From positions 1 through 63,851 of the IMG/VR virus record IMGVR_UViG_3300030419_006697: 63,851 nt of DNA. One strand, 5' to 3'. A program made the translations under genes and the position numbers. Of this stretch, positions 1 to 63,851 are shown piece after piece (within the stretch, counting starts at the first letter, position 1; each line of letters starts with the position of its first letter). Under the pieces are notes generated by a model. That model was not told where the DNA came from. It ran no database searches and saw only the letters and a list, made by a program, of their open reading frames with translations. This stretch comes from a virus.

Positions 1-1
1 T

Positions 2-754
2 GGCCAAGCCAAGCGTCTTGCCGGCGGAAACTGCGGCCCTAAGGGTTCGGGAGTTGGTTGTCTTGTGCCCTGTTTTCAAGGAAATTGTGCCAAATATAGA
101 CAAATGGCTGGCCACGACCCGGTTTGTCGCGGAGGCCCGGGCGATTTTAGCGCTGAAGGGTGTAGAGGTTTAAAATTAAATAGACTCCCGCAAGGTAGAA
201 TCGCTTCTTCTTGTCAAAATCCAATAATGGGGAGATTTTCCCGACGCAGATCCAAGCCAAGATTTATCATATTTCATACTGGTGCTTATCCAACAATAAA
301 TAAAACAATTTGTACTTTAGCCAAGAAAGGATTGAGCACTCATTATGAGATTGCTAGAGATGGCACAATATATGAATATTTTGATGCCGGCATATATCAC
401 ACTGCACACGCCGGCAAGTGGAATAAATTATCGATCGGTGTTGATCTTAATCAGCCAACTGCTAGTAGAAAAGGTGGAGCACGATTTGTACAAACACCAA
501 CATCTGCACAAATTAGGGCTTCACGAATATTAGTGGCTTATTTGTGCAACAAGTATAAAATACCAAATGTTGGCGTTCCAACAATACAGAAAAGTACGCC
601 AACGAAAAAAAGATTAATGTTCAGAGATGTTAACCATTTGTTATCTTCTGGTGTAGGTGTCGTCGGGCACTTAAACTTAAGTGGTAACCGCGCGGACCCA
701 GGAAGCCTTTTTATAATGGAAAAAGTTGCTAAAAAGGTAATATATAAGATATAA
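2..754 (+). CDS. N-acetylmuramoyl-L-alanine amidase (Amidase_2/PGRP type), 5'-partial
   Basis: Peptidoglycan amidase that would cleave between N-acetylmuramic acid and L-alanine. The reading frame is open from the first bases of the window, so the start lies upstream; the GTG at 65 is only an internal candidate. The first ~55 residues are Cys- and Gly-rich (six Cys). The amidase domain follows: a zinc-ligand His codon at 275 (context FHTG), an HTAHAG stretch, and a C-terminal GHLNLSGNRADPG motif with His at 668-670 and the third ligand apparently Asp, as in many Amidase_2 enzymes. It directly precedes baseplate genes, so it may be a tail-associated lysin rather than the endolysin; with a lysis cassette elsewhere in the window either role is possible. 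Family call is firm, role is inferred. Confidence 0.8.
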   Translation, partial: GQAKRLAGGNCGPKGSGVGCLVPCFQGNCAKYRQMAGHDPVCRGGPGDFSAEGCRGLKLNRLPQGRIASSCQNPIMGRFSRRRSKPRFIIFHTGAYPTINKTICTLAKKGLSTHYEIARDGTIYEYFDAGIYHTAHAGKWNKLSIGVDLNQPTASRKGGARFVQTPTSAQIRASRILVAYLCNKYKIPNVGVPTIQKSTPTKKRLMFRDVNHLLSSGVGVVGHLNLSGNRADPGSLFIMEKVAKKVIYKI

Positions 755-757
755 ATA
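750..757 (+). promoter_or_regulatory. T4-type late promoter box TATAAATA
   Basis: Exact match to the T4 late promoter -10 element TATAAATA, 22 bases before the GTG start of the 780 gene and overlapping the amidase stop codon. Assignment rests on the match to the known T4 consensus and its position only. Confidence 0.5.
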
Positions 758-779
758 ACATATTCTAGGAGAATGGATA

Positions 780-1733
780 GTGTTAAAAAAAGCAATTGAC
801 AGAAGCGCTATGACCAGCGAATTAAAGCAAAGTCTTAACGAGCAGCCAACAGTATTAGCTGCAGATCGAGTCGGGATTCAAGGAGATCCAATGATCCAGC
901 CACTTCCCGAATACAACAGGGGAGATAAAGACAGCATAATTGATGGTCACAATGGTGGTCAAATTGTAATGACCAGTGATCGACCAGGCGAAAAAGGCAG
1001 TGGCTACGGAAATGAAACTGGTGCAGCAACAATTGACATTGTCACAGGTAGAGCTTCGCGCGATGTTAAGGTTGGGGTGATACAGAAAAAAAGTTTACGA
1101 TTTGAAAACTTATCGATAGATCCAAATTTAGCAGCCGATGCATCAAGGATCTATATAAGCCAAAAAACAGACGTAGACGAGAACTTTGCCCTTGCGAAAG
1201 GCACAGTAGGTAACTCAAAGGCTAAAGCTGCAATTATGCTAAAGTCAGATGCAATTCGTATTGTGGCAAGAGAGGGTATAAAACTTATAACAAAAACAGA
1301 CGCGCTTAATTCGGCCGGCGCCCCAATTCGCTCTGTACCTTCAATTGATATTCTTGCAGGAAATATTGATGAAACTAGAGAACCAGCTGTTAAGGGAAAG
1401 ACCTTAAGAGTTGGTTTAGAGACAGTAATGAAAAGGATAGATGAACTTAATTCAGTGTTGGATAAGTTTATGCAGTATCAAGTTGAATTTAATACGGCGA
1501 TTCAATCGCACGATCACCCAGATTTTTTTGCTATGTTTCTCAATGGCTTAAATGGAGGCAAGTGCCCATTGAGTCCGGAGCTATTAGTGGCCGGCATTAA
1601 GGCCTCGGCCGGCCATCAAATTTCTAAGCATGACGGCGCAATGAATAAAATGAAATTAGCAGCTTCCAATAAAAACATTTCAAAGGTTTTTGGTGCAATG
1701 GAGGCTAGCAGTACAAGAGTTAATATTAATTAA
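780..1733 (+). CDS. Putative baseplate hub/spike-associated structural protein
   Basis: A 317-aa virion protein, probably of the central baseplate. The GTG start is chosen because AGGAG at 767-771 lies 8 bases upstream. The N-terminal half is polar with Gly-rich loops (HNGGQIVMTSDRPG, then a GYGNETGAATIDIVTGRAS stretch). The middle carries a short beta-repeat-like segment (AIRIVAREGIKLI) of the kind seen in spike proteins. The C-terminal part begins with a helical segment (TVMKRIDELNSVLDKFMQYQ) followed by HDHPD. Proteins with this RPG...GYG pattern sit next to gp5-like hub genes in marine T4-like phages, which fits the amidase upstream and gp25/gp6 downstream. No enzymatic motif is seen. Exact T4 counterpart unknown. 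Confidence 0.55.
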   Translation: MLKKAIDRSAMTSELKQSLNEQPTVLAADRVGIQGDPMIQPLPEYNRGDKDSIIDGHNGGQIVMTSDRPGEKGSGYGNETGAATIDIVTGRASRDVKVGVIQKKSLRFENLSIDPNLAADASRIYISQKTDVDENFALAKGTVGNSKAKAAIMLKSDAIRIVAREGIKLITKTDALNSAGAPIRSVPSIDILAGNIDETREPAVKGKTLRVGLETVMKRIDELNSVLDKFMQYQVEFNTAIQSHDHPDFFAMFLNGLNGGKCPLSPELLVAGIKASAGHQISKHDGAMNKMKLAASNKNISKVFGAMEASSTRVNIN

Positions 1734-1745
1734 AAAGGTTGTATT

Positions 1746-4700
1746 ATGGCTAAGGAATTATCAGTTGAAACTGCTGCCATTGGACGATGGTACGTTGGGA
1801 AAGAGTTCGAAAAACTAACCAATAAAAAAGCACTGGCTAGTCTAGGAACTTCAAAAGCAGACAAGGATCAGTATACAGTATTCAACACGTCACAAGACAC
1901 AAAAGCACCTTATTTGGCTTTACGAACCAAGCCAACGAGCGGAAAATCAGCCAAAACTATCGCACAAATGGCTGATGGAACTATAGTCCAAAAGCTTAAG
2001 GGAAAAAATACCAAAAAAGGCTCTTGGATAAAAGTAAAGATGCTGCTAGGAGTAGAAGTCGACGTCGAAGGTTGGTGTAATGCTTTTTGGCTTAAGCCTG
2101 GCGATGCAGATGGTTATTCGACCAAGCCAACTCATGAGGTATTTAACACGTCAAAAGACACAAAAGCACCTTATTTGGCTTTACGCACATTCCCAACTTC
2201 TGGCGCCGGCTCAAAAACTGCACCGGCCAAGACTATAGCCAAAATGCCTGATGGGACAAAAGTCTTCAGATTTGAAGGACCGGGCTCCAAAAAAGGAAAA
2301 TGGGTAAAAATACAAATATTATCATCTCCGGAGGTTGATCAAATTGGCCTGGCTGGATGGGCGCATAGTAAATGGTTAAAATCTATATCAGGCGACAAAG
2401 CTATAATTAGCGGAGATATATACAAAATAATAGTCCGAAATGTAGACAAAACAGATAAGAAAATCACCAAAGAATCTTTGAAAGCTTTAGAGTCTTCAAT
2501 AGAAGAAGAAGCTATACATATAATTTTATCAAATGTTAGCAAGTTAAATAAGAAAAAGATTGATGAAAATCCTCTAGGAATCAAAGAGGCGCTTAAGCCT
2601 AGCATTGATATAACTAGCGAATATGATATTTCAACTAGTAATCCAACGCAAATCAGTCATTTAGTGATATTTAAATACGGCGAAAAAGAAAAGAAGCTGA
2701 TTAAAGAAGCAGAGAACTTTGTACCACCAGAAAAGATAACACCAGTCACAAAAGAATACAGACTTTTTGAACACATCGATAATGTTAAAAAATTAGAAAC
2801 TATTGTCTCACAGGTTGTCGAAAAAATAAGAAATTCAGAGCGCGAGAAGGGTCCATATGCTTTTGATTTTAGAGCCATAGTGAGCAATGCTAAAGTTTAT
2901 TCACAATATATAGAGTCTTTAGAGGACCCTTTTCAAAATGCTGTAGATCAAGGCGTTAAAGAATTTGATTTAAGTAATCCAACGTTAAAAGGGTCTTATA
3001 AGAAATATGTTAGCGATTATGACGGCGGCGACATATCAGATGACTTTGAAATATATATTAAATATAGTTTTTCAGTTCCAGAGACTAGAAAACCAGAAAT
3101 TGAATTACTTGAAGTTCGCTATAATGAGCCTTCTGAAGAAAACAAAATTAAAACTTCAATAAAAGATGGCGCCACACATCAAGTGGCCAATACATCAAAA
3201 GATACAAAAGCACCTTATTTAGCTTTACGTACAAAACCATCTGGCGCGACCGGCGCCGCAGCAAAGAAGAAGAATGTCAAAACAGTTGCTAAAATGCCTG
3301 ATGGAACAAGAATAAAGCAATTAAAAAGCAAAAAAGGAAAGCCAATTAGCAAAGGAAACTGGATTAAGGCACAAATAGTGGACCTTAACAGCAACGACAA
3401 GGGCCTAGAAGGCTGGGCAAGCCAGGGTGGAAATTTTTTAACAAAAGTAGAATCTTCAGAAGTAGAATTGTGGAGACCTTGGAAAGATCCTTCACTGGTG
3501 GTATTGGGTTTGGATATCAAGAAACACCTTGATCCTTATTTTGTTAATTTAATTTTCAACATTCAGGATATTATGTCAATTGACCCTAATTCAATTACAG
3601 AAACGATAGCGGAAGAATTTGTAGAAAAGTATTTTATTAAGCCATCTCTAACAAGATTTGAAGCCCCTGAAGAAGCAAAGCGAGTTTACAATAGCGGTAA
3701 AATAAATTACAAAAACGAAACTGATCTAGAAAGAGAAACTTTAAGTGATGAGATAAAAAACAAGATACACAAAAGACTATTACTCAAGTATAACAATGTA
3801 GCTGATCAAGCCTTTTTATCTATGCTTAAGGATGTTGCATCAATTAAAACGCTGGAAGATATCTATGAAAAGGTTTTAAATGCCATTCCAACAACGGAAC
3901 TTATCAAGATGGTGGCAGAATGCTTGATGAAGGCTATTCCACTGCCTGATATTAAGCGTATGATATGTGATAGCGTATTTAGTGTTTTATCGCAAGATGA
4001 TTTAAACAAACTGCTGAGCTATTTAGGCACTTCTAATTCTGAAGTAGCACAGAAAATTAAAACAAAAATTGATCAATTGATAATAGAAAAGGGAGGTTTC
4101 AATGATCAAATTGGCTCTCTAATATCAGAGTCTATAACAAATCTTGAAGAAAAAGATGTTTTATGTGCAGCTGTATTAGCTGCGATTCCAGCAGCTATAG
4201 CTCTCTTGGCAACTATGACTGATCAAGATTTGGAAAAGCTTGGCAGAGACTTGTTGACTAATAAGATACTAAACCCTGCGCAGGACTTTTTAATTACATT
4301 ACAAAAAAGGATCGATCAATATTCAATAACTGGTATTACTGACGGCTGGAAGACTTTAATAGAACAGTTGATTGATAGCTTTATAGAAGAATTCATCGTT
4401 AAAACAACACAGCAAATATTGCAAGAATTGGCTTATTTATGTGAAGGTTCATCAAAATCAGATTTATCCGGAATGGGAAAAGCAAGTGATTTGCCACAAT
4501 CCATTAATGGTTTTCCACCGACTTTCCCATACCAGCCATTTGACTTAACGGAAGCTATTGATGCGACTGATAATGATGAAGCATATAATGACATAATCGA
4601 TGCATTATTGGATGAAGATATATCTCCCGAACTCATTAAAGAGTTTCTAGATGACTTAACATCACTGTTAACGGTGTCCGAGATATGTACCTTGTTGAAT

Positions 4701-7700
4701 GAAGATTCTAATAGTATCAACAGGGATTATATTCTTAATAAAGTTTGGTCATTTTTATCAAGTGAAGAAAAATATAAAGTTTTAGTTTCGAAACTTGGAA
4801 ATATCTCTCAATTGAGGCAGTTGTTTTATTTACTGTCTTTACGGCTTGATCTGGATTACTGCGTGCAGCAAACTAGAGCACTAGACGCAACAAAAAAAGT
4901 GTTAGCAGATATCTGTGGGCCTATTTCCAATGATGATTATATTGATCGTTTAAATGACAAGGCCGCTCAAGAAGTTATTGATGATTTGTTAAACAAAGAA
5001 GATGCCATAGCGTCAGGACTATTGGACAACTTGTTGAATTTTACAGATCCGTCTAGAATAACTGCTCAATTACCTCCTTTATTTTGTGGACCAGAAACGC
5101 AAGTTAATTCGAAGCCTCCTTTGTTCCTCTCACATCAACACGACAGTGAGAAATATTTAGCAGAAAAAATTATAAAACAAACTTTAAGCGGTATAGAAAA
5201 GCAATTTGAGCAAGATATATCATTTTTTAAAGGTATATTTCTTGCGCCTACAAATGAATTGACCAAAGTCATTGGAGATGCGAATAGTTTTAAAAATGCA
5301 ATGGCTTCGATTTATTCGTTAGCTGAATTAGTTAAAGGCATTAGTCCTCCAGAAAATCCTGAAGCATTTTACAACACACTCACTGAAAAGGGCACATTTA
5401 TTGCCCAATCAGTATATGACTTGCTTGTAAGTGCAGCAAATACAATAACAGTGTCTGGTCAAACAAATGAAGATTTTTTGAGAATTTTCGCGCAGCCTTC
5501 AATCACTGATGATACTCAATTATCGCTTAATTTTAATTACGGGGATGATGTACAGGTAACGTCTGGTCAAATAGAAGTAGAACCAAAGACGTCAAAGATG
5601 ATTGTCAACATTGTTGATGAAGAGCTTGATAGTGATTTGAGCGATGATCCATATAACAATTTTGCCAATAATGTTATTAATTCCTTTGGTTCCGGTGAAT
5701 ATGATCAAGAAATAAAAAGTACCGTAGTTGATGGTTTAGAATTTTATGGCTTTTTGTTGAAAACTATCATTATAGAGCACGCGGAATATATAACCCAGCA
5801 AGATTTATTTAAGCGAGCCAATTTTGACAAACTACAGCTGAATAAAGAAATTTGCACCAAATCCATATTATTTGGTGATGATATTTTAGAGAAAACACAA
5901 GAATACACTGATATGTTGGAATGTAAAAAAGACTTCACTAGTGTTCCTTTGGTCTTTGAGATAGTGCAAATTAATATGTATGTTCAAATTCTTATAAGGC
6001 TCGTTCTTATAGAAGAAATGCTAAAGAGTATATTTGTCTTCGCAACATTTAACATCGATTCTTTGCTCCCAGAAAATAATATTGAATCGTTCTATTATAG
6101 ATATTTATCTTCTCAAGTTGACAAGCGATTGTATGGCTTTTCTGAATTTGAGACAGTAAATTACAACATCAGCCAAGTAATAGCTAAATATTCTACACAG
6201 GTATATGCCGCCACGCAGAATTTAGACATTAAAGCAGATATTTCACAAGATGAAGAAATGTTTATGAAAACCAAAGAATGGCTTTTTGCCGAAGCCTTTT
6301 TAGCCGTTAGAAACGAATTTGCTGAAAAGCTAAAAGAATCAAATTTATTCACACCAGCCACATCCGATGCGGTTTTGGAAGAAGAATTTATTGCTGATGG
6401 GGATGCTCCATCATTTGAAGTGTTAACAAACATAATTTCTCCGAAGCGCTATAATCCTCCAACTATTAAAGACTTGGATTATAAAAATAAAAAGATAATT
6501 GTAGGAAAAGGTACTTATTCGTCAGATCAGAGATTGGTTAATGGTGGTTTTTTTGTTGAAACTGGTTATAAGATTGTGCCTAAATTATCATATGATGCAA
6601 GTCCGCTTGTTAATGAGGAATTCCCGGGATTATTGTTGACGATTGCGGACGTTGTAGCTTTAGCACCTGCAAAAAACCATCCTTATAGACAATTGTTTAA
6701 TATTTTTAATTTAAACGCATTAACCAAAGATGTTGAAAATTTGTATTTTAATGTAACAAAAAAATCAGTTAAAGAGAAACTGGTAGACACAGAAGATGTA
6801 CAATATTTTAATAATATCGGGAATATAAGCTCCGATTCGTATGGAATAGCTTTTCCAACTAGTCCTTTAAATGCGGATTATCTATTGGAACAGCACACAC
6901 AGCTGCAAAAACAAACAGCGCTGAACGTGGGCTTCCCGGAAGATCTTTTAGGTCAGTTAGAAGTGGCTTTGAGCGAAAACAAGGTTTTCAAACAATATAC
7001 CGATTATTATAGCCTAAATCTTCTTTTAAGAGTTGATGATCCTGCAGGCATAATGTTTGAAAAATATAACCAGCTGGTCAATAAAATTGTAGAATTGGAA
7101 CTTGGTGATTTACCGCTTCTTAATGAATTTGTGTCTTTTCACGATTCAATATTGGATAAAAAATATTTTATTCAAGAAGAAGATGGTCCACTGTATTTTA
7201 AATTGCCAATATTGGTTTATTATCCGTTTGAAGAAAATAATTCCGGTCTTTCTGATTTAGGCAAGATAAACGTCCTAGCATCTGAATTTTCAGATGCCGT
7301 GGATGATGAAGTTAGTCAAAGCTTAAAAGAAGACATTGCAACACAAGTATTGTTCAAAGATTTGATTAAGGTTATAAACTATAAAGATATTTTGTCTTAT
7401 CTGTCGATGATTATAACTGAAACTTTAGAACAGCAATACCCCAAATTAAGCACTGTTTTTGACAAGTCTTTTTTGACTACTTTAAGTGCATTAACTCCGC
7501 TTTTAGCGAATGCTGAAAGAGATATTAACCCAAATTATTATCAAGAAGATGCCACTTCTCAAATAGATGCTAGTGATCCAAGCGCAGATTGGCTGCCTTT
7601 AATAATGAAAGAGTTTTTAAAAACCATAGCCAATATGGTTGACCCCACTTGGAAAACGCCTTGGTTCGCACCAGGCCCATTTACACCTTTTGGCATAGCA

Positions 7701-7820
7701 GCAAAAGTATTAGATGGCGAAATGGGAGAAAATGATCCCGCCAATACTGCTGGCCCTGCATTGATAAAAACAACTTCTTTAGAAGATGCCGATTGTTTAG
7801 ACTCTGATAAAAAAGAATAA
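1746..7820 (+). CDS. Giant baseplate/tail protein with three SH3-like domains (2024 aa)
   Basis: Large virion structural protein. Three bacterial-SH3-like modules are visible at about residues 45-117, 132-212 and 480-568. Each starts NTS(K/Q)DTKAPYLALRT, contains an M(A/P)DGT turn and a G(S/K/N)W(I/V)K strand, and ends in a GW motif, the pattern of SH3_3 cell-wall-binding domains. The remaining ~1450 residues are mostly helical and acidic with no motif I recognise; residues ~800-900 contain a hydrophobic Ala/Ile-rich stretch (LCAAVLAAIPAAIALLATM) that could be membrane-active or a buried helix. No enzymatic motif is seen. The neighbours (spike-like protein, gp25, gp6) place it in the baseplate, where SH3 modules could contact peptidoglycan during injection. 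That role is inference. Confidence 0.6.
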   Translation: MAKELSVETAAIGRWYVGKEFEKLTNKKALASLGTSKADKDQYTVFNTSQDTKAPYLALRTKPTSGKSAKTIAQMADGTIVQKLKGKNTKKGSWIKVKMLLGVEVDVEGWCNAFWLKPGDADGYSTKPTHEVFNTSKDTKAPYLALRTFPTSGAGSKTAPAKTIAKMPDGTKVFRFEGPGSKKGKWVKIQILSSPEVDQIGLAGWAHSKWLKSISGDKAIISGDIYKIIVRNVDKTDKKITKESLKALESSIEEEAIHIILSNVSKLNKKKIDENPLGIKEALKPSIDITSEYDISTSNPTQISHLVIFKYGEKEKKLIKEAENFVPPEKITPVTKEYRLFEHIDNVKKLETIVSQVVEKIRNSEREKGPYAFDFRAIVSNAKVYSQYIESLEDPFQNAVDQGVKEFDLSNPTLKGSYKKYVSDYDGGDISDDFEIYIKYSFSVPETRKPEIELLEVRYNEPSEENKIKTSIKDGATHQVANTSKDTKAPYLALRTKPSGATGAAAKKKNVKTVAKMPDGTRIKQLKSKKGKPISKGNWIKAQIVDLNSNDKGLEGWASQGGNFLTKVESSEVELWRPWKDPSLVVLGLDIKKHLDPYFVNLIFNIQDIMSIDPNSITETIAEEFVEKYFIKPSLTRFEAPEEAKRVYNSGKINYKNETDLERETLSDEIKNKIHKRLLLKYNNVADQAFLSMLKDVASIKTLEDIYEKVLNAIPTTELIKMVAECLMKAIPLPDIKRMICDSVFSVLSQDDLNKLLSYLGTSNSEVAQKIKTKIDQLIIEKGGFNDQIGSLISESITNLEEKDVLCAAVLAAIPAAIALLATMTDQDLEKLGRDLLTNKILNPAQDFLITLQKRIDQYSITGITDGWKTLIEQLIDSFIEEFIVKTTQQILQELAYLCEGSSKSDLSGMGKASDLPQSINGFPPTFPYQPFDLTEAIDATDNDEAYNDIIDALLDEDISPELIKEFLDDLTSLLTVSEICTLLNEDSNSINRDYILNKVWSFLSSEEKYKVLVSKLGNISQLRQLFYLLSLRLDLDYCVQQTRALDATKKVLADICGPISNDDYIDRLNDKAAQEVIDDLLNKEDAIASGLLDNLLNFTDPSRITAQLPPLFCGPETQVNSKPPLFLSHQHDSEKYLAEKIIKQTLSGIEKQFEQDISFFKGIFLAPTNELTKVIGDANSFKNAMASIYSLAELVKGISPPENPEAFYNTLTEKGTFIAQSVYDLLVSAANTITVSGQTNEDFLRIFAQPSITDDTQLSLNFNYGDDVQVTSGQIEVEPKTSKMIVNIVDEELDSDLSDDPYNNFANNVINSFGSGEYDQEIKSTVVDGLEFYGFLLKTIIIEHAEYITQQDLFKRANFDKLQLNKEICTKSILFGDDILEKTQEYTDMLECKKDFTSVPLVFEIVQINMYVQILIRLVLIEEMLKSIFVFATFNIDSLLPENNIESFYYRYLSSQVDKRLYGFSEFETVNYNISQVIAKYSTQVYAATQNLDIKADISQDEEMFMKTKEWLFAEAFLAVRNEFAEKLKESNLFTPATSDAVLEEEFIADGDAPSFEVLTNIISPKRYNPPTIKDLDYKNKKIIVGKGTYSSDQRLVNGGFFVETGYKIVPKLSYDASPLVNEEFPGLLLTIADVVALAPAKNHPYRQLFNIFNLNALTKDVENLYFNVTKKSVKEKLVDTEDVQYFNNIGNISSDSYGIAFPTSPLNADYLLEQHTQLQKQTALNVGFPEDLLGQLEVALSENKVFKQYTDYYSLNLLLRVDDPAGIMFEKYNQLVNKIVELELGDLPLLNEFVSFHDSILDKKYFIQEEDGPLYFKLPILVYYPFEENNSGLSDLGKINVLASEFSDAVDDEVSQSLKEDIATQVLFKDLIKVINYKDILSYLSMIITETLEQQYPKLSTVFDKSFLTTLSALTPLLANAERDINPNYYQEDATSQIDASDPSADWLPLIMKEFLKTIANMVDPTWKTPWFAPGPFTPFGIAAKVLDGEMGENDPANTAGPALIKTTSLEDADCLDSDKKE
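1878..3450 (+). repeat. Three SH3-module repeats within the 2024-aa gene
   Basis: Repeat units begin at 1878, 2139 and 3183. Copies 1 and 2 are nearly identical in DNA over the segment encoding DTKAPYLALR, including synonymous positions; copy 3 differs by a few third-position changes. Units are about 220-260 bases long and diverge after the first ~40 bases. Confidence 0.85.
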
Positions 7821-7823
7821 AAA

Positions 7824-7833
7824 ACTACTTATT
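7824..7833 (+). promoter_or_regulatory. Candidate late promoter element ACTACTTATT
   Basis: One of eleven intergenic copies of ACTAnTTAnW. It lies between the 2024-aa gene and the gp25-like gene, 15 bases before the ATG at 7849. See the finding on this motif. Confidence 0.4.
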
Positions 7834-7848
7834 GAGAGAGGTTGATAT

Positions 7849-8244
7849 ATGGCAATCGGTTATGATGCAGAATTACCTTTAAAGTATAATTCGGTCGACG
7901 GTTTTTACGCATTAAGCAAGACAATAAAAGACAACATTCAGCAAAACATTCGAATGCTGATGCTAACTACACCAGGTGAAAGAATGATGCTACCAGGATA
8001 TGGTGTTGGTCTTCGAAATTATTTATTTGAAATCGCCCCGGAAAGACAAATATTTGACAAAATCAAAGAACAGCTTGATTTGTTTTTGCCTGAAATTCGT
8101 GTAGTATCTTTGAATATAAAAAAAGGTCAAAATTTAATGTCAAGTACCGGCCAAGATAATTCATTATTCATTCGTATGGAATATTTAATACCAGATACAG
8201 ATTTGCTTCAAACATTTCAACTGCTAGAAACAAGTATAATGTAA
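7849..8244 (+). CDS. 25: Baseplate wedge protein, gp25-like
   Basis: A 131-aa member of the GPW/gp25 family, the small wedge subunit that helps initiate sheath polymerisation on the baseplate in contractile tails and related injection machines. The family core is clear: a run ending in IRMLMLTTPGERMMLPGYG followed by VGLRNYLFE, then an amphipathic helix and a C-terminal beta strand pair. Length is typical (T4 gp25 is 132 aa). Despite the Pfam lysozyme label, no lysozyme active site is expected. It is followed 18 bases later by the gp6-like gene, the same order as in T4-type wedge clusters. SD GAGAGG lies at 7834-7839. Confidence 0.9.
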   Translation: MAIGYDAELPLKYNSVDGFYALSKTIKDNIQQNIRMLMLTTPGERMMLPGYGVGLRNYLFEIAPERQIFDKIKEQLDLFLPEIRVVSLNIKKGQNLMSSTGQDNSLFIRMEYLIPDTDLLQTFQLLETSIM

Positions 8245-8261
8245 ATTTAAGAGGATGAGAG

Positions 8262-10055
8262 ATGTCCAACAAAAAACCAGCAATTGATTACACAAGTAGA
8301 GACTTTACTAGTCTTAAGTTAGATTTAGTAAATTATGCAAGAAGATATTATCCAGACCAGTTTAGAGATTTTACTGCTAATTCATTTGGATCATTAATGT
8401 TAGACACCGTATCGTATGTTGGCGACATTCTCTCTTTCTACCTAGACTATCAGACAAACGAATCATTTTTGTCTACTGCAATAGACTACAACAATATTCT
8501 TAAGCTGGCTAGACAGTTTGGGTATAAACCACGCTTATCACCATCTTCATATGGAGTATTGACTTTTTTCTTACTAATACCGTCAACTAATGGGACGCCA
8601 GATTATGATTACGCGCCGATCTTGAAAAGAGGTAGTGTTTTTAGAACTGGGACTGGAAATTTATTTACATTACTTGAAGATATTAATTTTGCTGATGTAA
8701 CCAAGACTGAAACAGTGGTTGGAGACGTTGATTCTGCCACCGGTGTTCCTACAAGCTTTGCAGTTAGAGCCAGAGGCCAAGCTGTATCTGGAGAATTAAA
8801 TACAATTACTATAGAGGTTGGAGAGTATGAAAAATTCAGAAGGTTACCCATTTCAGATAGTAACATTACAGAAATTGTCTCTGTTGTAGACTCTGAAGGA
8901 AATGTGTATACCGAGGTGGATTATTTGACACAAAATACAATATACGTTCCGATAATAAATCGAAACGAAGATAGAACCACTGTTGCAAACATTCTAAAGC
9001 CAATATCAGTACCTAGAAGATTTGTAGTGGAGAAAGAACAAGATCAGGTAATTTTGCAGTTTGGGTTTGGTACAAATGAAGATGAGGAAAGAATAATAAA
9101 TCCAAGTAACGTGATTATAGAACAACACGGCAAGCAATACATCTCCGATGACTCTTTCGATCCGGCTGCCTTGATCAAGACTGATCGTTTAGGTGTTAGC
9201 CCTTCCGATACTGTTTTGGTTATAACATATCGTGTTAATTCTGCGGAAGACACAAATGCTTCAGTTGGTATTATAAATCAAATAGTTGATCCTTTGTTTG
9301 AATTTAATTCATCTGCTAACTTACTATCAACATCAATTGCGGACGTTCGGTCTAGTTTGGAAGTTATCAACGAAGAAGCGTTTATAGGAGATGTACCATT
9401 TCCCGATTCTCAAGAAATAAAAACTAGAGCTTTTGGGGCATATAGTATGCAAAATCGAATTGTTACAAAACAAGATTTTATGGCAGCTGCTTATGGAATG
9501 CCTTCTAAATTTGGTGCAATTAAGAAAGTTAATGTACTACAAGATAGCGATAGCTTTAATCAACGAAATATAAATATGTATGTGCTTTCTGAAGACAGCA
9601 TTGGCGATCTAACTATTGCCAACAATACCATTAAAAATAATTTAAAAACTTGGCTCTCTAGGTATAAGATGATCAACGATACGATTGATATTTTGGATGC
9701 TAATATTATTAATTTGCAAATTGGCTTTAAAGTGGTGTCGTTTCCAGATACTAACAAATTCTCCTCTTTGCAGGTTGCGAAAGACGATTTACAATCCTTT
9801 TTTGTTAACAGGAATGGTTATGACATAGGCGAACCGTTTAGTATAACTGACATATATGCCGTGCTCAAAAATTCATTAGCAATACTTGACGTTATAGAGG
9901 TCAATGTTGAGGTATTATCTGGCGGTGTTTATTCTGATTCGAATTTTTCTGTGGCTATTAATAAATCTGGCGACGGCCGTAAAATATTTTGCCCAGAAGA
10001 TTCTTGTTTCGAAATCAAATTTCCTGATTCGGATATTATAGGAACCATAGTATAA
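8262..10055 (+). CDS. 6: Baseplate wedge protein, gp6-like (baseplate J family)
   Basis: A 597-aa homologue of the T4 wedge subunit gp6, which forms the iris ring holding the baseplate together. The N-terminus has the family pattern IDYTSRDF followed by LVNYARRYYPDQFRDF and a segment (SYVGDILSFYLDYQTNESFL) containing the D-x-L-S-F-Y-x-D-x-x-x-N-E core. Central beta-rich region and a C-terminal domain with repeated DI/LxxNI segments follow. Length is near T4 gp6 (660 aa). SD GAGG lies about 10 bases before the ATG. The stop overlaps the next start by one base (TAATG), suggesting translational coupling. Confidence 0.88.
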   Translation: MSNKKPAIDYTSRDFTSLKLDLVNYARRYYPDQFRDFTANSFGSLMLDTVSYVGDILSFYLDYQTNESFLSTAIDYNNILKLARQFGYKPRLSPSSYGVLTFFLLIPSTNGTPDYDYAPILKRGSVFRTGTGNLFTLLEDINFADVTKTETVVGDVDSATGVPTSFAVRARGQAVSGELNTITIEVGEYEKFRRLPISDSNITEIVSVVDSEGNVYTEVDYLTQNTIYVPIINRNEDRTTVANILKPISVPRRFVVEKEQDQVILQFGFGTNEDEERIINPSNVIIEQHGKQYISDDSFDPAALIKTDRLGVSPSDTVLVITYRVNSAEDTNASVGIINQIVDPLFEFNSSANLLSTSIADVRSSLEVINEEAFIGDVPFPDSQEIKTRAFGAYSMQNRIVTKQDFMAAAYGMPSKFGAIKKVNVLQDSDSFNQRNINMYVLSEDSIGDLTIANNTIKNNLKTWLSRYKMINDTIDILDANIINLQIGFKVVSFPDTNKFSSLQVAKDDLQSFFVNRNGYDIGEPFSITDIYAVLKNSLAILDVIEVNVEVLSGGVYSDSNFSVAINKSGDGRKIFCPEDSCFEIKFPDSDIIGTIV

Positions 10056-11557
10056 TGAGCATAAAAAGATATTACGCCACAAAAGATAATACAATTACAA
10101 ATGCCTATAAAGCTAATCTTACTACGCGCGGCGTAAGCGGAAATATGGGCCAATCTGATATTTTAGAAGTTTTTAGCATTTATGGACAAGTTAGTTCTAG
10201 CTCTGGCTTGTCTTCCGAGCTTTCAAGGGTCCTTGTTCAATTTGATACATCACAAATTTCAACAGACAGAACAAATGGTGCGATTCCGGCGTCAGGAAGT
10301 GTTAATTTTTATTTAACAATGTATGACGCAGAACACACTCAAACAACTCCAAAAGATTATACATTAGTAGTTTCCGCAATTTCACAGTCTTGGGATGAGG
10401 GCCTAGGCCTCGATATGGAAAATTATACAGATGAAGATTCATCAAACTGGTTATCATCTAGTGGCGTCACAAAATGGGTCGATGATAACGGCAACATACT
10501 TGAAGGGGGAAGCTACAAAACCGGCTCAAATGCGGCACCATTGGAATACCATTTCACTCAATCATTTGATACTGGATTTGAAAATTTAGAAATCGATGTT
10601 AGCCACCTTGTCGAAGATTGGATCAAAGATGTTTCAGGAGGAGGATGGACAAATTATGGTTTCGGCGTCCATCTTACAAGCTCTGATGAAACAGCTACTG
10701 ATTCATATTATACTAAAATGTTCTTTGCAAGAGGTTCTCAATTTTTCTTTAAAAGACCAGTTATTGAGGCGCGCTGGGATGATAGCAAAAAAGACAATAG
10801 AGGTAATTTTCTTTTAAGTTCTTCGTTAGTACCGGCATCTGATAATTTGATGAATCTATATCTTTATAACATCGTGCGTGGAAATTTAACAAATATTCCT
10901 GCAGTTGGAACTAGAGATATGCTTGTCAGTATTTACAGTGGAAGTCAAGCCGGTGCCCCAACAGGGGATAAACTATTTTCACCGGTTGGAGGAGGTGTTG
11001 TAGCGACTGGTGATGTAAACATTACTGCATCGTGGGTGGAAACTGGTATTTATTCTTGCTCTTTTGCTTACGTCTCTTCTAGTATTACAAAAATATTTGA
11101 TGTTTGGCACAGTGGCTCTATTGAATATCATACTGGTTCATCTATTTCTGTTGGCACTTTTGACAGCAAAGATTACAATTTTGATCAAAAATATGTCTCA
11201 AAAGTTACCAATTTAAGAGCAATATATTCAACTAATGAGACAGCTAGGTTCAGGCTTTATGTAAGACAAAAAGATTGGTCTCCAACTATTTATACAGTAG
11301 CGTCGACCGAGATTGAAACTTCAATAATTGAGGATGCTTACTACAAGCTAGCTAGAGTATCTGATAATTTAGAAGTCATTCCTTTTGGCACAGGCTCTTT
11401 AAATCATACACGGCTTTCATATGACACTAGTGGCAGTTATTTCGATTTAAAAATGAATTTGCTAGACACAGACGAGATATATGAATTAAGTTTTGCATAT
11501 GTAATAAACGGTAGCTACGTTGAACAACCCGAAAGATTTAGATTTAGAGTGGAATAA
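10055..11557 (+). CDS. Baseplate/tail structural protein with DNRLRE-like N-terminal fold
   Basis: A 500-aa Ser/Thr-rich, beta-rich virion protein. The N-terminal ~230 residues resemble DNRLRE-type beta-sandwich domains: KDNTITNAY, then SRVLVQFDTSQIS, a SVNFYLTMYDAEHTQ strand, a WDEGLG loop and a VSHLVEDWIK segment. The rest is beta-rich with no recognised domain. Its start overlaps the gp6 stop codon, and the 3077-aa gene follows three bases later, so it is probably a peripheral wedge or fibre-attachment protein. The name is provisional; I cannot match it to a numbered T4 protein. Confidence 0.55.
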   Translation: MSIKRYYATKDNTITNAYKANLTTRGVSGNMGQSDILEVFSIYGQVSSSSGLSSELSRVLVQFDTSQISTDRTNGAIPASGSVNFYLTMYDAEHTQTTPKDYTLVVSAISQSWDEGLGLDMENYTDEDSSNWLSSSGVTKWVDDNGNILEGGSYKTGSNAAPLEYHFTQSFDTGFENLEIDVSHLVEDWIKDVSGGGWTNYGFGVHLTSSDETATDSYYTKMFFARGSQFFFKRPVIEARWDDSKKDNRGNFLLSSSLVPASDNLMNLYLYNIVRGNLTNIPAVGTRDMLVSIYSGSQAGAPTGDKLFSPVGGGVVATGDVNITASWVETGIYSCSFAYVSSSITKIFDVWHSGSIEYHTGSSISVGTFDSKDYNFDQKYVSKVTNLRAIYSTNETARFRLYVRQKDWSPTIYTVASTEIETSIIEDAYYKLARVSDNLEVIPFGTGSLNHTRLSYDTSGSYFDLKMNLLDTDEIYELSFAYVINGSYVEQPERFRFRVE

Positions 11558-11560
11558 TAT

Positions 11561-14500
11561 ATGGCTTTAAAAGATTTATTTAAAGAGGCAAAGACACAAT
11601 ATCTAGCCGCTACGTCATTAGATCAATTAACAGGCAATCTTGAATCTGCAGATTATATAAAATTTTATTTAAGAAATAAAGATCGATTTGTCCCGCTTGT
11701 TGATTATTCAAAACCAGAAAATTTTGCTCGTTTTGGATCGGCAGAGAAATATTATTATGATAGCATTAACTGGATAGCGGATAATTATCCATATGATGGC
11801 TCTAAAAAAGAGCAAATATTATGGGAACTTTCCTCTTCTTACCTAGATCTTTACATTTTTGAAAATGACTATCCTAGAACTACTGGTTATGCCGTTTTTA
11901 CAACTGCTAGCTTAACTGCAACAGATGTATCTACTGGCAATTGGGGATCATATGGCGCAGCCGGAACAGCTTCATATGAATACGTTTTTGTAAATGGTGG
12001 CCCCAATGAAGGTATAGGAAATGCAATTTATCTAGATCCCGATTCAGGTGAGGCTAAATATCGTAAAAATGCAAATATATGGGATACTTCAAAAAATAGA
12101 GAATGTAATCTTAAGATAGGCGGAACAGATGGAAATACTGTTGAATTTTGGTTAAAAAAGGCCGCCTTCAATCCAGCAGCTACCAGAAAAGAAGTCATAT
12201 TTGATATTCACACTACATCTTCAATTTCTTCAAGTGCTGATTATGGTCGCCTCCGAATTGAGATGTCTGGTCACGGTGTGGCGACTAATACGCAGTCTCC
12301 ATTTTATATCACATATGTATCTGGAACATCTGGTGTAGCCAATTACAGCATAGGTAGCTCCATTACAACAGCATCTGTTGCTGATAACGAATGGCATCAC
12401 TATGCCTTTCGTATGAAAAATAGTGGCACTGATCTTATTGCTGATTTGTTTATTGATGGCGAACATAATCACCGCATCACTCGATCAGGAGCCGCAATTA
12501 ATTATGTTAGTGGCACTATAGTTGGCAATATTGCTGCATTAGCTACACATCCTTCAGGCACACACGCCGGCGCCCCAGCTGCCACAAAAGGATGGGGAAA
12601 ATTATCTGGCTCAATTGACGAATTTAGATACTGGAAGATTTGGAGAAATTCAGAGCAGATACAGACTAGATGGTTTGATCAATACGGCGGTGGTACGAAT
12701 ACCGATGACGCCAATACGGATTTAGGCGTGTATTACAAGTTTAATGAAGGTATCACTCTTACATCTTCTATTGATTCTAGAGTTTTAGACTTTTCTGGTC
12801 GAGTAAGTAATGGAACCTGGACTGGCTATAGTTCTGAATATTCACGAAATACTGGTTCTGCTATTAATAGCGCAAACATTACTTTAACTAACTTTACAGG
12901 TAGTGAATTTAGAGATCCCATTGTATATAAACAGCATCCAGCTTTTCGAAATCTAGTGAGTTCAAAGCGCCGTGTAGGAAAAGAATATGATTTCACAAAT
13001 TCATCCAATATATATTATAGCTTACCAGCTTGGATAATCGAAGACCACGATGCAAATAATCCTGATAATGATGGTATTATTGATAATTCACTGTGGAATT
13101 TAACGCAAATAATAAGTAGTTATTTTGATGTTGCCGCATCACAAATACAATCTCTGCCTTCATTAGCTCAACCTAATTATCCAAGTGCATCGATGAAACC
13201 AGTTCCGTTTATTGATAGAATATTAGAATCCAAGGGCTTTATAAGCCCGGAGATATTTTCAGCTATTGATGCTCTAGAGTCTTTTGAAAATAGAGACAAC
13301 AACTCTCTTTATAGTCAAAAGATATATGACATCAAGAACACTATTTATCGAAATATATATAACAACTTAACATACATCAACAAATCAAAGGGAACGGAAA
13401 AGTCTTTTAGAAACCTCGTTAGATGCTTTGGCATTGATGATGAGATTTATAAGTTTAATATGTATGGCAATAATGTTGAATACATATTGAGAGATAATTT
13501 TAGAACAATATCTGAAAGATATAGGCTCATTAATTTTAATGACACATTCAACAGCGATGCTGTTGTATATCAGTATTCTAGTAGTGCAAATCCCAATTCT
13601 ACAACTTTTATTTCCGCTAGTAATGTATACGACTCAACACAAGAAGGTGCAGGCTTGCCTTTCACTGTTGAAGCAAATATCATCTTTCCAAACAGAGTTG
13701 ATCAAGGGGATTATCATTCTTTAAGGAAAGACGACACAGCTGTTCGAAATCAATATCCACTGCTGCTGACTTCAAGCTTGTTTGGTATGCATACGGCTAT
13801 CGATACTGACCCAGCTGAAACCACTTGGAATCCTAATGATTACGCTAATTTTATAGTGAGAGCGGTAAAAACAGAAACGTTTACAAATAAGGCATATTTT
13901 GTACTTACAGGCTCTGCCGGCGGCTTTATGCCCGAACTATCCTCTTCTGTCTTTGACGAAGTTTATAGCGATAAAAATTGGCAATTTATGGTATCTTTAT
14001 ACCCATCTGCATATCCGAATGCGAATGAAGTTAGTGGTACAGCTGATAAAGACTATACAGTGCAGTTTTCCGGTATACATAGCATCACAGACACAACAAT
14101 AAATGAATTCACAGTTACTGGAACTATGACATCTACACAAGCAGCTCAATTTCTAGCTAGTCCGAAAAGATTATTTGTAGGCGCTCATCGCACCAACTTC
14201 ACTGGATCCTTAATAACCAGAAGCGATGTCAAGTTTAATACTTTACGTGTTTGGCAAAATAAATTAAGTATTGATGATCTTCGAATGCATTCTCGGAATC
14301 CAAAGAATTATGGATTCTCTGATCCTGAACAGAATGCATATTTGTTCAATACTTCTATAAACAAGGTTTATGTCCCAAATAAAGAGACTCTTCTACTTCA
14401 TTGGAATTTCGATAATGTAACTGGTTCCGATGCTAGCGGCGAATTTATAGTTGAAGATTTAACTTCTGGATCAGTTAGTCAAATTAATAGGTATGGATGG

Positions 14501-17500
14501 TTAGGTAATCTCGCCAAACAGCAATATATTGGAAAGGCATTTGAATTCAGCACCAGCAGTGCTGATGTTGTGGTTATTGATGAAATAGTCACTGCAAGGC
14601 CAAATTTACCGGAGGTAATGAGTAGTGATGACACTATCACTGTAATGCAGAATGACGATGTATACTTTACCAGAGAGAAAAGGCCAATATTTTTCGATCT
14701 TTATGTAGAAAAAAGCGCTTATCAAAATATTTCTGAAGAAATGATGAAATTTATAGCCACCATAGTTGACTTTAACCAACTAATTGGTCAACCGGTTGAT
14801 AGATATCGTGACGAATATAAAGCGCTAGCACAATTAAGACAACTATTCTTTCAAAGAGTCACAAATCCACCAGATATCGATAAATACATAGAATATTTTA
14901 AATGGTTTGATGTTGCCATCTCCGCAATGATACAGCAAATAGCTCCAATGTCTTCTGGACTTTCCGAAAGACCGTTGAGAAATATAATTGAGTCTCACAT
15001 ACTAGAGCGAAATAAATATCGGAGCAAATTCCCATCATATGAATTCAAACAAAGCGATCCAGAAGGGTCTTTGCTTGGTGTTAATGAAATGCTTTATGAG
15101 TGGGATTCTGGACACGCACCGTTAAATGAAAGTCAAAATACAAATTGCAACTGGTGGAAAGACCGAGCTGATCGATCTGGAGTAGGCATTACTTCTGGTG
15201 ATACCGGAGTAGATTCAGATAGAAATACAATATTGACAGTTTTAAATAACCAAAACAACGCATCGGCTCCAAATTTAAGCGGATCAACTGGTACTTATTC
15301 TGGCTCTGTTTTTGCTATTAGAAGATTTGCCAGGCCTTATAAGATCAGAGCTGCTGAAGCGCGCGGCTATGGCGGTGGTGTAAACTTTTCTAAAAATAAA
15401 AATCTAGATTATATTGACCCAATAGTAAAAATATTTGATACAAATACGGCAGTCACAAGAACAAACGAATTACGATTTAATAAGTCAGACTTTTTCTCAT
15501 CCTCTTGCGAAGACGATAGTGCATTAAACGATAAGCCTCCTGTTGATTTCTGGGTAAGAGATTCTGGCCCAGATGCTAATCCAATTGGAACCGGTGAGCA
15601 ATATGCACCATTTAATATTGTTAGTTCCTCTGCGCAAGACACTTTGTTTACAAATGTCAATGTTGTCAACTTACATAATGATACATATGGACCAAACAAA
15701 GAAGTTCCAATGCAAGGTCCGTTTACTGAAAAGTTTGTTGGAGGTAAACAATATCGCCATATTTGGACCAATTTTGATGCATCTGATACTAAACAAAATA
15801 GACCAGAAGGTTGGCGATATGAGGATGGTGCTGCTACTGCGTATATCATTCCTGCTGCCCAAACAGCTCCACAAGTTTTCGATGCAGACTTGCCTCGTGC
15901 TGTTTATTATCGCGACGAAGTAGCTAAAAGACCTGTAAATATCAAAAACCTTCTACAAGGAACTGGTTCAACAGAGGAAGGATTATACACAGTTCTTGGT
16001 AACTATTCGAAAGGCTATGAAATAGTAATGACCAATGGTCGTTCCATCAACAATAGATATCTTGCAGAGTCTGATGGTGAACTTCCAACAACTAGTACTG
16101 ATAATTTTTATATTTCCGGAGCAGTTGATTATACCCTTCCCAGGAGAGACCTAACTGGTAGTAATTCTTTTATTATTGTTAATCGCTTTGCCGCTCCTGG
16201 CGGCCCAGCAACAATGGGCGAAGGAATGCTCGATGTTGAAGCTGCAGAATATAGTGTCTATAATGCTTTGCCATTTAGAAATTTAGAAGTTATTCAACCA
16301 CTAAACGAATTATATTCTGATCATAGCAAACAATTTGGATATTTCAGCGATGCATTCAATTCTGCTAGTTATGTCAGAGCTGGGCTAGCCTATCCCGGGA
16401 CTAGTGGCTCTGTAACTGAAGATAATTATGACGGTAATCCGCCTTCTGCTTCTTTCCACAAGGTCAACAGAAACACAAGAAAACAAATTAAATATGGGAA
16501 TGAATATGCTGGCGATCTTGCCACTATTATCACTGCATCTGTATATGATAATTGGTTTGTGCAACATCAAATTCCACAAACGGATGTTCGATATGCTTGG
16601 ATTACATCTAGCTTGATCGATAACTATTCTGGCCCCGGTCTTTATTGGTTCGAACAGCCAGACTTCAGCAATGCCAGTTTAGCTTCTACTGATCTTACAT
16701 TCTTGAGTGCTAGCGATTCTGGAAGCGGTGATTTTAAAGTTGATTTTGCTGGGTTAAACACTCTTGTTGTTGATAATGTGTTGTCTGCTTCAAATTTGCT
16801 ATCTAGTTCAAATTACTTCAATAATTCATTCTCTACTTTAAACAGCCTAATGGAGACGAATGCGCTAGTATTACACAGAAATGGGCCATATGGATCTGCG
16901 AATTGGAAGCTTTATAAGAAAGATAATCACCCAATTGTGAGAGCACATAGAAGCGAAAATAGATTAAGTTACATAAAACCGCTCACAGTAAAGAACACTG
17001 TAAACAACTTTACATTACAAACTAGAGAAATTGCTTCCGTATTTGAGCCCCCAATAACCAGTAAATATAAGCCATTGGTTCACGATTTGCTAGCAAAGCA
17101 AAGTCAAATAATGCCATTGCCAAATGCTGATGGGACATTTCCGAAGACGAAAACACAAAAAACAGTAATTAACCATTCATATGGAAATAATGTTAACTTT
17201 TTCACAGACCATTCAGAGGATGAGATTGATTTAGATTCATTATTACTCGGCAAAGAAAATAAAGATATTCCACAACAAACAGTGGATATAATAAACTACT
17301 ACATCAATTCGCCTCAAATACCAGAATTTCAGAATCCAATTGCGCAATTCAATTCATTAATGATATCAGAGACTATATTCCCGAAAGGGCAATATACTTA
17401 TCTCTCTAAAATTAGGCAACGTGAAAACTATGTTAATGGGTTTTGGAGAGATAGTCGCACAATTAGAGCCTCGCGAGGCGAAGAAAACCTTGTTCCATTT

Positions 17501-20500
17501 CTGGACTTAACCGTTGTTGAAAATCCTGCTGAATTAAGTGATTATGGTTTAAATATTACTGCTAGCATTTGGGATTTAGATGCCCGTTTGAATTATGCGA
17601 CAGCTTCACCGGGTCGAATTAAATCTGGAACCTTGGAAGGGTCGATATCGAGTGGTGAATTGATGCCAATAATTTCTGGTACTTCTGATCAAGCTGGTTT
17701 GTTGCAAAACTCTTTATACCCCTACAGCCCATATTTATATATCACTGGAGCCTCTGCCCCAGTAAATACAGGTGAGAAATTCGCATTTTATTCGATATTG
17801 GTTCCTCAATACAACAGAAGAGTTGCTAGTGTTATACCGTCAGACACTACTCACGAATATAAATCTGGAGACACTAAATGGGAAGCAGGGGAACAAGCTA
17901 GCCTATCGCCATTTTATGATACATATTCTGATTATGTCGATGACATAAAAAGAACTGGGAAAGGCCATGGCCTGATGCCTGAATTTAGAATGTCAGAACA
18001 TATGGACTTCTATCTTAATCAAGCCTCTGGAGATTTCTTGGTGGACAACACCGCTTCATTCAGTATAACAGGTTCAATTGTCTCTTCTAGTGCGAACAAT
18101 GATTTTTATAAAACCTATTCGAATACTGATTTTCTAGAAACTTTCAGTGTCATAAATGATGATTATAATGAAACAGCCGATGCTACTAAAATTACGCTTT
18201 CTGTGGATGCACTTATAAAATTCTTACCTTATGATGGATTTTATCCTTCAGAGAGAACAACTCAATTATCAAAGATGTTTTTTGAAAGCTATCAGAATAA
18301 TTTTGCGATCACAGGAAACATTTTTAATCGTAGCGGAGAGGGTTTGGAAATTGGAGCTGACTTAAACAATGCGCAAGCAGGATTTATTGGTCCAATTTGG
18401 AAATCACTATTTGCGCCTGGAATTCTTTATAATAGCGTTAAATCAGGAATGGCGGTTGATTATCCGGTACATACAACCAATAACCCCACTTTACCCTTGA
18501 GAATTAGCGGCTCTCCTAATCAAAGAAACAGCTTGGGATATCTAGAAGATATTCCTAGAATTGCTACTGATTTTGATTATAGAATTCCGTTTGAAGCACT
18601 GTTAGATCCAGAAGGAGAAATAGGCCCAGCTGGTCAAATAATAGACAACGAACCTCATCCTTCATCAAGTTTAAATTTAACTGCTTCTTTAGCCGGCACA
18701 GGCAAGAATAATTACAAATTGGCAATGAATAACTTCCTAGCATCAACAATTGACTTTTTCAAAGCCGATGGTAAACTTACTACCTTATCTTCGCTACCAG
18801 ATAATGATCCGAATTTTGGAAATTTTGATTTAAATAAAGAATATAGAATGAGAATTGTTTGTTCGCACGCAAAATTCAAGAGACAATCAGATATAACAAA
18901 ATACTTTTCTACTCTTAATTCTAAAACAACTGCTTCCTTTATTTGGAATCCGCAAAGCTTGGTGATGTATGCCAGAACAGGAAGTGATCCAACAGCTAGA
19001 GCTGATTATTATGGCTCTTCTTTTGGGCCGCCAATATGGAATGGCACATTGTTACAAAATAGCGATTATGGCCTGAACAATGGTTTGTTATATGGTAGCG
19101 CATCTTATGAACCATATACTCCTTCTTATTATGACGGATATAGTCACATTGAATTAATTTACAGGCCAGAAGTAGAAGGCGAGTCGTTGCCTTCAATAGT
19201 ATCTCAATTATCACAAAGTTTTGTCAGATACAAGACAGGATTCCATCAAGGGACAATATCCGGATCTGCAGAAAAATCTGCGATGAACTTGAGTGCTAGT
19301 TTAAATTATCTTCAATTGGCTACCGAGCCAAATGTAATATTTGATCAACTAGGAAACCCAATTCAAATTGGCGGTGATTCTGTTGGAGCAGGAACTAAAT
19401 TGGTAATTCAGCCAAAATGGGAATCACCGGTGTTGAACTTTAAAGACGTAACTGTAACACTGCCCTCAATTGGCTCTGGTTCTGTGGCGCGCGGTATGTG
19501 GCATCAATATGGTTCCATCCCAGTTGGCCAAGAAGGTCTAGTGTTACAAATACAAGATCTAGATAGCTCTGAACTTTCAAATCCAAAACTTACTGGGTCG
19601 CTAGCGGATGTAATGGGATTCAAAAAGACCCCGGTTAAGATCGGCACAATTGCTGAAAGTAAGACAATATCTGAAGCTGTTGTGGCTATACCTTATTACT
19701 TTAGTCCGACTGGAATTCAAAGCAAGTTTTTAATTGAAAGGGATACTGTCGATATGGCTATTGAAATAGTGGATAGCGGCGGCATTTCGCCTGCATTTAA
19801 AGAGATTATAACTGCCTTCCCTGAAAGAAAGCCGACCGAAGAAGTAATCGATATGGTTCGGAAAATGAAAAAATTTGTTATACCTCCAAAATTTGACTTT
19901 GTCACCAATAAAAACATTAAACCTTTTGCTATGTTTATTTTTGATTTTGAGGTTACATTAAGCCAACAAGATTTGGCTAATATTTGGCAAAATTTGACTC
20001 CTAAAGTTGGAACTTCATTCCAAAAAACATCAGTATCTTTACCAGTAGATATTTTTATGCCAAATGAGCAGAAGGGGACTGGTCTTATGGGTGATCGTGT
20101 TAATCCGCTTTTCCCCAATGATGTCAGGAATTTACCAGATACTACTCGCTGGATGGTTTTCAAAGCCAAACAGAGAGCAGCTTATAATTATTTTGCAAAG
20201 ACAGCACAATCTACGGATGATGATCGATATAAATTTAAATTTAATATTGGTGCAGCTGGCGCCGAAAAAGAATCAGTTCCAAACTACAGTTATAATTGGC
20301 CATTTGATTTCTTTAGTTTGGTGGAATTGGCTAAAATAGACACCACAGTTGAAATAACTCCACAAAACACAACAGTAAATTCACCACCTGACAAGGCAAT
20401 TAAGAATGATTATTTTGCGACAGAGGTGTTTGAAGAAGCTTCTGGACAGCCTTCTGCGGTTGCAGCATTTGAAAGTGGACCTTCAGATACTGTTAGCAAA

Positions 20501-20794
20501 GTAGAGAAAAGCCTAGGCTCCGCCGCCTCACCCTTTCAGCAGACTGCCAGTAAGAGCCAATTTGACTCTTCAGATGCAGCCTTTACTGATCAGGTTAATC
20601 AAGAATTGAAAAAATCTGCTCAAGAAGCTGCTCAATTTGAAAAAGAGCAGCAGCAAAAACAGCCAGTGACAAAAGAGGAAGAGTTAGGATTAGGCACTTC
20701 ATTTGCTGCTGCTGGCCAGCAAAAAAAGAAGAGACCGGGAGCAGGAAAGGGAGTAAAAAAATATCACTCTACGCCAAAGAAAAAAGGAAGATAA
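11561..20794 (+). CDS. Giant tail/baseplate protein with two LamG-like domains (3077 aa)
   Basis: Largest gene in the window. Two concanavalin/LamG-like modules are visible: residues ~175-365 (TVEFWLKK, then NEWHHYAFRMK, FIDGEHNHRI and GSIDEFRYWKIWR) and ~690-905 (PFTVEANIIFPN, ending FNTLRVWQNKLSIDDLRMHSR). Between and after them are long beta-rich, Ser/Tyr-rich stretches. The last ~120 residues are low-complexity (Gln/Glu, then Lys-rich QQKKKRP and KKKGR). Position after gp6 suggests a functional counterpart of the T4 wedge/peripheral protein gp7, but at three times its length. LamG modules usually bind glycans or other surface ligands, so host contact is plausible. Function is inferred from context. 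Confidence 0.6.
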   Translation: MALKDLFKEAKTQYLAATSLDQLTGNLESADYIKFYLRNKDRFVPLVDYSKPENFARFGSAEKYYYDSINWIADNYPYDGSKKEQILWELSSSYLDLYIFENDYPRTTGYAVFTTASLTATDVSTGNWGSYGAAGTASYEYVFVNGGPNEGIGNAIYLDPDSGEAKYRKNANIWDTSKNRECNLKIGGTDGNTVEFWLKKAAFNPAATRKEVIFDIHTTSSISSSADYGRLRIEMSGHGVATNTQSPFYITYVSGTSGVANYSIGSSITTASVADNEWHHYAFRMKNSGTDLIADLFIDGEHNHRITRSGAAINYVSGTIVGNIAALATHPSGTHAGAPAATKGWGKLSGSIDEFRYWKIWRNSEQIQTRWFDQYGGGTNTDDANTDLGVYYKFNEGITLTSSIDSRVLDFSGRVSNGTWTGYSSEYSRNTGSAINSANITLTNFTGSEFRDPIVYKQHPAFRNLVSSKRRVGKEYDFTNSSNIYYSLPAWIIEDHDANNPDNDGIIDNSLWNLTQIISSYFDVAASQIQSLPSLAQPNYPSASMKPVPFIDRILESKGFISPEIFSAIDALESFENRDNNSLYSQKIYDIKNTIYRNIYNNLTYINKSKGTEKSFRNLVRCFGIDDEIYKFNMYGNNVEYILRDNFRTISERYRLINFNDTFNSDAVVYQYSSSANPNSTTFISASNVYDSTQEGAGLPFTVEANIIFPNRVDQGDYHSLRKDDTAVRNQYPLLLTSSLFGMHTAIDTDPAETTWNPNDYANFIVRAVKTETFTNKAYFVLTGSAGGFMPELSSSVFDEVYSDKNWQFMVSLYPSAYPNANEVSGTADKDYTVQFSGIHSITDTTINEFTVTGTMTSTQAAQFLASPKRLFVGAHRTNFTGSLITRSDVKFNTLRVWQNKLSIDDLRMHSRNPKNYGFSDPEQNAYLFNTSINKVYVPNKETLLLHWNFDNVTGSDASGEFIVEDLTSGSVSQINRYGWLGNLAKQQYIGKAFEFSTSSADVVVIDEIVTARPNLPEVMSSDDTITVMQNDDVYFTREKRPIFFDLYVEKSAYQNISEEMMKFIATIVDFNQLIGQPVDRYRDEYKALAQLRQLFFQRVTNPPDIDKYIEYFKWFDVAISAMIQQIAPMSSGLSERPLRNIIESHILERNKYRSKFPSYEFKQSDPEGSLLGVNEMLYEWDSGHAPLNESQNTNCNWWKDRADRSGVGITSGDTGVDSDRNTILTVLNNQNNASAPNLSGSTGTYSGSVFAIRRFARPYKIRAAEARGYGGGVNFSKNKNLDYIDPIVKIFDTNTAVTRTNELRFNKSDFFSSSCEDDSALNDKPPVDFWVRDSGPDANPIGTGEQYAPFNIVSSSAQDTLFTNVNVVNLHNDTYGPNKEVPMQGPFTEKFVGGKQYRHIWTNFDASDTKQNRPEGWRYEDGAATAYIIPAAQTAPQVFDADLPRAVYYRDEVAKRPVNIKNLLQGTGSTEEGLYTVLGNYSKGYEIVMTNGRSINNRYLAESDGELPTTSTDNFYISGAVDYTLPRRDLTGSNSFIIVNRFAAPGGPATMGEGMLDVEAAEYSVYNALPFRNLEVIQPLNELYSDHSKQFGYFSDAFNSASYVRAGLAYPGTSGSVTEDNYDGNPPSASFHKVNRNTRKQIKYGNEYAGDLATIITASVYDNWFVQHQIPQTDVRYAWITSSLIDNYSGPGLYWFEQPDFSNASLASTDLTFLSASDSGSGDFKVDFAGLNTLVVDNVLSASNLLSSSNYFNNSFSTLNSLMETNALVLHRNGPYGSANWKLYKKDNHPIVRAHRSENRLSYIKPLTVKNTVNNFTLQTREIASVFEPPITSKYKPLVHDLLAKQSQIMPLPNADGTFPKTKTQKTVINHSYGNNVNFFTDHSEDEIDLDSLLLGKENKDIPQQTVDIINYYINSPQIPEFQNPIAQFNSLMISETIFPKGQYTYLSKIRQRENYVNGFWRDSRTIRASRGEENLVPFLDLTVVENPAELSDYGLNITASIWDLDARLNYATASPGRIKSGTLEGSISSGELMPIISGTSDQAGLLQNSLYPYSPYLYITGASAPVNTGEKFAFYSILVPQYNRRVASVIPSDTTHEYKSGDTKWEAGEQASLSPFYDTYSDYVDDIKRTGKGHGLMPEFRMSEHMDFYLNQASGDFLVDNTASFSITGSIVSSSANNDFYKTYSNTDFLETFSVINDDYNETADATKITLSVDALIKFLPYDGFYPSERTTQLSKMFFESYQNNFAITGNIFNRSGEGLEIGADLNNAQAGFIGPIWKSLFAPGILYNSVKSGMAVDYPVHTTNNPTLPLRISGSPNQRNSLGYLEDIPRIATDFDYRIPFEALLDPEGEIGPAGQIIDNEPHPSSSLNLTASLAGTGKNNYKLAMNNFLASTIDFFKADGKLTTLSSLPDNDPNFGNFDLNKEYRMRIVCSHAKFKRQSDITKYFSTLNSKTTASFIWNPQSLVMYARTGSDPTARADYYGSSFGPPIWNGTLLQNSDYGLNNGLLYGSASYEPYTPSYYDGYSHIELIYRPEVEGESLPSIVSQLSQSFVRYKTGFHQGTISGSAEKSAMNLSASLNYLQLATEPNVIFDQLGNPIQIGGDSVGAGTKLVIQPKWESPVLNFKDVTVTLPSIGSGSVARGMWHQYGSIPVGQEGLVLQIQDLDSSELSNPKLTGSLADVMGFKKTPVKIGTIAESKTISEAVVAIPYYFSPTGIQSKFLIERDTVDMAIEIVDSGGISPAFKEIITAFPERKPTEEVIDMVRKMKKFVIPPKFDFVTNKNIKPFAMFIFDFEVTLSQQDLANIWQNLTPKVGTSFQKTSVSLPVDIFMPNEQKGTGLMGDRVNPLFPNDVRNLPDTTRWMVFKAKQRAAYNYFAKTAQSTDDDRYKFKFNIGAAGAEKESVPNYSYNWPFDFFSLVELAKIDTTVEITPQNTTVNSPPDKAIKNDYFATEVFEEASGQPSAVAAFESGPSDTVSKVEKSLGSAASPFQQTASKSQFDSSDAAFTDQVNQELKKSAQEAAQFEKEQQQKQPVTKEEELGLGTSFAAAGQQKKKRPGAGKGVKKYHSTPKKKGR

Positions 20795-21826
20795 ATGAGC
20801 TATTTAGATCCAAAAGAAAGAGTAATAGATTTACAACTAACTTCTTACGGTAAATATTTATTATCAATAGGAAAGTTAAATCCGGTGTATTATGCATTCT
20901 TTGATGATGACGTTTTATATGATGGTCAATATGCAAGCATTTTAGAGTCACAAAGTGATATTGAACCAAGAATTCAAGAAGGCACGCCACGACTGTCAGT
21001 GCAAACTGCATATTCAGGCAGGGATTTGGAAATATTTAACAAGAATCCAAACATAATAAACAATTTAATAATTGGCAGTGATATCGAAGATGAAGAAAAA
21101 CTTAAACAAGGACTTATAAAAATAGCAGACGAACCAGAAGCTGCCGAAATACTACAACAGCCTTTGGGCAAATCAAATCCACAATATGATTTTGCCCCTG
21201 CGTGGAGTATTAATTTTCTAAAACAGCCTTTATCTTCATCAACTAATTATTTAAGTATTAGTAGCTCTAGAGGAGAACAATTCCGAAACATACCACAGCT
21301 AGAGGCTGATGTTTTATTTGAAATAAAGAAAAATTCAGCCAATGTGGCTTCTTCTGATGTGTCAGATATGGGCTTTTTGTCTGCTGAAACAGAATATATC
21401 AGCCAATTGGAGTTTTCGGATGGTTCTAATATAGTAGTAGATAACACTTCTTTCATCGCTTTAAAGATAGAAGAGGACAACACCTTTTTTGAAGATGAGA
21501 ATTTTGAGGTGGAATTTTTTAGGGTGCTGACTATTAATGGCGAGGAAACATTGATTCCTTTAACATATTTTGATGCAGGAGTCGATGATCCAGAAGAACT
21601 AGAAGAGGAATTGGGCGTTCACGGCAACACTCAATGCGTTCAGAGCTATTTAACTGTTCGCATTGATGAAGAAATCGATTTAGATGTTATATGTCCTTTA
21701 ATAGGCAACGATCAAGTAAAAAACATCTATCAAGATGGTATATTCAAATGCGAGGACAAGGGAGAAGATCTTGATACGCTTGATATATATGAAGATACCG
21801 ACGACACAGAGGATATATGTGACTAA
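20795..21826 (+). CDS. Virion structural protein, LTxxG/FxxxDD N-terminal family
   Basis: A 343-aa acidic protein starting directly after the preceding stop codon (TAA then ATG). The N-terminus reads VIDLQLTSYGKYLLSIGKL then YYAFFDDDVLYDGQYA, a pattern shared in outline with the 28460 protein. The remainder is rich in Asp/Glu; the C-terminal ~50 residues are extremely acidic (DTLDIYEDTDDTEDICD). Proteins with this N-terminus are recurrent, mostly uncharacterised structural components of marine T4-like phages. It overlaps the next gene by one base. No catalytic motif seen. Confidence 0.5.
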   Translation: MSYLDPKERVIDLQLTSYGKYLLSIGKLNPVYYAFFDDDVLYDGQYASILESQSDIEPRIQEGTPRLSVQTAYSGRDLEIFNKNPNIINNLIIGSDIEDEEKLKQGLIKIADEPEAAEILQQPLGKSNPQYDFAPAWSINFLKQPLSSSTNYLSISSSRGEQFRNIPQLEADVLFEIKKNSANVASSDVSDMGFLSAETEYISQLEFSDGSNIVVDNTSFIALKIEEDNTFFEDENFEVEFFRVLTINGEETLIPLTYFDAGVDDPEELEEELGVHGNTQCVQSYLTVRIDEEIDLDVICPLIGNDQVKNIYQDGIFKCEDKGEDLDTLDIYEDTDDTEDICD

Positions 21827-24800
21827 TGATATCAAAACAAAGTTTAACTGAAAATATCATACCAAACATTTATTTAAAAAAAATAATTTTAAATAGCGAT
21901 TATAAAGATGCAAAAAACAAGAAGACCAGAGAGTATACTGTTTTTGGATCGACCATATCTACGATAAAGCCAACACAGACGCTTTCTGACATTGGAATAT
22001 CCAATATGCTAATATCGATGAAATTTGTCAAAACGCAAAGCATCGAATCAGAAATGTTACAGCTTTTAAATACGGAATTAAAAGAATATATCAATGTATA
22101 CATTCATCAAATAACAGATAAAGACGTATATGAAGCATATGCAACTGATTCCAGTCTGGCTGCAACTGAACAATCTCCGTTTGACTCTGAACTAATAAGT
22201 ACTAAAAAAATTAATTTGACTGAATTAATGGATTTCGGCGCCGACATTCCAATTGGGTCAAAAAGCTTGTTGTTTAAAAACGAGCAAACGTTATCAGACG
22301 GTACGCAAATATTGGAATTGGTTCAGAGTTTAAGCTTTAATTTTGATAAAGATGTAGATTTTCTTGGATATGTGATGCTTGTTGTTCTAGAACCTCTTGG
22401 TGCCGAAGGAATTGCTGAAAATTTTACTAGCAAAATAACTTCTGATATTATTATTTTAGACGGTCAATTCCAAAATGAAGGACTTATTTTTACAATTGCG
22501 CCATACGATCCAAGCGACAAAGAGTTGGCCAAATTTGGCAAACCTGGAGATATTTGGTCTGGCGGTGTTCATTTGTTTGAAGGTCAGTTTATGGCTGGAG
22601 ATGTGCATAGTGATAAGCCACATCCATTTTTAAATTATGATGTTGTTCCGGTAACAAAATTTGTCGATAATCGAGTAAAAGCAAAAATAGAAAAGAAGAT
22701 AATAAATTTAACAAAATCTTATGAAAAGGTTTCATCACTAGGGACAGCATACAACAATACTTTTTTGAATTTATTGGATTTTGAGGAATATAAAAATGTT
22801 AGCTACATCAGTGATTTATATCTAGCACAAGATTCTAAAGCTAATGTTAACGGACTAGTCTCTGTTGATAAGCATATGCTGTTAAAAAACAAAGGTGCAA
22901 TGTCTTTCATTTTTGATAATATTCAAAAAGCATTCAAAGACGATCCAGAAAAAAGAGAACAATTGCTCAACATAGTATATGACAGTGCGCGTCTAGAAAG
23001 GTTGAATATATACGAAAACAATCTTTTAATGGGCACCATTACTTACAATACGCCAACAGATATTACTGTCTTCAACAACTCGATGACTGAATTTAACAGT
23101 ACAAAAGATGCTGAATTTGCAAATTTTTCCATTACGATGGAAAATGACATAAAATTAAATGATAATTCTGGCTTACAACATTTCTCTTTTAAAAAAATAA
23201 ACAAAGGGAAGAGTTCCGTTTCAGGCAAGTTTCATTATAGACTGGAAGTGGAATATCGTGATCCAACAGTTGAATTTGTAAAAAGCGTACTTCCGTCTAT
23301 TGCAAGCGCCTTGGAGGATATTGAAAAACTTTTAGCAATTGCCAACAAGAAAGAAATAACTAGCACTGGTTTAAAATCTGGATTTAATCCGTATACACAA
23401 ACTTTAAATGAAAATACGATTAATAAAATCATCAACAAGGCTAGTGGCGATATTAAAATAACATCCGATAACGTATTGAGCAATGTAGCAAAATTAGTAG
23501 AAAATGATAGGTTTGTTTCTTACGTTTACAATGAAGACTTGAATTATAAACAAATTGTAAGTGAAATTAAAAAAATGGCTCGGATTACAGTTGCTAGTTT
23601 AGAGGAATTTCTACTTTTACAAGATTTGTTAAATAATATAAAATCACAAATTGAAGCCCATTTGGCCTCTTTTGGCTCCAAGCCAACAAAAGATCTTGGC
23701 GGAACTGCTGATCAAAATTCATACGCCACAGCTAAAGGTGTGACACCAGGCGAGCATTTTTTCTCTTCTAGGGTACTTACGGAAGAGGCAGAAGCTCATA
23801 TTATTATAAACAGCTACGGTTATGATTTTTTAGGGTATATGCCAATAATATCTAATGACGATTCTGTTACGGCAATACTAAATAATGATTATAAAAATAC
23901 TGTTTTGAGTATGTTAAAACAAATAACTACGTCAGATCAACTTTCAGAGGTTGAACTAAATTCAGATTTCCAAGCAAAAGGATTTATTACATCAGAGAAT
24001 TTAACTAAAGATGGATTTTCTTTTTTAAACATACCAATTGAAATACCGAACAATAATTCTTTAAAAAAATCAATTGTATTGCCTGCGTCAGCTATAGACA
24101 TTAATGATGATAAAGTTCAAGAAGATGATATCTTCAACGCTATAATCAAATTTAAAACTATGCTTTCTGGAGATGATTCGGATCATAAAAGCTTTGATAA
24201 GCATAAAACTAGAATTGATAAACAATTAAGTGAAATATTAGCCTTTAATCATAACGCATCTATTGGCCCAGTTTTTCGAGCCTCCTCTGAAACAACAAAA
24301 AAGAATCAAGAATTTGATCTTTTTGGCGATTCTTCTAAAAGAGGCTTTAAAAGCCCTTCGAAAAATCGAGGCACTGTTGAAAAAGCACCTCCAAATAACT
24401 TTAATTATAATTTTTTAAAAACAGCGTTATTAAGCAAAGGGCTGATGTCGAATATGGAAGGGTTTATCCCAAATATGAGCAAGCCAACTTTTAAACCATT
24501 TGGCGATCTAGGGTTGTTTGCCCTCGCGAAATCCCTTCCAGTTCAGGTGAAATGTTTATCTATTAAAAATAACAATCTTGGCCCATTTAAGGATTTCTTA
24601 AAAACAGATCAATTTTACATCAACACTGGTATTATAAATCCTTTATATTTGTGTTATTTTTGGTTTATACATCAAAATATTGTCGGAGTGGAATATTTAG
24701 ACAATTATGAAGTAATTAATGATAATGTTGTATTAAAGAACGTTGATAATCCATATGAAAAAGGTATGATTATTAACACTAAAACAAGAAATATTAAGCG

Positions 24801-25041
24801 ACCAGTTTGGAAAAAGGTTGATTTGAAAGTTTTAGACTCATTAGCCGGTAATGAAAGATTGATATGCAGACTAGTTAGATTTGAAGATAAAAATTATATT
24901 AATACTGACTTACTTAAGAGCCTAGAAATGCCTTTAATTAATAATTTTTTCGTCCTAGAAGGACAGGGCATTCAGACTGGACCAGGCGTGACTTTTGAGG
25001 GCATTGGCGCCCTTGAAACCGGCCCCGCTTTCGAAATATAG
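21826..25041 (+). CDS. Large virion structural protein, unknown (1071 aa)
   Basis: I do not recognise a named family. The protein begins MISKQSLTENIIPNIYLKKIIL and continues with mixed alpha/beta sequence rich in Lys, Asn and Asp. Around residues 490-600 there are helical stretches (LPSIASALEDIEKLLAIANKK, IKKMARITVASLEEFLLLQDLL), and the last ~40 residues are Gly-rich (GQGIQTGPGVTFEGIGALETG). It sits in an uninterrupted run of tail genes, starting on the last base of the previous stop codon, so a baseplate or tail-periphery role is likely. No signal peptide, membrane segment or enzyme motif is apparent. Confidence 0.45.
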   Translation: MISKQSLTENIIPNIYLKKIILNSDYKDAKNKKTREYTVFGSTISTIKPTQTLSDIGISNMLISMKFVKTQSIESEMLQLLNTELKEYINVYIHQITDKDVYEAYATDSSLAATEQSPFDSELISTKKINLTELMDFGADIPIGSKSLLFKNEQTLSDGTQILELVQSLSFNFDKDVDFLGYVMLVVLEPLGAEGIAENFTSKITSDIIILDGQFQNEGLIFTIAPYDPSDKELAKFGKPGDIWSGGVHLFEGQFMAGDVHSDKPHPFLNYDVVPVTKFVDNRVKAKIEKKIINLTKSYEKVSSLGTAYNNTFLNLLDFEEYKNVSYISDLYLAQDSKANVNGLVSVDKHMLLKNKGAMSFIFDNIQKAFKDDPEKREQLLNIVYDSARLERLNIYENNLLMGTITYNTPTDITVFNNSMTEFNSTKDAEFANFSITMENDIKLNDNSGLQHFSFKKINKGKSSVSGKFHYRLEVEYRDPTVEFVKSVLPSIASALEDIEKLLAIANKKEITSTGLKSGFNPYTQTLNENTINKIINKASGDIKITSDNVLSNVAKLVENDRFVSYVYNEDLNYKQIVSEIKKMARITVASLEEFLLLQDLLNNIKSQIEAHLASFGSKPTKDLGGTADQNSYATAKGVTPGEHFFSSRVLTEEAEAHIIINSYGYDFLGYMPIISNDDSVTAILNNDYKNTVLSMLKQITTSDQLSEVELNSDFQAKGFITSENLTKDGFSFLNIPIEIPNNNSLKKSIVLPASAIDINDDKVQEDDIFNAIIKFKTMLSGDDSDHKSFDKHKTRIDKQLSEILAFNHNASIGPVFRASSETTKKNQEFDLFGDSSKRGFKSPSKNRGTVEKAPPNNFNYNFLKTALLSKGLMSNMEGFIPNMSKPTFKPFGDLGLFALAKSLPVQVKCLSIKNNNLGPFKDFLKTDQFYINTGIINPLYLCYFWFIHQNIVGVEYLDNYEVINDNVVLKNVDNPYEKGMIINTKTRNIKRPVWKKVDLKVLDSLAGNERLICRLVRFEDKNYINTDLLKSLEMPLINNFFVLEGQGIQTGPGVTFEGIGALETGPAFEI

Positions 25042-25049
25042 GGTTTTAA

Positions 25050-25214
25050 ATGGAATTAATAGACGACTATATAACAACCAAATACAACGTCTTGCTGGCA
25101 GAATTGAAGCAGAAAAATGACAGTATTAGCGTTTTGGGTTCCGATGTGCTACAAGAAAATGTTGAGAATATAAATAAATCTAACAAAACAGAAGATAATA
25201 AAGATAAAAAATAA
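25050..25214 (+). CDS. Small hypothetical protein (54 aa)
   Basis: Short ORF filling the gap between two ~1060-aa structural genes: ATG at 25050, TAA at 25212. It encodes MELIDDYITTKYNVLLAEL followed by a polar, Asn/Lys/Asp-rich tail ending EDNKDKK. The SD is weak (GGG eight bases upstream). The amphipathic N-terminal half could form a helix. Tight packing (8 bases after the previous stop, 22 before the next start) supports a real gene, but composition alone does not prove expression. Confidence 0.45.
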   Translation: MELIDDYITTKYNVLLAELKQKNDSISVLGSDVLQENVENINKSNKTEDNKDKK

Positions 25215-25236
25215 ATTTTATAGTTGGGTGTAAAAA

Positions 25237-28200
25237 GTGATTATTATTGATAAACAAGAAGAAGTGGTAATACAAAATGTAATTTCAGCCAAGGCACAGC
25301 CTGGCGCCAATAATTTTTTAAATTACATTTATCTGTTCAACAATAATTCGGACATAAGGATTAAGTCAGTTTCTAGTGTTCTTGATGATTTCTCTTCAGA
25401 TATAAATAAATTTTATGATAAAAATGTTAGTATCATTCTTTCACAAAAAGTACTGCAAGAGTTGTCGCCTCACCCAGTGCCAGACGATGGCGAGATTTAT
25501 TCCGATGCTACTGAAATTCCAAGACAAAACTATATCGGCCAAGCTAACGGTTCTTTATTCGACAAATTTAAGCAATACAATGTCGATCTTGATTCTTCAA
25601 TTAATTTAAAACCAACTAACGATCCAGGCCAAAGCCCTTATTCGATTCATTTTTTAGATATGTTAGGTGCAAATAGTGCTTATAATTTTATTATAGACAA
25701 AAAAGGTTCATATCTTTTCAATTTTCAAACAATTAAGCTAGATTTGAGACAAATTGAACTAGAGCCAATAGCATTTCCCATTGCAAATGCTTATTATACT
25801 AATTTATCACAATTAGAAGATCAGAACTACATTTATCAGCAAGAGATGCCTTTTAAGGTTCACTTCGTAGATTCTGCAAACGGATCAAGTTCAGACAACG
25901 AAGATAAAATTGAAGAATATATTCAGTCGTTTTTCAATGAATATGGACTTTACAATCCTGTATCTGAATATTCGGCAATAAGAGTTGGTGTTCCATTAAA
26001 TTTTGAAAACTATAGTTATGGAATCAGTAAAAGCCAAGAGCTGGGAATAAATTTGAAACAGCCAGAGTATAAAAAAATATATAATTATTATGACGAGGAA
26101 TATGAGACAACAATCACGGAATTAGTTAAGAACCTAAACTTTGCGGACGAAAGAATTTTACCTAGTGTATATGATTTTCTATATGCTGAATCGCAAAAAG
26201 ATTTAAATCTGTTTTTAAATATTCCAAATTATTCTCAAGAAAATATAAACTTTTCATCGATAGATAATTACCTAAATGCATATGCACAATTTTACTCAAA
26301 AGAAGTTCTAGCCAAGCAAGACGTTTTTAATCTCGAAACAGTTGATTTAGAGGCACTTAAATCACTTCTTGCCAATATGATTAATCATGCCGATAAACGT
26401 GATAAAGCAGCTCTAGAGAATATTATTAAGGATGTAATTAAAATCACTCCATTATCGAAAGTACTTCCTGTAGATTTAATATCTCCTGAAAATAAAAATA
26501 AAATACACTTCTATTTTTCCAAATTAAGCAATAAGATTATTACTATACTAAAAGAACAAGGCTATTGGCATCTTTTTGACTCGATTAAGAGTGCAATATA
26601 TTTTTCTGAAAAGTCAATGCACATTTTTGATCAAACTCTTGGCAGAGAATCTACTTTTCCGTTTTTGGTGAAGCTTAACATTCCATCTGAAACAATGGGG
26701 CCGTTAGCTAAATTATTTAGTAAAAACAACTTTTTAGACGAAATAAATGCCTATACTGCTACAAATTCAACTTATCCAAAAGAAAATAAGGCAACAATTC
26801 AAAATTATTGGGGTGCTGGAGTCCTCAATCCAGCACCAGGTAAAGATAGAAAAATAAATCTTTTAAACGATTATGAGTTGTTTAGCTATAAAATCTTTTT
26901 AACCCCTAAAGAAAAATCAATTGCTGAACCTGACGTTCCAGAACTACCTACTGCATTAGGCGCTACAGCTGCTGATCCAGAACAACTTATAAGTGAATTT
27001 GAGTTAAAAGATTATGATGTTGACGTTCATATGGACAATTTTGATAAAGATTTCAACAACCATACTCTAATATATGGAGAGAATGACGAGAATGAATCTG
27101 GAACTAAAAGCCCAATACAGCAGTTGATTAACAAGCTTAAGTCCTCACAAGCTCTAGAAGAATTAAAGAGTTTAGTATTTGCAAAAACTCTTGGCCCCGG
27201 TGAAATTAATGATGGACAATTTTGTTATCAAGAAACATTAATGTATGAAATAGCAAAATACAAAGTGTCTGCCAATGGCAGTTTAGATCTTGTTCAAAAC
27301 ATATTTCTGCCAATTAGCGAAACAGAGCCTGGCATTGCTAGAGACTTGTCTTATTTTGATACACAGATTGTTCCATTTCAAAAATATGTTTACAAGATTT
27401 TTGTGCATAAAGCGGTAATAGGAAGTAGATATAAGATTTCAAATGTAAAAAAATACGTTTTTGATCAGAATATTAGACTAGAGTACGAAATTGAGCCTTT
27501 TATTCAAATGGTGCGAGTGCCATATTATAATGTGGCCCCCCTTAGCTTCGATTATATAGACTATTGGAATTTGAAGTCAAATTTTACTGAAGTAGTAGAT
27601 GCTCCTCCACTTCCGCCGGATATTAATTTTGTTCCATTTCGCAATGTAAAAGATAGAATATTAATTCTGCTTAATAATACGATTGGGGAGCAAGTAACGC
27701 ATTTTATACCAATTTTCCCAGAAGAAAAAGCAATGGGAGATGCAATTGCGCTATCTCAAGATGTAAAGCCTGGAAAAGAAATAACATTTAAATCAGACGA
27801 CTCGCAGGGTACTTTTCAAGTAATAAGATTGAACGAAGAACCATCTGATTATAAAGATTTTGCAGAAGCAAATTTCCAAGATATAATAGAAATATTTTCT
27901 AATAGTGAGCAGAAAAATGACTCATTAGTACAAGACATAATGCCCAATAAAGATTATTATTATATAGCTAGATTTATTGACATACACGGCAACATCTCCA
28001 ATCCTACTGATATTTTTAAAATTCGTATGCATTATGAAACAGGAATTCTCCCGTATTTAACGGTAAACTCTTTGGATATGAGAGAGTTGCAGAAAAAGGC
28101 TCATCAGGCCCATTTTCTGCCTTTTGCGAAAGCAAAAAAATATATATTAATAAAACCAAGCAACGAACAATCATTATTATTTGCTGGTAATCCTGATGTT

Positions 28201-28428
28201 GAGGCGGATAATCCTTTGGGCGGCGCAGGCGTCCCTCCTGAAAGTTTAGAACCAGAAATATTTGATAAATTTAACTATGCTACTTATGATGTCAAACTTG
28301 GCTCGAATAAGGTCAAAGATAGTGTTTTTGGGAAAAGATTTAAAATACGAGTTACGTCTAAACAGACAGGTAAAAAAATAGATATCAATATTGATGTTAA
28401 ACAACCTAATGTCATTATTAATGATTAA
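25237..28428 (+). CDS. Large virion structural protein, unknown (1063 aa)
   Basis: Starts with GTG (IIIDKQEEVVIQNVISAKAQPGANNFLNYI). No named family is recognised. The middle is helical; the C-terminal third has beta-rich, fibronectin-like segments (YETLMYEIAKYKVS, QKYVYKIFVHKAVIGSRYKI, DYYYIARFIDIHGNISNPTDIFKIRM) typical of beta-sandwich modules in phage tails. The extreme C-terminus is basic (GKRFKIRVTSKQTGKKIDI). It lies between structural genes and before a candidate promoter at 28433. Probably a peripheral baseplate or fibre-connecting protein. The GTG is used because it is the first start in frame after the 54-aa gene; the SD is poor (GTTGGG upstream). Confidence 0.45.
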   Translation: MIIIDKQEEVVIQNVISAKAQPGANNFLNYIYLFNNNSDIRIKSVSSVLDDFSSDINKFYDKNVSIILSQKVLQELSPHPVPDDGEIYSDATEIPRQNYIGQANGSLFDKFKQYNVDLDSSINLKPTNDPGQSPYSIHFLDMLGANSAYNFIIDKKGSYLFNFQTIKLDLRQIELEPIAFPIANAYYTNLSQLEDQNYIYQQEMPFKVHFVDSANGSSSDNEDKIEEYIQSFFNEYGLYNPVSEYSAIRVGVPLNFENYSYGISKSQELGINLKQPEYKKIYNYYDEEYETTITELVKNLNFADERILPSVYDFLYAESQKDLNLFLNIPNYSQENINFSSIDNYLNAYAQFYSKEVLAKQDVFNLETVDLEALKSLLANMINHADKRDKAALENIIKDVIKITPLSKVLPVDLISPENKNKIHFYFSKLSNKIITILKEQGYWHLFDSIKSAIYFSEKSMHIFDQTLGRESTFPFLVKLNIPSETMGPLAKLFSKNNFLDEINAYTATNSTYPKENKATIQNYWGAGVLNPAPGKDRKINLLNDYELFSYKIFLTPKEKSIAEPDVPELPTALGATAADPEQLISEFELKDYDVDVHMDNFDKDFNNHTLIYGENDENESGTKSPIQQLINKLKSSQALEELKSLVFAKTLGPGEINDGQFCYQETLMYEIAKYKVSANGSLDLVQNIFLPISETEPGIARDLSYFDTQIVPFQKYVYKIFVHKAVIGSRYKISNVKKYVFDQNIRLEYEIEPFIQMVRVPYYNVAPLSFDYIDYWNLKSNFTEVVDAPPLPPDINFVPFRNVKDRILILLNNTIGEQVTHFIPIFPEEKAMGDAIALSQDVKPGKEITFKSDDSQGTFQVIRLNEEPSDYKDFAEANFQDIIEIFSNSEQKNDSLVQDIMPNKDYYYIARFIDIHGNISNPTDIFKIRMHYETGILPYLTVNSLDMRELQKKAHQAHFLPFAKAKKYILIKPSNEQSLLFAGNPDVEADNPLGGAGVPPESLEPEIFDKFNYATYDVKLGSNKVKDSVFGKRFKIRVTSKQTGKKIDINIDVKQPNVIIND

Positions 28429-28432
28429 TGCT

Positions 28433-28442
28433 ACTATTTATA
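28433..28442 (+). promoter_or_regulatory. Candidate late promoter element ACTATTTATA
   Basis: Copy of ACTAnTTAnW in the 31-base gap before the 28460 gene, 17 bases upstream of its ATG and followed by an AAAGGAGA ribosome binding site. It is identical over ten bases to the copy at 42175. Confidence 0.5.
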
Positions 28443-28459
28443 GATAAAGGAGAATTGTA

Positions 28460-29398
28460 ATGGCTTTTTTGGATAATTCTGGTGACATTATTTTAGATGC
28501 TGTTTTAACTGATACTGGCCGCGCCAGACTTGCAAAGGGCGACGGTTCCTTTAAGATAGCTAAATTTGCTTTGGGAGATGATGAAATAGATTATACATCT
28601 TACAATCCGGATCATTCATCCGGTTCGGCATATTATGATTTGGAAATTCTACAAACTCCTATTTTTGAAGCATTCACAAATAATACTTCTAATATGAAAT
28701 CAAAATTATTGAGTTTAAGTAATAATAATCTTTTATATCTACCAGTAATTCAACTAAATGATGTTGGAGATCTATACAAGCAAACTGCTGCTGGTAACGA
28801 ATATGGATCAGGATCTCACGTAGTATTAGTAGACACTTCAACTGTGAATAACGTTACTGATGCGGTCGGGATTATTGACGGAGTGGCTGCTAACAGCGCC
28901 GCGCGGCATATCCGCGTAGATCAAGGCCTTAATACGACTGAAATTTCTCCAGATAATATATTAAATCCAGAGCTTAAAGAGACCCAATATATTGTAGAGA
29001 TTGACTCTAGGTTCGGCAAGCTTTATGATGTAGTTGGAGGAGGCGATCAACCGGCTGCCCCATCTTTTATAGATGATGATTTAATCGCTTCTTATTATTT
29101 TACACAAAATGTTGGCAGCTATGTTGCTGATTCTGAAGCGGGAAATTCAGCTCTGGAATCCGGTGCCAAGGCAAAGGCAAATTTTGAATCAATTGATGGG
29201 CCACGGGGCACCAACTTAAGATTTGGTATTTTAGCTTCAGTGGACTTGGTTACTAGTGATTATTTATTTACAACTATTGGAAATACTTTAACTGCAACAG
29301 GCGGTCCATACCGCTTCATTGATTCTACAGTCAAAGTAACAGGCGTGACAACTGGCTATAGAGTTGACATACCAATAAGATTTTTAAAGAAACAATAA
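28460..29398 (+). CDS. Virion structural protein, LTDTGRxxLAxG family
   Basis: A 312-aa protein with strong SD (AAAGGAG, 28446-28452). The N-terminus MAFLDNSGDIILDAVLTDTG then GRARLAKGDGSFKIAKFALGDDEIDY matches a recurrent N-terminal domain of tail proteins in marine T4-like phages; the pattern is related to that of the 20795 protein. The C-terminal half is beta-rich (FTTIGNTLTATGGPYRFI, TGVTTGYRVDIPIRFL). It is followed within 10 bases by two further structural genes. Probably a baseplate-wedge or fibre-base protein. Family pattern is confident, exact role is not. Confidence 0.55.
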   Translation: MAFLDNSGDIILDAVLTDTGRARLAKGDGSFKIAKFALGDDEIDYTSYNPDHSSGSAYYDLEILQTPIFEAFTNNTSNMKSKLLSLSNNNLLYLPVIQLNDVGDLYKQTAAGNEYGSGSHVVLVDTSTVNNVTDAVGIIDGVAANSAARHIRVDQGLNTTEISPDNILNPELKETQYIVEIDSRFGKLYDVVGGGDQPAAPSFIDDDLIASYYFTQNVGSYVADSEAGNSALESGAKAKANFESIDGPRGTNLRFGILASVDLVTSDYLFTTIGNTLTATGGPYRFIDSTVKVTGVTTGYRVDIPIRFLKKQ

Positions 29399-29408
29399 GG
29401 GATAAAAG

Positions 29409-30473
29409 ATGGCTAATACATTTAAGACTTTTATGAATAGCGATATCGCTAATACAAGAACTTTGCTTCACGAAGCAATTCCGGTTACAGGTACAATAGT
29501 TTCTGGAACTTATACTAGTGATGGAAATATTAAAACATTTGCGCACGGTATGTTTGAAGCTGTTTATGATTATCCTTACTTAAGTTCTTCTGCAAATCAC
29601 ATTTTTGATATCACCGCCGGCTATTCGGCAAACAGTAGCCTATCTGCTTCTGCAAACACTCAAAATGCCAAAAAGATTAATATATACAACCAGCACGCGC
29701 AAGTGTTATATGGTTATGATGTAACAGGTTCCATTCAGGAATTCGATTTGGATGGAGATATTGCGGGCGGCGGTACTAAAATGAGAGAGTGCTTCTTTTT
29801 AAATTTCTCTCGTTTGCTTACGAAAGATGAAATCAAAAAAGACAGTTTTAGACTAGAAATGTATTCTACAGCTAGTAATGTGTTTGGAGAAAACAATAGA
29901 GGTGGCCGAAAAGTTATCGGTGATTACGGCGCCGCCACGAGCTACAAAGTTAATTCTCCAGCTGGAGAATATGGCTTGCTATATACAGCTTCCGCAGCAC
30001 CTTTGGGCGATATTGTAGGACACGTATATTATCAAGCAGGTATTGCTGTAATTACCGCATCATTCTTTAGCGGTGCTTTTGGAGATCCTGCTAATGTACC
30101 AACTGGCGCTCTCAAGAAGACCAAAACAGCTGTAAATTATGCCTTAACTTCATCAACAATCACTGAAATTGCAAATGGGTTGAGATTTACTTGGGATAAT
30201 CTAGATTTTAACAACACAACGGAGTTAAATTCAACAATCTATTTTTGTCGTGCAAATACTCAAAACTTCAACTATAGTGCGAATCCCACTTATCTTACTG
30301 CTAGTAAGATTAGAGTTAAGAATGAAAATCCAAAAGCTGAACCAGTTTCTTATGTTACTACGGTTGGTCTTTATTCTGCAGATAATGAATTACTAGCAGT
30401 AGCTAAATTATCAGAACCTCTTAAGAAGTCACCTTCAAACGAGCTTACTTTGAGGGTCAGACTAGACTACTAA
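29409..30473 (+). CDS. Virion structural protein with LYSxDNELLAVAKLSxPLKK C-terminus
   Basis: A 354-aa beta-rich protein (MANTFKTFMNSDIANTRTLL at the N-terminus, Ser/Tyr-rich middle). The last ~45 residues, ending in VGLYSADNELLAVAKLSEPL then a basic/Leu-rich strand RVRLDY, form a conserved end also present in the next protein. It is packed with its neighbours: 10 bases after the 28460 gene and one base before the 30475 gene. SD GGGATAAAAG precedes the ATG. Such proteins occur in the distal baseplate clusters of marine T4-likes; specific role unknown. Confidence 0.5.
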   Translation: MANTFKTFMNSDIANTRTLLHEAIPVTGTIVSGTYTSDGNIKTFAHGMFEAVYDYPYLSSSANHIFDITAGYSANSSLSASANTQNAKKINIYNQHAQVLYGYDVTGSIQEFDLDGDIAGGGTKMRECFFLNFSRLLTKDEIKKDSFRLEMYSTASNVFGENNRGGRKVIGDYGAATSYKVNSPAGEYGLLYTASAAPLGDIVGHVYYQAGIAVITASFFSGAFGDPANVPTGALKKTKTAVNYALTSSTITEIANGLRFTWDNLDFNNTTELNSTIYFCRANTQNFNYSANPTYLTASKIRVKNENPKAEPVSYVTTVGLYSADNELLAVAKLSEPLKKSPSNELTLRVRLDY

Positions 30474-30474
30474 A

Positions 30475-31677
30475 ATGGCTTTCTTTAAATTTGGCCCAAA
30501 AGACATATTAAGGAATAGGATTAAAACTCATCCGAAGAGTGCTTTTTTTGTCAATGATGGGAAAATCTATTACAACAATCGAAATGATATTTCCGGCGCT
30601 TATGTTGAAAATGCTGGACACATTCCATCAGGCTTTATAAGTCTTTATGAAATGAATATTGATAGAGACTTTTCTAAACATACATATGATCCTGATACTG
30701 ACACCGGTGTAAAAGCAAAGATATTTCCGTTCATCACCAAAGACTCTTCTTTAAATTCTTTTGGAACTGTTTCGACCAACGATTTTAATCAATTTCAATA
30801 CGGGGATATTATTACCGGCAGCTATCCTTTGTCTTCTTCGATAATTCGTTCTGCTTCTGCAGAAAATGAGCCTCGACCGGAGATTAATGCTCTTCAAAAT
30901 ACTTTAAATTTCTATACACCATTGAGCCCTAATTATGCCTATTCTTCTTCTTTGGTGGGAGATAAATCAACGCAGGCACTTACTCTAATAAGCATACCAA
31001 GTATTTTTTATGATTCATCGATAAAAAAGAATTCAATAAAATTAAATTTCTATATATCTGGGACTTTAGTTGCTGCTTGCGAAGATATATATAGAAACGG
31101 AGAATTAATACAAACTAGTGGAACCGCCTTTGCACAAGCAAACGGAACTGGTTCAATCGCCGGCCTGGCATTGTATAATGAGGGTTTTATAATTCTTACT
31201 GGTAGTTGGGATTTAACAGAAGATTCGTATCAATTTGGAAGTGCCGGCGCAACTCAAGGCACGTGGCTTGATTTTGCGGTTGGAGCTAATGATGGCGCCA
31301 CGCCGATAACCCCATCAGCCAGTTTTTCTTTAGAATTTGAGGGCACAAATTATATTAATGTTATCTCAATGCTGGCAGATGCGCCGCTCGGAGACCTTAA
31401 TTTTTCCCCTAATCCAACATTTGCAGAATATCAGGAAACCTCTTCAACGCCTTTTTCCTCTTCTTTTGGCTATTTTGAAAACAACAAGGTACAGTTGAAA
31501 AACTGTATAAGCTCCTCTTTTTATGATTATAATGCAAAATTTAAACGACAAACATTTATTAGCAAAATAGGAATATACGACGAGAATAAAAATCTTATTG
31601 CTGTTGCAAATCTTTCTAAACCAATTAAAAAATTAGAAGATATAGATTATACTTTCAAACTCAAGCTTGACATTTAA
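30475..31677 (+). CDS. Virion structural protein, C-terminal paralogue of the 29409 protein
   Basis: A 400-aa beta-rich protein beginning MAFFKFGPKDILRNRIKTHP. The N-terminal ~60 residues (VNDGKIYYNNRND, HIPSGFISLYEMNIDR) differ from the 29409 product, but the end (ISKIGIYDENKNLIAVANLSKPIKK then FKLKLDI) is clearly related to it, indicating a duplicated C-terminal domain. The start lies one base after the previous stop. It is the last gene of the tail block; its stop codon overlaps the SD of the resolvase gene. Confidence 0.5.
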   Translation: MAFFKFGPKDILRNRIKTHPKSAFFVNDGKIYYNNRNDISGAYVENAGHIPSGFISLYEMNIDRDFSKHTYDPDTDTGVKAKIFPFITKDSSLNSFGTVSTNDFNQFQYGDIITGSYPLSSSIIRSASAENEPRPEINALQNTLNFYTPLSPNYAYSSSLVGDKSTQALTLISIPSIFYDSSIKKNSIKLNFYISGTLVAACEDIYRNGELIQTSGTAFAQANGTGSIAGLALYNEGFIILTGSWDLTEDSYQFGSAGATQGTWLDFAVGANDGATPITPSASFSLEFEGTNYINVISMLADAPLGDLNFSPNPTFAEYQETSSTPFSSSFGYFENNKVQLKNCISSSFYDYNAKFKRQTFISKIGIYDENKNLIAVANLSKPIKKLEDIDYTFKLKLDI

Positions 31678-31690
31678 GGAAAATAAGAAT

Positions 31691-32203
31691 ATGATATTGG
31701 GACTCGACATAAGCACCAGTATGACTGGGTTTTGTATTTTAGATTCACAAACAGAAATAATTCGTTCTGACGTTTGGGATATGCGAAATAAAAAGTATTT
31801 TCCCGATATTTTCTGCAAAGCAGAAAAGATTAAAAATGACTTATTAAGCATAAAAGCACAGTATCCAATAGACAAAGTGTTTATTGAAAAGCCATTTATG
31901 TTTTTTGGATCTGGAGGTTCGACAGCCAAAACAATGGCAGCTCTTCAAAGATTTAATGGAATTATTTCTTGGATTTGTTACGATACATTTGGTCAACCAC
32001 CAATCTATTTCACGGCTCAACAAGCTAGAAAGCTTAATGAAATCAAGCTTGTAAAGGGTTCTAACACAAAGAAAGAAATTTTAAAATGGGTTCTTGACAA
32101 ATACCCTAGCTTTAGTATAGAATACACTAGTCACGGTAATCCAAAACCAAAATATTTTGATATTGCCGATGCCATTGTTATTGCTAATGCTGGGCTAAAA
32201 TGA
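31691..32203 (+). CDS. RuvC-like Holliday junction resolvase
   Basis: A 170-aa RNase H-fold nuclease of the RuvC/poxvirus-A22 type, expected to resolve branched DNA formed by recombination-dependent replication before packaging. Visible acidic active-site set: Asp6 in ILGLDIST, Glu66 in VFIEKPF, Asp157 and Asp160 in FDIADAIVIA. The ATG at 31691 is preferred over the upstream TTG at 31667 because AAGGA (31676-31680) sits 10 bases before it and the conserved first strand starts immediately after. It overlaps the next gene by 4 bases (ATGA). T4 uses the unrelated endonuclease VII (gp49) for this step. Confidence 0.82.
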   Translation: MILGLDISTSMTGFCILDSQTEIIRSDVWDMRNKKYFPDIFCKAEKIKNDLLSIKAQYPIDKVFIEKPFMFFGSGGSTAKTMAALQRFNGIISWICYDTFGQPPIYFTAQQARKLNEIKLVKGSNTKKEILKWVLDKYPSFSIEYTSHGNPKPKYFDIADAIVIANAGLK

Positions 32204-32661
32204 ACTGGATCACTGGATCAAACAAACAAATCACTTTTTACGAAATTCTTCAAAAAATAAAATCACATAATAAATTAAATGGCCATGTCTATGTGGGAAC
32301 TGATTCGCTCGTTCATAAAGACTGTTGTGTGTTTACTACGAGCATTGTACTATTAGGGGCAAAAAACCAACATGGCGGCCTTTATTTTTATACTAGAGAA
32401 AAGTATAATGAACCAACTCGACTTTATAATCGAATATTAAGAGAAGTAGAAAAGACAATTAATCTTGCAATACGCATCACTGAAGTTTGCCCAGATGTCA
32501 ATTTGGAGGTTCATTTGGATATATCTCCTGAAGAGAAAAATGAAAAAACTTCACAATTTGCTCGTTCATTAATGGGCTATGCTGCAGGTTCTGGCTTTAA
32601 ATGTAAAATGAAACCAGAAGCATTCGCGGCTTCGGTTGTGGCTGACAGGCATACTAAATGA
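32200..32661 (+). CDS. YkuK/DUF458-family RNase H-like protein
   Basis: A 153-aa protein matching the YkuK family, predicted RNase H-like nucleases of unproven function. Hallmarks: VYVGTDS with Asp35, a hydrophobic second and third strand (CCVFTTSIVLLG), a YNRILREVEKTINLA helix with Glu, VHLDISP with Asp near residue 108, and a C-terminal AASVVADRHTK with a last Asp. These four acidic positions fit a DEDD-type RNase H site. Stop/start overlaps of 4 bases link it to the resolvase upstream and the primase downstream. Primer removal or R-loop processing is a reasonable inference from the primase neighbour, not a demonstrated activity. Confidence 0.78.
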   Translation: MNWITGSNKQITFYEILQKIKSHNKLNGHVYVGTDSLVHKDCCVFTTSIVLLGAKNQHGGLYFYTREKYNEPTRLYNRILREVEKTINLAIRITEVCPDVNLEVHLDISPEEKNEKTSQFARSLMGYAAGSGFKCKMKPEAFAASVVADRHTK

Positions 32662-33578
32662 TAAAGAGGCAAAACATACTATACAGTATATTTGGAGACT
32701 TTTATAGAGCGAAAGATGAGCTTTTATTTTATTGCCCCTTTTGCAAACATCACAAAAAGAAACTTTCCATTAACTTGGATAAATCAGTATATCGATGTTG
32801 GGTATGTGATACAAAAGGTGGAGTTTCTTATCTTGTTAAACGATTTGGAACTGCTGAAGATAAACATAAATGGGAACTTCTTAATCAAGAGATTGATATG
32901 TCTTCGCTTGAGTCAATGTTTGAGATACAAAAAGAAGAAGAAAAACAAACAGTTAAACTTCCAAAAGAGTATTTTTGTTTAGCTCGCAAAGACTTGCCTT
33001 ATTCGGCTAAAGAGCCTCTTTCGTATCTTATGGCTCGTGGAATTTCTTCTGCTGATATTCTTTATTACAAAATTGGATATTGTGATAGAGGACAATATAG
33101 AAAGCGAATAATCATACCATCCTTTAATCAAGACGGAGATTGTAATTATTTTGTAGCTAGATCATATTGGAAGGATTGGTTAAAATATAAAAATCCACCA
33201 GTATCTAAAAATATCATCTTCAACGATCTTATGATTGACTGGAATAGTCCAATTACATTAGTTGAAGGCGTCTTTGACGCCATAAAAATAAATAACTCTA
33301 TTCCATTGTTGGGATCTACGTTACAAGAAAATACACAGCTCTTTAAAAAGCTAGCTGTAAAACAACCAAAAATATATATTGGCTTAGATAAAGATGCTTT
33401 GCTAAAATCGTTACAAATAATTAATTCTATGTTAGAATATGGCCTAGAAGTATATCGACTGGATACATCAAATATAGAAGATATTGGAGCCATATCTAGA
33501 TCAGAAGCAGAGCGGTTAAAAGAAGATTCATTAGCAATGAACACAGAGAATATATTTAATATTTATTGGAGAAATTAA
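32658..33578 (+). CDS. DNA primase (zinc ribbon plus TOPRIM)
   Basis: A 306-aa DnaG-type primase that would make RNA primers for lagging-strand synthesis. A zinc ribbon near the N-terminus has Cys26-x2-Cys29 and Cys47-x2-Cys50 (CPFC...CWVC). The TOPRIM domain shows the acidic motif VEGVFDAIK and a downstream IGLDKDAL, the Glu and Asp expected to bind metal. No fused helicase is seen, and the length resembles T4 gp61 (342 aa), so it presumably works with a separate helicase outside the window. It overlaps the YkuK-like gene by 4 bases and the nuclease gene by one (TAATG). Confidence 0.85.
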   Translation: MIKRQNILYSIFGDFYRAKDELLFYCPFCKHHKKKLSINLDKSVYRCWVCDTKGGVSYLVKRFGTAEDKHKWELLNQEIDMSSLESMFEIQKEEEKQTVKLPKEYFCLARKDLPYSAKEPLSYLMARGISSADILYYKIGYCDRGQYRKRIIIPSFNQDGDCNYFVARSYWKDWLKYKNPPVSKNIIFNDLMIDWNSPITLVEGVFDAIKINNSIPLLGSTLQENTQLFKKLAVKQPKIYIGLDKDALLKSLQIINSMLEYGLEVYRLDTSNIEDIGAISRSEAERLKEDSLAMNTENIFNIYWRN

Positions 33579-36500
33579 TGACCAGAATCGCACATATTAG
33601 TGACACACATATACGCAACTTACGATATCATAAAGAATATCGACAAGTATTTAAAACACTATTTGAACGACTGCGTGAAGAGAAAATTGACTATATTGTT
33701 CATTGTGGAGATATTGCACACTCAAAAACTCATATATCTCCAGAATTCGTAAAATTGTGTTCTGAATTTTTAATTGGGCTTTCTGCGGTTGCACCAACCT
33801 ATTTAATATTAGGAAACCACGATGGCAACCTTAAGAATAGCAGCCGGGAAGATGCTATATCACCCATTGTAAAAGCTTTAAATTTGCCTAACTTGTTTCT
33901 GCTCAAGAATTCTGGAATAGTGTCCATTGACAAAAAGATTGATCTTAATGTATTTAGCGTGTTTGATGATAGCAATTGGCATGTCCCTGCTAATAGTGAT
34001 TCTATCAATATCGCTTTATATCACGGGTCTATTTCAAACTGCAAGACAGATCTTGGCTGGGTTATGGAAAATGGCGATAACGATATCACTATCTTTGATG
34101 GCCACGATTTCGCGTTTTTGGGAGACATTCACAAAACCAACCAAGTGCTACAAGAGCAAGGCTGGGAAAACGGAATAAGAAAGCCAGTAGTAGTTTATCC
34201 AGGCAGCACTATTCAGCAAAACTTTGGAGAAACCGACGACAAGGGCTTTCTTGTATGGGATATCAAAAGCAAAGATGAATATTCAGTTAAGCATATTGCT
34301 ATACCCAACCCGAAACCATTTGTCACAATTCAACTAACAAAAACAGGACGGATTCCAAAAAACACAAAATGTCCAGAAGGTGCTAGAATTCGTTTAGTTT
34401 CAACAAATAACTTGCCGCTACACGTAATGAAGCGCGCTATTTCTATTGCTGAACATCGCTTCAAACCAGAACGAGTAACGTACCTTAACAGAGCAGCGGG
34501 AGAACGCGGTAATATTGAAGAGGGCACTAATAATCTTGCCATTGACAATCTGCGAGATTCATCAGTACAGAAAACACTTATTGAAGAATATCTGAAAGAC
34601 TACAATCCAACAGAAGAGCAGTTAAGTAAAGTGTTTAAACTAAACAAAAAATACAACACTGTTATTGAAGAAGCCGAAGAAGTTCAACGTAATGTAAATT
34701 GGCATTTGGGGAGCCTTTCGTGGGATAATCTTTTTAACTATGGAGAGGAAAACAGTATTGATTTTGATAAGTTAAACGGCATCGTTGGCATTTTTGGCAA
34801 GAACTATTCAGGCAAATCATCAGTAATAGACAGTTTGCTTTATATTTTATTCAATTCAACAAGTAAAAATGAAAGAAAAAATCTTAACATTATTAATCAA
34901 AATAAACAAGATGCGACCGGGCAAGCTGTTATTACGGTTGGCAATAAAGAGTATACAATTAAAAGAAAAAGTGAAAAGTACATTAAGAAACTTAAAGGTG
35001 AAGAAACATTAGAAGCCAAAACAACTGTTGATTTTTATGTAAAAGATTTAGTAACTGAAGATATCCAGATTTTAAACGGCACGACTCGCAATGAAACAGA
35101 TAAGATAATCCGTAAGCATTTCGGCACATTAGAGGATTTCTTGTTGACCTCTATGTCCTCGCAACTTGGTGCCCTTCAGTTTATCAGCGAAGGCTCAACA
35201 AAGAGAAAAGAGATTTTAGCAAAGTTCCTTGACTTGGAAATATTTGATAAGAAATATAAACTAGCAAAAGAAGACGCTACAGATTTGCGCGGAGCACTAC
35301 GAAGAACAGAAGATATCAATTACGATGATGAAATCTATGAAATAGAAAAACAGTTGATGTTTTCCGAGAACGAAATTAAAGAGCAGAACAATATCTGCGA
35401 ACAGATAAATAAAGATTTAATGAGTTTGCATACCGAGAAGAACGATCTTGAAATAAAGATTGATTCTATTCCAGCAGATATTATTGATATTGATAAAATT
35501 ATGAAAGAACGTTTGCTGGCAGAACGCAACGTTCAGACATATAATCTAAACGCCTCACAATGTCAGGCAATACTTGACAATAATAACCAACTTTTAGACA
35601 AAATAAGCAAGTTTGAGGAAACATTTGATGTAGGCGAGGTTCAAACTCAAAAAGATCAAATAGATCAAAAACTTCTTACAATAAACAAACTTTTAACAGA
35701 ATTGGAAAATGCAGAGAAGTTAAAGAAATTAAACGAAAAGAAAGTTAAACTTCTTGGAGAAGTTCCTTGTGGTGACCAGTTTAAGTCCTGTAAGTTCATC
35801 AAAGACGCTCACTCTTCTAAAGAAACTCTTGTTGACCTCGTTGGCCAAGTGAAAGCAATATCAGAGCAAAAGCAAAGAGAAGAAAGCCTTTTAAATCAAA
35901 CTGATAAAGAGAAGATTAATTCTCATCTTGACAAATATAAGAAGTTGATGGAAAAGAAATCTAACGCTGAAAAGGCAACAATGAAGGCTACTTTGGAAAA
36001 AGGCAAATGGGAGAACTCTATTCTTTTAGCCCAGAATGAAATAACCAGACTTTTGAGAATAGAAGAGGATTACAATAAAAACAAAGACCTTATCGAAAAT
36101 AAAGAATCGTTTACTTTGGAACTATCAAAAGTAACGAATGCTTTATTAAAGAAAGAACAAGAAAAGGCCGACTGCCAAAGAACACTATTAAAGTGCTATA
36201 AAGATAACGGTTCATTGGAACAAAAACTTAAGTCTTTAAAAGAACAAAAGCAAAACCTTATACTACTACAAGAGGAATTTTCAGCCTATGATCTTTTTAT
36301 GCGTTGTATGCATCCAAATGGAATTGCATATGATATCATTAAGAAACAATTACCCATCATCAATGAAGAGATTTCGAAAATTTTAGCTAATGTAGTCGAA
36401 TTTGAGGCTTTTTTCGAAACTGACGATAAGCATTTGAAAATCTTCATTAAGCACCCAAAACACGAACCTCGACCAGTTGAAATGGGTTCAGGGGCAGAAA

Positions 36501-36757
36501 AGACACTGGTAGCAATGGCTATTCGCTTGGCGTTGCTTTCTGTTTCATCTTTGCCGGTTGGTTCAGTCTTTATTTTGGATGAGCCGGGAACTGCTCTTGA
36601 TGCAGAGAATATGGACGGTTTTGTTGACATTTTACATATGATAAAAGAGCGGTTTAAAACAGTTTTGCTTATTTCTCATTTAGATTTTCTTAAAGACTGC
36701 GTAGATCAGGAAATTCCAATTGAAAAGGATAATGGGTTTGCAAAAATAAATATTTAA
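33578..36757 (+). CDS. Fused Mre11-Rad50 (SbcD-SbcC; gp47-gp46) recombination nuclease
   Basis: A 1059-aa single polypeptide joining two proteins that are separate in T4. Residues ~1-330 are the Mre11/SbcD phosphoesterase: ISDTHIR, CGDIAHS, ILGNHDG and a later ALYHGS, metal-binding motifs. From ~390 comes the Rad50/SbcC ATPase: Walker A GKNYSGKSS at ~406, long coiled coils, an apex motif CGDQFKSC near 726, return coil, signature MGSGAEKT near 969, Walker B FILDEPGTALD near 999 and an ISHLD H-loop. The complex resects DNA ends for recombination-dependent replication. ATG 33578 is chosen over TTG 33566 because of SD GGAGA at 33567-33571. The apex has CX6C instead of the usual CxxC zinc hook. 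Confidence 0.9.
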   Translation: MTRIAHISDTHIRNLRYHKEYRQVFKTLFERLREEKIDYIVHCGDIAHSKTHISPEFVKLCSEFLIGLSAVAPTYLILGNHDGNLKNSSREDAISPIVKALNLPNLFLLKNSGIVSIDKKIDLNVFSVFDDSNWHVPANSDSINIALYHGSISNCKTDLGWVMENGDNDITIFDGHDFAFLGDIHKTNQVLQEQGWENGIRKPVVVYPGSTIQQNFGETDDKGFLVWDIKSKDEYSVKHIAIPNPKPFVTIQLTKTGRIPKNTKCPEGARIRLVSTNNLPLHVMKRAISIAEHRFKPERVTYLNRAAGERGNIEEGTNNLAIDNLRDSSVQKTLIEEYLKDYNPTEEQLSKVFKLNKKYNTVIEEAEEVQRNVNWHLGSLSWDNLFNYGEENSIDFDKLNGIVGIFGKNYSGKSSVIDSLLYILFNSTSKNERKNLNIINQNKQDATGQAVITVGNKEYTIKRKSEKYIKKLKGEETLEAKTTVDFYVKDLVTEDIQILNGTTRNETDKIIRKHFGTLEDFLLTSMSSQLGALQFISEGSTKRKEILAKFLDLEIFDKKYKLAKEDATDLRGALRRTEDINYDDEIYEIEKQLMFSENEIKEQNNICEQINKDLMSLHTEKNDLEIKIDSIPADIIDIDKIMKERLLAERNVQTYNLNASQCQAILDNNNQLLDKISKFEETFDVGEVQTQKDQIDQKLLTINKLLTELENAEKLKKLNEKKVKLLGEVPCGDQFKSCKFIKDAHSSKETLVDLVGQVKAISEQKQREESLLNQTDKEKINSHLDKYKKLMEKKSNAEKATMKATLEKGKWENSILLAQNEITRLLRIEEDYNKNKDLIENKESFTLELSKVTNALLKKEQEKADCQRTLLKCYKDNGSLEQKLKSLKEQKQNLILLQEEFSAYDLFMRCMHPNGIAYDIIKKQLPIINEEISKILANVVEFEAFFETDDKHLKIFIKHPKHEPRPVEMGSGAEKTLVAMAIRLALLSVSSLPVGSVFILDEPGTALDAENMDGFVDILHMIKERFKTVLLISHLDFLKDCVDQEIPIEKDNGFAKINI

Positions 36758-36759
36758 AC

Positions 36760-36945
36760 TTTTTAGATGAGCCAGGAACTGCCCTTGACGCAGAGAATAT
36801 GGACGGTTTTATTTCTATTTTAGAACTAATTAAGACATACTTCAAAACGGTCATTTTGATTTCTCATCTTGACCATTTGAAGGATTGTGTCGATTTACAG
36901 GTCGTGATAGACAAAAAGGCTGGATATGCACATATGTGTATATGA
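36760..36945 (+). pseudogene. Relic of a second Rad50/gp46 C-terminus
   Basis: Immediately after the fused nuclease gene, in another frame, 61 codons encode the end of a Rad50-type ATPase again: LDEPGTALDAENMDGF (Walker B and D-loop, identical to the intact copy), then FKTV and LISHLDHLKDCVD (H-loop), ending AGYAHMCI and a TGA at 36943. It lacks Walker A, coiled coil, signature and any start with an SD. Third positions and the last ~20 residues differ from the intact gene, so it looks like the tail of a diverged homologue rather than a fresh tandem copy. Its stop region (TGAGGAG) provides the ribosome binding site for the next gene. Confidence 0.85.
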
Positions 36946-36954
36946 GGAGTGCAA

Positions 36955-37824
36955 GTGGGAATCTACAGAGAAACTGATGACAATTTAATGGTTAGATTTA
37001 AACTCAATGAGTCTTCTGGTACGAGCGCCGCCGATTCATCAGGCAATGGTCGAACTGGAACATTAGCTAATTTTACAAACACTACAACATGTTGGGTCGG
37101 AGGAAGACGAGGCGGGGGCCTGGACTTTGGACAAGGTTCTGACGACACTTGCACTTTTGCTTTTACAGATCCTGGCAATTTTACCACAATGATGGCTTTT
37201 GTTAGATGGGATAGTGATGCCGGTACATCACCGCGTATAATTCATTTAGGAAACAATATGCCTCCTTATCAGCTTATGTATTTTGATGCCACCAATAAGC
37301 AGTTGAGATTTGGTCTTACTTTTGCCGGCGGCGCGCAGTGGTTTAGAACCGCTAGCGATACTGTTGATACGGATAGCGTCTGGAGACATTTAGCGGTAAC
37401 CTATGATGCCTCTGATTACGAAAATAATCCTATTTTTTATATTAATGGAGAGGTTTCTGCAACCTCCCTAATCACAAGAACGAGCGGAGCTAGAACATCG
37501 CTAACAACTAATTTTGGTGCTTTGGGTCAAGTTTACAATGCAACTAATAGAGGATTAGATGGAGTGATATCAGATGCTAGAGTCTATAATCGGATATTGA
37601 CTCAACAAGAAATTTCTAGAGTTGCTAATTTCAGAGAGCCGGAAACATACACACAAAGCAATTTTAGTGATAATTTTGTGATAAATAAAAAGGATCAACT
37701 TTCTAGTCAACAATACACCAGAGATGATGGTACCATCACAGTAGATGAGGTCCCCTTTTCACTAGGAATAAAAGGGCCAATAAACTTAAGAGGTAGAAGA
37801 ACAGCCTATAAGGTAACTAAATAA
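36955..37824 (+). CDS. LamG/concanavalin-fold adhesin or tail fibre protein
   Basis: A 289-aa protein dominated by one LamG_3-like domain (residues ~5-215): MVRFKLNESSGTSAADSSGNG, GRRGGGLDFG, WRHLAVTYDAS, IFYINGEVSA and the closing DGVISDARVYNRILTQQEIS. The last ~65 residues are polar and basic. GTG 36955 is preferred to GTG 36949 because AGGAG (36945-36949) then has a normal 5-base spacer; the earlier GTG overlaps that SD. Such modules bind glycans or act as trimeric fibre caps. It opens the fibre/lysis block and probably belongs to a tail fibre or virion surface. Confidence 0.65.
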   Translation: MGIYRETDDNLMVRFKLNESSGTSAADSSGNGRTGTLANFTNTTTCWVGGRRGGGLDFGQGSDDTCTFAFTDPGNFTTMMAFVRWDSDAGTSPRIIHLGNNMPPYQLMYFDATNKQLRFGLTFAGGAQWFRTASDTVDTDSVWRHLAVTYDASDYENNPIFYINGEVSATSLITRTSGARTSLTTNFGALGQVYNATNRGLDGVISDARVYNRILTQQEISRVANFREPETYTQSNFSDNFVINKKDQLSSQQYTRDDGTITVDEVPFSLGIKGPINLRGRRTAYKVTK

Positions 37825-37835
37825 AGAGGTATAAA

Positions 37836-38027
37836 ATGATGAAACAAATTATAGACAAGGGCTTAAATAAGCTAGTATCTCGTAAGCTTATGGTTTGGGC
37901 AACCGCAACATATTTAATGTTATTCACATCTTCACTTGCAAGTGAAGATTGGGTTGCTGTGTCATTAGCTTATATTGGCATACAAGGCTTGGCCGATATT
38001 GCTTCTCAATGGAGACACGGCAAGTGA
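37836..38027 (+). CDS. Small membrane protein, holin candidate (63 aa)
   Basis: A 63-aa protein with two predicted membrane segments (about residues 18-35 and 38-55) separated by a short acidic turn (SED), a basic N-terminus and a basic C-terminus (QWRHGK). Size and topology fit a class II-type holin, which would permeabilise the inner membrane to trigger lysis. The two downstream genes, overlapping in order, encode membrane proteins with spanin-like layouts, which supports a lysis cassette. SD AAGAGG lies at 37824-37829. There is no sequence motif that proves holin function. Confidence 0.45.
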   Translation: MMKQIIDKGLNKLVSRKLMVWATATYLMLFTSSLASEDWVAVSLAYIGIQGLADIASQWRHGK

Positions 38028-38428
38028 TCACTCTCCTGACTCTAAAAAAAGTCTTAAAAAAAAGCTGGATATGGATAAAACACAACTGGTATGTTCCGGT
38101 AGTCATTGCATATACTCTTGTTCTTTGGCTTTTATTTAGAAAAAAAGACGCTGCTTATAGCGTTTTGGAGGCAAGAAATGATAGTTATAAACGGCAAATG
38201 AAGGCAATTGATGATGTACACAAGGAAGAAATAGATAAAAGAAATAAAATTTTAGAACGATACAATGAGATACTTAAAGAACTGGAAGAAAAATACAAGA
38301 GAGATAGTTTAGAATTGGATGCTAAAAAGACAAAAGAAATAAAAAAGCTGGTTGAAAAGTACGATGAAAGACCAGATGAGTTAGCAAAATTGCTAGCAGA
38401 GAAATATGGATTAGAATATGTTGAATAA
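38024..38428 (+). CDS. TM plus coiled-coil protein, inner-membrane spanin candidate
   Basis: A 134-aa protein from GTG 38024, whose GTGA overlaps the previous stop; SD GGAG at 38011-38014. One N-terminal membrane segment (~22-38, VPVVIAYTLVLWLLF) is followed by ~70 residues of charged heptad-like coiled coil (EARNDSYKRQMKAIDDVHKE, NKILERYNEILKELEEKY) and an acidic C-terminus. This is the layout of i-spanins such as Rz: N-in membrane anchor and long periplasmic helix. ATG 38009 is an alternative start adding five residues. Function inferred from topology and neighbours. Confidence 0.5.
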   Translation: MITLLTLKKVLKKSWIWIKHNWYVPVVIAYTLVLWLLFRKKDAAYSVLEARNDSYKRQMKAIDDVHKEEIDKRNKILERYNEILKELEEKYKRDSLELDAKKTKEIKKLVEKYDERPDELAKLLAEKYGLEYVE

Positions 38429-38882
38429 ATCTATAGCGTTATTGATGTCGTTTTGCTTAATCACGATGCCGCTAGTAGCATATGCGAATGATCCTGTGTT
38501 GCCTCCAAAAGGAAAAATAACTGGATTAAACTATGGACAAAAGGCACCTTATACTGGTGTGCTTCTTAACAGCATTGCGGCTGCAAAGTTATTAACAGAT
38601 AAGCGCTTCTCCGAAGAGCAATGGAAACTGAAATTAGAATTTGAATTAGCAAAAGAATCAGCACGCTTAAACTTAATCATTAACTCTCAAAAGGCTTCAA
38701 TTGAGGCACTAAATAAAAAACACACGACACTAATGAAAATCAAGGATGATGAAATAGAGCGTCTTTCTGAAATAGCTTCTAATAAAAATGATTATTCGGT
38801 CTGGTGGGCCACCGGCGGGGTCATCGTTGGAATCGGCCTCACCATTGCCGTTGTCTATGCTGTACAGGCTGGAACAAAATAA
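38418..38882 (+). CDS. Exported protein with signal peptide and C-terminal TM, spanin/lysis candidate
   Basis: A 154-aa protein overlapping the previous gene by 11 bases. Signal peptide: MLNKSIALLM core, probable cleavage after AYA (residue 23); there is no good lipobox. The mature part has a conserved-looking KAPYTGVLLNSIAAAKLL segment, a helical charged region (LEFELAKESARLNLIINSQ, KKHTTLMKIKDDEIERLSE) and a hydrophobic segment at ~130-150 before a short tail. A secreted helix plus C-terminal membrane anchor resembles unimolecular spanins except for the missing lipobox. Together with the two upstream genes it suggests a lysis module. The role is inferred. Confidence 0.5.
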   Translation: MLNKSIALLMSFCLITMPLVAYANDPVLPPKGKITGLNYGQKAPYTGVLLNSIAAAKLLTDKRFSEEQWKLKLEFELAKESARLNLIINSQKASIEALNKKHTTLMKIKDDEIERLSEIASNKNDYSVWWATGGVIVGIGLTIAVVYAVQAGTK

Positions 38883-39842
38883 ATGGCCAAAAGTAGCATT
38901 GGGCATTATAGTCACGCAAAATTAATAAAGCTAATTGATAACCGTTCCTCTGAAGGCATTACATTGCCAGGACCAGCTGGTTCAAGTCGAGAACTTCAAT
39001 ACAACAATAATGGATCTTTTGGTGGCATATCTGCAATTACGTGGGATGGAAGTGACTTGCAGCTAGCAGACGATACCAAACTTATGTTTGGAACGTTTGA
39101 TGAGGCTTATATAGAATATAATGAAAATGGAGATAATTTTCTTGTTATCTCTGGCTCTTCTAATGGAATAGTGCTATCAGGAAGCACAGTTCAAATAAGA
39201 GGCACTCTTGAAGGGGCATCGCCTCTTAAAATTGCAGGCGGTATTCAAATTGTCCCTTCGTCAAACGGCGGCGAGACATCTGCAATGTCTTTTGGAGACG
39301 ACATTAAACTTTATTTTGGAGACGATGACGATTCATATATTCAATTTAACGATGGTGTTGGAGAGTATTTGGAAATATCTGGTTCACACAACGGTATTAT
39401 ATTATCTGGGTCGTCTGTATACGTCGACAATTATCTTGGCATTGGAGTGCCACCAGCAAGCATAACTCACGCCATCACGTTGCCTGAAAGTGATACCAAT
39501 AGCGGTAAAATAAAAGCAACAGCTTATACAACATATTCTTCAATTAGGTACAAAGAAAATGTTGAATCAATTGACAATCCGTTGGAGATATTAAAAAACA
39601 TTAATGGCGTAGTCTTCAATTGGAAAAAAACAAAAACTAAAGATGTAGGATTCATTGCTGAACACGTAGGCAGACATCTTCCAGAAATTGTAGAATGGGA
39701 TGAAAGCGGCTTGTATGCAGAGTCTATGGATTATGGAAAAATGGTCCCAATTTTAGTCGAAGCAATTAAAAATCAACAATCTCAAATAGATAAACTAGAA
39801 GGTCAAATTTTTTCTCTAATCGACATACTGAAGGACAATTAG
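38883..39842 (+). CDS. Tail fibre protein with C-terminal Peptidase_S74 chaperone domain
   Basis: A 319-aa fibre. The N-terminal part has a GPAGSSRELQYNNNGSFGG segment typical of phage fibres. Two copies of a repeat follow (~60-105 and ~138-180) reading DDxKLxFGxxDDxYIxxN then LxISGSxNGIxLSGSxV. From ~215 the S74 intramolecular chaperone begins: SSIRYKENVESI (Ser and Lys of the self-cleavage site), DVGFIAEHVGRHLPEIV and MVPILVEAIKNQQSQI coiled-coil end. These domains trimerise the fibre and cut themselves off. It starts right after the preceding stop (TAA then ATG). A second, longer S74 fibre follows. Confidence 0.82.
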   Translation: MAKSSIGHYSHAKLIKLIDNRSSEGITLPGPAGSSRELQYNNNGSFGGISAITWDGSDLQLADDTKLMFGTFDEAYIEYNENGDNFLVISGSSNGIVLSGSTVQIRGTLEGASPLKIAGGIQIVPSSNGGETSAMSFGDDIKLYFGDDDDSYIQFNDGVGEYLEISGSHNGIILSGSSVYVDNYLGIGVPPASITHAITLPESDTNSGKIKATAYTTYSSIRYKENVESIDNPLEILKNINGVVFNWKKTKTKDVGFIAEHVGRHLPEIVEWDESGLYAESMDYGKMVPILVEAIKNQQSQIDKLEGQIFSLIDILKDN

Positions 39843-39845
39843 TCT

Positions 39846-39855
39846 ACTACTTACT
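39846..39855 (+). promoter_or_regulatory. Candidate late promoter element ACTACTTACT, with leader hairpin
   Basis: Copy of ACTAnTTAnW 46 bases before the long fibre gene at 39902. Between it and the start codon, 39860-39882 can fold into a hairpin with an AAGGG/CCCTT core and one bulge, followed by AAAGGAG. No U-tract follows, so this is not a typical terminator. Confidence 0.4.
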
Positions 39856-39901
39856 CCGAACCCATCCCTTGATAAGGGTGGTATAAAGGAGAAAAAATAT
39901 A

Positions 39902-42100
39902 ATGGCTAAAATACAATATTCACGTTATGAGAAGGGTATTGATCTTCAGGATCACTCCAGTTCTTACTCTAGTAATGCTGGTGCAATCTACCTTTCTGGT
40001 ACGTACATGAACTTTCGAACTGATTTAAGTTTGAACTCATCAGGTATCAGCAATATGTCTGATCCCGAGAGCGCGCAGGATGCCGCAACAAAGGCGTATG
40101 TTGATGCGCAAATCACCGCTCAAGACTTGGATTTCCAAGGCGACACCGGTGGTGCCCTTAGTATCGATCTAGACAGTGAGACACTCACTATCGCTGGTAC
40201 TGCAAACGAAATTGAGACTGCCGGTTCTGGCAACACTCTCACAATCGGTCTTCCCGATAGCGTTACTATTGGAGATGCTCTAACAGTAACCGGACTGCTC
40301 ACCGCCAATGGCAGTGTTGATCTTGGTAATGCTACTAGCGACACCATCACAGCTACTGGTCGTTTTGATTCCGATCTTGTTCCTTCAACTGACAGCGCCC
40401 GCAAGCTCGGTTCTTCGGCACTTCAGTGGTCCGAACTTCACGTTGATGTTGGTTACATTGATCGTCTTGCTGCAGCAATGGACTGCGACAGTCAAGCAAT
40501 GACTAACGTTAACGTTGACTCTGGTAACATCGATGGTACTATCATTGGTGCTGCTTCTCGTGCAGCTGCTAGTGTTACAACTCTAGACGCTAACTCAACC
40601 CTCAACGCTGATGGCGCTGCCACATTTGGTAGTACTGTTAGTGGTTCCGGTGCTGCTCAATTCGCTTCACTTCACTGTGACAGTGTAAATCTCGATGGCG
40701 GTAACATGGACGGTGTCGCTATCGGTGCTGCAGCCCGCTCAACAGCACAATTCACCACAGTTGATGCTAACTCAACTCTTAACGCTTCTGGCGCTGCCAC
40801 TTTCGGTAGCACAGTTAGTGGTTCTGGCGCAGCCCAGTTCGCTTCACTTCACTGTGATAGCGTAAACCTTGACGGTGGTAACATTGATGGTATGACCATC
40901 GCAACTTCCGATGTAACTGTTGGTGCCGGTAAAACACTCGACGTTTCTGCTGGTACTCTAACCACTTCAGCCGCACAGAAACTTGCTATCATGCAGGGTG
41001 CCGCTTCTAACGTTGATATCGGTTCCTATGACCTCCGCGCTGCAACTCTTACTGCCGATGGTCTAACTTCCGGTCGCGTAGTCTTCGCTGGTGCTAACGG
41101 TGTCCTTTCTGATGATTCCGATATGTCTTTCAGCGGTGACACACTTACAGTCACCAAGCTCGGCGCTTTCCAAGCTGCTGGTGCAATTGACTTTGATGAC
41201 CAAAACATGACCAACGTCGACATCGACAGTGGTGCTATGGATGGTGTTGTTATTGGTGCTGCCAGCGCTGCTGCCGCTTCATTCACTACAGTCAATGCTT
41301 CCGGTCAGGTTTCCGGTTCTGCAGCTGGTAAGTTCTTGAGTCTAGCTCTCAACACCGATTCTTTCGAGGTTGATTCATCAGGTAACCTTGATTCCAGCGG
41401 TTATGTCATTGTTGACGGTCGTGGTATGTTTGGTGGTCGTTTGGATGTTACTGGTGCTTTCGTTGCCAAAGGCAACGTTGAACTCGGTGACGCCACAAGC
41501 GACACTATTACAGCAACTGGTCGTTTCGCTTCAGATCTAGTTCCATCAACTGATGGTGCTCGTGACCTAGGTTCTTCCGCTCTAGAGTGGAAAGACCTTT
41601 ACCTAGATGGTGTTGCCTATATGGATGCTGTAGAGGCTGACACACTAAAGGTTGCTGATCTAACTGATAACCGCCTCGTCATCGCTGGTGCAAGTGGTGA
41701 GTTAGAGGATAGTGCCAACCTTACTTACGATGGTACAACTTTCGATATTGCTGCCGCAGTATCGGTTGATGGTAACATCACTCTGGATAACGATCACGAT
41801 GTAAAGGCACGCGCCTTCATCACTTATTCAGACGTCGCCCTTAAAGAGAACGTTGAGACTGTCACAAATGCAATGGAGATGATCCAAGGTCTACGTGGCG
41901 TTTCATACGATCTCAAAAGTGGTGGCAAGCGAGAGTTTGGTTTCATCGCTCAAGAGGTCAACAATGTTGTCCCAGAAGTGGTTCACACCAATGACGGAAT
42001 GATGGGTATCGATTATACTCGTATCACTTCGCTTCTCGTTGAAGCAGTAAAAAGCCAACAAATTGAAATTGCTGCTTTAAAAGCCAAACTAGACAAGTAA
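39902..42100 (+). CDS. Long tail fibre with internal repeats and Peptidase_S74 domain
   Basis: A 732-aa, Ala/Ser/Thr/Asp-rich trimeric-fibre-like protein. The N-terminus (KIQYSRYEKGIDLQDHSSS, DPESAQDAATKAYVDAQI) fits phage fibre attachment regions. Two distant copies of GD/NATSDTITATGRF, SDLVPSTD and LGSSALxW occur at ~145-180 and ~530-565, and a 59-residue tandem repeat lies at ~229-345. The C-terminus is an S74 chaperone: ITYSDVALKENVETV (Ser/Lys dyad), REFGFIAQEVNNVVPEVV, then SLLVEAVKSQQIEI. Strong SD AAAGGAG. Codon choice is unusually rich in C-ending codons (AAC, ATC, CTC), like the capsid gene and unlike most neighbours, suggesting high expression. A strong terminator follows. Confidence 0.85.
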   Translation: MAKIQYSRYEKGIDLQDHSSSYSSNAGAIYLSGTYMNFRTDLSLNSSGISNMSDPESAQDAATKAYVDAQITAQDLDFQGDTGGALSIDLDSETLTIAGTANEIETAGSGNTLTIGLPDSVTIGDALTVTGLLTANGSVDLGNATSDTITATGRFDSDLVPSTDSARKLGSSALQWSELHVDVGYIDRLAAAMDCDSQAMTNVNVDSGNIDGTIIGAASRAAASVTTLDANSTLNADGAATFGSTVSGSGAAQFASLHCDSVNLDGGNMDGVAIGAAARSTAQFTTVDANSTLNASGAATFGSTVSGSGAAQFASLHCDSVNLDGGNIDGMTIATSDVTVGAGKTLDVSAGTLTTSAAQKLAIMQGAASNVDIGSYDLRAATLTADGLTSGRVVFAGANGVLSDDSDMSFSGDTLTVTKLGAFQAAGAIDFDDQNMTNVDIDSGAMDGVVIGAASAAAASFTTVNASGQVSGSAAGKFLSLALNTDSFEVDSSGNLDSSGYVIVDGRGMFGGRLDVTGAFVAKGNVELGDATSDTITATGRFASDLVPSTDGARDLGSSALEWKDLYLDGVAYMDAVEADTLKVADLTDNRLVIAGASGELEDSANLTYDGTTFDIAAAVSVDGNITLDNDHDVKARAFITYSDVALKENVETVTNAMEMIQGLRGVSYDLKSGGKREFGFIAQEVNNVVPEVVHTNDGMMGIDYTRITSLLVEAVKSQQIEIAALKAKLDK
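40586..40939 (+). repeat. Tandem 177-bp coding repeat in the long fibre gene
   Basis: Two adjacent units start at 40586 and 40763 (period 177 bases, 59 codons), each encoding DANSTLNAxGAATFGSTVSG then GAAQFASLHCDSVNLDGGN. Many differences are synonymous; the second unit diverges after about 130 bases. More degenerate copies of the GAxDG(V/T)xIGAA part lie on both sides. Confidence 0.85.
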
Positions 42101-42126
42101 TTAATTATTTAATTATGTAGTCTTAT

Positions 42127-42155
42127 AAAGGAGGGCCGAAAGGCCCTCCTTTTTT
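42127..42155 (+). terminator. Rho-independent terminator after the long fibre gene
   Basis: A perfect 11-bp stem (AAAGGAGGGCC with GGCCCTCCTTT) closed by a GAAA tetraloop and followed by a run of T to 42155. It separates the fibre gene from the packaging block. Confidence 0.92.
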
Positions 42156-42174
42156 ATTTAAATTGATATTTTAA

Positions 42175-42184
42175 ACTATTTATA
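42175..42184 (+). promoter_or_regulatory. Candidate late promoter element ACTATTTATA
   Basis: Copy of ACTAnTTAnW only 20 bases after the fibre terminator and 16 bases before the ATG at 42201, exactly where a new transcription unit must start. It is identical to the copy at 28433. Confidence 0.55.
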
Positions 42185-42200
42185 ATAATTACAACAAAGT

Positions 42201-42602
42201 ATGTCACAAAAAGATTTAAATAAAATAGCAAAGATAGAAAAGGCCATCGCTAAAAAGTTTGGCCAAGAAGCAATCATCAATCCCAAATCAAAATGGGACG
42301 ATGAAAAGGAGAAAGACTACCTTCAGCAATTAAAAGAGTTTTATTCAAAAAAACGCAAAAAAGCAGATAATAATGAGAAAATTAATGAAGAAGGTTTTTT
42401 ATTGTCTAAAAATCTAATTAATAAGGAAAGTAAACGAGTTTGCACTGCGTGTAGTGAATATTCGTTTAACATAAAAGACGATCTTTATATGAATAAGTTT
42501 GACTGTTGCTGGAAATGCTACATTCAATGGGTAGAAGATAGAGAAGAAAGATGGCTAAACGGCTGGAGACCTAACAATGAAATTAACAAGAACAAAACTT
42601 AA
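42201..42602 (+). CDS. Conserved hypothetical protein with C4 zinc-ribbon
   Basis: A 133-aa basic, helical protein (KIEKAIAKKFGQEAIINPKS, then KWDDEKEKDYLQQLKEFY) ending in a probable zinc-binding knuckle: Cys81-x2-Cys84 and Cys102/103 with Cys106 (CTAC...CCWKC). It is the first gene of the packaging block and has no recognisable SD; the promoter-like element lies 16 bases upstream. Its 3' end overlaps the next gene by 26 bases. Similar proteins with an AIxKKFGxEAI..P segment occur near terminase genes in marine T4-likes, but I cannot name a function. Confidence 0.55.
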   Translation: MSQKDLNKIAKIEKAIAKKFGQEAIINPKSKWDDEKEKDYLQQLKEFYSKKRKKADNNEKINEEGFLLSKNLINKESKRVCTACSEYSFNIKDDLYMNKFDCCWKCYIQWVEDREERWLNGWRPNNEINKNKT

Positions 42603-42831
42603 ACAACTTATCGAAGAAGAGATAAAATCAACCATGACTGAAATTAAACCAATGGCTAGAGTTACGGCAACACATGATTTACCGACGCGACCTGAAGATA
42701 CAGATATTAACAACAAGTTTGTAACAGCAATTGATCTTCTCAAGCGCACCGGTGACCCAAAGTTTGAGGAAACTCTTGAGCTAGTGCGTCAGGCCCAAGT
42801 GGCTTATCAGCAAGCATTACGAAGTGCATAG
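42577..42831 (+). CDS. Small hypothetical protein with LKQLIEEE N-terminus (84 aa)
   Basis: An 84-aa protein beginning MKLTRTKLKQLIEEEIKS, an amphipathic N-terminal helix also seen in outline in the 49376 protein. The rest is helical (NNKFVTAIDLLKRTG, EETLELVRQAQVAYQQALRSA). It begins inside the preceding gene with GGAG about 9 bases before the ATG. Location two genes upstream of the large terminase makes a packaging or head role possible; nothing in the sequence proves it. Confidence 0.5.
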   Translation: MKLTRTKLKQLIEEEIKSTMTEIKPMARVTATHDLPTRPEDTDINNKFVTAIDLLKRTGDPKFEETLELVRQAQVAYQQALRSA

Positions 42832-42855
42832 AATTAACAATAGGAGCAAAACTAA

Positions 42856-43398
42856 ATGGCTACAGTATATGACATAGTAAGAGGAATCAATCAAGCAGCA
42901 GCAAATGCTTATGATGGTTCGCACGATGAGAGATTTGTTGAAGAAGATGAAGACAAAGTTGTAGGTCTTAAAAGAGAACAAGGATGCGCTATTAATGATT
43001 CTAGAGTTATGGACGGATTTAATGTTCGAATGAGTGGCCCAAAGCTAATTGTCTCCTATCAGTCAGAGATGCCTATGTCTGCTTTTCATAATACGAAACT
43101 TGATCAAGAACTTGAGCAGATTTATGCTGACATTATTAAGTTTCTGAAAAAGGAATTTAAGAAAGTAACCGGCGACACCCTCTCTCTTAAAGAAGATGGT
43201 CCGTGTGACTTTATACTTCAAAATATGTCTCGAATTAGAACTTGGGTGCAATGTACAAAGACATACACAGTTGGCAATATGACAGATGTCATTGAGGTTG
43301 GAGAGCCTTCAGAAGATCGATTAGAAGACAATTTCCGTAAGTTTCTTGAGTTAAGCACAGACAAAAAGCCAGAGAATGTAACTAGAAAAGATGCCTAA
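42856..43398 (+). CDS. Conserved hypothetical protein upstream of terminase (180 aa)
   Basis: A 180-aa protein with an N-terminal segment DIVRGINQAAANAYDGSHDERF, then LKREQGCAINDSRVMDGFNV and a helical region (LDQELEQIYADIIKFLKKEFKKVTGD). SD AGGAG is about 8 bases before the ATG. It overlaps the large terminase start by one base (TAATG), the position that small terminase gp16 has in T4, and the length is similar, but I see no helix-turn-helix or other small-terminase signature. It therefore stays hypothetical, with a packaging or virion role suggested by context. Confidence 0.5.
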   Translation: MATVYDIVRGINQAAANAYDGSHDERFVEEDEDKVVGLKREQGCAINDSRVMDGFNVRMSGPKLIVSYQSEMPMSAFHNTKLDQELEQIYADIIKFLKKEFKKVTGDTLSLKEDGPCDFILQNMSRIRTWVQCTKTYTVGNMTDVIEVGEPSEDRLEDNFRKFLELSTDKKPENVTRKDA

Positions 43399-44975
43399 TG
43401 GCCTACAAACTCACCAAAGAAAAAATAGTCAAAGAGATAGTCAAATCTGGTAAGAAACCAGTTTATTTTATCAACACTTACGCCAAGATTCCTCATCCCG
43501 GCAAAGGCTTAATCCCATTTAAAACATACGATTTTCAAGGAGATTTAGTAGATAATCTTGCCCTTCATCGATTTATTATAGTTTTAAAAGCACGACAGTT
43601 AGGGATCTCAACAATTACGGCAGCTTATATTGCGTGGCTTGTATTGTTTCATCGTGACAAAAATGTTTTAATTGTTGCAACTAAACTGTCAACAGCTGCG
43701 AACTTGGTAAAAAAAGTAAAAGTAATTCTTAAAAACCTTCCTGAATGGATTCGGATTGCAGATTTTGCTGTTGATAACAAGAACAGTATCGAGTTAAGTA
43801 ATGGAAGTCAAGTCAAAGCATCATCAACTTCTGGCGATGCTGGGCGTTCAGAGGCACTATCACTTCTTGTTATTGATGAGGCAGCACATATTGACGGACT
43901 TGGCGATTTGTGGACTGGTCTTTATCCTACAATCTCTACTGGTGGCCGATGTATTGCTATTTCAACTCCAAATGGCGTTGGTGATTGGTTTCACGAAACA
44001 TATGTTGGAGCGGAAAGCGGAGATAATGAATTCTTTCCTGTAAGTCTAAAATGGGACGCCCATCCGGATAGAGATCAAAAGTGGTTTGAAATTGAAACAA
44101 AGAATATGAGCAAAAGACAAATTGCTCAAGAATATGAATGCAACTTTAATACTTCAGGTGATACCGTTGTACATCCAGATGATATTATGCGTATTAAAGG
44201 AATGATTAAAGAACCGACTCATCGTGTTGGGTTTGATAGAAATACTTGGATTTGGGAAGAGCCGAAAAATGAAAACACATATTTACTGGTTGCCGATGTG
44301 GCTAGAGGCGACGGTGCTGATTCTAGCACATTTCACGTCTTTAAATTAGAAACAATGGAAATAATTTGTGAATACAAAGGAAAGCCTACTCCTGATATAT
44401 TTGCCGAAATTGTTCACACAACTGGTTTACAATATAACACAGCAATGGTTGTAATAGAAAACAATTCTGTTGGGTTCCACGTATTGGAAAAATTAAAAAA
44501 TCGAGGATATTCTAATATATATCATTCTAAAAAAGGTACCCATCAATACGTTGAACAATATGCAGCTGAAGGCAATTCAGCAGTAGTTCCAGGTTTTACC
44601 ACTTCAATGAAAACAAGGCCTTTGATTATTGCTAAATTTGAAGAGTTTATAAGAAATAAAGTTTTAACTATTTATTCTAGAAGATTGGCAAACGAATTGG
44701 ACACTTTTATTTGGAAAAACGGGAGACCAGAGGCTCAAAGAAGCTATAATGATGATTTGATTATGGCCTGCGCAATTGGCTGCTGGGTAAGAGATACTGC
44801 AATTATTGAAAATAAAAGGGATGTTGAGTATAAAAAAGCATTTTTAAATGCTATAATAACCAATAAAACTACTTTAGATACAAGAGTGCCGGGTCAAGCA
44901 AAGCCAAACATACAAGATAGAGCATTTGATGAGCGTAAAAAAATGAAAGACCTTGCTTGGATATTCAAAGGATAA
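43398..44975 (+). CDS. 17: Terminase large subunit (gp17-like)
   Basis: A 525-aa packaging motor: ATPase that pumps DNA into the prohead plus nuclease that cuts concatemers. ATPase: Walker A-like KARQLGIST (residues 64-72), Walker B LLVIDE (156-161), coupling motif STPNG (189-193). RNase H-fold nuclease: Asp300 in LLVADVARGDG, Glu354 in VVIENNSVG and the final acidic pair in SYNDDLIMAC near 455. Length is shorter than T4 gp17 (610 aa). The start overlaps the preceding stop, and the portal gene begins 3 bases after its own stop, the usual terminase-portal arrangement. Confidence 0.95.
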   Translation: MAYKLTKEKIVKEIVKSGKKPVYFINTYAKIPHPGKGLIPFKTYDFQGDLVDNLALHRFIIVLKARQLGISTITAAYIAWLVLFHRDKNVLIVATKLSTAANLVKKVKVILKNLPEWIRIADFAVDNKNSIELSNGSQVKASSTSGDAGRSEALSLLVIDEAAHIDGLGDLWTGLYPTISTGGRCIAISTPNGVGDWFHETYVGAESGDNEFFPVSLKWDAHPDRDQKWFEIETKNMSKRQIAQEYECNFNTSGDTVVHPDDIMRIKGMIKEPTHRVGFDRNTWIWEEPKNENTYLLVADVARGDGADSSTFHVFKLETMEIICEYKGKPTPDIFAEIVHTTGLQYNTAMVVIENNSVGFHVLEKLKNRGYSNIYHSKKGTHQYVEQYAAEGNSAVVPGFTTSMKTRPLIIAKFEEFIRNKVLTIYSRRLANELDTFIWKNGRPEAQRSYNDDLIMACAIGCWVRDTAIIENKRDVEYKKAFLNAIITNKTTLDTRVPGQAKPNIQDRAFDERKKMKDLAWIFKG

Positions 44976-44978
44976 CAA

Positions 44979-46928
44979 ATGGCTGATAACAAAAATACTA
45001 GAAATCCTGATTCACCGTTGTTCAAAAGATTAACGCGCCTATTTTCAGGTCCAATAATCAATTATAGAACACAAAACACAAGACAATTGCGACGCCGGCG
45101 CCTCGACAAGTATGCAAGAACATTCAAAGATGTAGCAGGGCAAAAGTTTGAGCGCGCCGGCTACAATCCATTAGACAACTTTTCTTCTTACAATATGGAT
45201 ACTCAAAGTCGGCTCACTCGTTATGCCGATTTTGATCAAATGGAATATATGCCGGAATTAGCATCTGCTTTGGATATTTACGCTGACGAGATGACTACTT
45301 TTAATGTCTATAATAGAATGTTGAGAATTCAATGTCCGGACGAAGAAATTAAACAAATCCTTGAAACTTTATATTACAAGGTATTGAATATTGAATTTAA
45401 TCTTTTTGGCTGGTCGCGAACTATGTGTAAATATGGAGATTTTTATCTCTATTTAGACATTGATGCCCATTCCGGTGTCAAAAACGCTATTGGCCTGCCT
45501 TCGCGAGATATAGAAAGAATAGAAGGCCAAGATAAAAATAATCCAAATTATATCCAATATCAATGGAACAGTGCTGGTGTCACATTTGAAAACTGGCAAG
45601 TGGCACATTTTAGAATTTTAGGAAATGATAAATTTGCGCCATATGGCACTTCTGTCTTGGACTCATCCAGAAGAATATGGAGACAATTAATATTACTAGA
45701 AGATGCAATGATGGCCTATCGCATTGTTCGTTCGCCCGAAAGAAGAGTGTTTTATGTAGATGTCGGGAATATTCCAGCACAGGATGTTGAACAATTTATG
45801 CAGCGTTTTATCACCTCTATGAAACGCAATCAGGTAGTTGATCCAGATACTGGTCGCGTAGACTTGCGTTATAATCCTATGTCCGTAGAGGAGGATTATT
45901 TTATTCCTACACGCGGCGATTCCAAAACGGAAATTGTTTCATTGCCAGGCGGCGCGTATACTGCTGACATTGATGATGTTAAGTATTTGCGTGAAAAACT
46001 CTTTGCTGGAATCAAAATACCACAATCTTATTTGGTAAGAGGCGAGGGCGGCGAAGAGGATAAGGGAGCTTTGGCTCAAAAGGACATTCGCTTTGCAAGA
46101 ACAGTTCAAAGACTGCAGCGTTCAATAATATCAGAATTGGAAAAAATAGCCACTGTTCATCTTTATACATTAGGCTTTAGAGGGGATGATCTTATCAGTT
46201 TTACTTTAAGATTAAATAATCCATCTAAAATATCTGAACTACAAGAACTGGAAACTTGGGACAAGAAGTTTTCTGTGGCCACTGCGGCTACAGAAGGATA
46301 TTTCTCCAAACGTTGGATTGCTCATAACTTATTTGACATATCTGATGAAGAATTCTTACGTAATCAGCGTGAACTGTTTTATGATCGCAAGATTGCTACA
46401 CAACTCGATCAAGTTGCCGAAGAAGCAGCTGCAGGAGCTGTGGGCGGACTAGGCGGTGAGTTTGCCGACGAAGAATTTGGCGAGTTGGGCGCTGAAGAAG
46501 AGCTTGATCTTGAAGAGCCAGCCGCTGAAGAAGCACCAGCCGAAGAAGAGCCAGGCGAAGCAGCTCTTTTAGGAGCACCAGATATGCCAGCTGGTAAACG
46601 CGATGATAAACCAACAGTTTATCAAGCTACTGATGGAAGAACAACAACCAAAAAATCTAAACACAAAATGTACAGGCCGGTTAAACACGATAAGCGAAAG
46701 AGCGCAGGACCGCGCTCACGTCAAATGAAAGCACTTTCAGGTCACGAAATAGCAAGAATGCCCTCTCGTCAAGTGAGAATGAACCTACCAGCTGGCGCCA
46801 AAGAGCTGCTTGGTCTAGGCAATGGCATTTTTGAGAATAAAGAAACTAATTATGACAAAGAAGAGAAAGAAATATTCGAAGTAAAAGAAGAAGTAAAGAA
46901 GATTTTTGAAGATTTGGAGCGCATATAA
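44979..46928 (+). CDS. 20: Portal protein (gp20-like)
   Basis: A 649-aa portal, the dodecameric ring at the head vertex through which DNA is packaged. Typical segments: YADFDQMEYMPELASALDIY near residues 83-102, ADEMTT, LILLEDAMMAYRIVRSPERR, FYVDVGNIP, and YLREKLFAGIKIPQSYL. After ~500 comes an Ala/Glu-rich acidic linker (EEELDLEEPAAEEAPAEEEP) and a basic region (TTKKSKHKMYRPVKHDKRK) that are longer than in T4 gp20 (524 aa). The start lies 3 bases after terminase and the stop overlaps the next gene by one base. Confidence 0.93.
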   Translation: MADNKNTRNPDSPLFKRLTRLFSGPIINYRTQNTRQLRRRRLDKYARTFKDVAGQKFERAGYNPLDNFSSYNMDTQSRLTRYADFDQMEYMPELASALDIYADEMTTFNVYNRMLRIQCPDEEIKQILETLYYKVLNIEFNLFGWSRTMCKYGDFYLYLDIDAHSGVKNAIGLPSRDIERIEGQDKNNPNYIQYQWNSAGVTFENWQVAHFRILGNDKFAPYGTSVLDSSRRIWRQLILLEDAMMAYRIVRSPERRVFYVDVGNIPAQDVEQFMQRFITSMKRNQVVDPDTGRVDLRYNPMSVEEDYFIPTRGDSKTEIVSLPGGAYTADIDDVKYLREKLFAGIKIPQSYLVRGEGGEEDKGALAQKDIRFARTVQRLQRSIISELEKIATVHLYTLGFRGDDLISFTLRLNNPSKISELQELETWDKKFSVATAATEGYFSKRWIAHNLFDISDEEFLRNQRELFYDRKIATQLDQVAEEAAAGAVGGLGGEFADEEFGELGAEEELDLEEPAAEEAPAEEEPGEAALLGAPDMPAGKRDDKPTVYQATDGRTTTKKSKHKMYRPVKHDKRKSAGPRSRQMKALSGHEIARMPSRQVRMNLPAGAKELLGLGNGIFENKETNYDKEEKEIFEVKEEVKKIFEDLERI

Positions 46929-47740
46929 TGATCAAGCACAATAAAAAAAGAAACACTGCCTTTATTTATGAAGCTCTAGTAAGAGAGGTCGTAAAGCAGT
47001 CAATTAACAAAAACAATGTAAAAAGAGATATCACCATTAAGATCATTAAAGAAAGTTTTTCAAATGGCTCTCAACTCAAAAAAGAACTTAAACTTTACAA
47101 GACCCTTTTAGAAACTAGAAATCTAAATGAAAGAATTGCTGAAAAACTAATATTTGAAGTAGTCAAACAACATAAGACAATAAATCAAAAGCAATTATTT
47201 AAAGAGCAAAGCATTGTCATTTCAAAAATCAACAAGCAGATTTCGAAAAGCGTCTTTAATAATTTTGTTCCAAATTATAAAAACCTAGCTACAATAGCAC
47301 AAATGTTTGGCAACATTGATAGCCCAAAGGCAAAAGTACTGCTAGAGACAAAACTCATAGCTAACCTTACAGAAAAGAAACAAGCACCAGAACAGCAAGT
47401 CAAGGTCCCGGGCTTGGTTGTGAACACTTTTGTTAAGCGTTTCAATAATACATACGATGATCTCCTACAAGAACAAAAAGAACTATTATCAAAATATGCT
47501 ATGTCGTTTCAAGATAGTGGGACTGAATTTGCTTTCTATATTAACGAAGAGATTAACAGACTAAAGTCTTTTATTGCCGAGTCATATGATCTGGAAGAGA
47601 TAAAAGAAGATAAAAAATTAAAAGAAAAACTTACATCAGTGTCAAGCTTGCTGGAAGATATTAGCAAAGAGCCTTTAGACAAAAAGGCAATTCTTCAAAT
47701 AATGAAGATTCAAAACCTAGCGCAAGAGTTACAAAGTTAA
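46928..47740 (+). CDS. Conserved helical protein in the head cluster (270 aa)
   Basis: A 270-aa Lys/Glu-rich, almost wholly helical protein (MIKHNKKRNTAFIYEALVRE, EERI-type helices, IADLEEI-type acidic C-terminal half with LKEKLTSVSSLLEDISK). No motif I can name. It is translationally coupled to the portal (TAATG overlap) and to the next gene (one-base overlap), between portal and prohead protease. In T4 this interval holds small prohead-core proteins (gp67, gp68), so a scaffold or core role is possible. Hypothetical otherwise. Confidence 0.5.
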   Translation: MIKHNKKRNTAFIYEALVREVVKQSINKNNVKRDITIKIIKESFSNGSQLKKELKLYKTLLETRNLNERIAEKLIFEVVKQHKTINQKQLFKEQSIVISKINKQISKSVFNNFVPNYKNLATIAQMFGNIDSPKAKVLLETKLIANLTEKKQAPEQQVKVPGLVVNTFVKRFNNTYDDLLQEQKELLSKYAMSFQDSGTEFAFYINEEINRLKSFIAESYDLEEIKEDKKLKEKLTSVSSLLEDISKEPLDKKAILQIMKIQNLAQELQS

Positions 47741-48285
47741 TGTCCAAATTTACACTAACTGTAGACAAGCCCGATGCAATTGTTAATCTAAAAGCACGTA
47801 AAACAATTGCTGGCGATGTAATGATTTACGACCACCCAGAAATCGATATTGTAGTTTCTCCGAAACATAATAAGATATTTGCACTGGCCAAAAGAGAATA
47901 TGGCGATCACGTATACGCCACTCAATCCAGAATGTTTGAATTTCTCTCCAAAAGAGGCGTCGTTGATTCAGCTTTAATAAGAGGGGGTAACGTCTTTGGC
48001 TCTTTAGAGGCACCAGTACTGGTAGCAGAAGAAGCACAAAAAGACAAAGTTGATCCTTTACAAATAGCAATATATTCAATTGCAAAATTTTTACACGACG
48101 AGGCCCCAAGTGTTAAAGGCTATAAAGAATATGAGCAAGACTTTGACAAACAACTAACCGAGCCCGATGACGAAGACACCACCGCTCTTGGTAAAATTCC
48201 ACACGAACCAAGACAAGGCACAAACAATACATATCCAGGCTCTACTGCGGCTTATGGATTGGTTGGCTATTACTACGAGGAATAA
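47740..48285 (+). CDS. Conserved hypothetical protein in the head cluster (181 aa)
   Basis: A 181-aa protein (MSKFTLTVDKPDAIVNLKAR, DHPEIDIVVSPKHNKIFALA, DHVYATQSRMFEFLSKRG) with an acidic, Pro/Gly-rich C-terminus ending GLVGYYYEE. No family recognised. Start overlaps the preceding stop by one base, and the next gene follows directly. Context suggests a head-assembly or virion role. Confidence 0.5.
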   Translation: MSKFTLTVDKPDAIVNLKARKTIAGDVMIYDHPEIDIVVSPKHNKIFALAKREYGDHVYATQSRMFEFLSKRGVVDSALIRGGNVFGSLEAPVLVAEEAQKDKVDPLQIAIYSIAKFLHDEAPSVKGYKEYEQDFDKQLTEPDDEDTTALGKIPHEPRQGTNNTYPGSTAAYGLVGYYYEE

Positions 48286-48642
48286 ATGGATTTATTATAT
48301 TTTGTTTTATGTTCTTATGGCATGACCATGATTATAGTTTATGGTTCTATTTTTAGAGGTATAAAGCCAGCACCAGACTGGTTGAGAGGTTTCGGGCAGC
48401 TTTTCTATTGCCCTCTATGTATGGGTTTTTGGGTAGGCTCGTTTTTATTTTGCATTAACAAATGGACGGAACTATTTACATTTGAATACACATTAGCCAA
48501 TTTTTTGATTTTAAGTTGTGTAAGTTCTGGTACAAGTTATTTGTTGGCTATGTTGATAGGGGATATGGGTATTAGAGCTGAAGCGCGCACGTATTCAAAC
48601 AGCGAGGTAATACATCACAATGCTTATACAGAATCAGAATAA
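48286..48642 (+). CDS. DUF1360-like membrane protein
   Basis: A 118-aa membrane protein with three likely hydrophobic segments (residues ~3-22, ~46-60, ~69-92) and the motif YCPLCMGFWVGSF, which matches the CPxCxGFW signature of DUF1360-type proteins. The last ~25 residues are polar. It starts immediately after the preceding stop, inside the head operon. Proheads of T4 assemble on the inner membrane, so a membrane protein here could be relevant to assembly, but this is speculation; the family has no known function. Confidence 0.6.
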   Translation: MDLLYFVLCSYGMTMIIVYGSIFRGIKPAPDWLRGFGQLFYCPLCMGFWVGSFLFCINKWTELFTFEYTLANFLILSCVSSGTSYLLAMLIGDMGIRAEARTYSNSEVIHHNAYTESE

Positions 48643-48650
48643 AAAATGGA

Positions 48651-48709
48651 AACTGCAGCCTGTTCGTAGATGTTGCAGCGGTTCTAATATCAAGCGGGTG
48701 GCGCCCGCT
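48651..48709 (+). promoter_or_regulatory. GC-rich two-hairpin leader before the prohead protease
   Basis: In the 81-base gap, AAC-TGCA (48651-48657) pairs with TGCA-GCG-GTT (48674-48683) leaving a GCG bulge. Then AGCGGG (48693-48698) pairs with CCCGCT (48704-48709) around the loop TGGCG. There is no T-run after it; AAGGA follows at 48712-48716. Notably GC-rich against its AT-rich surroundings. Possible RNA regulatory element. Confidence 0.4.
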
Positions 48710-48723
48710 ACAAGGAAATATCA

Positions 48724-49374
48724 ATGTCTAAACAACTTTTAAGAGAATTTTTTGAACTCAAGTGTGACGATCGCGGCTGTCAAGATCTTTTGACCGAGGG
48801 CGAAAAGAAGATGGCAAATGAAGGGTTTACTATATTTCCAGCCAAATTGCAACAATGCGATGTGAGAAATGGCAATGGTAGATCATATCCACGCGACATT
48901 TTAGAACGAGAGATTGAAAATTATCAAAAGCTGGTAAGAGAAAATAGAGCAATTGGCGAGTGCGATCACCCGGACGATAGTGTAATTAATCTTAAAAACG
49001 CTTCTCATATGGTCACTCGCATTTGGTGGGAAGGAGATTCTGTTCTAGGGACAATTAAGGTTTTAAAAACACCAGCTGGCAATATTCTTAAAGGTTTGTA
49101 TGAAAGCGGAGTTTTGTTTGGCTTTTCTTCAAGAGCAATGGGCTCACTGCAAGAAGGTCAAGATGATCAAGGCCCAATACAGGTTGTGCAAGACGACCTT
49201 CAGCTTATTTGTTTTGATGCAGTATCGGAACCTTCTTCTCCACAAGCTTATTATCTAGAGCCGCATTATGATCAAGTTAAGTTAAATGTTACCGAGGGAA
49301 ACAAGCATTTAAATAATTTTTTCACCAAGAGTGATAAAATCAATCGCGCATTAAACGAAATCCTCCGAGGTTAA
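48724..49374 (+). CDS. 21: Prohead core protease (gp21-like, S80 family)
   Basis: A 216-aa serine protease that matures the prohead by cutting scaffold and capsid proteins at L/I-x-E sites. Motifs: NGNGRSYPRDIL (residues 50-60), catalytic His82 in GECDHPD, and the nucleophile Ser in GFSSRAMGSL (Ser135 or 136). Length equals T4 gp21 (212 aa). SD AAGGA with 7-base spacer. The next gene starts two bases after its stop. Placement before scaffold and capsid genes is as in T4. Confidence 0.93.
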   Translation: MSKQLLREFFELKCDDRGCQDLLTEGEKKMANEGFTIFPAKLQQCDVRNGNGRSYPRDILEREIENYQKLVRENRAIGECDHPDDSVINLKNASHMVTRIWWEGDSVLGTIKVLKTPAGNILKGLYESGVLFGFSSRAMGSLQEGQDDQGPIQVVQDDLQLICFDAVSEPSSPQAYYLEPHYDQVKLNVTEGNKHLNNFFTKSDKINRALNEILRG

Positions 49375-49375
49375 A

Positions 49376-49819
49376 ATGAAAAAATCCCAATTAAAACAAA
49401 TCCTTAAACCTATTGTAAAAGAATGTATTAATGAGGCTCTAATAGAACAAGGCCTTCTTTCTAATATTATTGCTGAAGTGGTAAAAGGATTACAACCTAT
49501 CCATACACAGCCTTCTGTTGCCGTGCCAAGTAAACAGCTGGTATTTCAGCAACAACAGCTGAAAGAGCAAAGAATGCAACTTGAAGCAGATAAACAACAG
49601 CAATTAAAAGAACAAAAAAGAAAGCTATTAAACGCAGCTGGGTTTGGAACTGATATTTTTGCTGGTACGGAGCCAATCTCCGGAGGCATTACAGCTGAAA
49701 GCAAAGATCCATCAAGCGGCCAAGCTGGCGCCTTATCTGGCGTAGCTCCAAATGATCCCGGCGTTGATATTGCCGGTATTATGGCTCTTGGCGGAAGAGA
49801 CTGGAGCAAAATGATTTAA
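49376..49819 (+). CDS. Hypothetical head-cluster protein with LKQIL N-terminus (147 aa)
   Basis: A 147-aa protein starting MKKSQLKQILKPIVKECINEAL, an amphipathic helix resembling the N-terminus of the 42577 protein. A Gln/Lys-rich coiled-coil-like middle follows (QQQLKEQRMQLEADKQQQLKE), then a Gly/Ala-rich C-terminus (SGQAGALSGVAPNDPG, GIMALGGRDWSKMI). It lies between protease and the bS21-like gene, so it may be a minor scaffold or core component. No named family recognised. Confidence 0.5.
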   Translation: MKKSQLKQILKPIVKECINEALIEQGLLSNIIAEVVKGLQPIHTQPSVAVPSKQLVFQQQQLKEQRMQLEADKQQQLKEQKRKLLNAAGFGTDIFAGTEPISGGITAESKDPSSGQAGALSGVAPNDPGVDIAGIMALGGRDWSKMI

Positions 49820-49838
49820 TAAAAAGCAGGAGTGAATT

Positions 49839-50063
49839 ATGGGTAACAAAAGACCAGTTATAGTAGAAGTTCGCGCCAAATATCTTGATGAGCCAATTGA
49901 AAGAATGATCAAGCGTTTTAGCAAAAAAGTAAAAAAACAAAGAATTAAGGAAGGTTGCGTAGAGCGAAGAAGATTTACAAAACCCTCTGATGAGCGACGT
50001 TTACAGAAAAAGCGTCGTAAAAAAATATTACAAAAACTACAATCAACAAAAAAGCGTTTTTAA
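49839..50063 (+). CDS. Ribosomal protein bS21-like
   Basis: A 74-aa, very basic protein. It aligns along its length with bacterial bS21: PVIVEVR near the N-terminus (PVIKVR in E. coli S21), EPIERMIKRFSKKVKK (EPFDVALRRFKRSCEK), then VERRRFTKPSDERR (EVRRREFYEKPTTERK) and a Lys/Arg-rich C-terminal helix. bS21 sits by the anti-Shine-Dalgarno end of 16S rRNA and helps initiation; phage copies are known from other aquatic phages and may substitute for the host protein. SD AGGAG at 49828-49832 with a 6-base spacer. It lies between head genes, so it is probably expressed late and strongly. An alternative is a basic prohead-core protein that converged on similar composition, but the KP-x-x-ER motif argues against it. 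Confidence 0.82.
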   Translation: MGNKRPVIVEVRAKYLDEPIERMIKRFSKKVKKQRIKEGCVERRRFTKPSDERRLQKKRRKKILQKLQSTKKRF

Positions 50064-50101
50064 AGACTGGTGTAACTATAAGGTATTTCCTGGTTTTATA
50101 T

Positions 50102-50111
50102 ACTAATTAAT
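50102..50111 (+). promoter_or_regulatory. Candidate late promoter element ACTAATTAAT
   Basis: Copy of ACTAnTTAnW between the bS21-like and scaffold genes, 22 bases before the ATG at 50134. The ATG at 50110 that overlaps the element is not the scaffold start. Confidence 0.45.
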
Positions 50112-50133
50112 GTTAGCAATAAGGAGAGAGCAT

Positions 50134-51183
50134 ATGTCCTCAATGTTAGAGCAAGCCATTATCGATGCCGAGCAATTAAAAGAAACAGCCAAAGCAACTG
50201 CTGAAGAAGCAATAGTTGAGAAATATCAACACGAAGTCAAAGAAGCGATTGATAAAATTCTAGAGCAAGAGGAGCTTGACCTAGGAGAGGATACAGAGAC
50301 AGCTGGAATGGTCATCGACCCAGAAGGCAATCTTGAAATCATTGAGGATTTACCAGCAGCACAAACTGCTGATATGGAAGAAGTAGTTGAGATTGACCTT
50401 AATAAGCTGGAAGAAATGATGGCCGAAGAGTTAGAAGAGGGCGAACTCGACCCAGCTGATATGCTTCAACGCGAAGAAGTCGCTGAAGAACTTGAAGCAT
50501 TAACGGAAGATGAAGAAGAAGTTGATCTAGAAGAAAGCGATCTTATAGAATTAGCAGAAGAAGAACTGGAAGAAGAAATCGAACTTGATGAAGAAAATCT
50601 AGCTGCAATTATTGCCGAAATGCTTGGATCTGAAACAGAAGAACTTGAAGAGAGTGATGTAGTAGAGCCAAGTATTGAAGAAGAAGAGACAATAGAGGCA
50701 CTTCCCGCTCCAAAGCGCGATGAAAAAGCTAGGAAATTGGCACAAGAATCTAGACTGCTTAATAACAAAAACAAGCAGCTCTTAAAAGAGCAAAAAGAAC
50801 TTAATAATAAAGCCCGTCTACTACAAGAAAAAGTAGATAAGTACGGCACAGTCATTAATACGCTTAAAAATAAGCTTAATGAAAGCAACCTAACAAATGC
50901 TAGGTTGTTGTATCAAAACCGCATTTTAAGTAGCGTCTCCTTGAATGAGCGACAAAAAGATAAAATTGTCGAAGCTATCTCGAATGCAACTACAGTTGAA
51001 GAAGCAAAATTAATTTTTGAAACTCTTCAAAGTGCAGTGGGAAGTCTTAAAAACACAAAGACATCAGAATCACTGAACGAAGTTGTAACACGTAGCTCTT
51101 CAGCGTTTATTCCTCGTAAAGAGGTAAAACCCAAAACAGATGCTTTTTCTGAAAGGATGAGGCGTCTTGCAGGATTAAAATAG
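50134..51183 (+). CDS. 22: Prohead core scaffold protein (gp22-like)
   Basis: A 349-aa, extremely acidic, helical scaffold around which the capsid assembles and which the protease then degrades. Residues ~1-190 contain long Glu runs (EELEALTEDEEEVDLEESDL); the C-terminal third is a Lys/Asn-rich coiled coil (NNKNKQLLKEQKELNNKARL) ending FSERMRRLAGLK, similar to ends of gp22-type scaffolds that bind capsid protein. ATG 50134 is chosen because AAGGAGAG lies 5-12 bases upstream; ATG 50110 has no SD. It precedes the capsid gene by 22 bases as in T4. Confidence 0.85.
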   Translation: MSSMLEQAIIDAEQLKETAKATAEEAIVEKYQHEVKEAIDKILEQEELDLGEDTETAGMVIDPEGNLEIIEDLPAAQTADMEEVVEIDLNKLEEMMAEELEEGELDPADMLQREEVAEELEALTEDEEEVDLEESDLIELAEEELEEEIELDEENLAAIIAEMLGSETEELEESDVVEPSIEEEETIEALPAPKRDEKARKLAQESRLLNNKNKQLLKEQKELNNKARLLQEKVDKYGTVINTLKNKLNESNLTNARLLYQNRILSSVSLNERQKDKIVEAISNATTVEEAKLIFETLQSAVGSLKNTKTSESLNEVVTRSSSAFIPRKEVKPKTDAFSERMRRLAGLK

Positions 51184-51205
51184 AATAAACAAAGGAGATA
51201 AAATA

Positions 51206-53002
51206 ATGTCTATTTTACAAAAACTTACAGAGGGTGTCGTAAATCGCGACATGCGTAAGGAAGGTGCTGCTCTCCTCGATAAGTGGGAGAAGACAGGTCT
51301 TCTTGAGGGCCTCAATAGCGATTCAGCCAAGAATGGTATGGCTCGTCTACTTGAGAACCAAGCAAAGCAGCTTCTTAAAGAGGCAGCTTCAACAATGGCT
51401 GGTGGAGACGTTGAAGGTTTCGCCGCCGTTGCATTCCCAATCGTTCGCCGTGTTTTCGGTGGTCTTATCGCCAACGATCTCGTCAGCGTTCAACCAATGA
51501 GTCTACCTAGTGGTCTCATTTTCTTCCTAGACTTCACATTTGGTGGTACCGGTACTGGTGCCAACAATGAGAATCCTCGTCTGGGCTTTGCCAATGATAC
51601 TTCCTTGTATGGTGGTGGCAAAGTTGGTTCAGAGATCACCGGAGGTGTCAATCTTAGTGGTGATGAGGGTACCGCCGGCGGCCAGTTTTATAACTTGACC
51701 AATGGTTATGCATCTCCAACCGGTTCAGCAGCGTCTTCAGCTGTTACAGTTAGAATGTCTGGTACTCTTGGTGATAACGGTACAGTTGCCAATAACGGTA
51801 GTACTCCACTCCCAGGTCATGATTCTGGTTATCTAGATGTTGGCGAAGATGGTATGAATTCCATTTTGAGATTTGATCCCGATCTGACTTCTGGATCAGC
51901 CTTTGCTGTTGCAGAATGGACTCCTAGCGATGCAAATCAATTCAATTATGACGATCTCGCATCGATTGCTCATAGCTCCAGTATGGACGGAACCACTTCT
52001 CCGATTACTCTAGTTCGACGCCTTAGTCAACTAAGTAAGAGTGTCGACGGCAGCACTACTAGCCAAACAATTATACGTCTAGTATTCGTTGGTACTGGTA
52101 GTGCAATTGCGGTTAAGGCCCAAACCCAGCTCGGTACCCTTTCTTGGGCCCAAACTGACGACATCGCCGCCGCAAGCGCTACTGGTGCAGTTGTCGGTCA
52201 AGACACTTGGGGTCTAGAGAATAATACCGAAATTCCCGAGATTAACCTCAAAGTCGATTCTGTAAGCGTCACAGCAATGACCAAGAAGCTCAAGGCTAAG
52301 TGGACTCCAGAACTCGGTCAAGACCTTAACGCATACCACAACTTGGATGCAGAGGTTGAGCTTACTTCGCTTCTCTCCGAGCAGATTGCTCTAGAGATTG
52401 ACCGTGAGATTCTTGAGGATCTCGTAAAGGGCGCCACTGCCGGAACTTATTACTGGTCACGTAGTCCTGGTCTATTCGTAAATAAGACAACTGGCGCCGA
52501 AGTTGGTGCTTCCGCAAAAGCTCCTGACTTCACTGGTACTGTTTCTGAATGGTATGAGACTCTTGGTGAGACCATTAACGACGTATCGGCACAGGTCCAC
52601 AGAAAGACACTTCGTGGTGGTGCCAACTTCATCGTTACTTCACCAGAGGTTGCCAACATTCTTGAGTTCACTGCCGGTTTCCGCGCCAACGTAACTGTTG
52701 ACGATGCAAAGGGAACTGCTGGTACTCACCAGGTTGGTACTCTTAGCAAGCGTTACGATGTCTATGTTGATCCTTACTTCCCACGTAACCTAGTTCTCGT
52801 TGGACGTAAAGGTAACAGCTTCCTAGAGAGCGGTTATGTATACGCTCCTTACGTACCACTACAGGTCACTCCCACCATCTTTGGTGTCGAGGACTTCGTA
52901 CCACGTAAGGGTGTCATGACCCGCTACGCCAAGAAGATGGTCCGTCCTGATATGTACGGTCTCGTCGTCGTGCGTGGTCTTCTAGGTGAGAGTGGCGAGT
53001 AA
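51206..53002 (+). CDS. 23: Major capsid protein (gp23-like)
   Basis: A 598-aa gp23-type HK97-fold capsid subunit. The N-terminal propeptide-like region contains ARLLE followed by NQAKQLLKEA, a plausible L-x-E cleavage site at residue 50. Then FPIVRRVFGGLIANDLVSVQPMSLPSGLIFFLDF, a conserved gp23 region, and near the C-terminus YDVYVDPYFPRNL, VGRKGNSFLESGYVYAPYVPL and TRYAKKMVRPDMYGLV. Strong SD AAAGGAGA. Codon usage shifts to C-ending codons (AAC, CTC, GTC), a sign of selection for high expression. A strong terminator follows the stop. Confidence 0.95.
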   Translation: MSILQKLTEGVVNRDMRKEGAALLDKWEKTGLLEGLNSDSAKNGMARLLENQAKQLLKEAASTMAGGDVEGFAAVAFPIVRRVFGGLIANDLVSVQPMSLPSGLIFFLDFTFGGTGTGANNENPRLGFANDTSLYGGGKVGSEITGGVNLSGDEGTAGGQFYNLTNGYASPTGSAASSAVTVRMSGTLGDNGTVANNGSTPLPGHDSGYLDVGEDGMNSILRFDPDLTSGSAFAVAEWTPSDANQFNYDDLASIAHSSSMDGTTSPITLVRRLSQLSKSVDGSTTSQTIIRLVFVGTGSAIAVKAQTQLGTLSWAQTDDIAAASATGAVVGQDTWGLENNTEIPEINLKVDSVSVTAMTKKLKAKWTPELGQDLNAYHNLDAEVELTSLLSEQIALEIDREILEDLVKGATAGTYYWSRSPGLFVNKTTGAEVGASAKAPDFTGTVSEWYETLGETINDVSAQVHRKTLRGGANFIVTSPEVANILEFTAGFRANVTVDDAKGTAGTHQVGTLSKRYDVYVDPYFPRNLVLVGRKGNSFLESGYVYAPYVPLQVTPTIFGVEDFVPRKGVMTRYAKKMVRPDMYGLVVVRGLLGESGE

Positions 53003-53026
53003 GCCAACTGACTTAGAGTAAATCAT

Positions 53027-53061
53027 AACCCCGTGCTTCTTATGAGGTGCGGGGTTTTTTT
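53027..53061 (+). terminator. Rho-independent terminator after the capsid gene
   Basis: A CCCCG/CGGGG core extended by AA/TT outside and by two G-U pairs and a C-G pair inside, loop around 53040-53043, followed by seven T. It ends the head operon 25 bases after the capsid stop codon. Confidence 0.9.
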
Positions 53062-53071
53062 ATATCTAAAA

Positions 53072-53081
53072 ACTAATTACT
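53072..53081 (+). promoter_or_regulatory. Candidate late promoter element ACTAATTACT
   Basis: Copy of ACTAnTTAnW just 11 bases after the capsid terminator and 24 bases before the ATG at 53106. Identical to the copy at 53344. Its position straight after a terminator supports promoter function. Confidence 0.55.
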
Positions 53082-53105
53082 ATACCTATTGAGGAGGAAT
53101 ATATA

Positions 53106-53321
53106 ATGGGCAAATCATACACTAGATGGAAACGTCGTCAAGAAAAAGCTGCAGCTACTGATACCACAACTACAGCTACTGATACAACTACCGATACAGC
53201 TACAACTACTGCAACACCAGTTGTTGAAGATGTTCCAATAACCATAGCTGCAAAGCCAACTACAAAAAAGAAGACAACCACCAAAAAGAAGTCAACTTGG
53301 TCTAGAAAGAAAAGCAACTAA
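53106..53321 (+). CDS. Small Thr-rich, basic-ended protein (71 aa)
   Basis: A 71-aa low-complexity protein: basic start (MGKSYTRWKRRQEKAA), a Thr/Ala/Asp repeat stretch of ~25 residues (TDTTTTATDTTTD), then a Lys/Thr-rich end (KPTTKKKTTTKKKSTWSRKK). It has one of the best SDs in the window (GAGGAGG) and its own promoter-like element and terminator upstream, so it is probably highly expressed. No family recognised; a DNA-binding or internal head protein is one guess from the charge pattern. Confidence 0.55.
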   Translation: MGKSYTRWKRRQEKAAATDTTTTATDTTTDTATTTATPVVEDVPITIAAKPTTKKKTTTKKKSTWSRKKSN

Positions 53322-53343
53322 TATGCCGTTTATTGTTCCCTCA

Positions 53344-53353
53344 ACTAATTACT
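53344..53353 (+). promoter_or_regulatory. Candidate late promoter element ACTAATTACT
   Basis: Copy of ACTAnTTAnW, 17 bases before the neck protein start at 53371, overlapping the front of its AGGAGGAG ribosome binding site. Confidence 0.45.
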
Positions 53354-53370
53354 AGGAGGAGAACTGTTGA

Positions 53371-54633
53371 ATGTCTTATCCTACTTTAACGCCAGTATCG
53401 CAAACAAGCGCCATTGTTTTGCCTACGGGCAGCGATCCAGGTATTGCTGAAGCGTCCCCTTTTCCATTTAGTGTATACACCACTGATCGATATTTCCTAT
53501 CAGGCGCAGCAGACCAAGTACAATATACTTATAGAAAACTTGGTGGTGATGTATTAGACATTGAACTTACAAAAGAGCAGGTATTTGCTGCATATCAAGA
53601 GTCTGTTTTAGAATACTCATATCTTCTTAATATTCATCAAGCAAAGAACTCTATTAGTGATCTTTTGGGCGCCAAAACGGGCTCTTTTAATGAAGAAGGA
53701 CAATTGCAGGATACAACTGATTTAGAAGATGTAGCCTTAAAATTTCCCAAATTTAAGTTTGAATATGCTCGCCGTGTTGCGCACGGATATACAACAGAAG
53801 CTGGTCTTGGAGGAACAGTTCCTATATATTCTGCTAGTTTTACAACGTCAACAGACAAGCAAGACTATGATTTACAAAGTATCATATCGTCATCAGCAGC
53901 AGACGATACAGATGCCCTATATTACAACAAAATTGGAGACAGCAGAGTAAATATTACAAAAGTTTATTATAAAACACCACAAGCAATGTGGAGATTTTAT
54001 GGATATTACGGTGGCTTGAACACAGTAGGCGATTTGGCTAGTTATGGCCAATATTCCGATGATAGCACATTTCAATTGATTCCAACTTGGCAGAATAAAG
54101 CACAAGCGATGGCTTTTGAGGATGCAATATATACTAGAAATAGTCATTATAGCTTTGAAATAAAAAACAATCGATTAAGAATATTCCCTAAAACAGTAAA
54201 CGTTAGCCCAAAAACAATGTGGGTTGAATTTTTTATAGATAGCAATACTCCTTGGAAAGAGGATAGCAATATAGATAATGGTGTAAATGGAATTAACAAC
54301 ATCAACTCGTTGCCATTTGAAAACATACCCTATCAGAAAATCAATTCAATCGGAAAGCAATGGATAAGACGCTTTGCGCTTTCTTTATGTAAAGAAATGT
54401 TAGGCAATATTAGATCTAAATTTACAACTATTCCCATTCCCGGTGATAGTGTAACTCTAGACGGTCCCGCTCTTTTAAGCCAAGGGCAAACTGAACAAGA
54501 CAAGCTTCGTGAAGAATTAAAAACCATTTTTGATGAATTGACATATAGTAAAATAGCTGCGGGCGACGTTGAGCTTTCTGATGCCGTTAACAACGTCCAA
54601 AAACGCATACCTATGCTCATATTTACAGGATAA
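53371..54633 (+). CDS. 13: Neck/head completion protein (gp13-like)
   Basis: A 420-aa protein placed and patterned like the T4 neck protein gp13: TTDRYFLSGAADQVQYTYRK then LTKEQVFAAYQESVLEYSYL near the N-terminus and ALSLCKEMLGNIRSKFTTIPIPGDSVTLDG near the C-terminus. gp13 with gp14 closes the filled head and connects the tail. It is longer than T4 gp13 (309 aa). SD AGGAGGAG with a somewhat long spacer to the ATG. Followed within 8 bases by the gp14-like gene. Assignment rests on order (13, 14, 15, 18, 19) plus these segments. Confidence 0.75.
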   Translation: MSYPTLTPVSQTSAIVLPTGSDPGIAEASPFPFSVYTTDRYFLSGAADQVQYTYRKLGGDVLDIELTKEQVFAAYQESVLEYSYLLNIHQAKNSISDLLGAKTGSFNEEGQLQDTTDLEDVALKFPKFKFEYARRVAHGYTTEAGLGGTVPIYSASFTTSTDKQDYDLQSIISSSAADDTDALYYNKIGDSRVNITKVYYKTPQAMWRFYGYYGGLNTVGDLASYGQYSDDSTFQLIPTWQNKAQAMAFEDAIYTRNSHYSFEIKNNRLRIFPKTVNVSPKTMWVEFFIDSNTPWKEDSNIDNGVNGINNINSLPFENIPYQKINSIGKQWIRRFALSLCKEMLGNIRSKFTTIPIPGDSVTLDGPALLSQGQTEQDKLREELKTIFDELTYSKIAAGDVELSDAVNNVQKRIPMLIFTG

Positions 54634-54640
54634 ATGATGA

Positions 54641-55132
54641 ATGTCTGATAACAACGAATGGTCACAGCCACCACAACCACCACCACCGCTGTTTTTGGGA
54701 GAAAAAGAACGTGATCTCGTTAAGCAAGTCAATGATGAACTTATTGAGAGAGTAATTGGACAAGGTATATTCTATTACCCTATCAGCGTAGAGCATACTA
54801 ATTTTCATCCAATTTATGGTGAAGCATTAAAGAAAACATTTTTACCCCCAGTACGAGTATATGCATTGGTAATGTGGGAAGGTTTTGTCACTGAAACAAC
54901 AAATTTAGGAATTGATAGAAGACCTTCTGTATTGATTCATTTTCACAAAAGAAGACTAACAGAGGATCAAGACCTTTTTGTAAGAGAAGGTGATTTCGTT
55001 AAATATGGCGATACTTATTACGAAATAGTACAACTTAATGAACCAAAACAAATATTTGGCCAAGTGGATCATAAGATGGAAGTAGAAGCAAAATGCATTA
55101 AAGCGCGTAAGGGAGTTTTTGATGCCAAGTGA
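54641..55132 (+). CDS. 14: Neck protein (gp14-like)
   Basis: A 163-aa protein. A proline-rich N-terminus (SQPPQPPPPLFLG) leads to ERDLVKQVNDELIERVIGQ and a beta-rich core (YYPISVEHTNFHPIYGEALK, LVMWEGFVTETTNLGIDRRP, FVREGDFVKYGDTYYEIVQL) resembling gp14 family neck proteins that join head and tail. It is shorter than T4 gp14 (256 aa). Its end overlaps the next gene by 11 bases. The call relies on context as well as the INxIYGE-like core. Confidence 0.65.
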   Translation: MSDNNEWSQPPQPPPPLFLGEKERDLVKQVNDELIERVIGQGIFYYPISVEHTNFHPIYGEALKKTFLPPVRVYALVMWEGFVTETTNLGIDRRPSVLIHFHKRRLTEDQDLFVREGDFVKYGDTYYEIVQLNEPKQIFGQVDHKMEVEAKCIKARKGVFDAK

Positions 55133-56021
55133 TGATCAATACAGGGGTGTTAAAAATGCCAAGCAAAACATAAAGTCAGAAGAAATACAACCTTCAACTT
55201 TAGAAACCATTGATATGGCGTTTTACGATTTCGTCAATGATAAAATGAACAATCACGCTTCAGATAATGATGGATGGGCAAAAACGCCTGTTATATGGAC
55301 ATCAGCAGAAAGATCTTTTTTGATTAAAAATGATAAAGATTTACACGATTCAGATGGCACTTTGGTTTATCCTTTAATATCAATTGAGCGAACTTCTATG
55401 CAAAAGAGCTTAACCAGAAAAGGTCAATATTTCGGCTTGTCAGGGGACTTATTAGAGGATAATCGCTTTGGCCGGATTACGTTGGCCAGAAGGATAGTCA
55501 AGGATAAGACAAATAACTATAGTGTTGCGGACAATAGGAAAATATATGCATCTGTTAAAAAAACCCCAAGACAGCAAAGTTATTATCCAAAAAAAGAAAA
55601 CAAAAAAGTAGTATACGAAACTTTAAGTATGCCAATGCCCATTTATATAGATATGACATATTCAGTTTCAATACGAACTGAATATGTACAACAAATGAAT
55701 CAACTTTTGGCACCATTTATCACTCTTGGTGGCGGAATAAGCTATTTTGTTATCAAGAAAGATGGTCACAGATACGAAACATTTTTAAAAGAAGACTTAT
55801 CTCAAGACAATAACATTTCAAATATGGGAACAAACGAAAGAACATATGTGACTAATTTAACCTTTGAAGTTTTAGGATATATTATTGGCGAGGCTCCAAA
55901 TGGAGAGAGGCCACGTTTGATCAAAAGAGAGAGCGCTGTAGAGGTTAAAATAGGCAGAGAGCATACAATATTGGGTGATATACCTGATTACGGTGATGGC
56001 AAATCTAATTATAGAGACTAA
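55122..56021 (+). CDS. 15: Proximal tail sheath stabiliser / tail completion protein (gp15-like)
   Basis: A 299-aa protein between gp14-like and sheath genes, the place of T4 gp15 (272 aa), which caps the tail and stabilises the sheath. Visible segments: TPVIWTSAERSFLIKN, YPLISIERTSMQKSLTRKG, PMPIYIDMTYSVSIRTEYVQQMNQL, APFITLGGGISYFVIKKDGH and FEVLGYIIGEAPNGERP. ATG 55122 is used rather than the TTG at 55119 because GGGAG (55111-55115) lies 6 bases upstream. Order and length support the call. Confidence 0.7.
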   Translation: MPSDDQYRGVKNAKQNIKSEEIQPSTLETIDMAFYDFVNDKMNNHASDNDGWAKTPVIWTSAERSFLIKNDKDLHDSDGTLVYPLISIERTSMQKSLTRKGQYFGLSGDLLEDNRFGRITLARRIVKDKTNNYSVADNRKIYASVKKTPRQQSYYPKKENKKVVYETLSMPMPIYIDMTYSVSIRTEYVQQMNQLLAPFITLGGGISYFVIKKDGHRYETFLKEDLSQDNNISNMGTNERTYVTNLTFEVLGYIIGEAPNGERPRLIKRESAVEVKIGREHTILGDIPDYGDGKSNYRD

Positions 56022-56045
56022 ACAAGGATTTTGCCTAAATGATTT

Positions 56046-56055
56046 ACTAATTAAT
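56046..56055 (+). promoter_or_regulatory. Candidate late promoter element ACTAATTAAT
   Basis: Copy of ACTAnTTAnW in the 80-base gap before the sheath gene, 46 bases upstream of its ATG; AAAGGAGAG lies between. Identical to the copy at 50102. Confidence 0.45.
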
Positions 56056-56101
56056 AGAGAAACTTACTCATTATAACGTTTCGAGAAAGGAGAGTAATAA
56101 G

Positions 56102-59011
56102 ATGCCAGCAAAAGATTTTAAATTTATTTCCCCTGGAGTATTTGTCAATGAGATCGATAATTCTCAATTACCAGCCACTCCAGAAGGCGTTGGACCAGTC
56201 ATTATCGGTCGCGCCGAGCGTGGCCCAGGGCTTATCCCAACACAAGTTGAGTCATTTTCTGAATTTGTGCAATTATTTGGTAATCCAACGCCTGGTGGCC
56301 AAGGAGGAGATATTTCTAGAACTGGAAACTCTTTAGGTCCAACATACGGCGCATACGCTGCACAAGCTTGGCTAAGAAATAACTCTCCTGTTACATATGT
56401 GCGTTTGGTAGGCAGGCAGAATTCAGCTGCTACTAGTGGGGATGCCAAAGGTTTTGCTGGCTGGGACACTCTTCGCACTGATCCTGATAACGGCGCTACA
56501 CAAGGTGGTGCATATGGTCTTTTCGTGTTTCAGTCCGGATCCGGCACATCTCAATCCGCGCAGCTAGCAGCTATATGGTATGTTCAAACCGGGTCGGTTG
56601 CCCTTTCTGGTACTTCTTACAGCGCCTCGGCTGGTGGTGTTCTTGCCGCAGCTTCCGACGAGGAGCACGCCAAAGGTTCATCAATTTATTTTGGCGCCAC
56701 TGGCGATAAAGAATTTAAAGCAATTGTCACTAGTGCTAGTCCATATGATGCTGGTGAGATTATTGACACTAAATTCAATTTTGATTCGACTTCCGAAAAC
56801 TTCATTAGAAAAGTTTTCAATACAAACCCAGTATTAACCAATACTGATATTAGTGCTACTGGCTCTAACTATTGGCTTGGAGAAACGTTTGAGGATGAGG
56901 TTAATAACCTTTTAGGATCAGGCCCAGCCAATCAATACGGCGTCTTGCTTCCGCTATTTTCTGGCACCATTCCAGGCGGCAGTTTCAGAAGAGACTTTAG
57001 CGATCCTCGCACTGGTTGGTTTGTTTCACAAGATCTTTCTACAAATACAGGCTCTTTTGATGCGGCCACACAAACAAAGCTTTTCCGCTTGGTAGCTAAA
57101 AACACAGGCCGATGGGCCTCTAGAAATCTTAAAGTCTCCATTCAGGATATTCGAGCATCAAGCGATCCAGCAAATGCTTACGGCTCTTTCACTGTTGCAG
57201 TCCGCTCAATGGGCGATACTGACAATAGACCACGAATACTAGAGCAATTTAACAATTGCAATCTTAATCCGAATTCGGAAAACTACGTAGCTAGGAAAAT
57301 TGGTGATAAATTCCTAGAATGGGATGATACTGATCGTAGATATCGCTTATATGGAAACCATAACAGTAACTCCAACTATCTTTATGTAGATATGGCCACC
57401 AACGTTGATGAAGGTTTAACCAATCCAGAGTTTCTACCATTTGGTGTCTTTGGGCCACCAAGATTCAGTTCTTTTACGGATTACGAATCACCAGCTAACG
57501 TTGATACTTTGGTCACTGGAGCAACAAATTTCTTGGATGGTCAGTCTTTTGATGAAAGGGTTGTATCCGGTTCCACTAGCGTCACGGCCGTTACCCTTAA
57601 TTTCCCAAAACTTCGCTTAAGGGTGTCGGCTTCAGAAGGCAACCCAACTGATCTTCGCGATGTATGGTTCGGTGTTGATACAACTTTTAATCGCCAAGGT
57701 CGACCTTCTGAAACGATTGGAGATTATACCGGTCCAAAGCCACTTGGCGTAGATATGTTTGTAGCTGACAGCGAAGCAGGCACTGTGGATTCGTGGGTAT
57801 TTACACTGGACGATATGATGAATACCGATGCAATCAGTACTACAAATATTCTAACCGGTACAAATGTGTACGTATCTGGCTCCAGACAGTCGGATCCCAA
57901 AACAAGCGCCGGAAGCCTTCGCGCTGCAAACCCAAATCTTACATATGTTAACTCTTCAAGTTATAAAAACGTTTTGGACAATGGAGCAGATCAATTCACA
58001 ACAGTGCTCCATGGTGGGTATGACGGTCTAGATATCACAGAGTCTGAACCTTTCAGAAATGAATATATACTAGACGGCACAGAGATAACAAACTATGCAT
58101 TCAACTCTCTTAAAATTGCGATTGACTCTTTGAGAGATCCAGAAGTAGTTGAGTTTGATGTTGCTGCTATGCCTGGTATCACAAACAATGTTCTTAACAG
58201 AAATCTTGTTGATATGTGTGAGAATCGTGGCGATGCATTAGCAGTTATCGATCTTAAAGGTGGCTATGTGCCCGAAACAGAGAATACCCAGTCGGTGCAA
58301 GATCGTTTAGGTTCGGTTGCTTCAACGATAAACAACAAAAGACAAAGTTTGCAAATTAACTCAAGTTTTGGTTGCGCATACTACCCATGGGTACAAATTC
58401 AAGACACCATCAATGGAGCGCTTTTATGGGCACCACCTTCAGTAGCGGCTATCGGAGCAATGTCCTATGGCCAGGCGACACAAGAGTTGTGGTTTGCTCC
58501 AGCTGGTTTTACAAGAGGCGGCTTGTCAGTGAACAATGCTGCTGGTGTCCCGGTAGTCGGTGTTCGCGAACGATTGGTTTCGAAAGACCGCGATAAGCTC
58601 TACGAAGCAAACATTAACCCAATTGCGCAATTCCCAGCAGAAGGTATTGTAATCTTTGGCCAAAAGACGCTACAAGTTACTCCATCTGCTTTGGATAGAA
58701 TTAATGTCAGAAGATTGCTAATCTTTGTTAAACGACAAATTTCTAGAATTGCAGCAACATTGTTGTTTGACCAAAATGTTCAGAGCACTTGGAACCGCTT
58801 CCTTGGTAGAGCGGAGCCATTCCTAGCTTCAGTGCAAGCTGGTCTAGGATTAACTGACTATCGCATTATTCTGGATGAGTCAACAACAACTCCAGATTTG
58901 ATTGATAGAAACATTATGTATGCCAAAATTTTCCTTAAGCCGGCTCGCGCCATCGAGTTTATTGCGATTGATTTTGTAATTACAGATTCAGGAGCATCAT
59001 TTGAGGATTAA
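56102..59011 (+). CDS. 18: Tail sheath protein (gp18-like)
   Basis: A 969-aa contractile sheath subunit. The N-terminus FKFISPGVFVNEIDNSQLPA then PVIIGRAERGP and FSEFVQLFGNPTPGGQGGDI is classic for phage sheaths; AYAAQAWLRNNSPVTYVRLVG follows. The C-terminal domain (WFAPAGFTRGGL, VSKDRDKLYEANINPIAQFP, INVRRLLIFVKRQISRIAATLLFDQN) carries the conserved polymerisation core. It is about 300 residues longer than T4 gp18 (659 aa), the extra sequence lying in the beta-rich middle, probably surface-exposed. Strong SD AAAGGAGAG. The tube gene follows after 45 bases. Confidence 0.95.
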   Translation: MPAKDFKFISPGVFVNEIDNSQLPATPEGVGPVIIGRAERGPGLIPTQVESFSEFVQLFGNPTPGGQGGDISRTGNSLGPTYGAYAAQAWLRNNSPVTYVRLVGRQNSAATSGDAKGFAGWDTLRTDPDNGATQGGAYGLFVFQSGSGTSQSAQLAAIWYVQTGSVALSGTSYSASAGGVLAAASDEEHAKGSSIYFGATGDKEFKAIVTSASPYDAGEIIDTKFNFDSTSENFIRKVFNTNPVLTNTDISATGSNYWLGETFEDEVNNLLGSGPANQYGVLLPLFSGTIPGGSFRRDFSDPRTGWFVSQDLSTNTGSFDAATQTKLFRLVAKNTGRWASRNLKVSIQDIRASSDPANAYGSFTVAVRSMGDTDNRPRILEQFNNCNLNPNSENYVARKIGDKFLEWDDTDRRYRLYGNHNSNSNYLYVDMATNVDEGLTNPEFLPFGVFGPPRFSSFTDYESPANVDTLVTGATNFLDGQSFDERVVSGSTSVTAVTLNFPKLRLRVSASEGNPTDLRDVWFGVDTTFNRQGRPSETIGDYTGPKPLGVDMFVADSEAGTVDSWVFTLDDMMNTDAISTTNILTGTNVYVSGSRQSDPKTSAGSLRAANPNLTYVNSSSYKNVLDNGADQFTTVLHGGYDGLDITESEPFRNEYILDGTEITNYAFNSLKIAIDSLRDPEVVEFDVAAMPGITNNVLNRNLVDMCENRGDALAVIDLKGGYVPETENTQSVQDRLGSVASTINNKRQSLQINSSFGCAYYPWVQIQDTINGALLWAPPSVAAIGAMSYGQATQELWFAPAGFTRGGLSVNNAAGVPVVGVRERLVSKDRDKLYEANINPIAQFPAEGIVIFGQKTLQVTPSALDRINVRRLLIFVKRQISRIAATLLFDQNVQSTWNRFLGRAEPFLASVQAGLGLTDYRIILDESTTTPDLIDRNIMYAKIFLKPARAIEFIAIDFVITDSGASFED

Positions 59012-59022
59012 TATCAGGTTAG

Positions 59023-59036
59023 ACTACTTATAAATA
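59023..59036 (+). promoter_or_regulatory. Late promoter: ACTACTTATA overlapping TATAAATA
   Basis: Both signals coincide here: the window's recurrent ACTAnTTAnW element (59023-59032) and an exact T4 late box TATAAATA (59029-59036), about 20 bases before the tube protein start with AAAGGAG between. This site links the new motif to a known late promoter type. Confidence 0.6.
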
Positions 59037-59056
59037 GAACAAAGGAGATTCAGTAG

Positions 59057-59614
59057 ATGGCATTTTGGAATAGTAACGCAGTGGAGCCTAAACGAGCTTT
59101 TAGGTTTTTAATGGATATCGGAGCAGCAGGCACAGACGTTTTAGCTTCATATTACGTTAAATCGGTTAAAAAGCCAAACTTTACTATGGATGGAGCACAA
59201 GAAGTTAGGTACATTGGACATACTTTTAAGTATCCCGGCCGCATTAAATGGGAAGATATCTCAATAACAGTTATCGATCCTGCTAGTCCAGACGCTACAG
59301 CCATCATGATGAATATATTAAGCAATTCTGGATACTCTATTCCTGTTAATGTCGGAGCTGCGGTTGAAACAATTTCCAAGGCCAAAGCAAATGCTGCAAT
59401 GGGGCAAATGAGAATACGACAAATTAATGATGTGGGTCAAGAAATCGAAGTTTGGACTCTTCATAATCCATTTTTTCAAGGCGTAGACTTTGGAGAGGTC
59501 AACTATGAAACTGATGATATAGTTTCTTATACACTTACAGTTACATATGACAATGCCACTCTAGGAAAAACTTCCACCACAGTCAACCCTGATGTAGCTT
59601 CAAAATCCACCTAA
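59057..59614 (+). CDS. 19: Tail tube protein (gp19-like)
   Basis: A 185-aa tube subunit, forming the rigid inner tube inside the sheath. Family segments: MAFWNSNAVEPKRAFRFLM, SYYVKSVKKPNFTMDGAQEV, FKYPGRIKWEDISITVIDP and the closing VDFGEVNYETDDIVSYTLTVTYD. Length is close to T4 gp19 (163 aa). Strong SD AAAGGAG and a promoter with a perfect TATAAATA upstream. It is followed by a paralogue sharing the N-terminal FWNSNxVEPKRxFR. Confidence 0.93.
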   Translation: MAFWNSNAVEPKRAFRFLMDIGAAGTDVLASYYVKSVKKPNFTMDGAQEVRYIGHTFKYPGRIKWEDISITVIDPASPDATAIMMNILSNSGYSIPVNVGAAVETISKAKANAAMGQMRIRQINDVGQEIEVWTLHNPFFQGVDFGEVNYETDDIVSYTLTVTYDNATLGKTSTTVNPDVASKST

Positions 59615-59617
59615 AAT

Positions 59618-59627
59618 ACTATTTAAT
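59618..59627 (+). promoter_or_regulatory. Candidate promoter element ACTATTTAAT (short leader)
   Basis: Copy of ACTAnTTAnW only 5 bases before the ATG at 59633, which has no SD. If functional it would give an almost leaderless mRNA; it could also be chance in AT-rich sequence. Confidence 0.3.
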
Positions 59628-59632
59628 ATAGT

Positions 59633-60295
59633 ATGACCTTTTGGAATTCAAATCGTGTAGAGCCTAAAAGAGATTTTCGATGGATAGGTTTAATCGAACT
59701 TAATTCCCCAGATGAGACTTCAAGCACCAATATTGATTTGTTTACAATATCTAGCTGGTCTGCTCCGGAATTAAATGTGGAAAAGAAAGAATGGATTCAT
59801 CCTTTATCCGGAATAAGAACAATTTTGCCCAGTGAAGCAAAATGGTCGGATATAGAAATTTCTATAGTTGATGTGGAACCACTTCTTGCTCCGATTAAAA
59901 ACATTCCAATAGTAGGAGAAGCGGCTCATCAGATTAGCAATCAAAATAATAGCGCAAAAATATATAAGTGGCTTGTGTCTAACGGATACGATCCAGATGG
60001 CGATATTAGAAAATTTGTGACACAAGCAAGTCAACCGGCCCTTTCAAATTTAACATTATTAAAGCTTGATTCTAATGGCGCCATTTATGAAGAATTTCTA
60101 TTTTTAGGCCCTAAACTTAATAAAGTGACTTTTGGCAATAAAATGGATTATAATTCAGATAATATAAGTATGGTTACATTGGGCTTTTCAGTCGAGTCGG
60201 TAGCTTATAATCTAATGGCGGATAAACCGGGTGCGCGACCGACTGGTATTACTGAAGCCATCAAAAAGAAAATAAAAAAACTATTTGGTTCTTGA
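59633..60295 (+). CDS. Tail tube paralogue, possible tube initiator or terminator protein
   Basis: A 220-aa protein whose start MTFWNSNRVEPKRDFRWIGL mirrors the preceding tube protein, followed by tube-like segments (FTISSWSAPELNVEKKEWIH, LPSEAKWSDIEISIVDVEPL, NKVTFGNKMDYNSDNISMVT). An insertion in the middle and a basic C-terminus (ITEAIKKKIKKLFGS) set it apart. In contractile tails the tube initiator (gp54, gp48) and terminator share the tube fold, so a specialised ring at one end of the tube is likely. No SD is visible before the ATG. Which end it caps cannot be told. Confidence 0.7.
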   Translation: MTFWNSNRVEPKRDFRWIGLIELNSPDETSSTNIDLFTISSWSAPELNVEKKEWIHPLSGIRTILPSEAKWSDIEISIVDVEPLLAPIKNIPIVGEAAHQISNQNNSAKIYKWLVSNGYDPDGDIRKFVTQASQPALSNLTLLKLDSNGAIYEEFLFLGPKLNKVTFGNKMDYNSDNISMVTLGFSVESVAYNLMADKPGARPTGITEAIKKKIKKLFGS

Positions 60296-60302
60296 TTGAT
60301 AA

Positions 60303-60331
60303 TTTAAAAAAGTTTCGAAATATATTATAAT
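60303..60331 (+). promoter_or_regulatory. Possible host-type sigma70 promoter before the gp26-like gene
   Basis: A perfect -10 box TATAAT at 60326-60331 with a weak -35 (TTTAAA, 60303-60308) at 17-base spacing, 18 bases before the start at 60350. This gap lacks the ACTAnTTAnW element. AT-rich sequence makes chance matches likely. Confidence 0.3.
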
Positions 60332-60349
60332 ACACAAAATGGAGGAAAT

Positions 60350-61186
60350 ATGAGAAACAACCACAACAGGCTTGGGCTAGAAGATCCAACAAACAACCTT
60401 CAGTTAAATACGGATGTGCCACCAACGACTCAAGCAATGCAGTTTATTGTTCCAACAGAAATTGTTGAATTGCCAAGTAAGGGTCTTTTTTATGATGAAG
60501 GCCACCCGCTTCACGAAAAAGACACTGTTGAGATTAGACATATGACTACAAAAGAAGAAGATATTTTAATCAATCAAAGTTATATCAAAAATGGCATTGT
60601 AATTGATAAATTAATTCAATCAGTGTTGATAACTCCACAAGTTAACGTTAAGGATCTTCTTGTTGGGGACAAAAATGCCATTACAGTGGCTTGCCGAATA
60701 CACGGTTATGGCCCAGAATATGAGACAAAATACACTTGTCCATCGTGTAATAATTCTCAAACATATGTATTCGATTTGAATGAAGTAAGCAATAATGATT
60801 TTGCTTCATATTTAGAAGAATTTGATGCTCAAGTCGATTATGACAGGAAAACCATCACATTGCCCATCCCAAGAACTAACACAAAATTAGAGTTAAAAAT
60901 TCTTAAAGATGATGCTTCCTCAAAGAAAGCAAAAAAGAAAAATACTGGTACTATTACAAGGCAGTACGAAAAAATGATTTACTCTGTTAATGGGAATTCT
61001 GATAGACAATATGTAAAATCCTATATTGCTTCAATGTCGGCTTTAGACAGTCGATATCTCCGTGCTGCGTATGCCAAAATTGTTCCTTCTGTGGATTTTA
61101 CTTGTGATTTTGAATGTGAACAGTGTAGCTTTACAAGTGAAGTGGAGGTTCCGCTTAATGCGGACTTTTTTTGGCCTCAAGCCTGA
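60350..61186 (+). CDS. 26: Baseplate hub assembly protein (gp26-like, T4_baseplate family)
   Basis: A 278-aa protein of the T4 gp26 type, needed for baseplate hub formation. The signature FIVPTEIVELPSKGLFYDEG is at residues 32-51, followed by EIRHMTTKEEDILINQSYIK and LLVGDKNAITVACRIHGYG. Cys130-x2-Cys133 (CPSC) and Cys256-x2-Cys259 (CEQC) likely form one zinc site joining distant parts. SD GGAGG five bases upstream. The 3' end overlaps the next ORF by 29 bases across a run of seven T. Longer than T4 gp26 (208 aa). Confidence 0.8.
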   Translation: MRNNHNRLGLEDPTNNLQLNTDVPPTTQAMQFIVPTEIVELPSKGLFYDEGHPLHEKDTVEIRHMTTKEEDILINQSYIKNGIVIDKLIQSVLITPQVNVKDLLVGDKNAITVACRIHGYGPEYETKYTCPSCNNSQTYVFDLNEVSNNDFASYLEEFDAQVDYDRKTITLPIPRTNTKLELKILKDDASSKKAKKKNTGTITRQYEKMIYSVNGNSDRQYVKSYIASMSALDSRYLRAAYAKIVPSVDFTCDFECEQCSFTSEVEVPLNADFFWPQA

Positions 61187-61382
61187 TTACGTAAGAGCCG
61201 TGTATGAACAGTTCTTTTATATGAAATATTATGGAGGATGGAGTTTGTTTGAATTATACAGTTTGCCTGTAGGCCTCCGAAATTGGTATTTTGAAAAGCT
61301 ATCAGACCACAAGGCACAGGAAAACGAAAGTATAAAAAAAGCCACAACAAAAAATAAGTCATACGGGCCGCCTGGTTTTTAA
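61158..61382 (+). CDS. Small protein overlapping gp26-like gene, possible frameshift product or assembly factor
   Basis: A 74-aa ORF (MRTFFGLKPDYVRAVYEQFF, YYGGWSLFELYSLPVGLRNW, then a charged tail) starting inside the gp26-like gene in the +1 frame. GGAGG at 61144-61148 lies 9 bases before the ATG at 61158, so independent initiation is plausible. Alternatively, slippage on seven T (61166-61172) would fuse it to the gp26-like protein. In position and size it resembles T4 gp51-type hub assembly factors or the downstream half of tail-assembly chaperone pairs. Both readings remain open. Confidence 0.65.
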   Translation: MRTFFGLKPDYVRAVYEQFFYMKYYGGWSLFELYSLPVGLRNWYFEKLSDHKAQENESIKKATTKNKSYGPPGF

Positions 61383-61389
61383 AATTAAA

Positions 61390-61399
61390 ACTATTTATT
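61390..61399 (+). promoter_or_regulatory. Candidate promoter element ACTATTTATT (short leader)
   Basis: Copy of ACTAnTTAnW 3 bases before the ATG at 61403, which lacks an SD. Near-leaderless if functional; possibly chance. Confidence 0.3.
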
Positions 61400-61402
61400 T
61401 CT

Positions 61403-61726
61403 ATGGAAGAAAAGGTAATTATCGATCTCAATGAAGCAAAGCTGCTTAACGAAAGCACTTCTTTGATTCGCTTTGGAGCCAAAGTCAAACAAGCTCTTTA
61501 TTATATGTTTGCGCCTTCCGGTGTTTCTTTTTCACAATTCTATCTTAAAGGTAGTCCTGGTGATATCCAAGCATTTACTGCCGTTTTAGCATCTGAAAAA
61601 AGATATATGGATTCTTATTTGCAAAATGGATTAAATGATCCAAAAGTCTTAAATAATCGATATGCTTTGGACAGAGCAGTTCAAAAATTTGAACGAGAGA
61701 CAGGTATTAAGTGGCCATTGAAATAA
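61403..61726 (+). CDS. Conserved hypothetical protein upstream of tape measure (107 aa)
   Basis: A 107-aa protein (MEEKVIIDLNEAKLLNESTS). The core FYLKGSPGDIQAFTAVLASE, KRYMDSYLQNGLNDP and the C-terminal AVQKFERETGIKWPLK are of a type repeatedly found just before tape measure genes in marine T4-likes. No enzymatic motif. No SD before the ATG. A role in tail assembly or as a tail minor component is inferred from position. Confidence 0.6.
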   Translation: MEEKVIIDLNEAKLLNESTSLIRFGAKVKQALYYMFAPSGVSFSQFYLKGSPGDIQAFTAVLASEKRYMDSYLQNGLNDPKVLNNRYALDRAVQKFERETGIKWPLK

Positions 61727-61738
61727 GGAAACTAACCA

Positions 61739-63851
61739 ATGGCTGATGATATTACGAAAACCACAGAACAAATCAAACAACAAATAGAAAATGTTAAACT
61801 TCTTAAAGCCGCAATGGAAGATCTTGAAATTGCCGGATCTTCTGCTTTTGCAGAATTGTCTAAAGTTTTAAGGCCAGGTACGGAGTCGCGCGCGGCCTAT
61901 GATGAAATAGCACAAAGCATACAAGAGGCTCTAGGAAGCCAATTTAAATATGCTACTGAATTAGAAAAAACCTTACTTCTTAATCAAGAGATTGCCAAGG
62001 CAGAAAACCTTCGCTTGCAAAAGTTAACAGAGCAAGAACAAATTCAAAAACAACTTAATTCCATTGAGCAGATTAGAAATGCTCGGAAGGAGGAAGAAGA
62101 AGAATTAAATAATAAAATTACAGAAGCTCAAAAAAAACTACTTGATGTTAATGAAAGTGTTGTAAACAAAGCTAAAGAAGAATTAGAAGAATTAGAAAAA
62201 CAAAAAAAAGAGTTAGAAAAACAATGGGCCTTATCCAAGCACAAAGAAAAGGCTCAAGAACAACTACAACAAGATTTAGAAAAACAACTTATAACTCTTA
62301 AGGCCATCACAGGCTTTGATGGCGAGGATCTAGAGACACTTCGGGCTAAAATAGAAGCATTGCGCGCTGAAAACCAAGCCCGTTCCGAGGCAAATACATT
62401 ATCAGAAGAAGCTCGCAAGCTTGAAGAGACAGCGGAAGCTATAACACAAAATCGCCTAGAATCAACTTTAGGAATAAAAGACACAACAGCTGATTTTGTT
62501 GATTTGCTGATCGACGCGCAAGGCGATGCTGAAAAGCTAGCTAACGTAGCTGCCGGTGTGGAGAAGGCTTTTAAAAAGGCATTTGATCCAAAAGTTCTTA
62601 TAAAATCACTTAAGAACTTTATACAAGACCAATCAGCTGCTGCAACAAAAAACATATTTGGCCTAGATGGCCTTATTATGAGATATGCTGAATTGGGAAA
62701 AAGATTAACTCAAACTACCGGTGCCACAAAAGAGTTTGGCGTTGCTGCACAACAGTTAACTGATCGCCTTCGAGCGCAAGGATTTACTTTAGCTGAAACT
62801 GAACAGGCTATGGGTGGTTTATATATGTCTTCTGCTGCCTTTACTAGGCTAGCGGCTGCCGAGCAAAAAAATATGGGAGAATTTGCAGCTCAACTCACCA
62901 GTTTAGGAGTTGCTACAGATAATTTTGCTGTTTCTATGGATAAGTTGTTAAAAGTGTTTAAATTTACACCTGCACAAACTAGAAAAATTACAACAGAATT
63001 GTCTAATTTTGGAAGGACACTTGGTATTGGACCAAATAAAGCATTACAGCAATTTAATCAACAAATGCCATTATTAGCAAGATACGGAAGAGAACAAGGC
63101 ATAGAAATATTTAAACAATTGGCGACAACAGCACATATGGCCGGCATTGAAATGAGCGATTTAGTTAACGTTGCTAAACAATTTGATACATTTGAAGGAG
63201 CAGCGGAAGCAGCAGCTAATTTAAATTTTGTTCTTGGGGGTCCTCTTTTAAATTCAATGGATTTGATTAATGCAAATGAAGTAGAAAGAATTCAAATACT
63301 TAAGGATGCGATGGCTCAAAGTGGTAAGTCATTCAACCAGCTTGGAAGATTTCAAAAAGACTTAATTGCACAGCAGCTTGGCGTCGGTGTTGATGTTGCC
63401 CAGGCGCTCTTTTCTGATGAGAACGTTAATACTATAGAAGAAGCCACTGCTAAAATAAAAGAACAGGCAGGGGAATTAGGTTCCTTGAAAAACCAGAGTA
63501 AAGATGTACGAACTGAAGCCCAAAAGCGAGCTGCAGCAGAAGAAAAATTATTAGACACTGCAAAAGAACTGATTCCACTTGCAAAGACGTTCAATGAATT
63601 GCTAACAAAGTTAAAGGGAGCGTTAGCTCTTCTTGGGCCTTTGTTTATAGGTTTAAATCTTACTATGAAGATTATGGCCGTTGCGCGCCTGGGCGTGCTA
63701 TCTAAAGCTATGAGTGGATTGACGACTGCTATGACAGGCGGTGGTGGTGCCGCCGGCGGTGTCGCCGGCGCCCTCAATCAGACTACTAGAAATATGTCTG
63801 GCTTTGGTGAAAGCGCCGGTCGTACTGTTAATCAAGTTAATAATGTCGGTA
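61739..63851 (+). CDS. Tail tape measure protein, 3'-partial
   Basis: ORF open to the end of the window (at least 704 codons) from ATG 61739, with SD AAGGAAA upstream. The first ~280 residues are long coiled coil rich in Glu, Lys and Gln (KKLLDVNESVVNKAKEELEE), followed by a helical region with Phe/Thr-rich segments (GEFAAQLTSLGVATDNFAVS, LKVFKFTPAQTRKITTEL), then a hydrophobic stretch (GALALLGPLFIGLNLTMKIM) and Gly/Ala-rich sequence. This is the make-up of a tape measure that sets tail length and lines the tube. Position after sheath, tube and gp26 genes fits. The C-terminus is outside the window. Confidence 0.85.
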   Translation, partial: MADDITKTTEQIKQQIENVKLLKAAMEDLEIAGSSAFAELSKVLRPGTESRAAYDEIAQSIQEALGSQFKYATELEKTLLLNQEIAKAENLRLQKLTEQEQIQKQLNSIEQIRNARKEEEEELNNKITEAQKKLLDVNESVVNKAKEELEELEKQKKELEKQWALSKHKEKAQEQLQQDLEKQLITLKAITGFDGEDLETLRAKIEALRAENQARSEANTLSEEARKLEETAEAITQNRLESTLGIKDTTADFVDLLIDAQGDAEKLANVAAGVEKAFKKAFDPKVLIKSLKNFIQDQSAAATKNIFGLDGLIMRYAELGKRLTQTTGATKEFGVAAQQLTDRLRAQGFTLAETEQAMGGLYMSSAAFTRLAAAEQKNMGEFAAQLTSLGVATDNFAVSMDKLLKVFKFTPAQTRKITTELSNFGRTLGIGPNKALQQFNQQMPLLARYGREQGIEIFKQLATTAHMAGIEMSDLVNVAKQFDTFEGAAEAAANLNFVLGGPLLNSMDLINANEVERIQILKDAMAQSGKSFNQLGRFQKDLIAQQLGVGVDVAQALFSDENVNTIEEATAKIKEQAGELGSLKNQSKDVRTEAQKRAAAEEKLLDTAKELIPLAKTFNELLTKLKGALALLGPLFIGLNLTMKIMAVARLGVLSKAMSGLTTAMTGGGGAAGGVAGALNQTTRNMSGFGESAGRTVNQVNNVG

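What the first reader, a model, noticed from the sequence alone, without database searches (positions are those of the whole stretch)
36758..36945. Out-of-frame relic of a second Rad50/gp46 C-terminus that carries the next gene's ribosome binding site
Right after the intact gene the DNA again encodes the Walker B, D-loop and H-loop end of a Rad50 ATPase (16 identical residues from LDEP to DGF) in another frame, with many synonymous changes. It looks like the stump left when an incoming homologous gene replaced the resident one by recombination near its 3' end. The relic's stop TGAGGAG forms the SD for GTG 36955, which would explain why it was kept.
Basis: partly seen in the sequence, partly recalled or inferred. 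Interest (0 to 1): 0.75.

Follow-up and report, generated by a model that had tools for sequence, protein, structure and literature searches.

The report
Phage gene's original tail, displaced downstream
A marine phage DNA-repair gene received a foreign tail end while its own old tail end was left just behind it, apparently because the next gene starts from it; relatives show the same thing repeatedly, three times with a DNA-cutting selfish gene sitting between the two tails.

Summary
The relic is real. Directly after a 1063-codon Mre11-Rad50 (gp47/gp46-like) fusion gene (33566-36757), 36763-36945 encodes a second Rad50 C-terminus in another frame. Comparison with 250 other IMG/VR junctions of this gene shows that the relic is the resident 3' end in its native place: it fits the lineage of the gene body and leads into the same following gene as in relatives. 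What is foreign is the last ~44 codons of the intact gene (36623-36757): only the tail was swapped, not the gene. The event recurs: 13 of 249 junctions carry a displaced copy of this gene's end, against 6 of 1890 other gene ends. In three relatives an endonuclease gene (intact GIY-YIG, a GIY-YIG remnant, an HNH-like gene) lies between new and old ends; other loci have ordinary cargo there. The displaced ends reach, and often hold, the ribosome-binding site or start codon of the next gene. Fungal mitochondrial mobile ORFs make the same architecture; I found no phage description in the library searched. That an endonuclease drove the window's own event is inferred: none remains there. New variant of a known kind.

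The parts
33566..36757 (+). Mre11-Rad50 (SbcD-SbcC, gp47-gp46-like) fusion gene, 1063 codons from TTG 33566 (an in-frame ATG follows four codons later)
   Evidence: Pfam Metallophos at residues 7-157 and AAA_23 at 384-622; PHROG 77 SbcC-like and 100 SbcD-like
36575..36622 (+). Segment A in the gene: Walker B/D-loop codons LDEPGTALDAENMDGF; near-identical DNA recurs in the relic
   Evidence: 89.6% DNA identity with relic A against 56.6% for the segment after it; only 0.03% of locus pairs with that low a tail identity have A that similar
36623..36757 (+). Foreign tail: last ~44 codons and stop of the intact gene
   Evidence: Identity to the nearest relatives is at or below the range expected from the gene body (0 of 78 locus pairs as low, against L168 and L116)
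36758..36762 (+). Junction/linker (ACTTT) between foreign tail and displaced native end
   Evidence: Sequence; not found in other IMG/VR contigs
36763..36945 (+). Displaced native 3' end of the gene (relic), open in its own frame to TGA 36943-36945
   Evidence: First 44 residues after LDEP... identical to L004; lineage and synteny tests
36944..36949 (+). Shine-Dalgarno-like GAGGAG overlapping the relic's stop codon
   Evidence: Sequence; the relatives L116 and L161 have TGAGG(GG) in the same place
36955..37824 (+). Next gene: Laminin_G_3 protein with the C-terminal ~50 aa shared by the genes that follow this gene in relatives
   Evidence: Pfam PF13385 E 5e-18; C-term 48-50% identical to L116 and L164 next genes
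37836..38027 (+). 63-aa ORF found after the variable gene in relatives (anchor for synteny)
   Evidence: tblastn 90% identity in L116, matches in most loci

Best explanation
The relic is the resident 3' end of the Mre11-Rad50 fusion gene, displaced by an end-swap recombination. A DNA fragment from another phage of the same group, carrying a foreign 3' end of this gene, recombined into the resident gene within the codons for Walker B/D-loop. The left side joined by homology (segment A), so the gene got a new in-frame tail and stop. The right side joined without homology just 5' of the resident Walker B codons, so the resident 3' end was left behind, out of frame. It is kept because its stop codon is part of the ribosome-binding site of the next gene. 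In relatives the same event brought in a gene between new and old ends: a GIY-YIG endonuclease (L063), its remnant (L034), an HNH-like endonuclease (L021) or ordinary cargo. The likely history of the window is therefore insertion of [foreign tail + endonuclease or cargo gene], followed by loss of that gene. SHOWN: foreign tail, native relic, synteny, recurrence, association with endonucleases. INFERRED: that endonuclease cutting started the event, that an inserted gene was lost here, and that the SD is why the relic remains.
For: (1) Lineage: for the nearest relatives L168 and L116 the gene tail is 62-63% identical where pairs with equal body identity give 73.6 +/- 6.0 (0 of 78 as low); the relic tail is 77.5-86% (80th-95th percentile). 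(2) Synteny: relatives have [gene end]-TGAGG-[variable gene with shared C-terminus]-[63-aa ORF]; in the window that order starts from the relic. Genes on both sides, the gene body and the relic point to the same group L168/L164/L116/L161. (3) Recurrence: 13 of 249 gene ends against 6 of 1890 other gene ends have a downstream copy, Fisher p = 8e-9. (4) Endonucleases: among 207 junctions the 3 with an endonuclease ORF of these families after the gene all have a stump, against 4 of 204 without, p = 2.4e-5. (5) Same right junction: stumps of W, L063 and L034 all start at GATG(A)GCC of Walker B. (6) Filled/empty pair: L034's stump and following gene match L210's intact gene end nearly base for base. 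(7) Retention: in the L021 clade the start codon ATGCTTATG of different cargo genes lies out of frame inside the stub.
Against: No endonuclease or remnant of these families is left in the window (phmmer over all its ORFs). Four of the seven non-L021-clade cases, and most stubs of the L021 clade, have no recognised endonuclease. The donor of the foreign tail was not found (best 73% DNA). For L063 the native/foreign call is not decisive (80.0 vs 77.8%). The 13 cases are not 13 independent events: seven are one clade and L063/L034 may share an event. The tail is only ~130 nt, so lineage signals are short.
Confidence: 0.72

Rival explanations
1. Plain illegitimate recombination between two co-infecting related phages: the gene end of one was joined to the Walker B region of the other, with no mobile element or cargo gene ever involved.
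For: Nothing lies between the two ends in the window except ACTTT. Cases L020, L070 and L112 have no recognised endonuclease.
Against: The right junction coincides within a few bases with that of the GIY-YIG insertion in L063 and its decayed form in L034; displaced ends are strongly concentrated at this gene and go with endonucleases.
Confidence: 0.3
2. Cassette model: the 3' end of this gene is a portable translation-initiation region. Cargo genes travel as [gene-end stub + cargo] and are exchanged by homologous recombination through the stubs; the window is a stage from which the cargo was lost.
For: In the L021 clade 34-54 nt stubs recur up to two times downstream, each with a different cargo gene starting inside it. 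SD or start of the next gene lies in the gene's 3' end in 92 of 160 loci where one was found.
Against: The window's relic is about 180 nt and starts at Walker B, far longer than a start region needs. Clear stub arrays were seen in one clade only.
Confidence: 0.35
3. Local tandem duplication of the gene's own 3' end, followed by divergence.
For: Segment A is 89.6% identical between copies.
Against: The following segment is only 56.6% identical, and the functional copy, not the free one, is the one that departs from the lineage.
Confidence: 0.04
4. Assembly chimera of two strains at 36757/36763.
For: Single contig, reads not available; exact junction absent from other contigs.
Against: No shared k-mer at the junction to cause a false join, although a 21-nt identical stretch exists elsewhere in the two copies; both flanks belong to the same group of relatives; the same architecture exists in independent contigs from other samples.
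Confidence: 0.05
5. The relic is expressed as a second C-terminus through a -1 frameshift at the end of the gene.
For: The relic is in the -1 frame and that frame is open from 36733.
Against: The TTTAAAC heptamer at the stop is in the wrong phase for -1 slippage; no relative has such an arrangement; elsewhere stumps are broken in the gene's own frame while the next gene's start stays.
Confidence: 0.02

Closest known systems
Mobile endonuclease ORFs of fungal mitochondria that carry a foreign C-terminus (Allomyces atp6; Glomus atp6, atp9, cox2, nad3; PMC3630166)
   Same: Foreign in-frame 3' end on the resident gene; resident 3' end displaced downstream and closer to relatives than the new one; endonuclease ORF between them (relatives L063, L034, L021).
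   Different: Phage, not organelle; gene is Mre11-Rad50; no endonuclease left in the window; displaced end serves the next gene's translation start; non-endonuclease cargo also found.
Free-standing homing endonucleases of T4-like phages (seg, mob; PMC2988022)
   Same: GIY-YIG and HNH genes placed next to conserved DNA-metabolism genes; promoterless insertions into polycistronic units.
   Different: The passages of that review that I searched mention no duplicated gene ends (no occurrence of 'duplicat'); insertions there lie between genes or split a gene (mobE in nrdA, mobA in gene 60).
Nuclease genes at boundaries of genetic exchange in phages (PMC10448857)
   Same: Endonuclease genes mark junctions of exchange and move cargo.
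   Different: That paper concerns whole-gene modules; in the passages I searched the duplication described is within the endonuclease genes.
Mre11/Rad50 fusion proteins (PMC3175470)
   Same: Single polypeptide with Mre11-like and Rad50-like parts, reported with sporadic distribution in viruses, bacteria and plasmids.
   Different: That report does not concern displaced gene ends (title and abstract read only).

Membership tests
Mobile-ORF gene hybrids (fungal mitochondrial type) | Resident gene ends in a foreign, in-frame C-terminus | tested here: met
   Tail identity below expectation for the lineage
Mobile-ORF gene hybrids (fungal mitochondrial type) | Native C-terminus displaced downstream and more similar to relatives | tested here: met
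Mobile-ORF gene hybrids (fungal mitochondrial type) | Endonuclease ORF between new and native ends | tested here: not met
   Absent in the window; present in L063, L021 and as a remnant in L034
Mobile-ORF gene hybrids (fungal mitochondrial type) | Endonuclease cuts the uninvaded allele and the element moves | not testable with these tools
   Needs biochemistry
Phage free-standing homing endonuclease insertion | Endonuclease gene at the site | tested here: not met
   None in the window; 3 of 207 relatives' junctions
Phage free-standing homing endonuclease insertion | Uninvaded allele known at the same site | tested here: met
   For L034: L210; for the window only ~70-73% DNA relatives such as L116
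Mre11-Rad50 fusion | Mre11-type phosphoesterase and Rad50-type ATPase in one ORF | tested here: met
Pseudogene from whole-gene replacement | Body of the intact gene foreign to the flanking genome | tested here: not met
   Body and flanking genes share nearest relatives

The most novel reading that the evidence does not exclude
In these phages selfish endonucleases and cargo genes invade essential genes at conserved catalytic codons and bring a replacement gene end with them, so the host gene is never broken; the displaced native end stays as the start region of the next gene and becomes a reusable landing site. The primase gene of L038, with a displaced 5' end ahead of a GIY-YIG gene, would be the mirror form.
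Probability: 0.45. Interest if true: 0.75.

Novelty: new variant of a known kind. Interest (0 to 1): 0.58.

Why it matters
It would show a way by which mobile genes can enter essential phage genes without an intron or intein, known so far (to my knowledge and in the library searched) from fungal mitochondria, and it would explain short out-of-frame copies of gene ends between phage genes. It also makes a testable link between endonuclease homing and the build-up of variable gene islands next to conserved genes. The invaded gene is itself of the nuclease family that processes DNA ends in recombination.

Tried and rejected
Exact-junction search in IMG/VR: no match. DNA search of annotated phage records with the two ends: no match; the gene itself has only distant relatives there (best 32%). 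Apparent second copies in L033, L035, L229, L150, L153 and L281 were chance or unrelated-gene matches and were left out. L077's apparent copy is a gene end overlapping the shared N-terminal motif. Most N-terminal repeats of the generic scan are the shared MKITK... motif, not displaced ends. Lineage test for L063: inconclusive. Literature search for phage cases of duplicated gene ends with endonucleases: none found in the open library; subscription papers are not covered. Frameshift expression of the relic: rejected on phase. No structure prediction was run; the conserved Walker B, D-loop and H-loop residues are present in the gene's foreign tail by sequence.

Full report
OBSERVATION. The window is a 63,851-base virus record. 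ORF 33566-36757 encodes 1063 residues with an Mre11-type phosphoesterase and a Rad50-type ATPase. Immediately after its stop, the -1 frame encodes FLDEPGTALDAENMDGF...AHMCI*, a second Rad50 C-terminus of 61 residues. The first 45-50 nt of the repeat are 92-93% identical between copies, the rest 57%. The match is far beyond chance.

RELATIVES. Scans of IMG/VR gave 328 loci with the 3' end of this gene, 251 of them distinct, 249 with at least 500 nt downstream. Annotated phage records hold only distant relatives.

WHICH END IS NATIVE. The gene body of the window is nearest to L168, L116, L164 and the L161 group. For pairs of relatives with the same body identity as window-L168 or window-L116 (about 73.5%), the last 43 codons are 73.6 +/- 6.0% identical. 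The window gene's tail is 62-63% (none of 78 pairs as low); the relic's tail is 77.5% and 86%. Against L164 the tail is at the 4th percentile, and against the L161 group at the 3rd to 19th, so the signal is strongest for the closest relatives. The relic is identical to L004 from LDEP to CVD. In L116, L161 and others the gene end runs TGAGG into a variable gene with a shared C-terminus and then a 63-aa ORF; in the window that order begins at the relic. Primase and other upstream genes, the gene body and the downstream genes all have their best matches in the same group of loci. Thus the relic is native and in place, and the foreign part is the gene's last ~44 codons. Segment A (LDEPGTALDAENMDGF) is alike in both copies beyond expectation (0.03% of comparable pairs), so the homologous crossover probably lies at its 3' edge, with resident A on both sides.

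RECURRENCE. A displaced 3' end of this gene lies downstream of the intact gene in 13 of 249 loci; for other genes in the same loci the count is 6 of 1890 (p = 8e-9). Cases fall into at least four groups: the window; L063 with L034; L020, L070 and L112; and the L021 clade (L021, L305, L309, L317, L323, L341, L356). They are not independent events one by one.

ENDONUCLEASES. L063 has an intact GIY-YIG/NUMOD3 gene (5048-5641) between gene and stump; L034 has only its C-terminal part (13212-13469) and a stump with an internal deletion; L021 has an HNH-like endonuclease (3268-4205; PHROG hits to endonuclease VII and HNH families, no Pfam hit) and a 45-49-nt stump. Of 207 junctions the three with such a gene all have stumps (p = 2.4e-5). 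L034's stump and next gene match the end of the intact gene and next gene of L210 almost base for base, so L210 is its empty-site form and the stump is native. Stumps of the window, L063 and L034 begin at the same Walker B codons. L038 has a mirror case: a displaced 5' end of the primase gene, a small ORF and a GIY-YIG gene, then an intact primase.

WHY IT STAYS. The relic's TGA overlaps GAGGAG, five bases before GTG 36955; relatives have TGAGG in the same place. In 92 of 160 loci where a start with SD was found near the gene end, the SD or the start lies in the gene's 3' end. In the L021 clade, stubs of 34-54 nt recur between cargo genes, and each cargo gene starts out of frame inside a stub (ATGCTTATG), even where the stub's own reading frame is broken. 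Other stumps are eroded at their 5' side or internally but keep the end next to the following gene.

MECHANISM. Best supported is an end-swap: homologous entry within the Walker B/D-loop codons, non-homologous exit just before the resident Walker B codons, new tail on the gene, old tail left as the next gene's start region. The involvement of an endonuclease or cargo gene in the window itself is inferred from relatives; neither is present now.

KNOWN OR NEW. The architecture equals the fungal mitochondrial gene hybrids with mobile endonuclease ORFs, where the native C-terminus is likewise closer to relatives than the inserted one (PMC3630166). In the phage papers I could search I found no such case, but most subscription papers are not held. 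I therefore rate it a new variant of a known kind.

LIMITS. One contig, no reads, no close relatives of the window (about 70-74% DNA in the body), short tails, unknown donor, endonuclease activity untested.

Noticed in passing
L038 7371-8644: Displaced 5' end of the primase gene (MEEKRKMLTDILGSYYQ...), then a small ORF and a GIY-YIG endonuclease gene, then an intact primase gene: mirror image of the finding.
   Followed up: partly
L018 16129-16158, L112 8388-8417, L138 8919-8944: 26-30 nt copies of another gene's 3' end downstream of that gene; in L112 the gene is tubulin/FtsZ-like (PF00091). Possibly a second hot spot.
   Followed up: partly
L021 clade: L305, L309, L317, L323, L341, L356, L360, L361, L363: The last 35-54 nt of the gene recur as stubs between variable cargo genes (one with a DNA methylase domain, L309), which start out of frame inside the stub.
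   Followed up: partly
many loci downstream of the gene, e.g. L020 3083, L070 533 and 1018, L077 2288 and 2995, L038 7543: Unrelated small genes share the N-terminal motif MKITKxQLKxIIKEEL (others MKLLMENWRKFVNEE), reminiscent (from memory) of capsid-targeting sequences of T4 internal proteins.
   Followed up: no
window 36955-37824; L116, L161, L157, L102, L098: The genes between this gene and the 63-aa ORF have different main parts but a related ~50-aa C-terminus (..QAPFSLGxxGPxxLRGRxxAYK).
   Followed up: partly
L063 1309-1854, L282 550-1107, L069 2181-2864: GIY-YIG-related ORFs directly upstream of the start of the Mre11-Rad50 gene.
   Followed up: partly
L063 4989-5047: Before the GIY-YIG gene lie a short FFLDEPP-like remnant of the Walker B site and a perfect 12-bp inverted repeat followed by T (terminator-like).
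   Followed up: no
window 39902-42100: Tail-fibre-like protein with a Peptidase_S74 chaperone domain.
   Followed up: no
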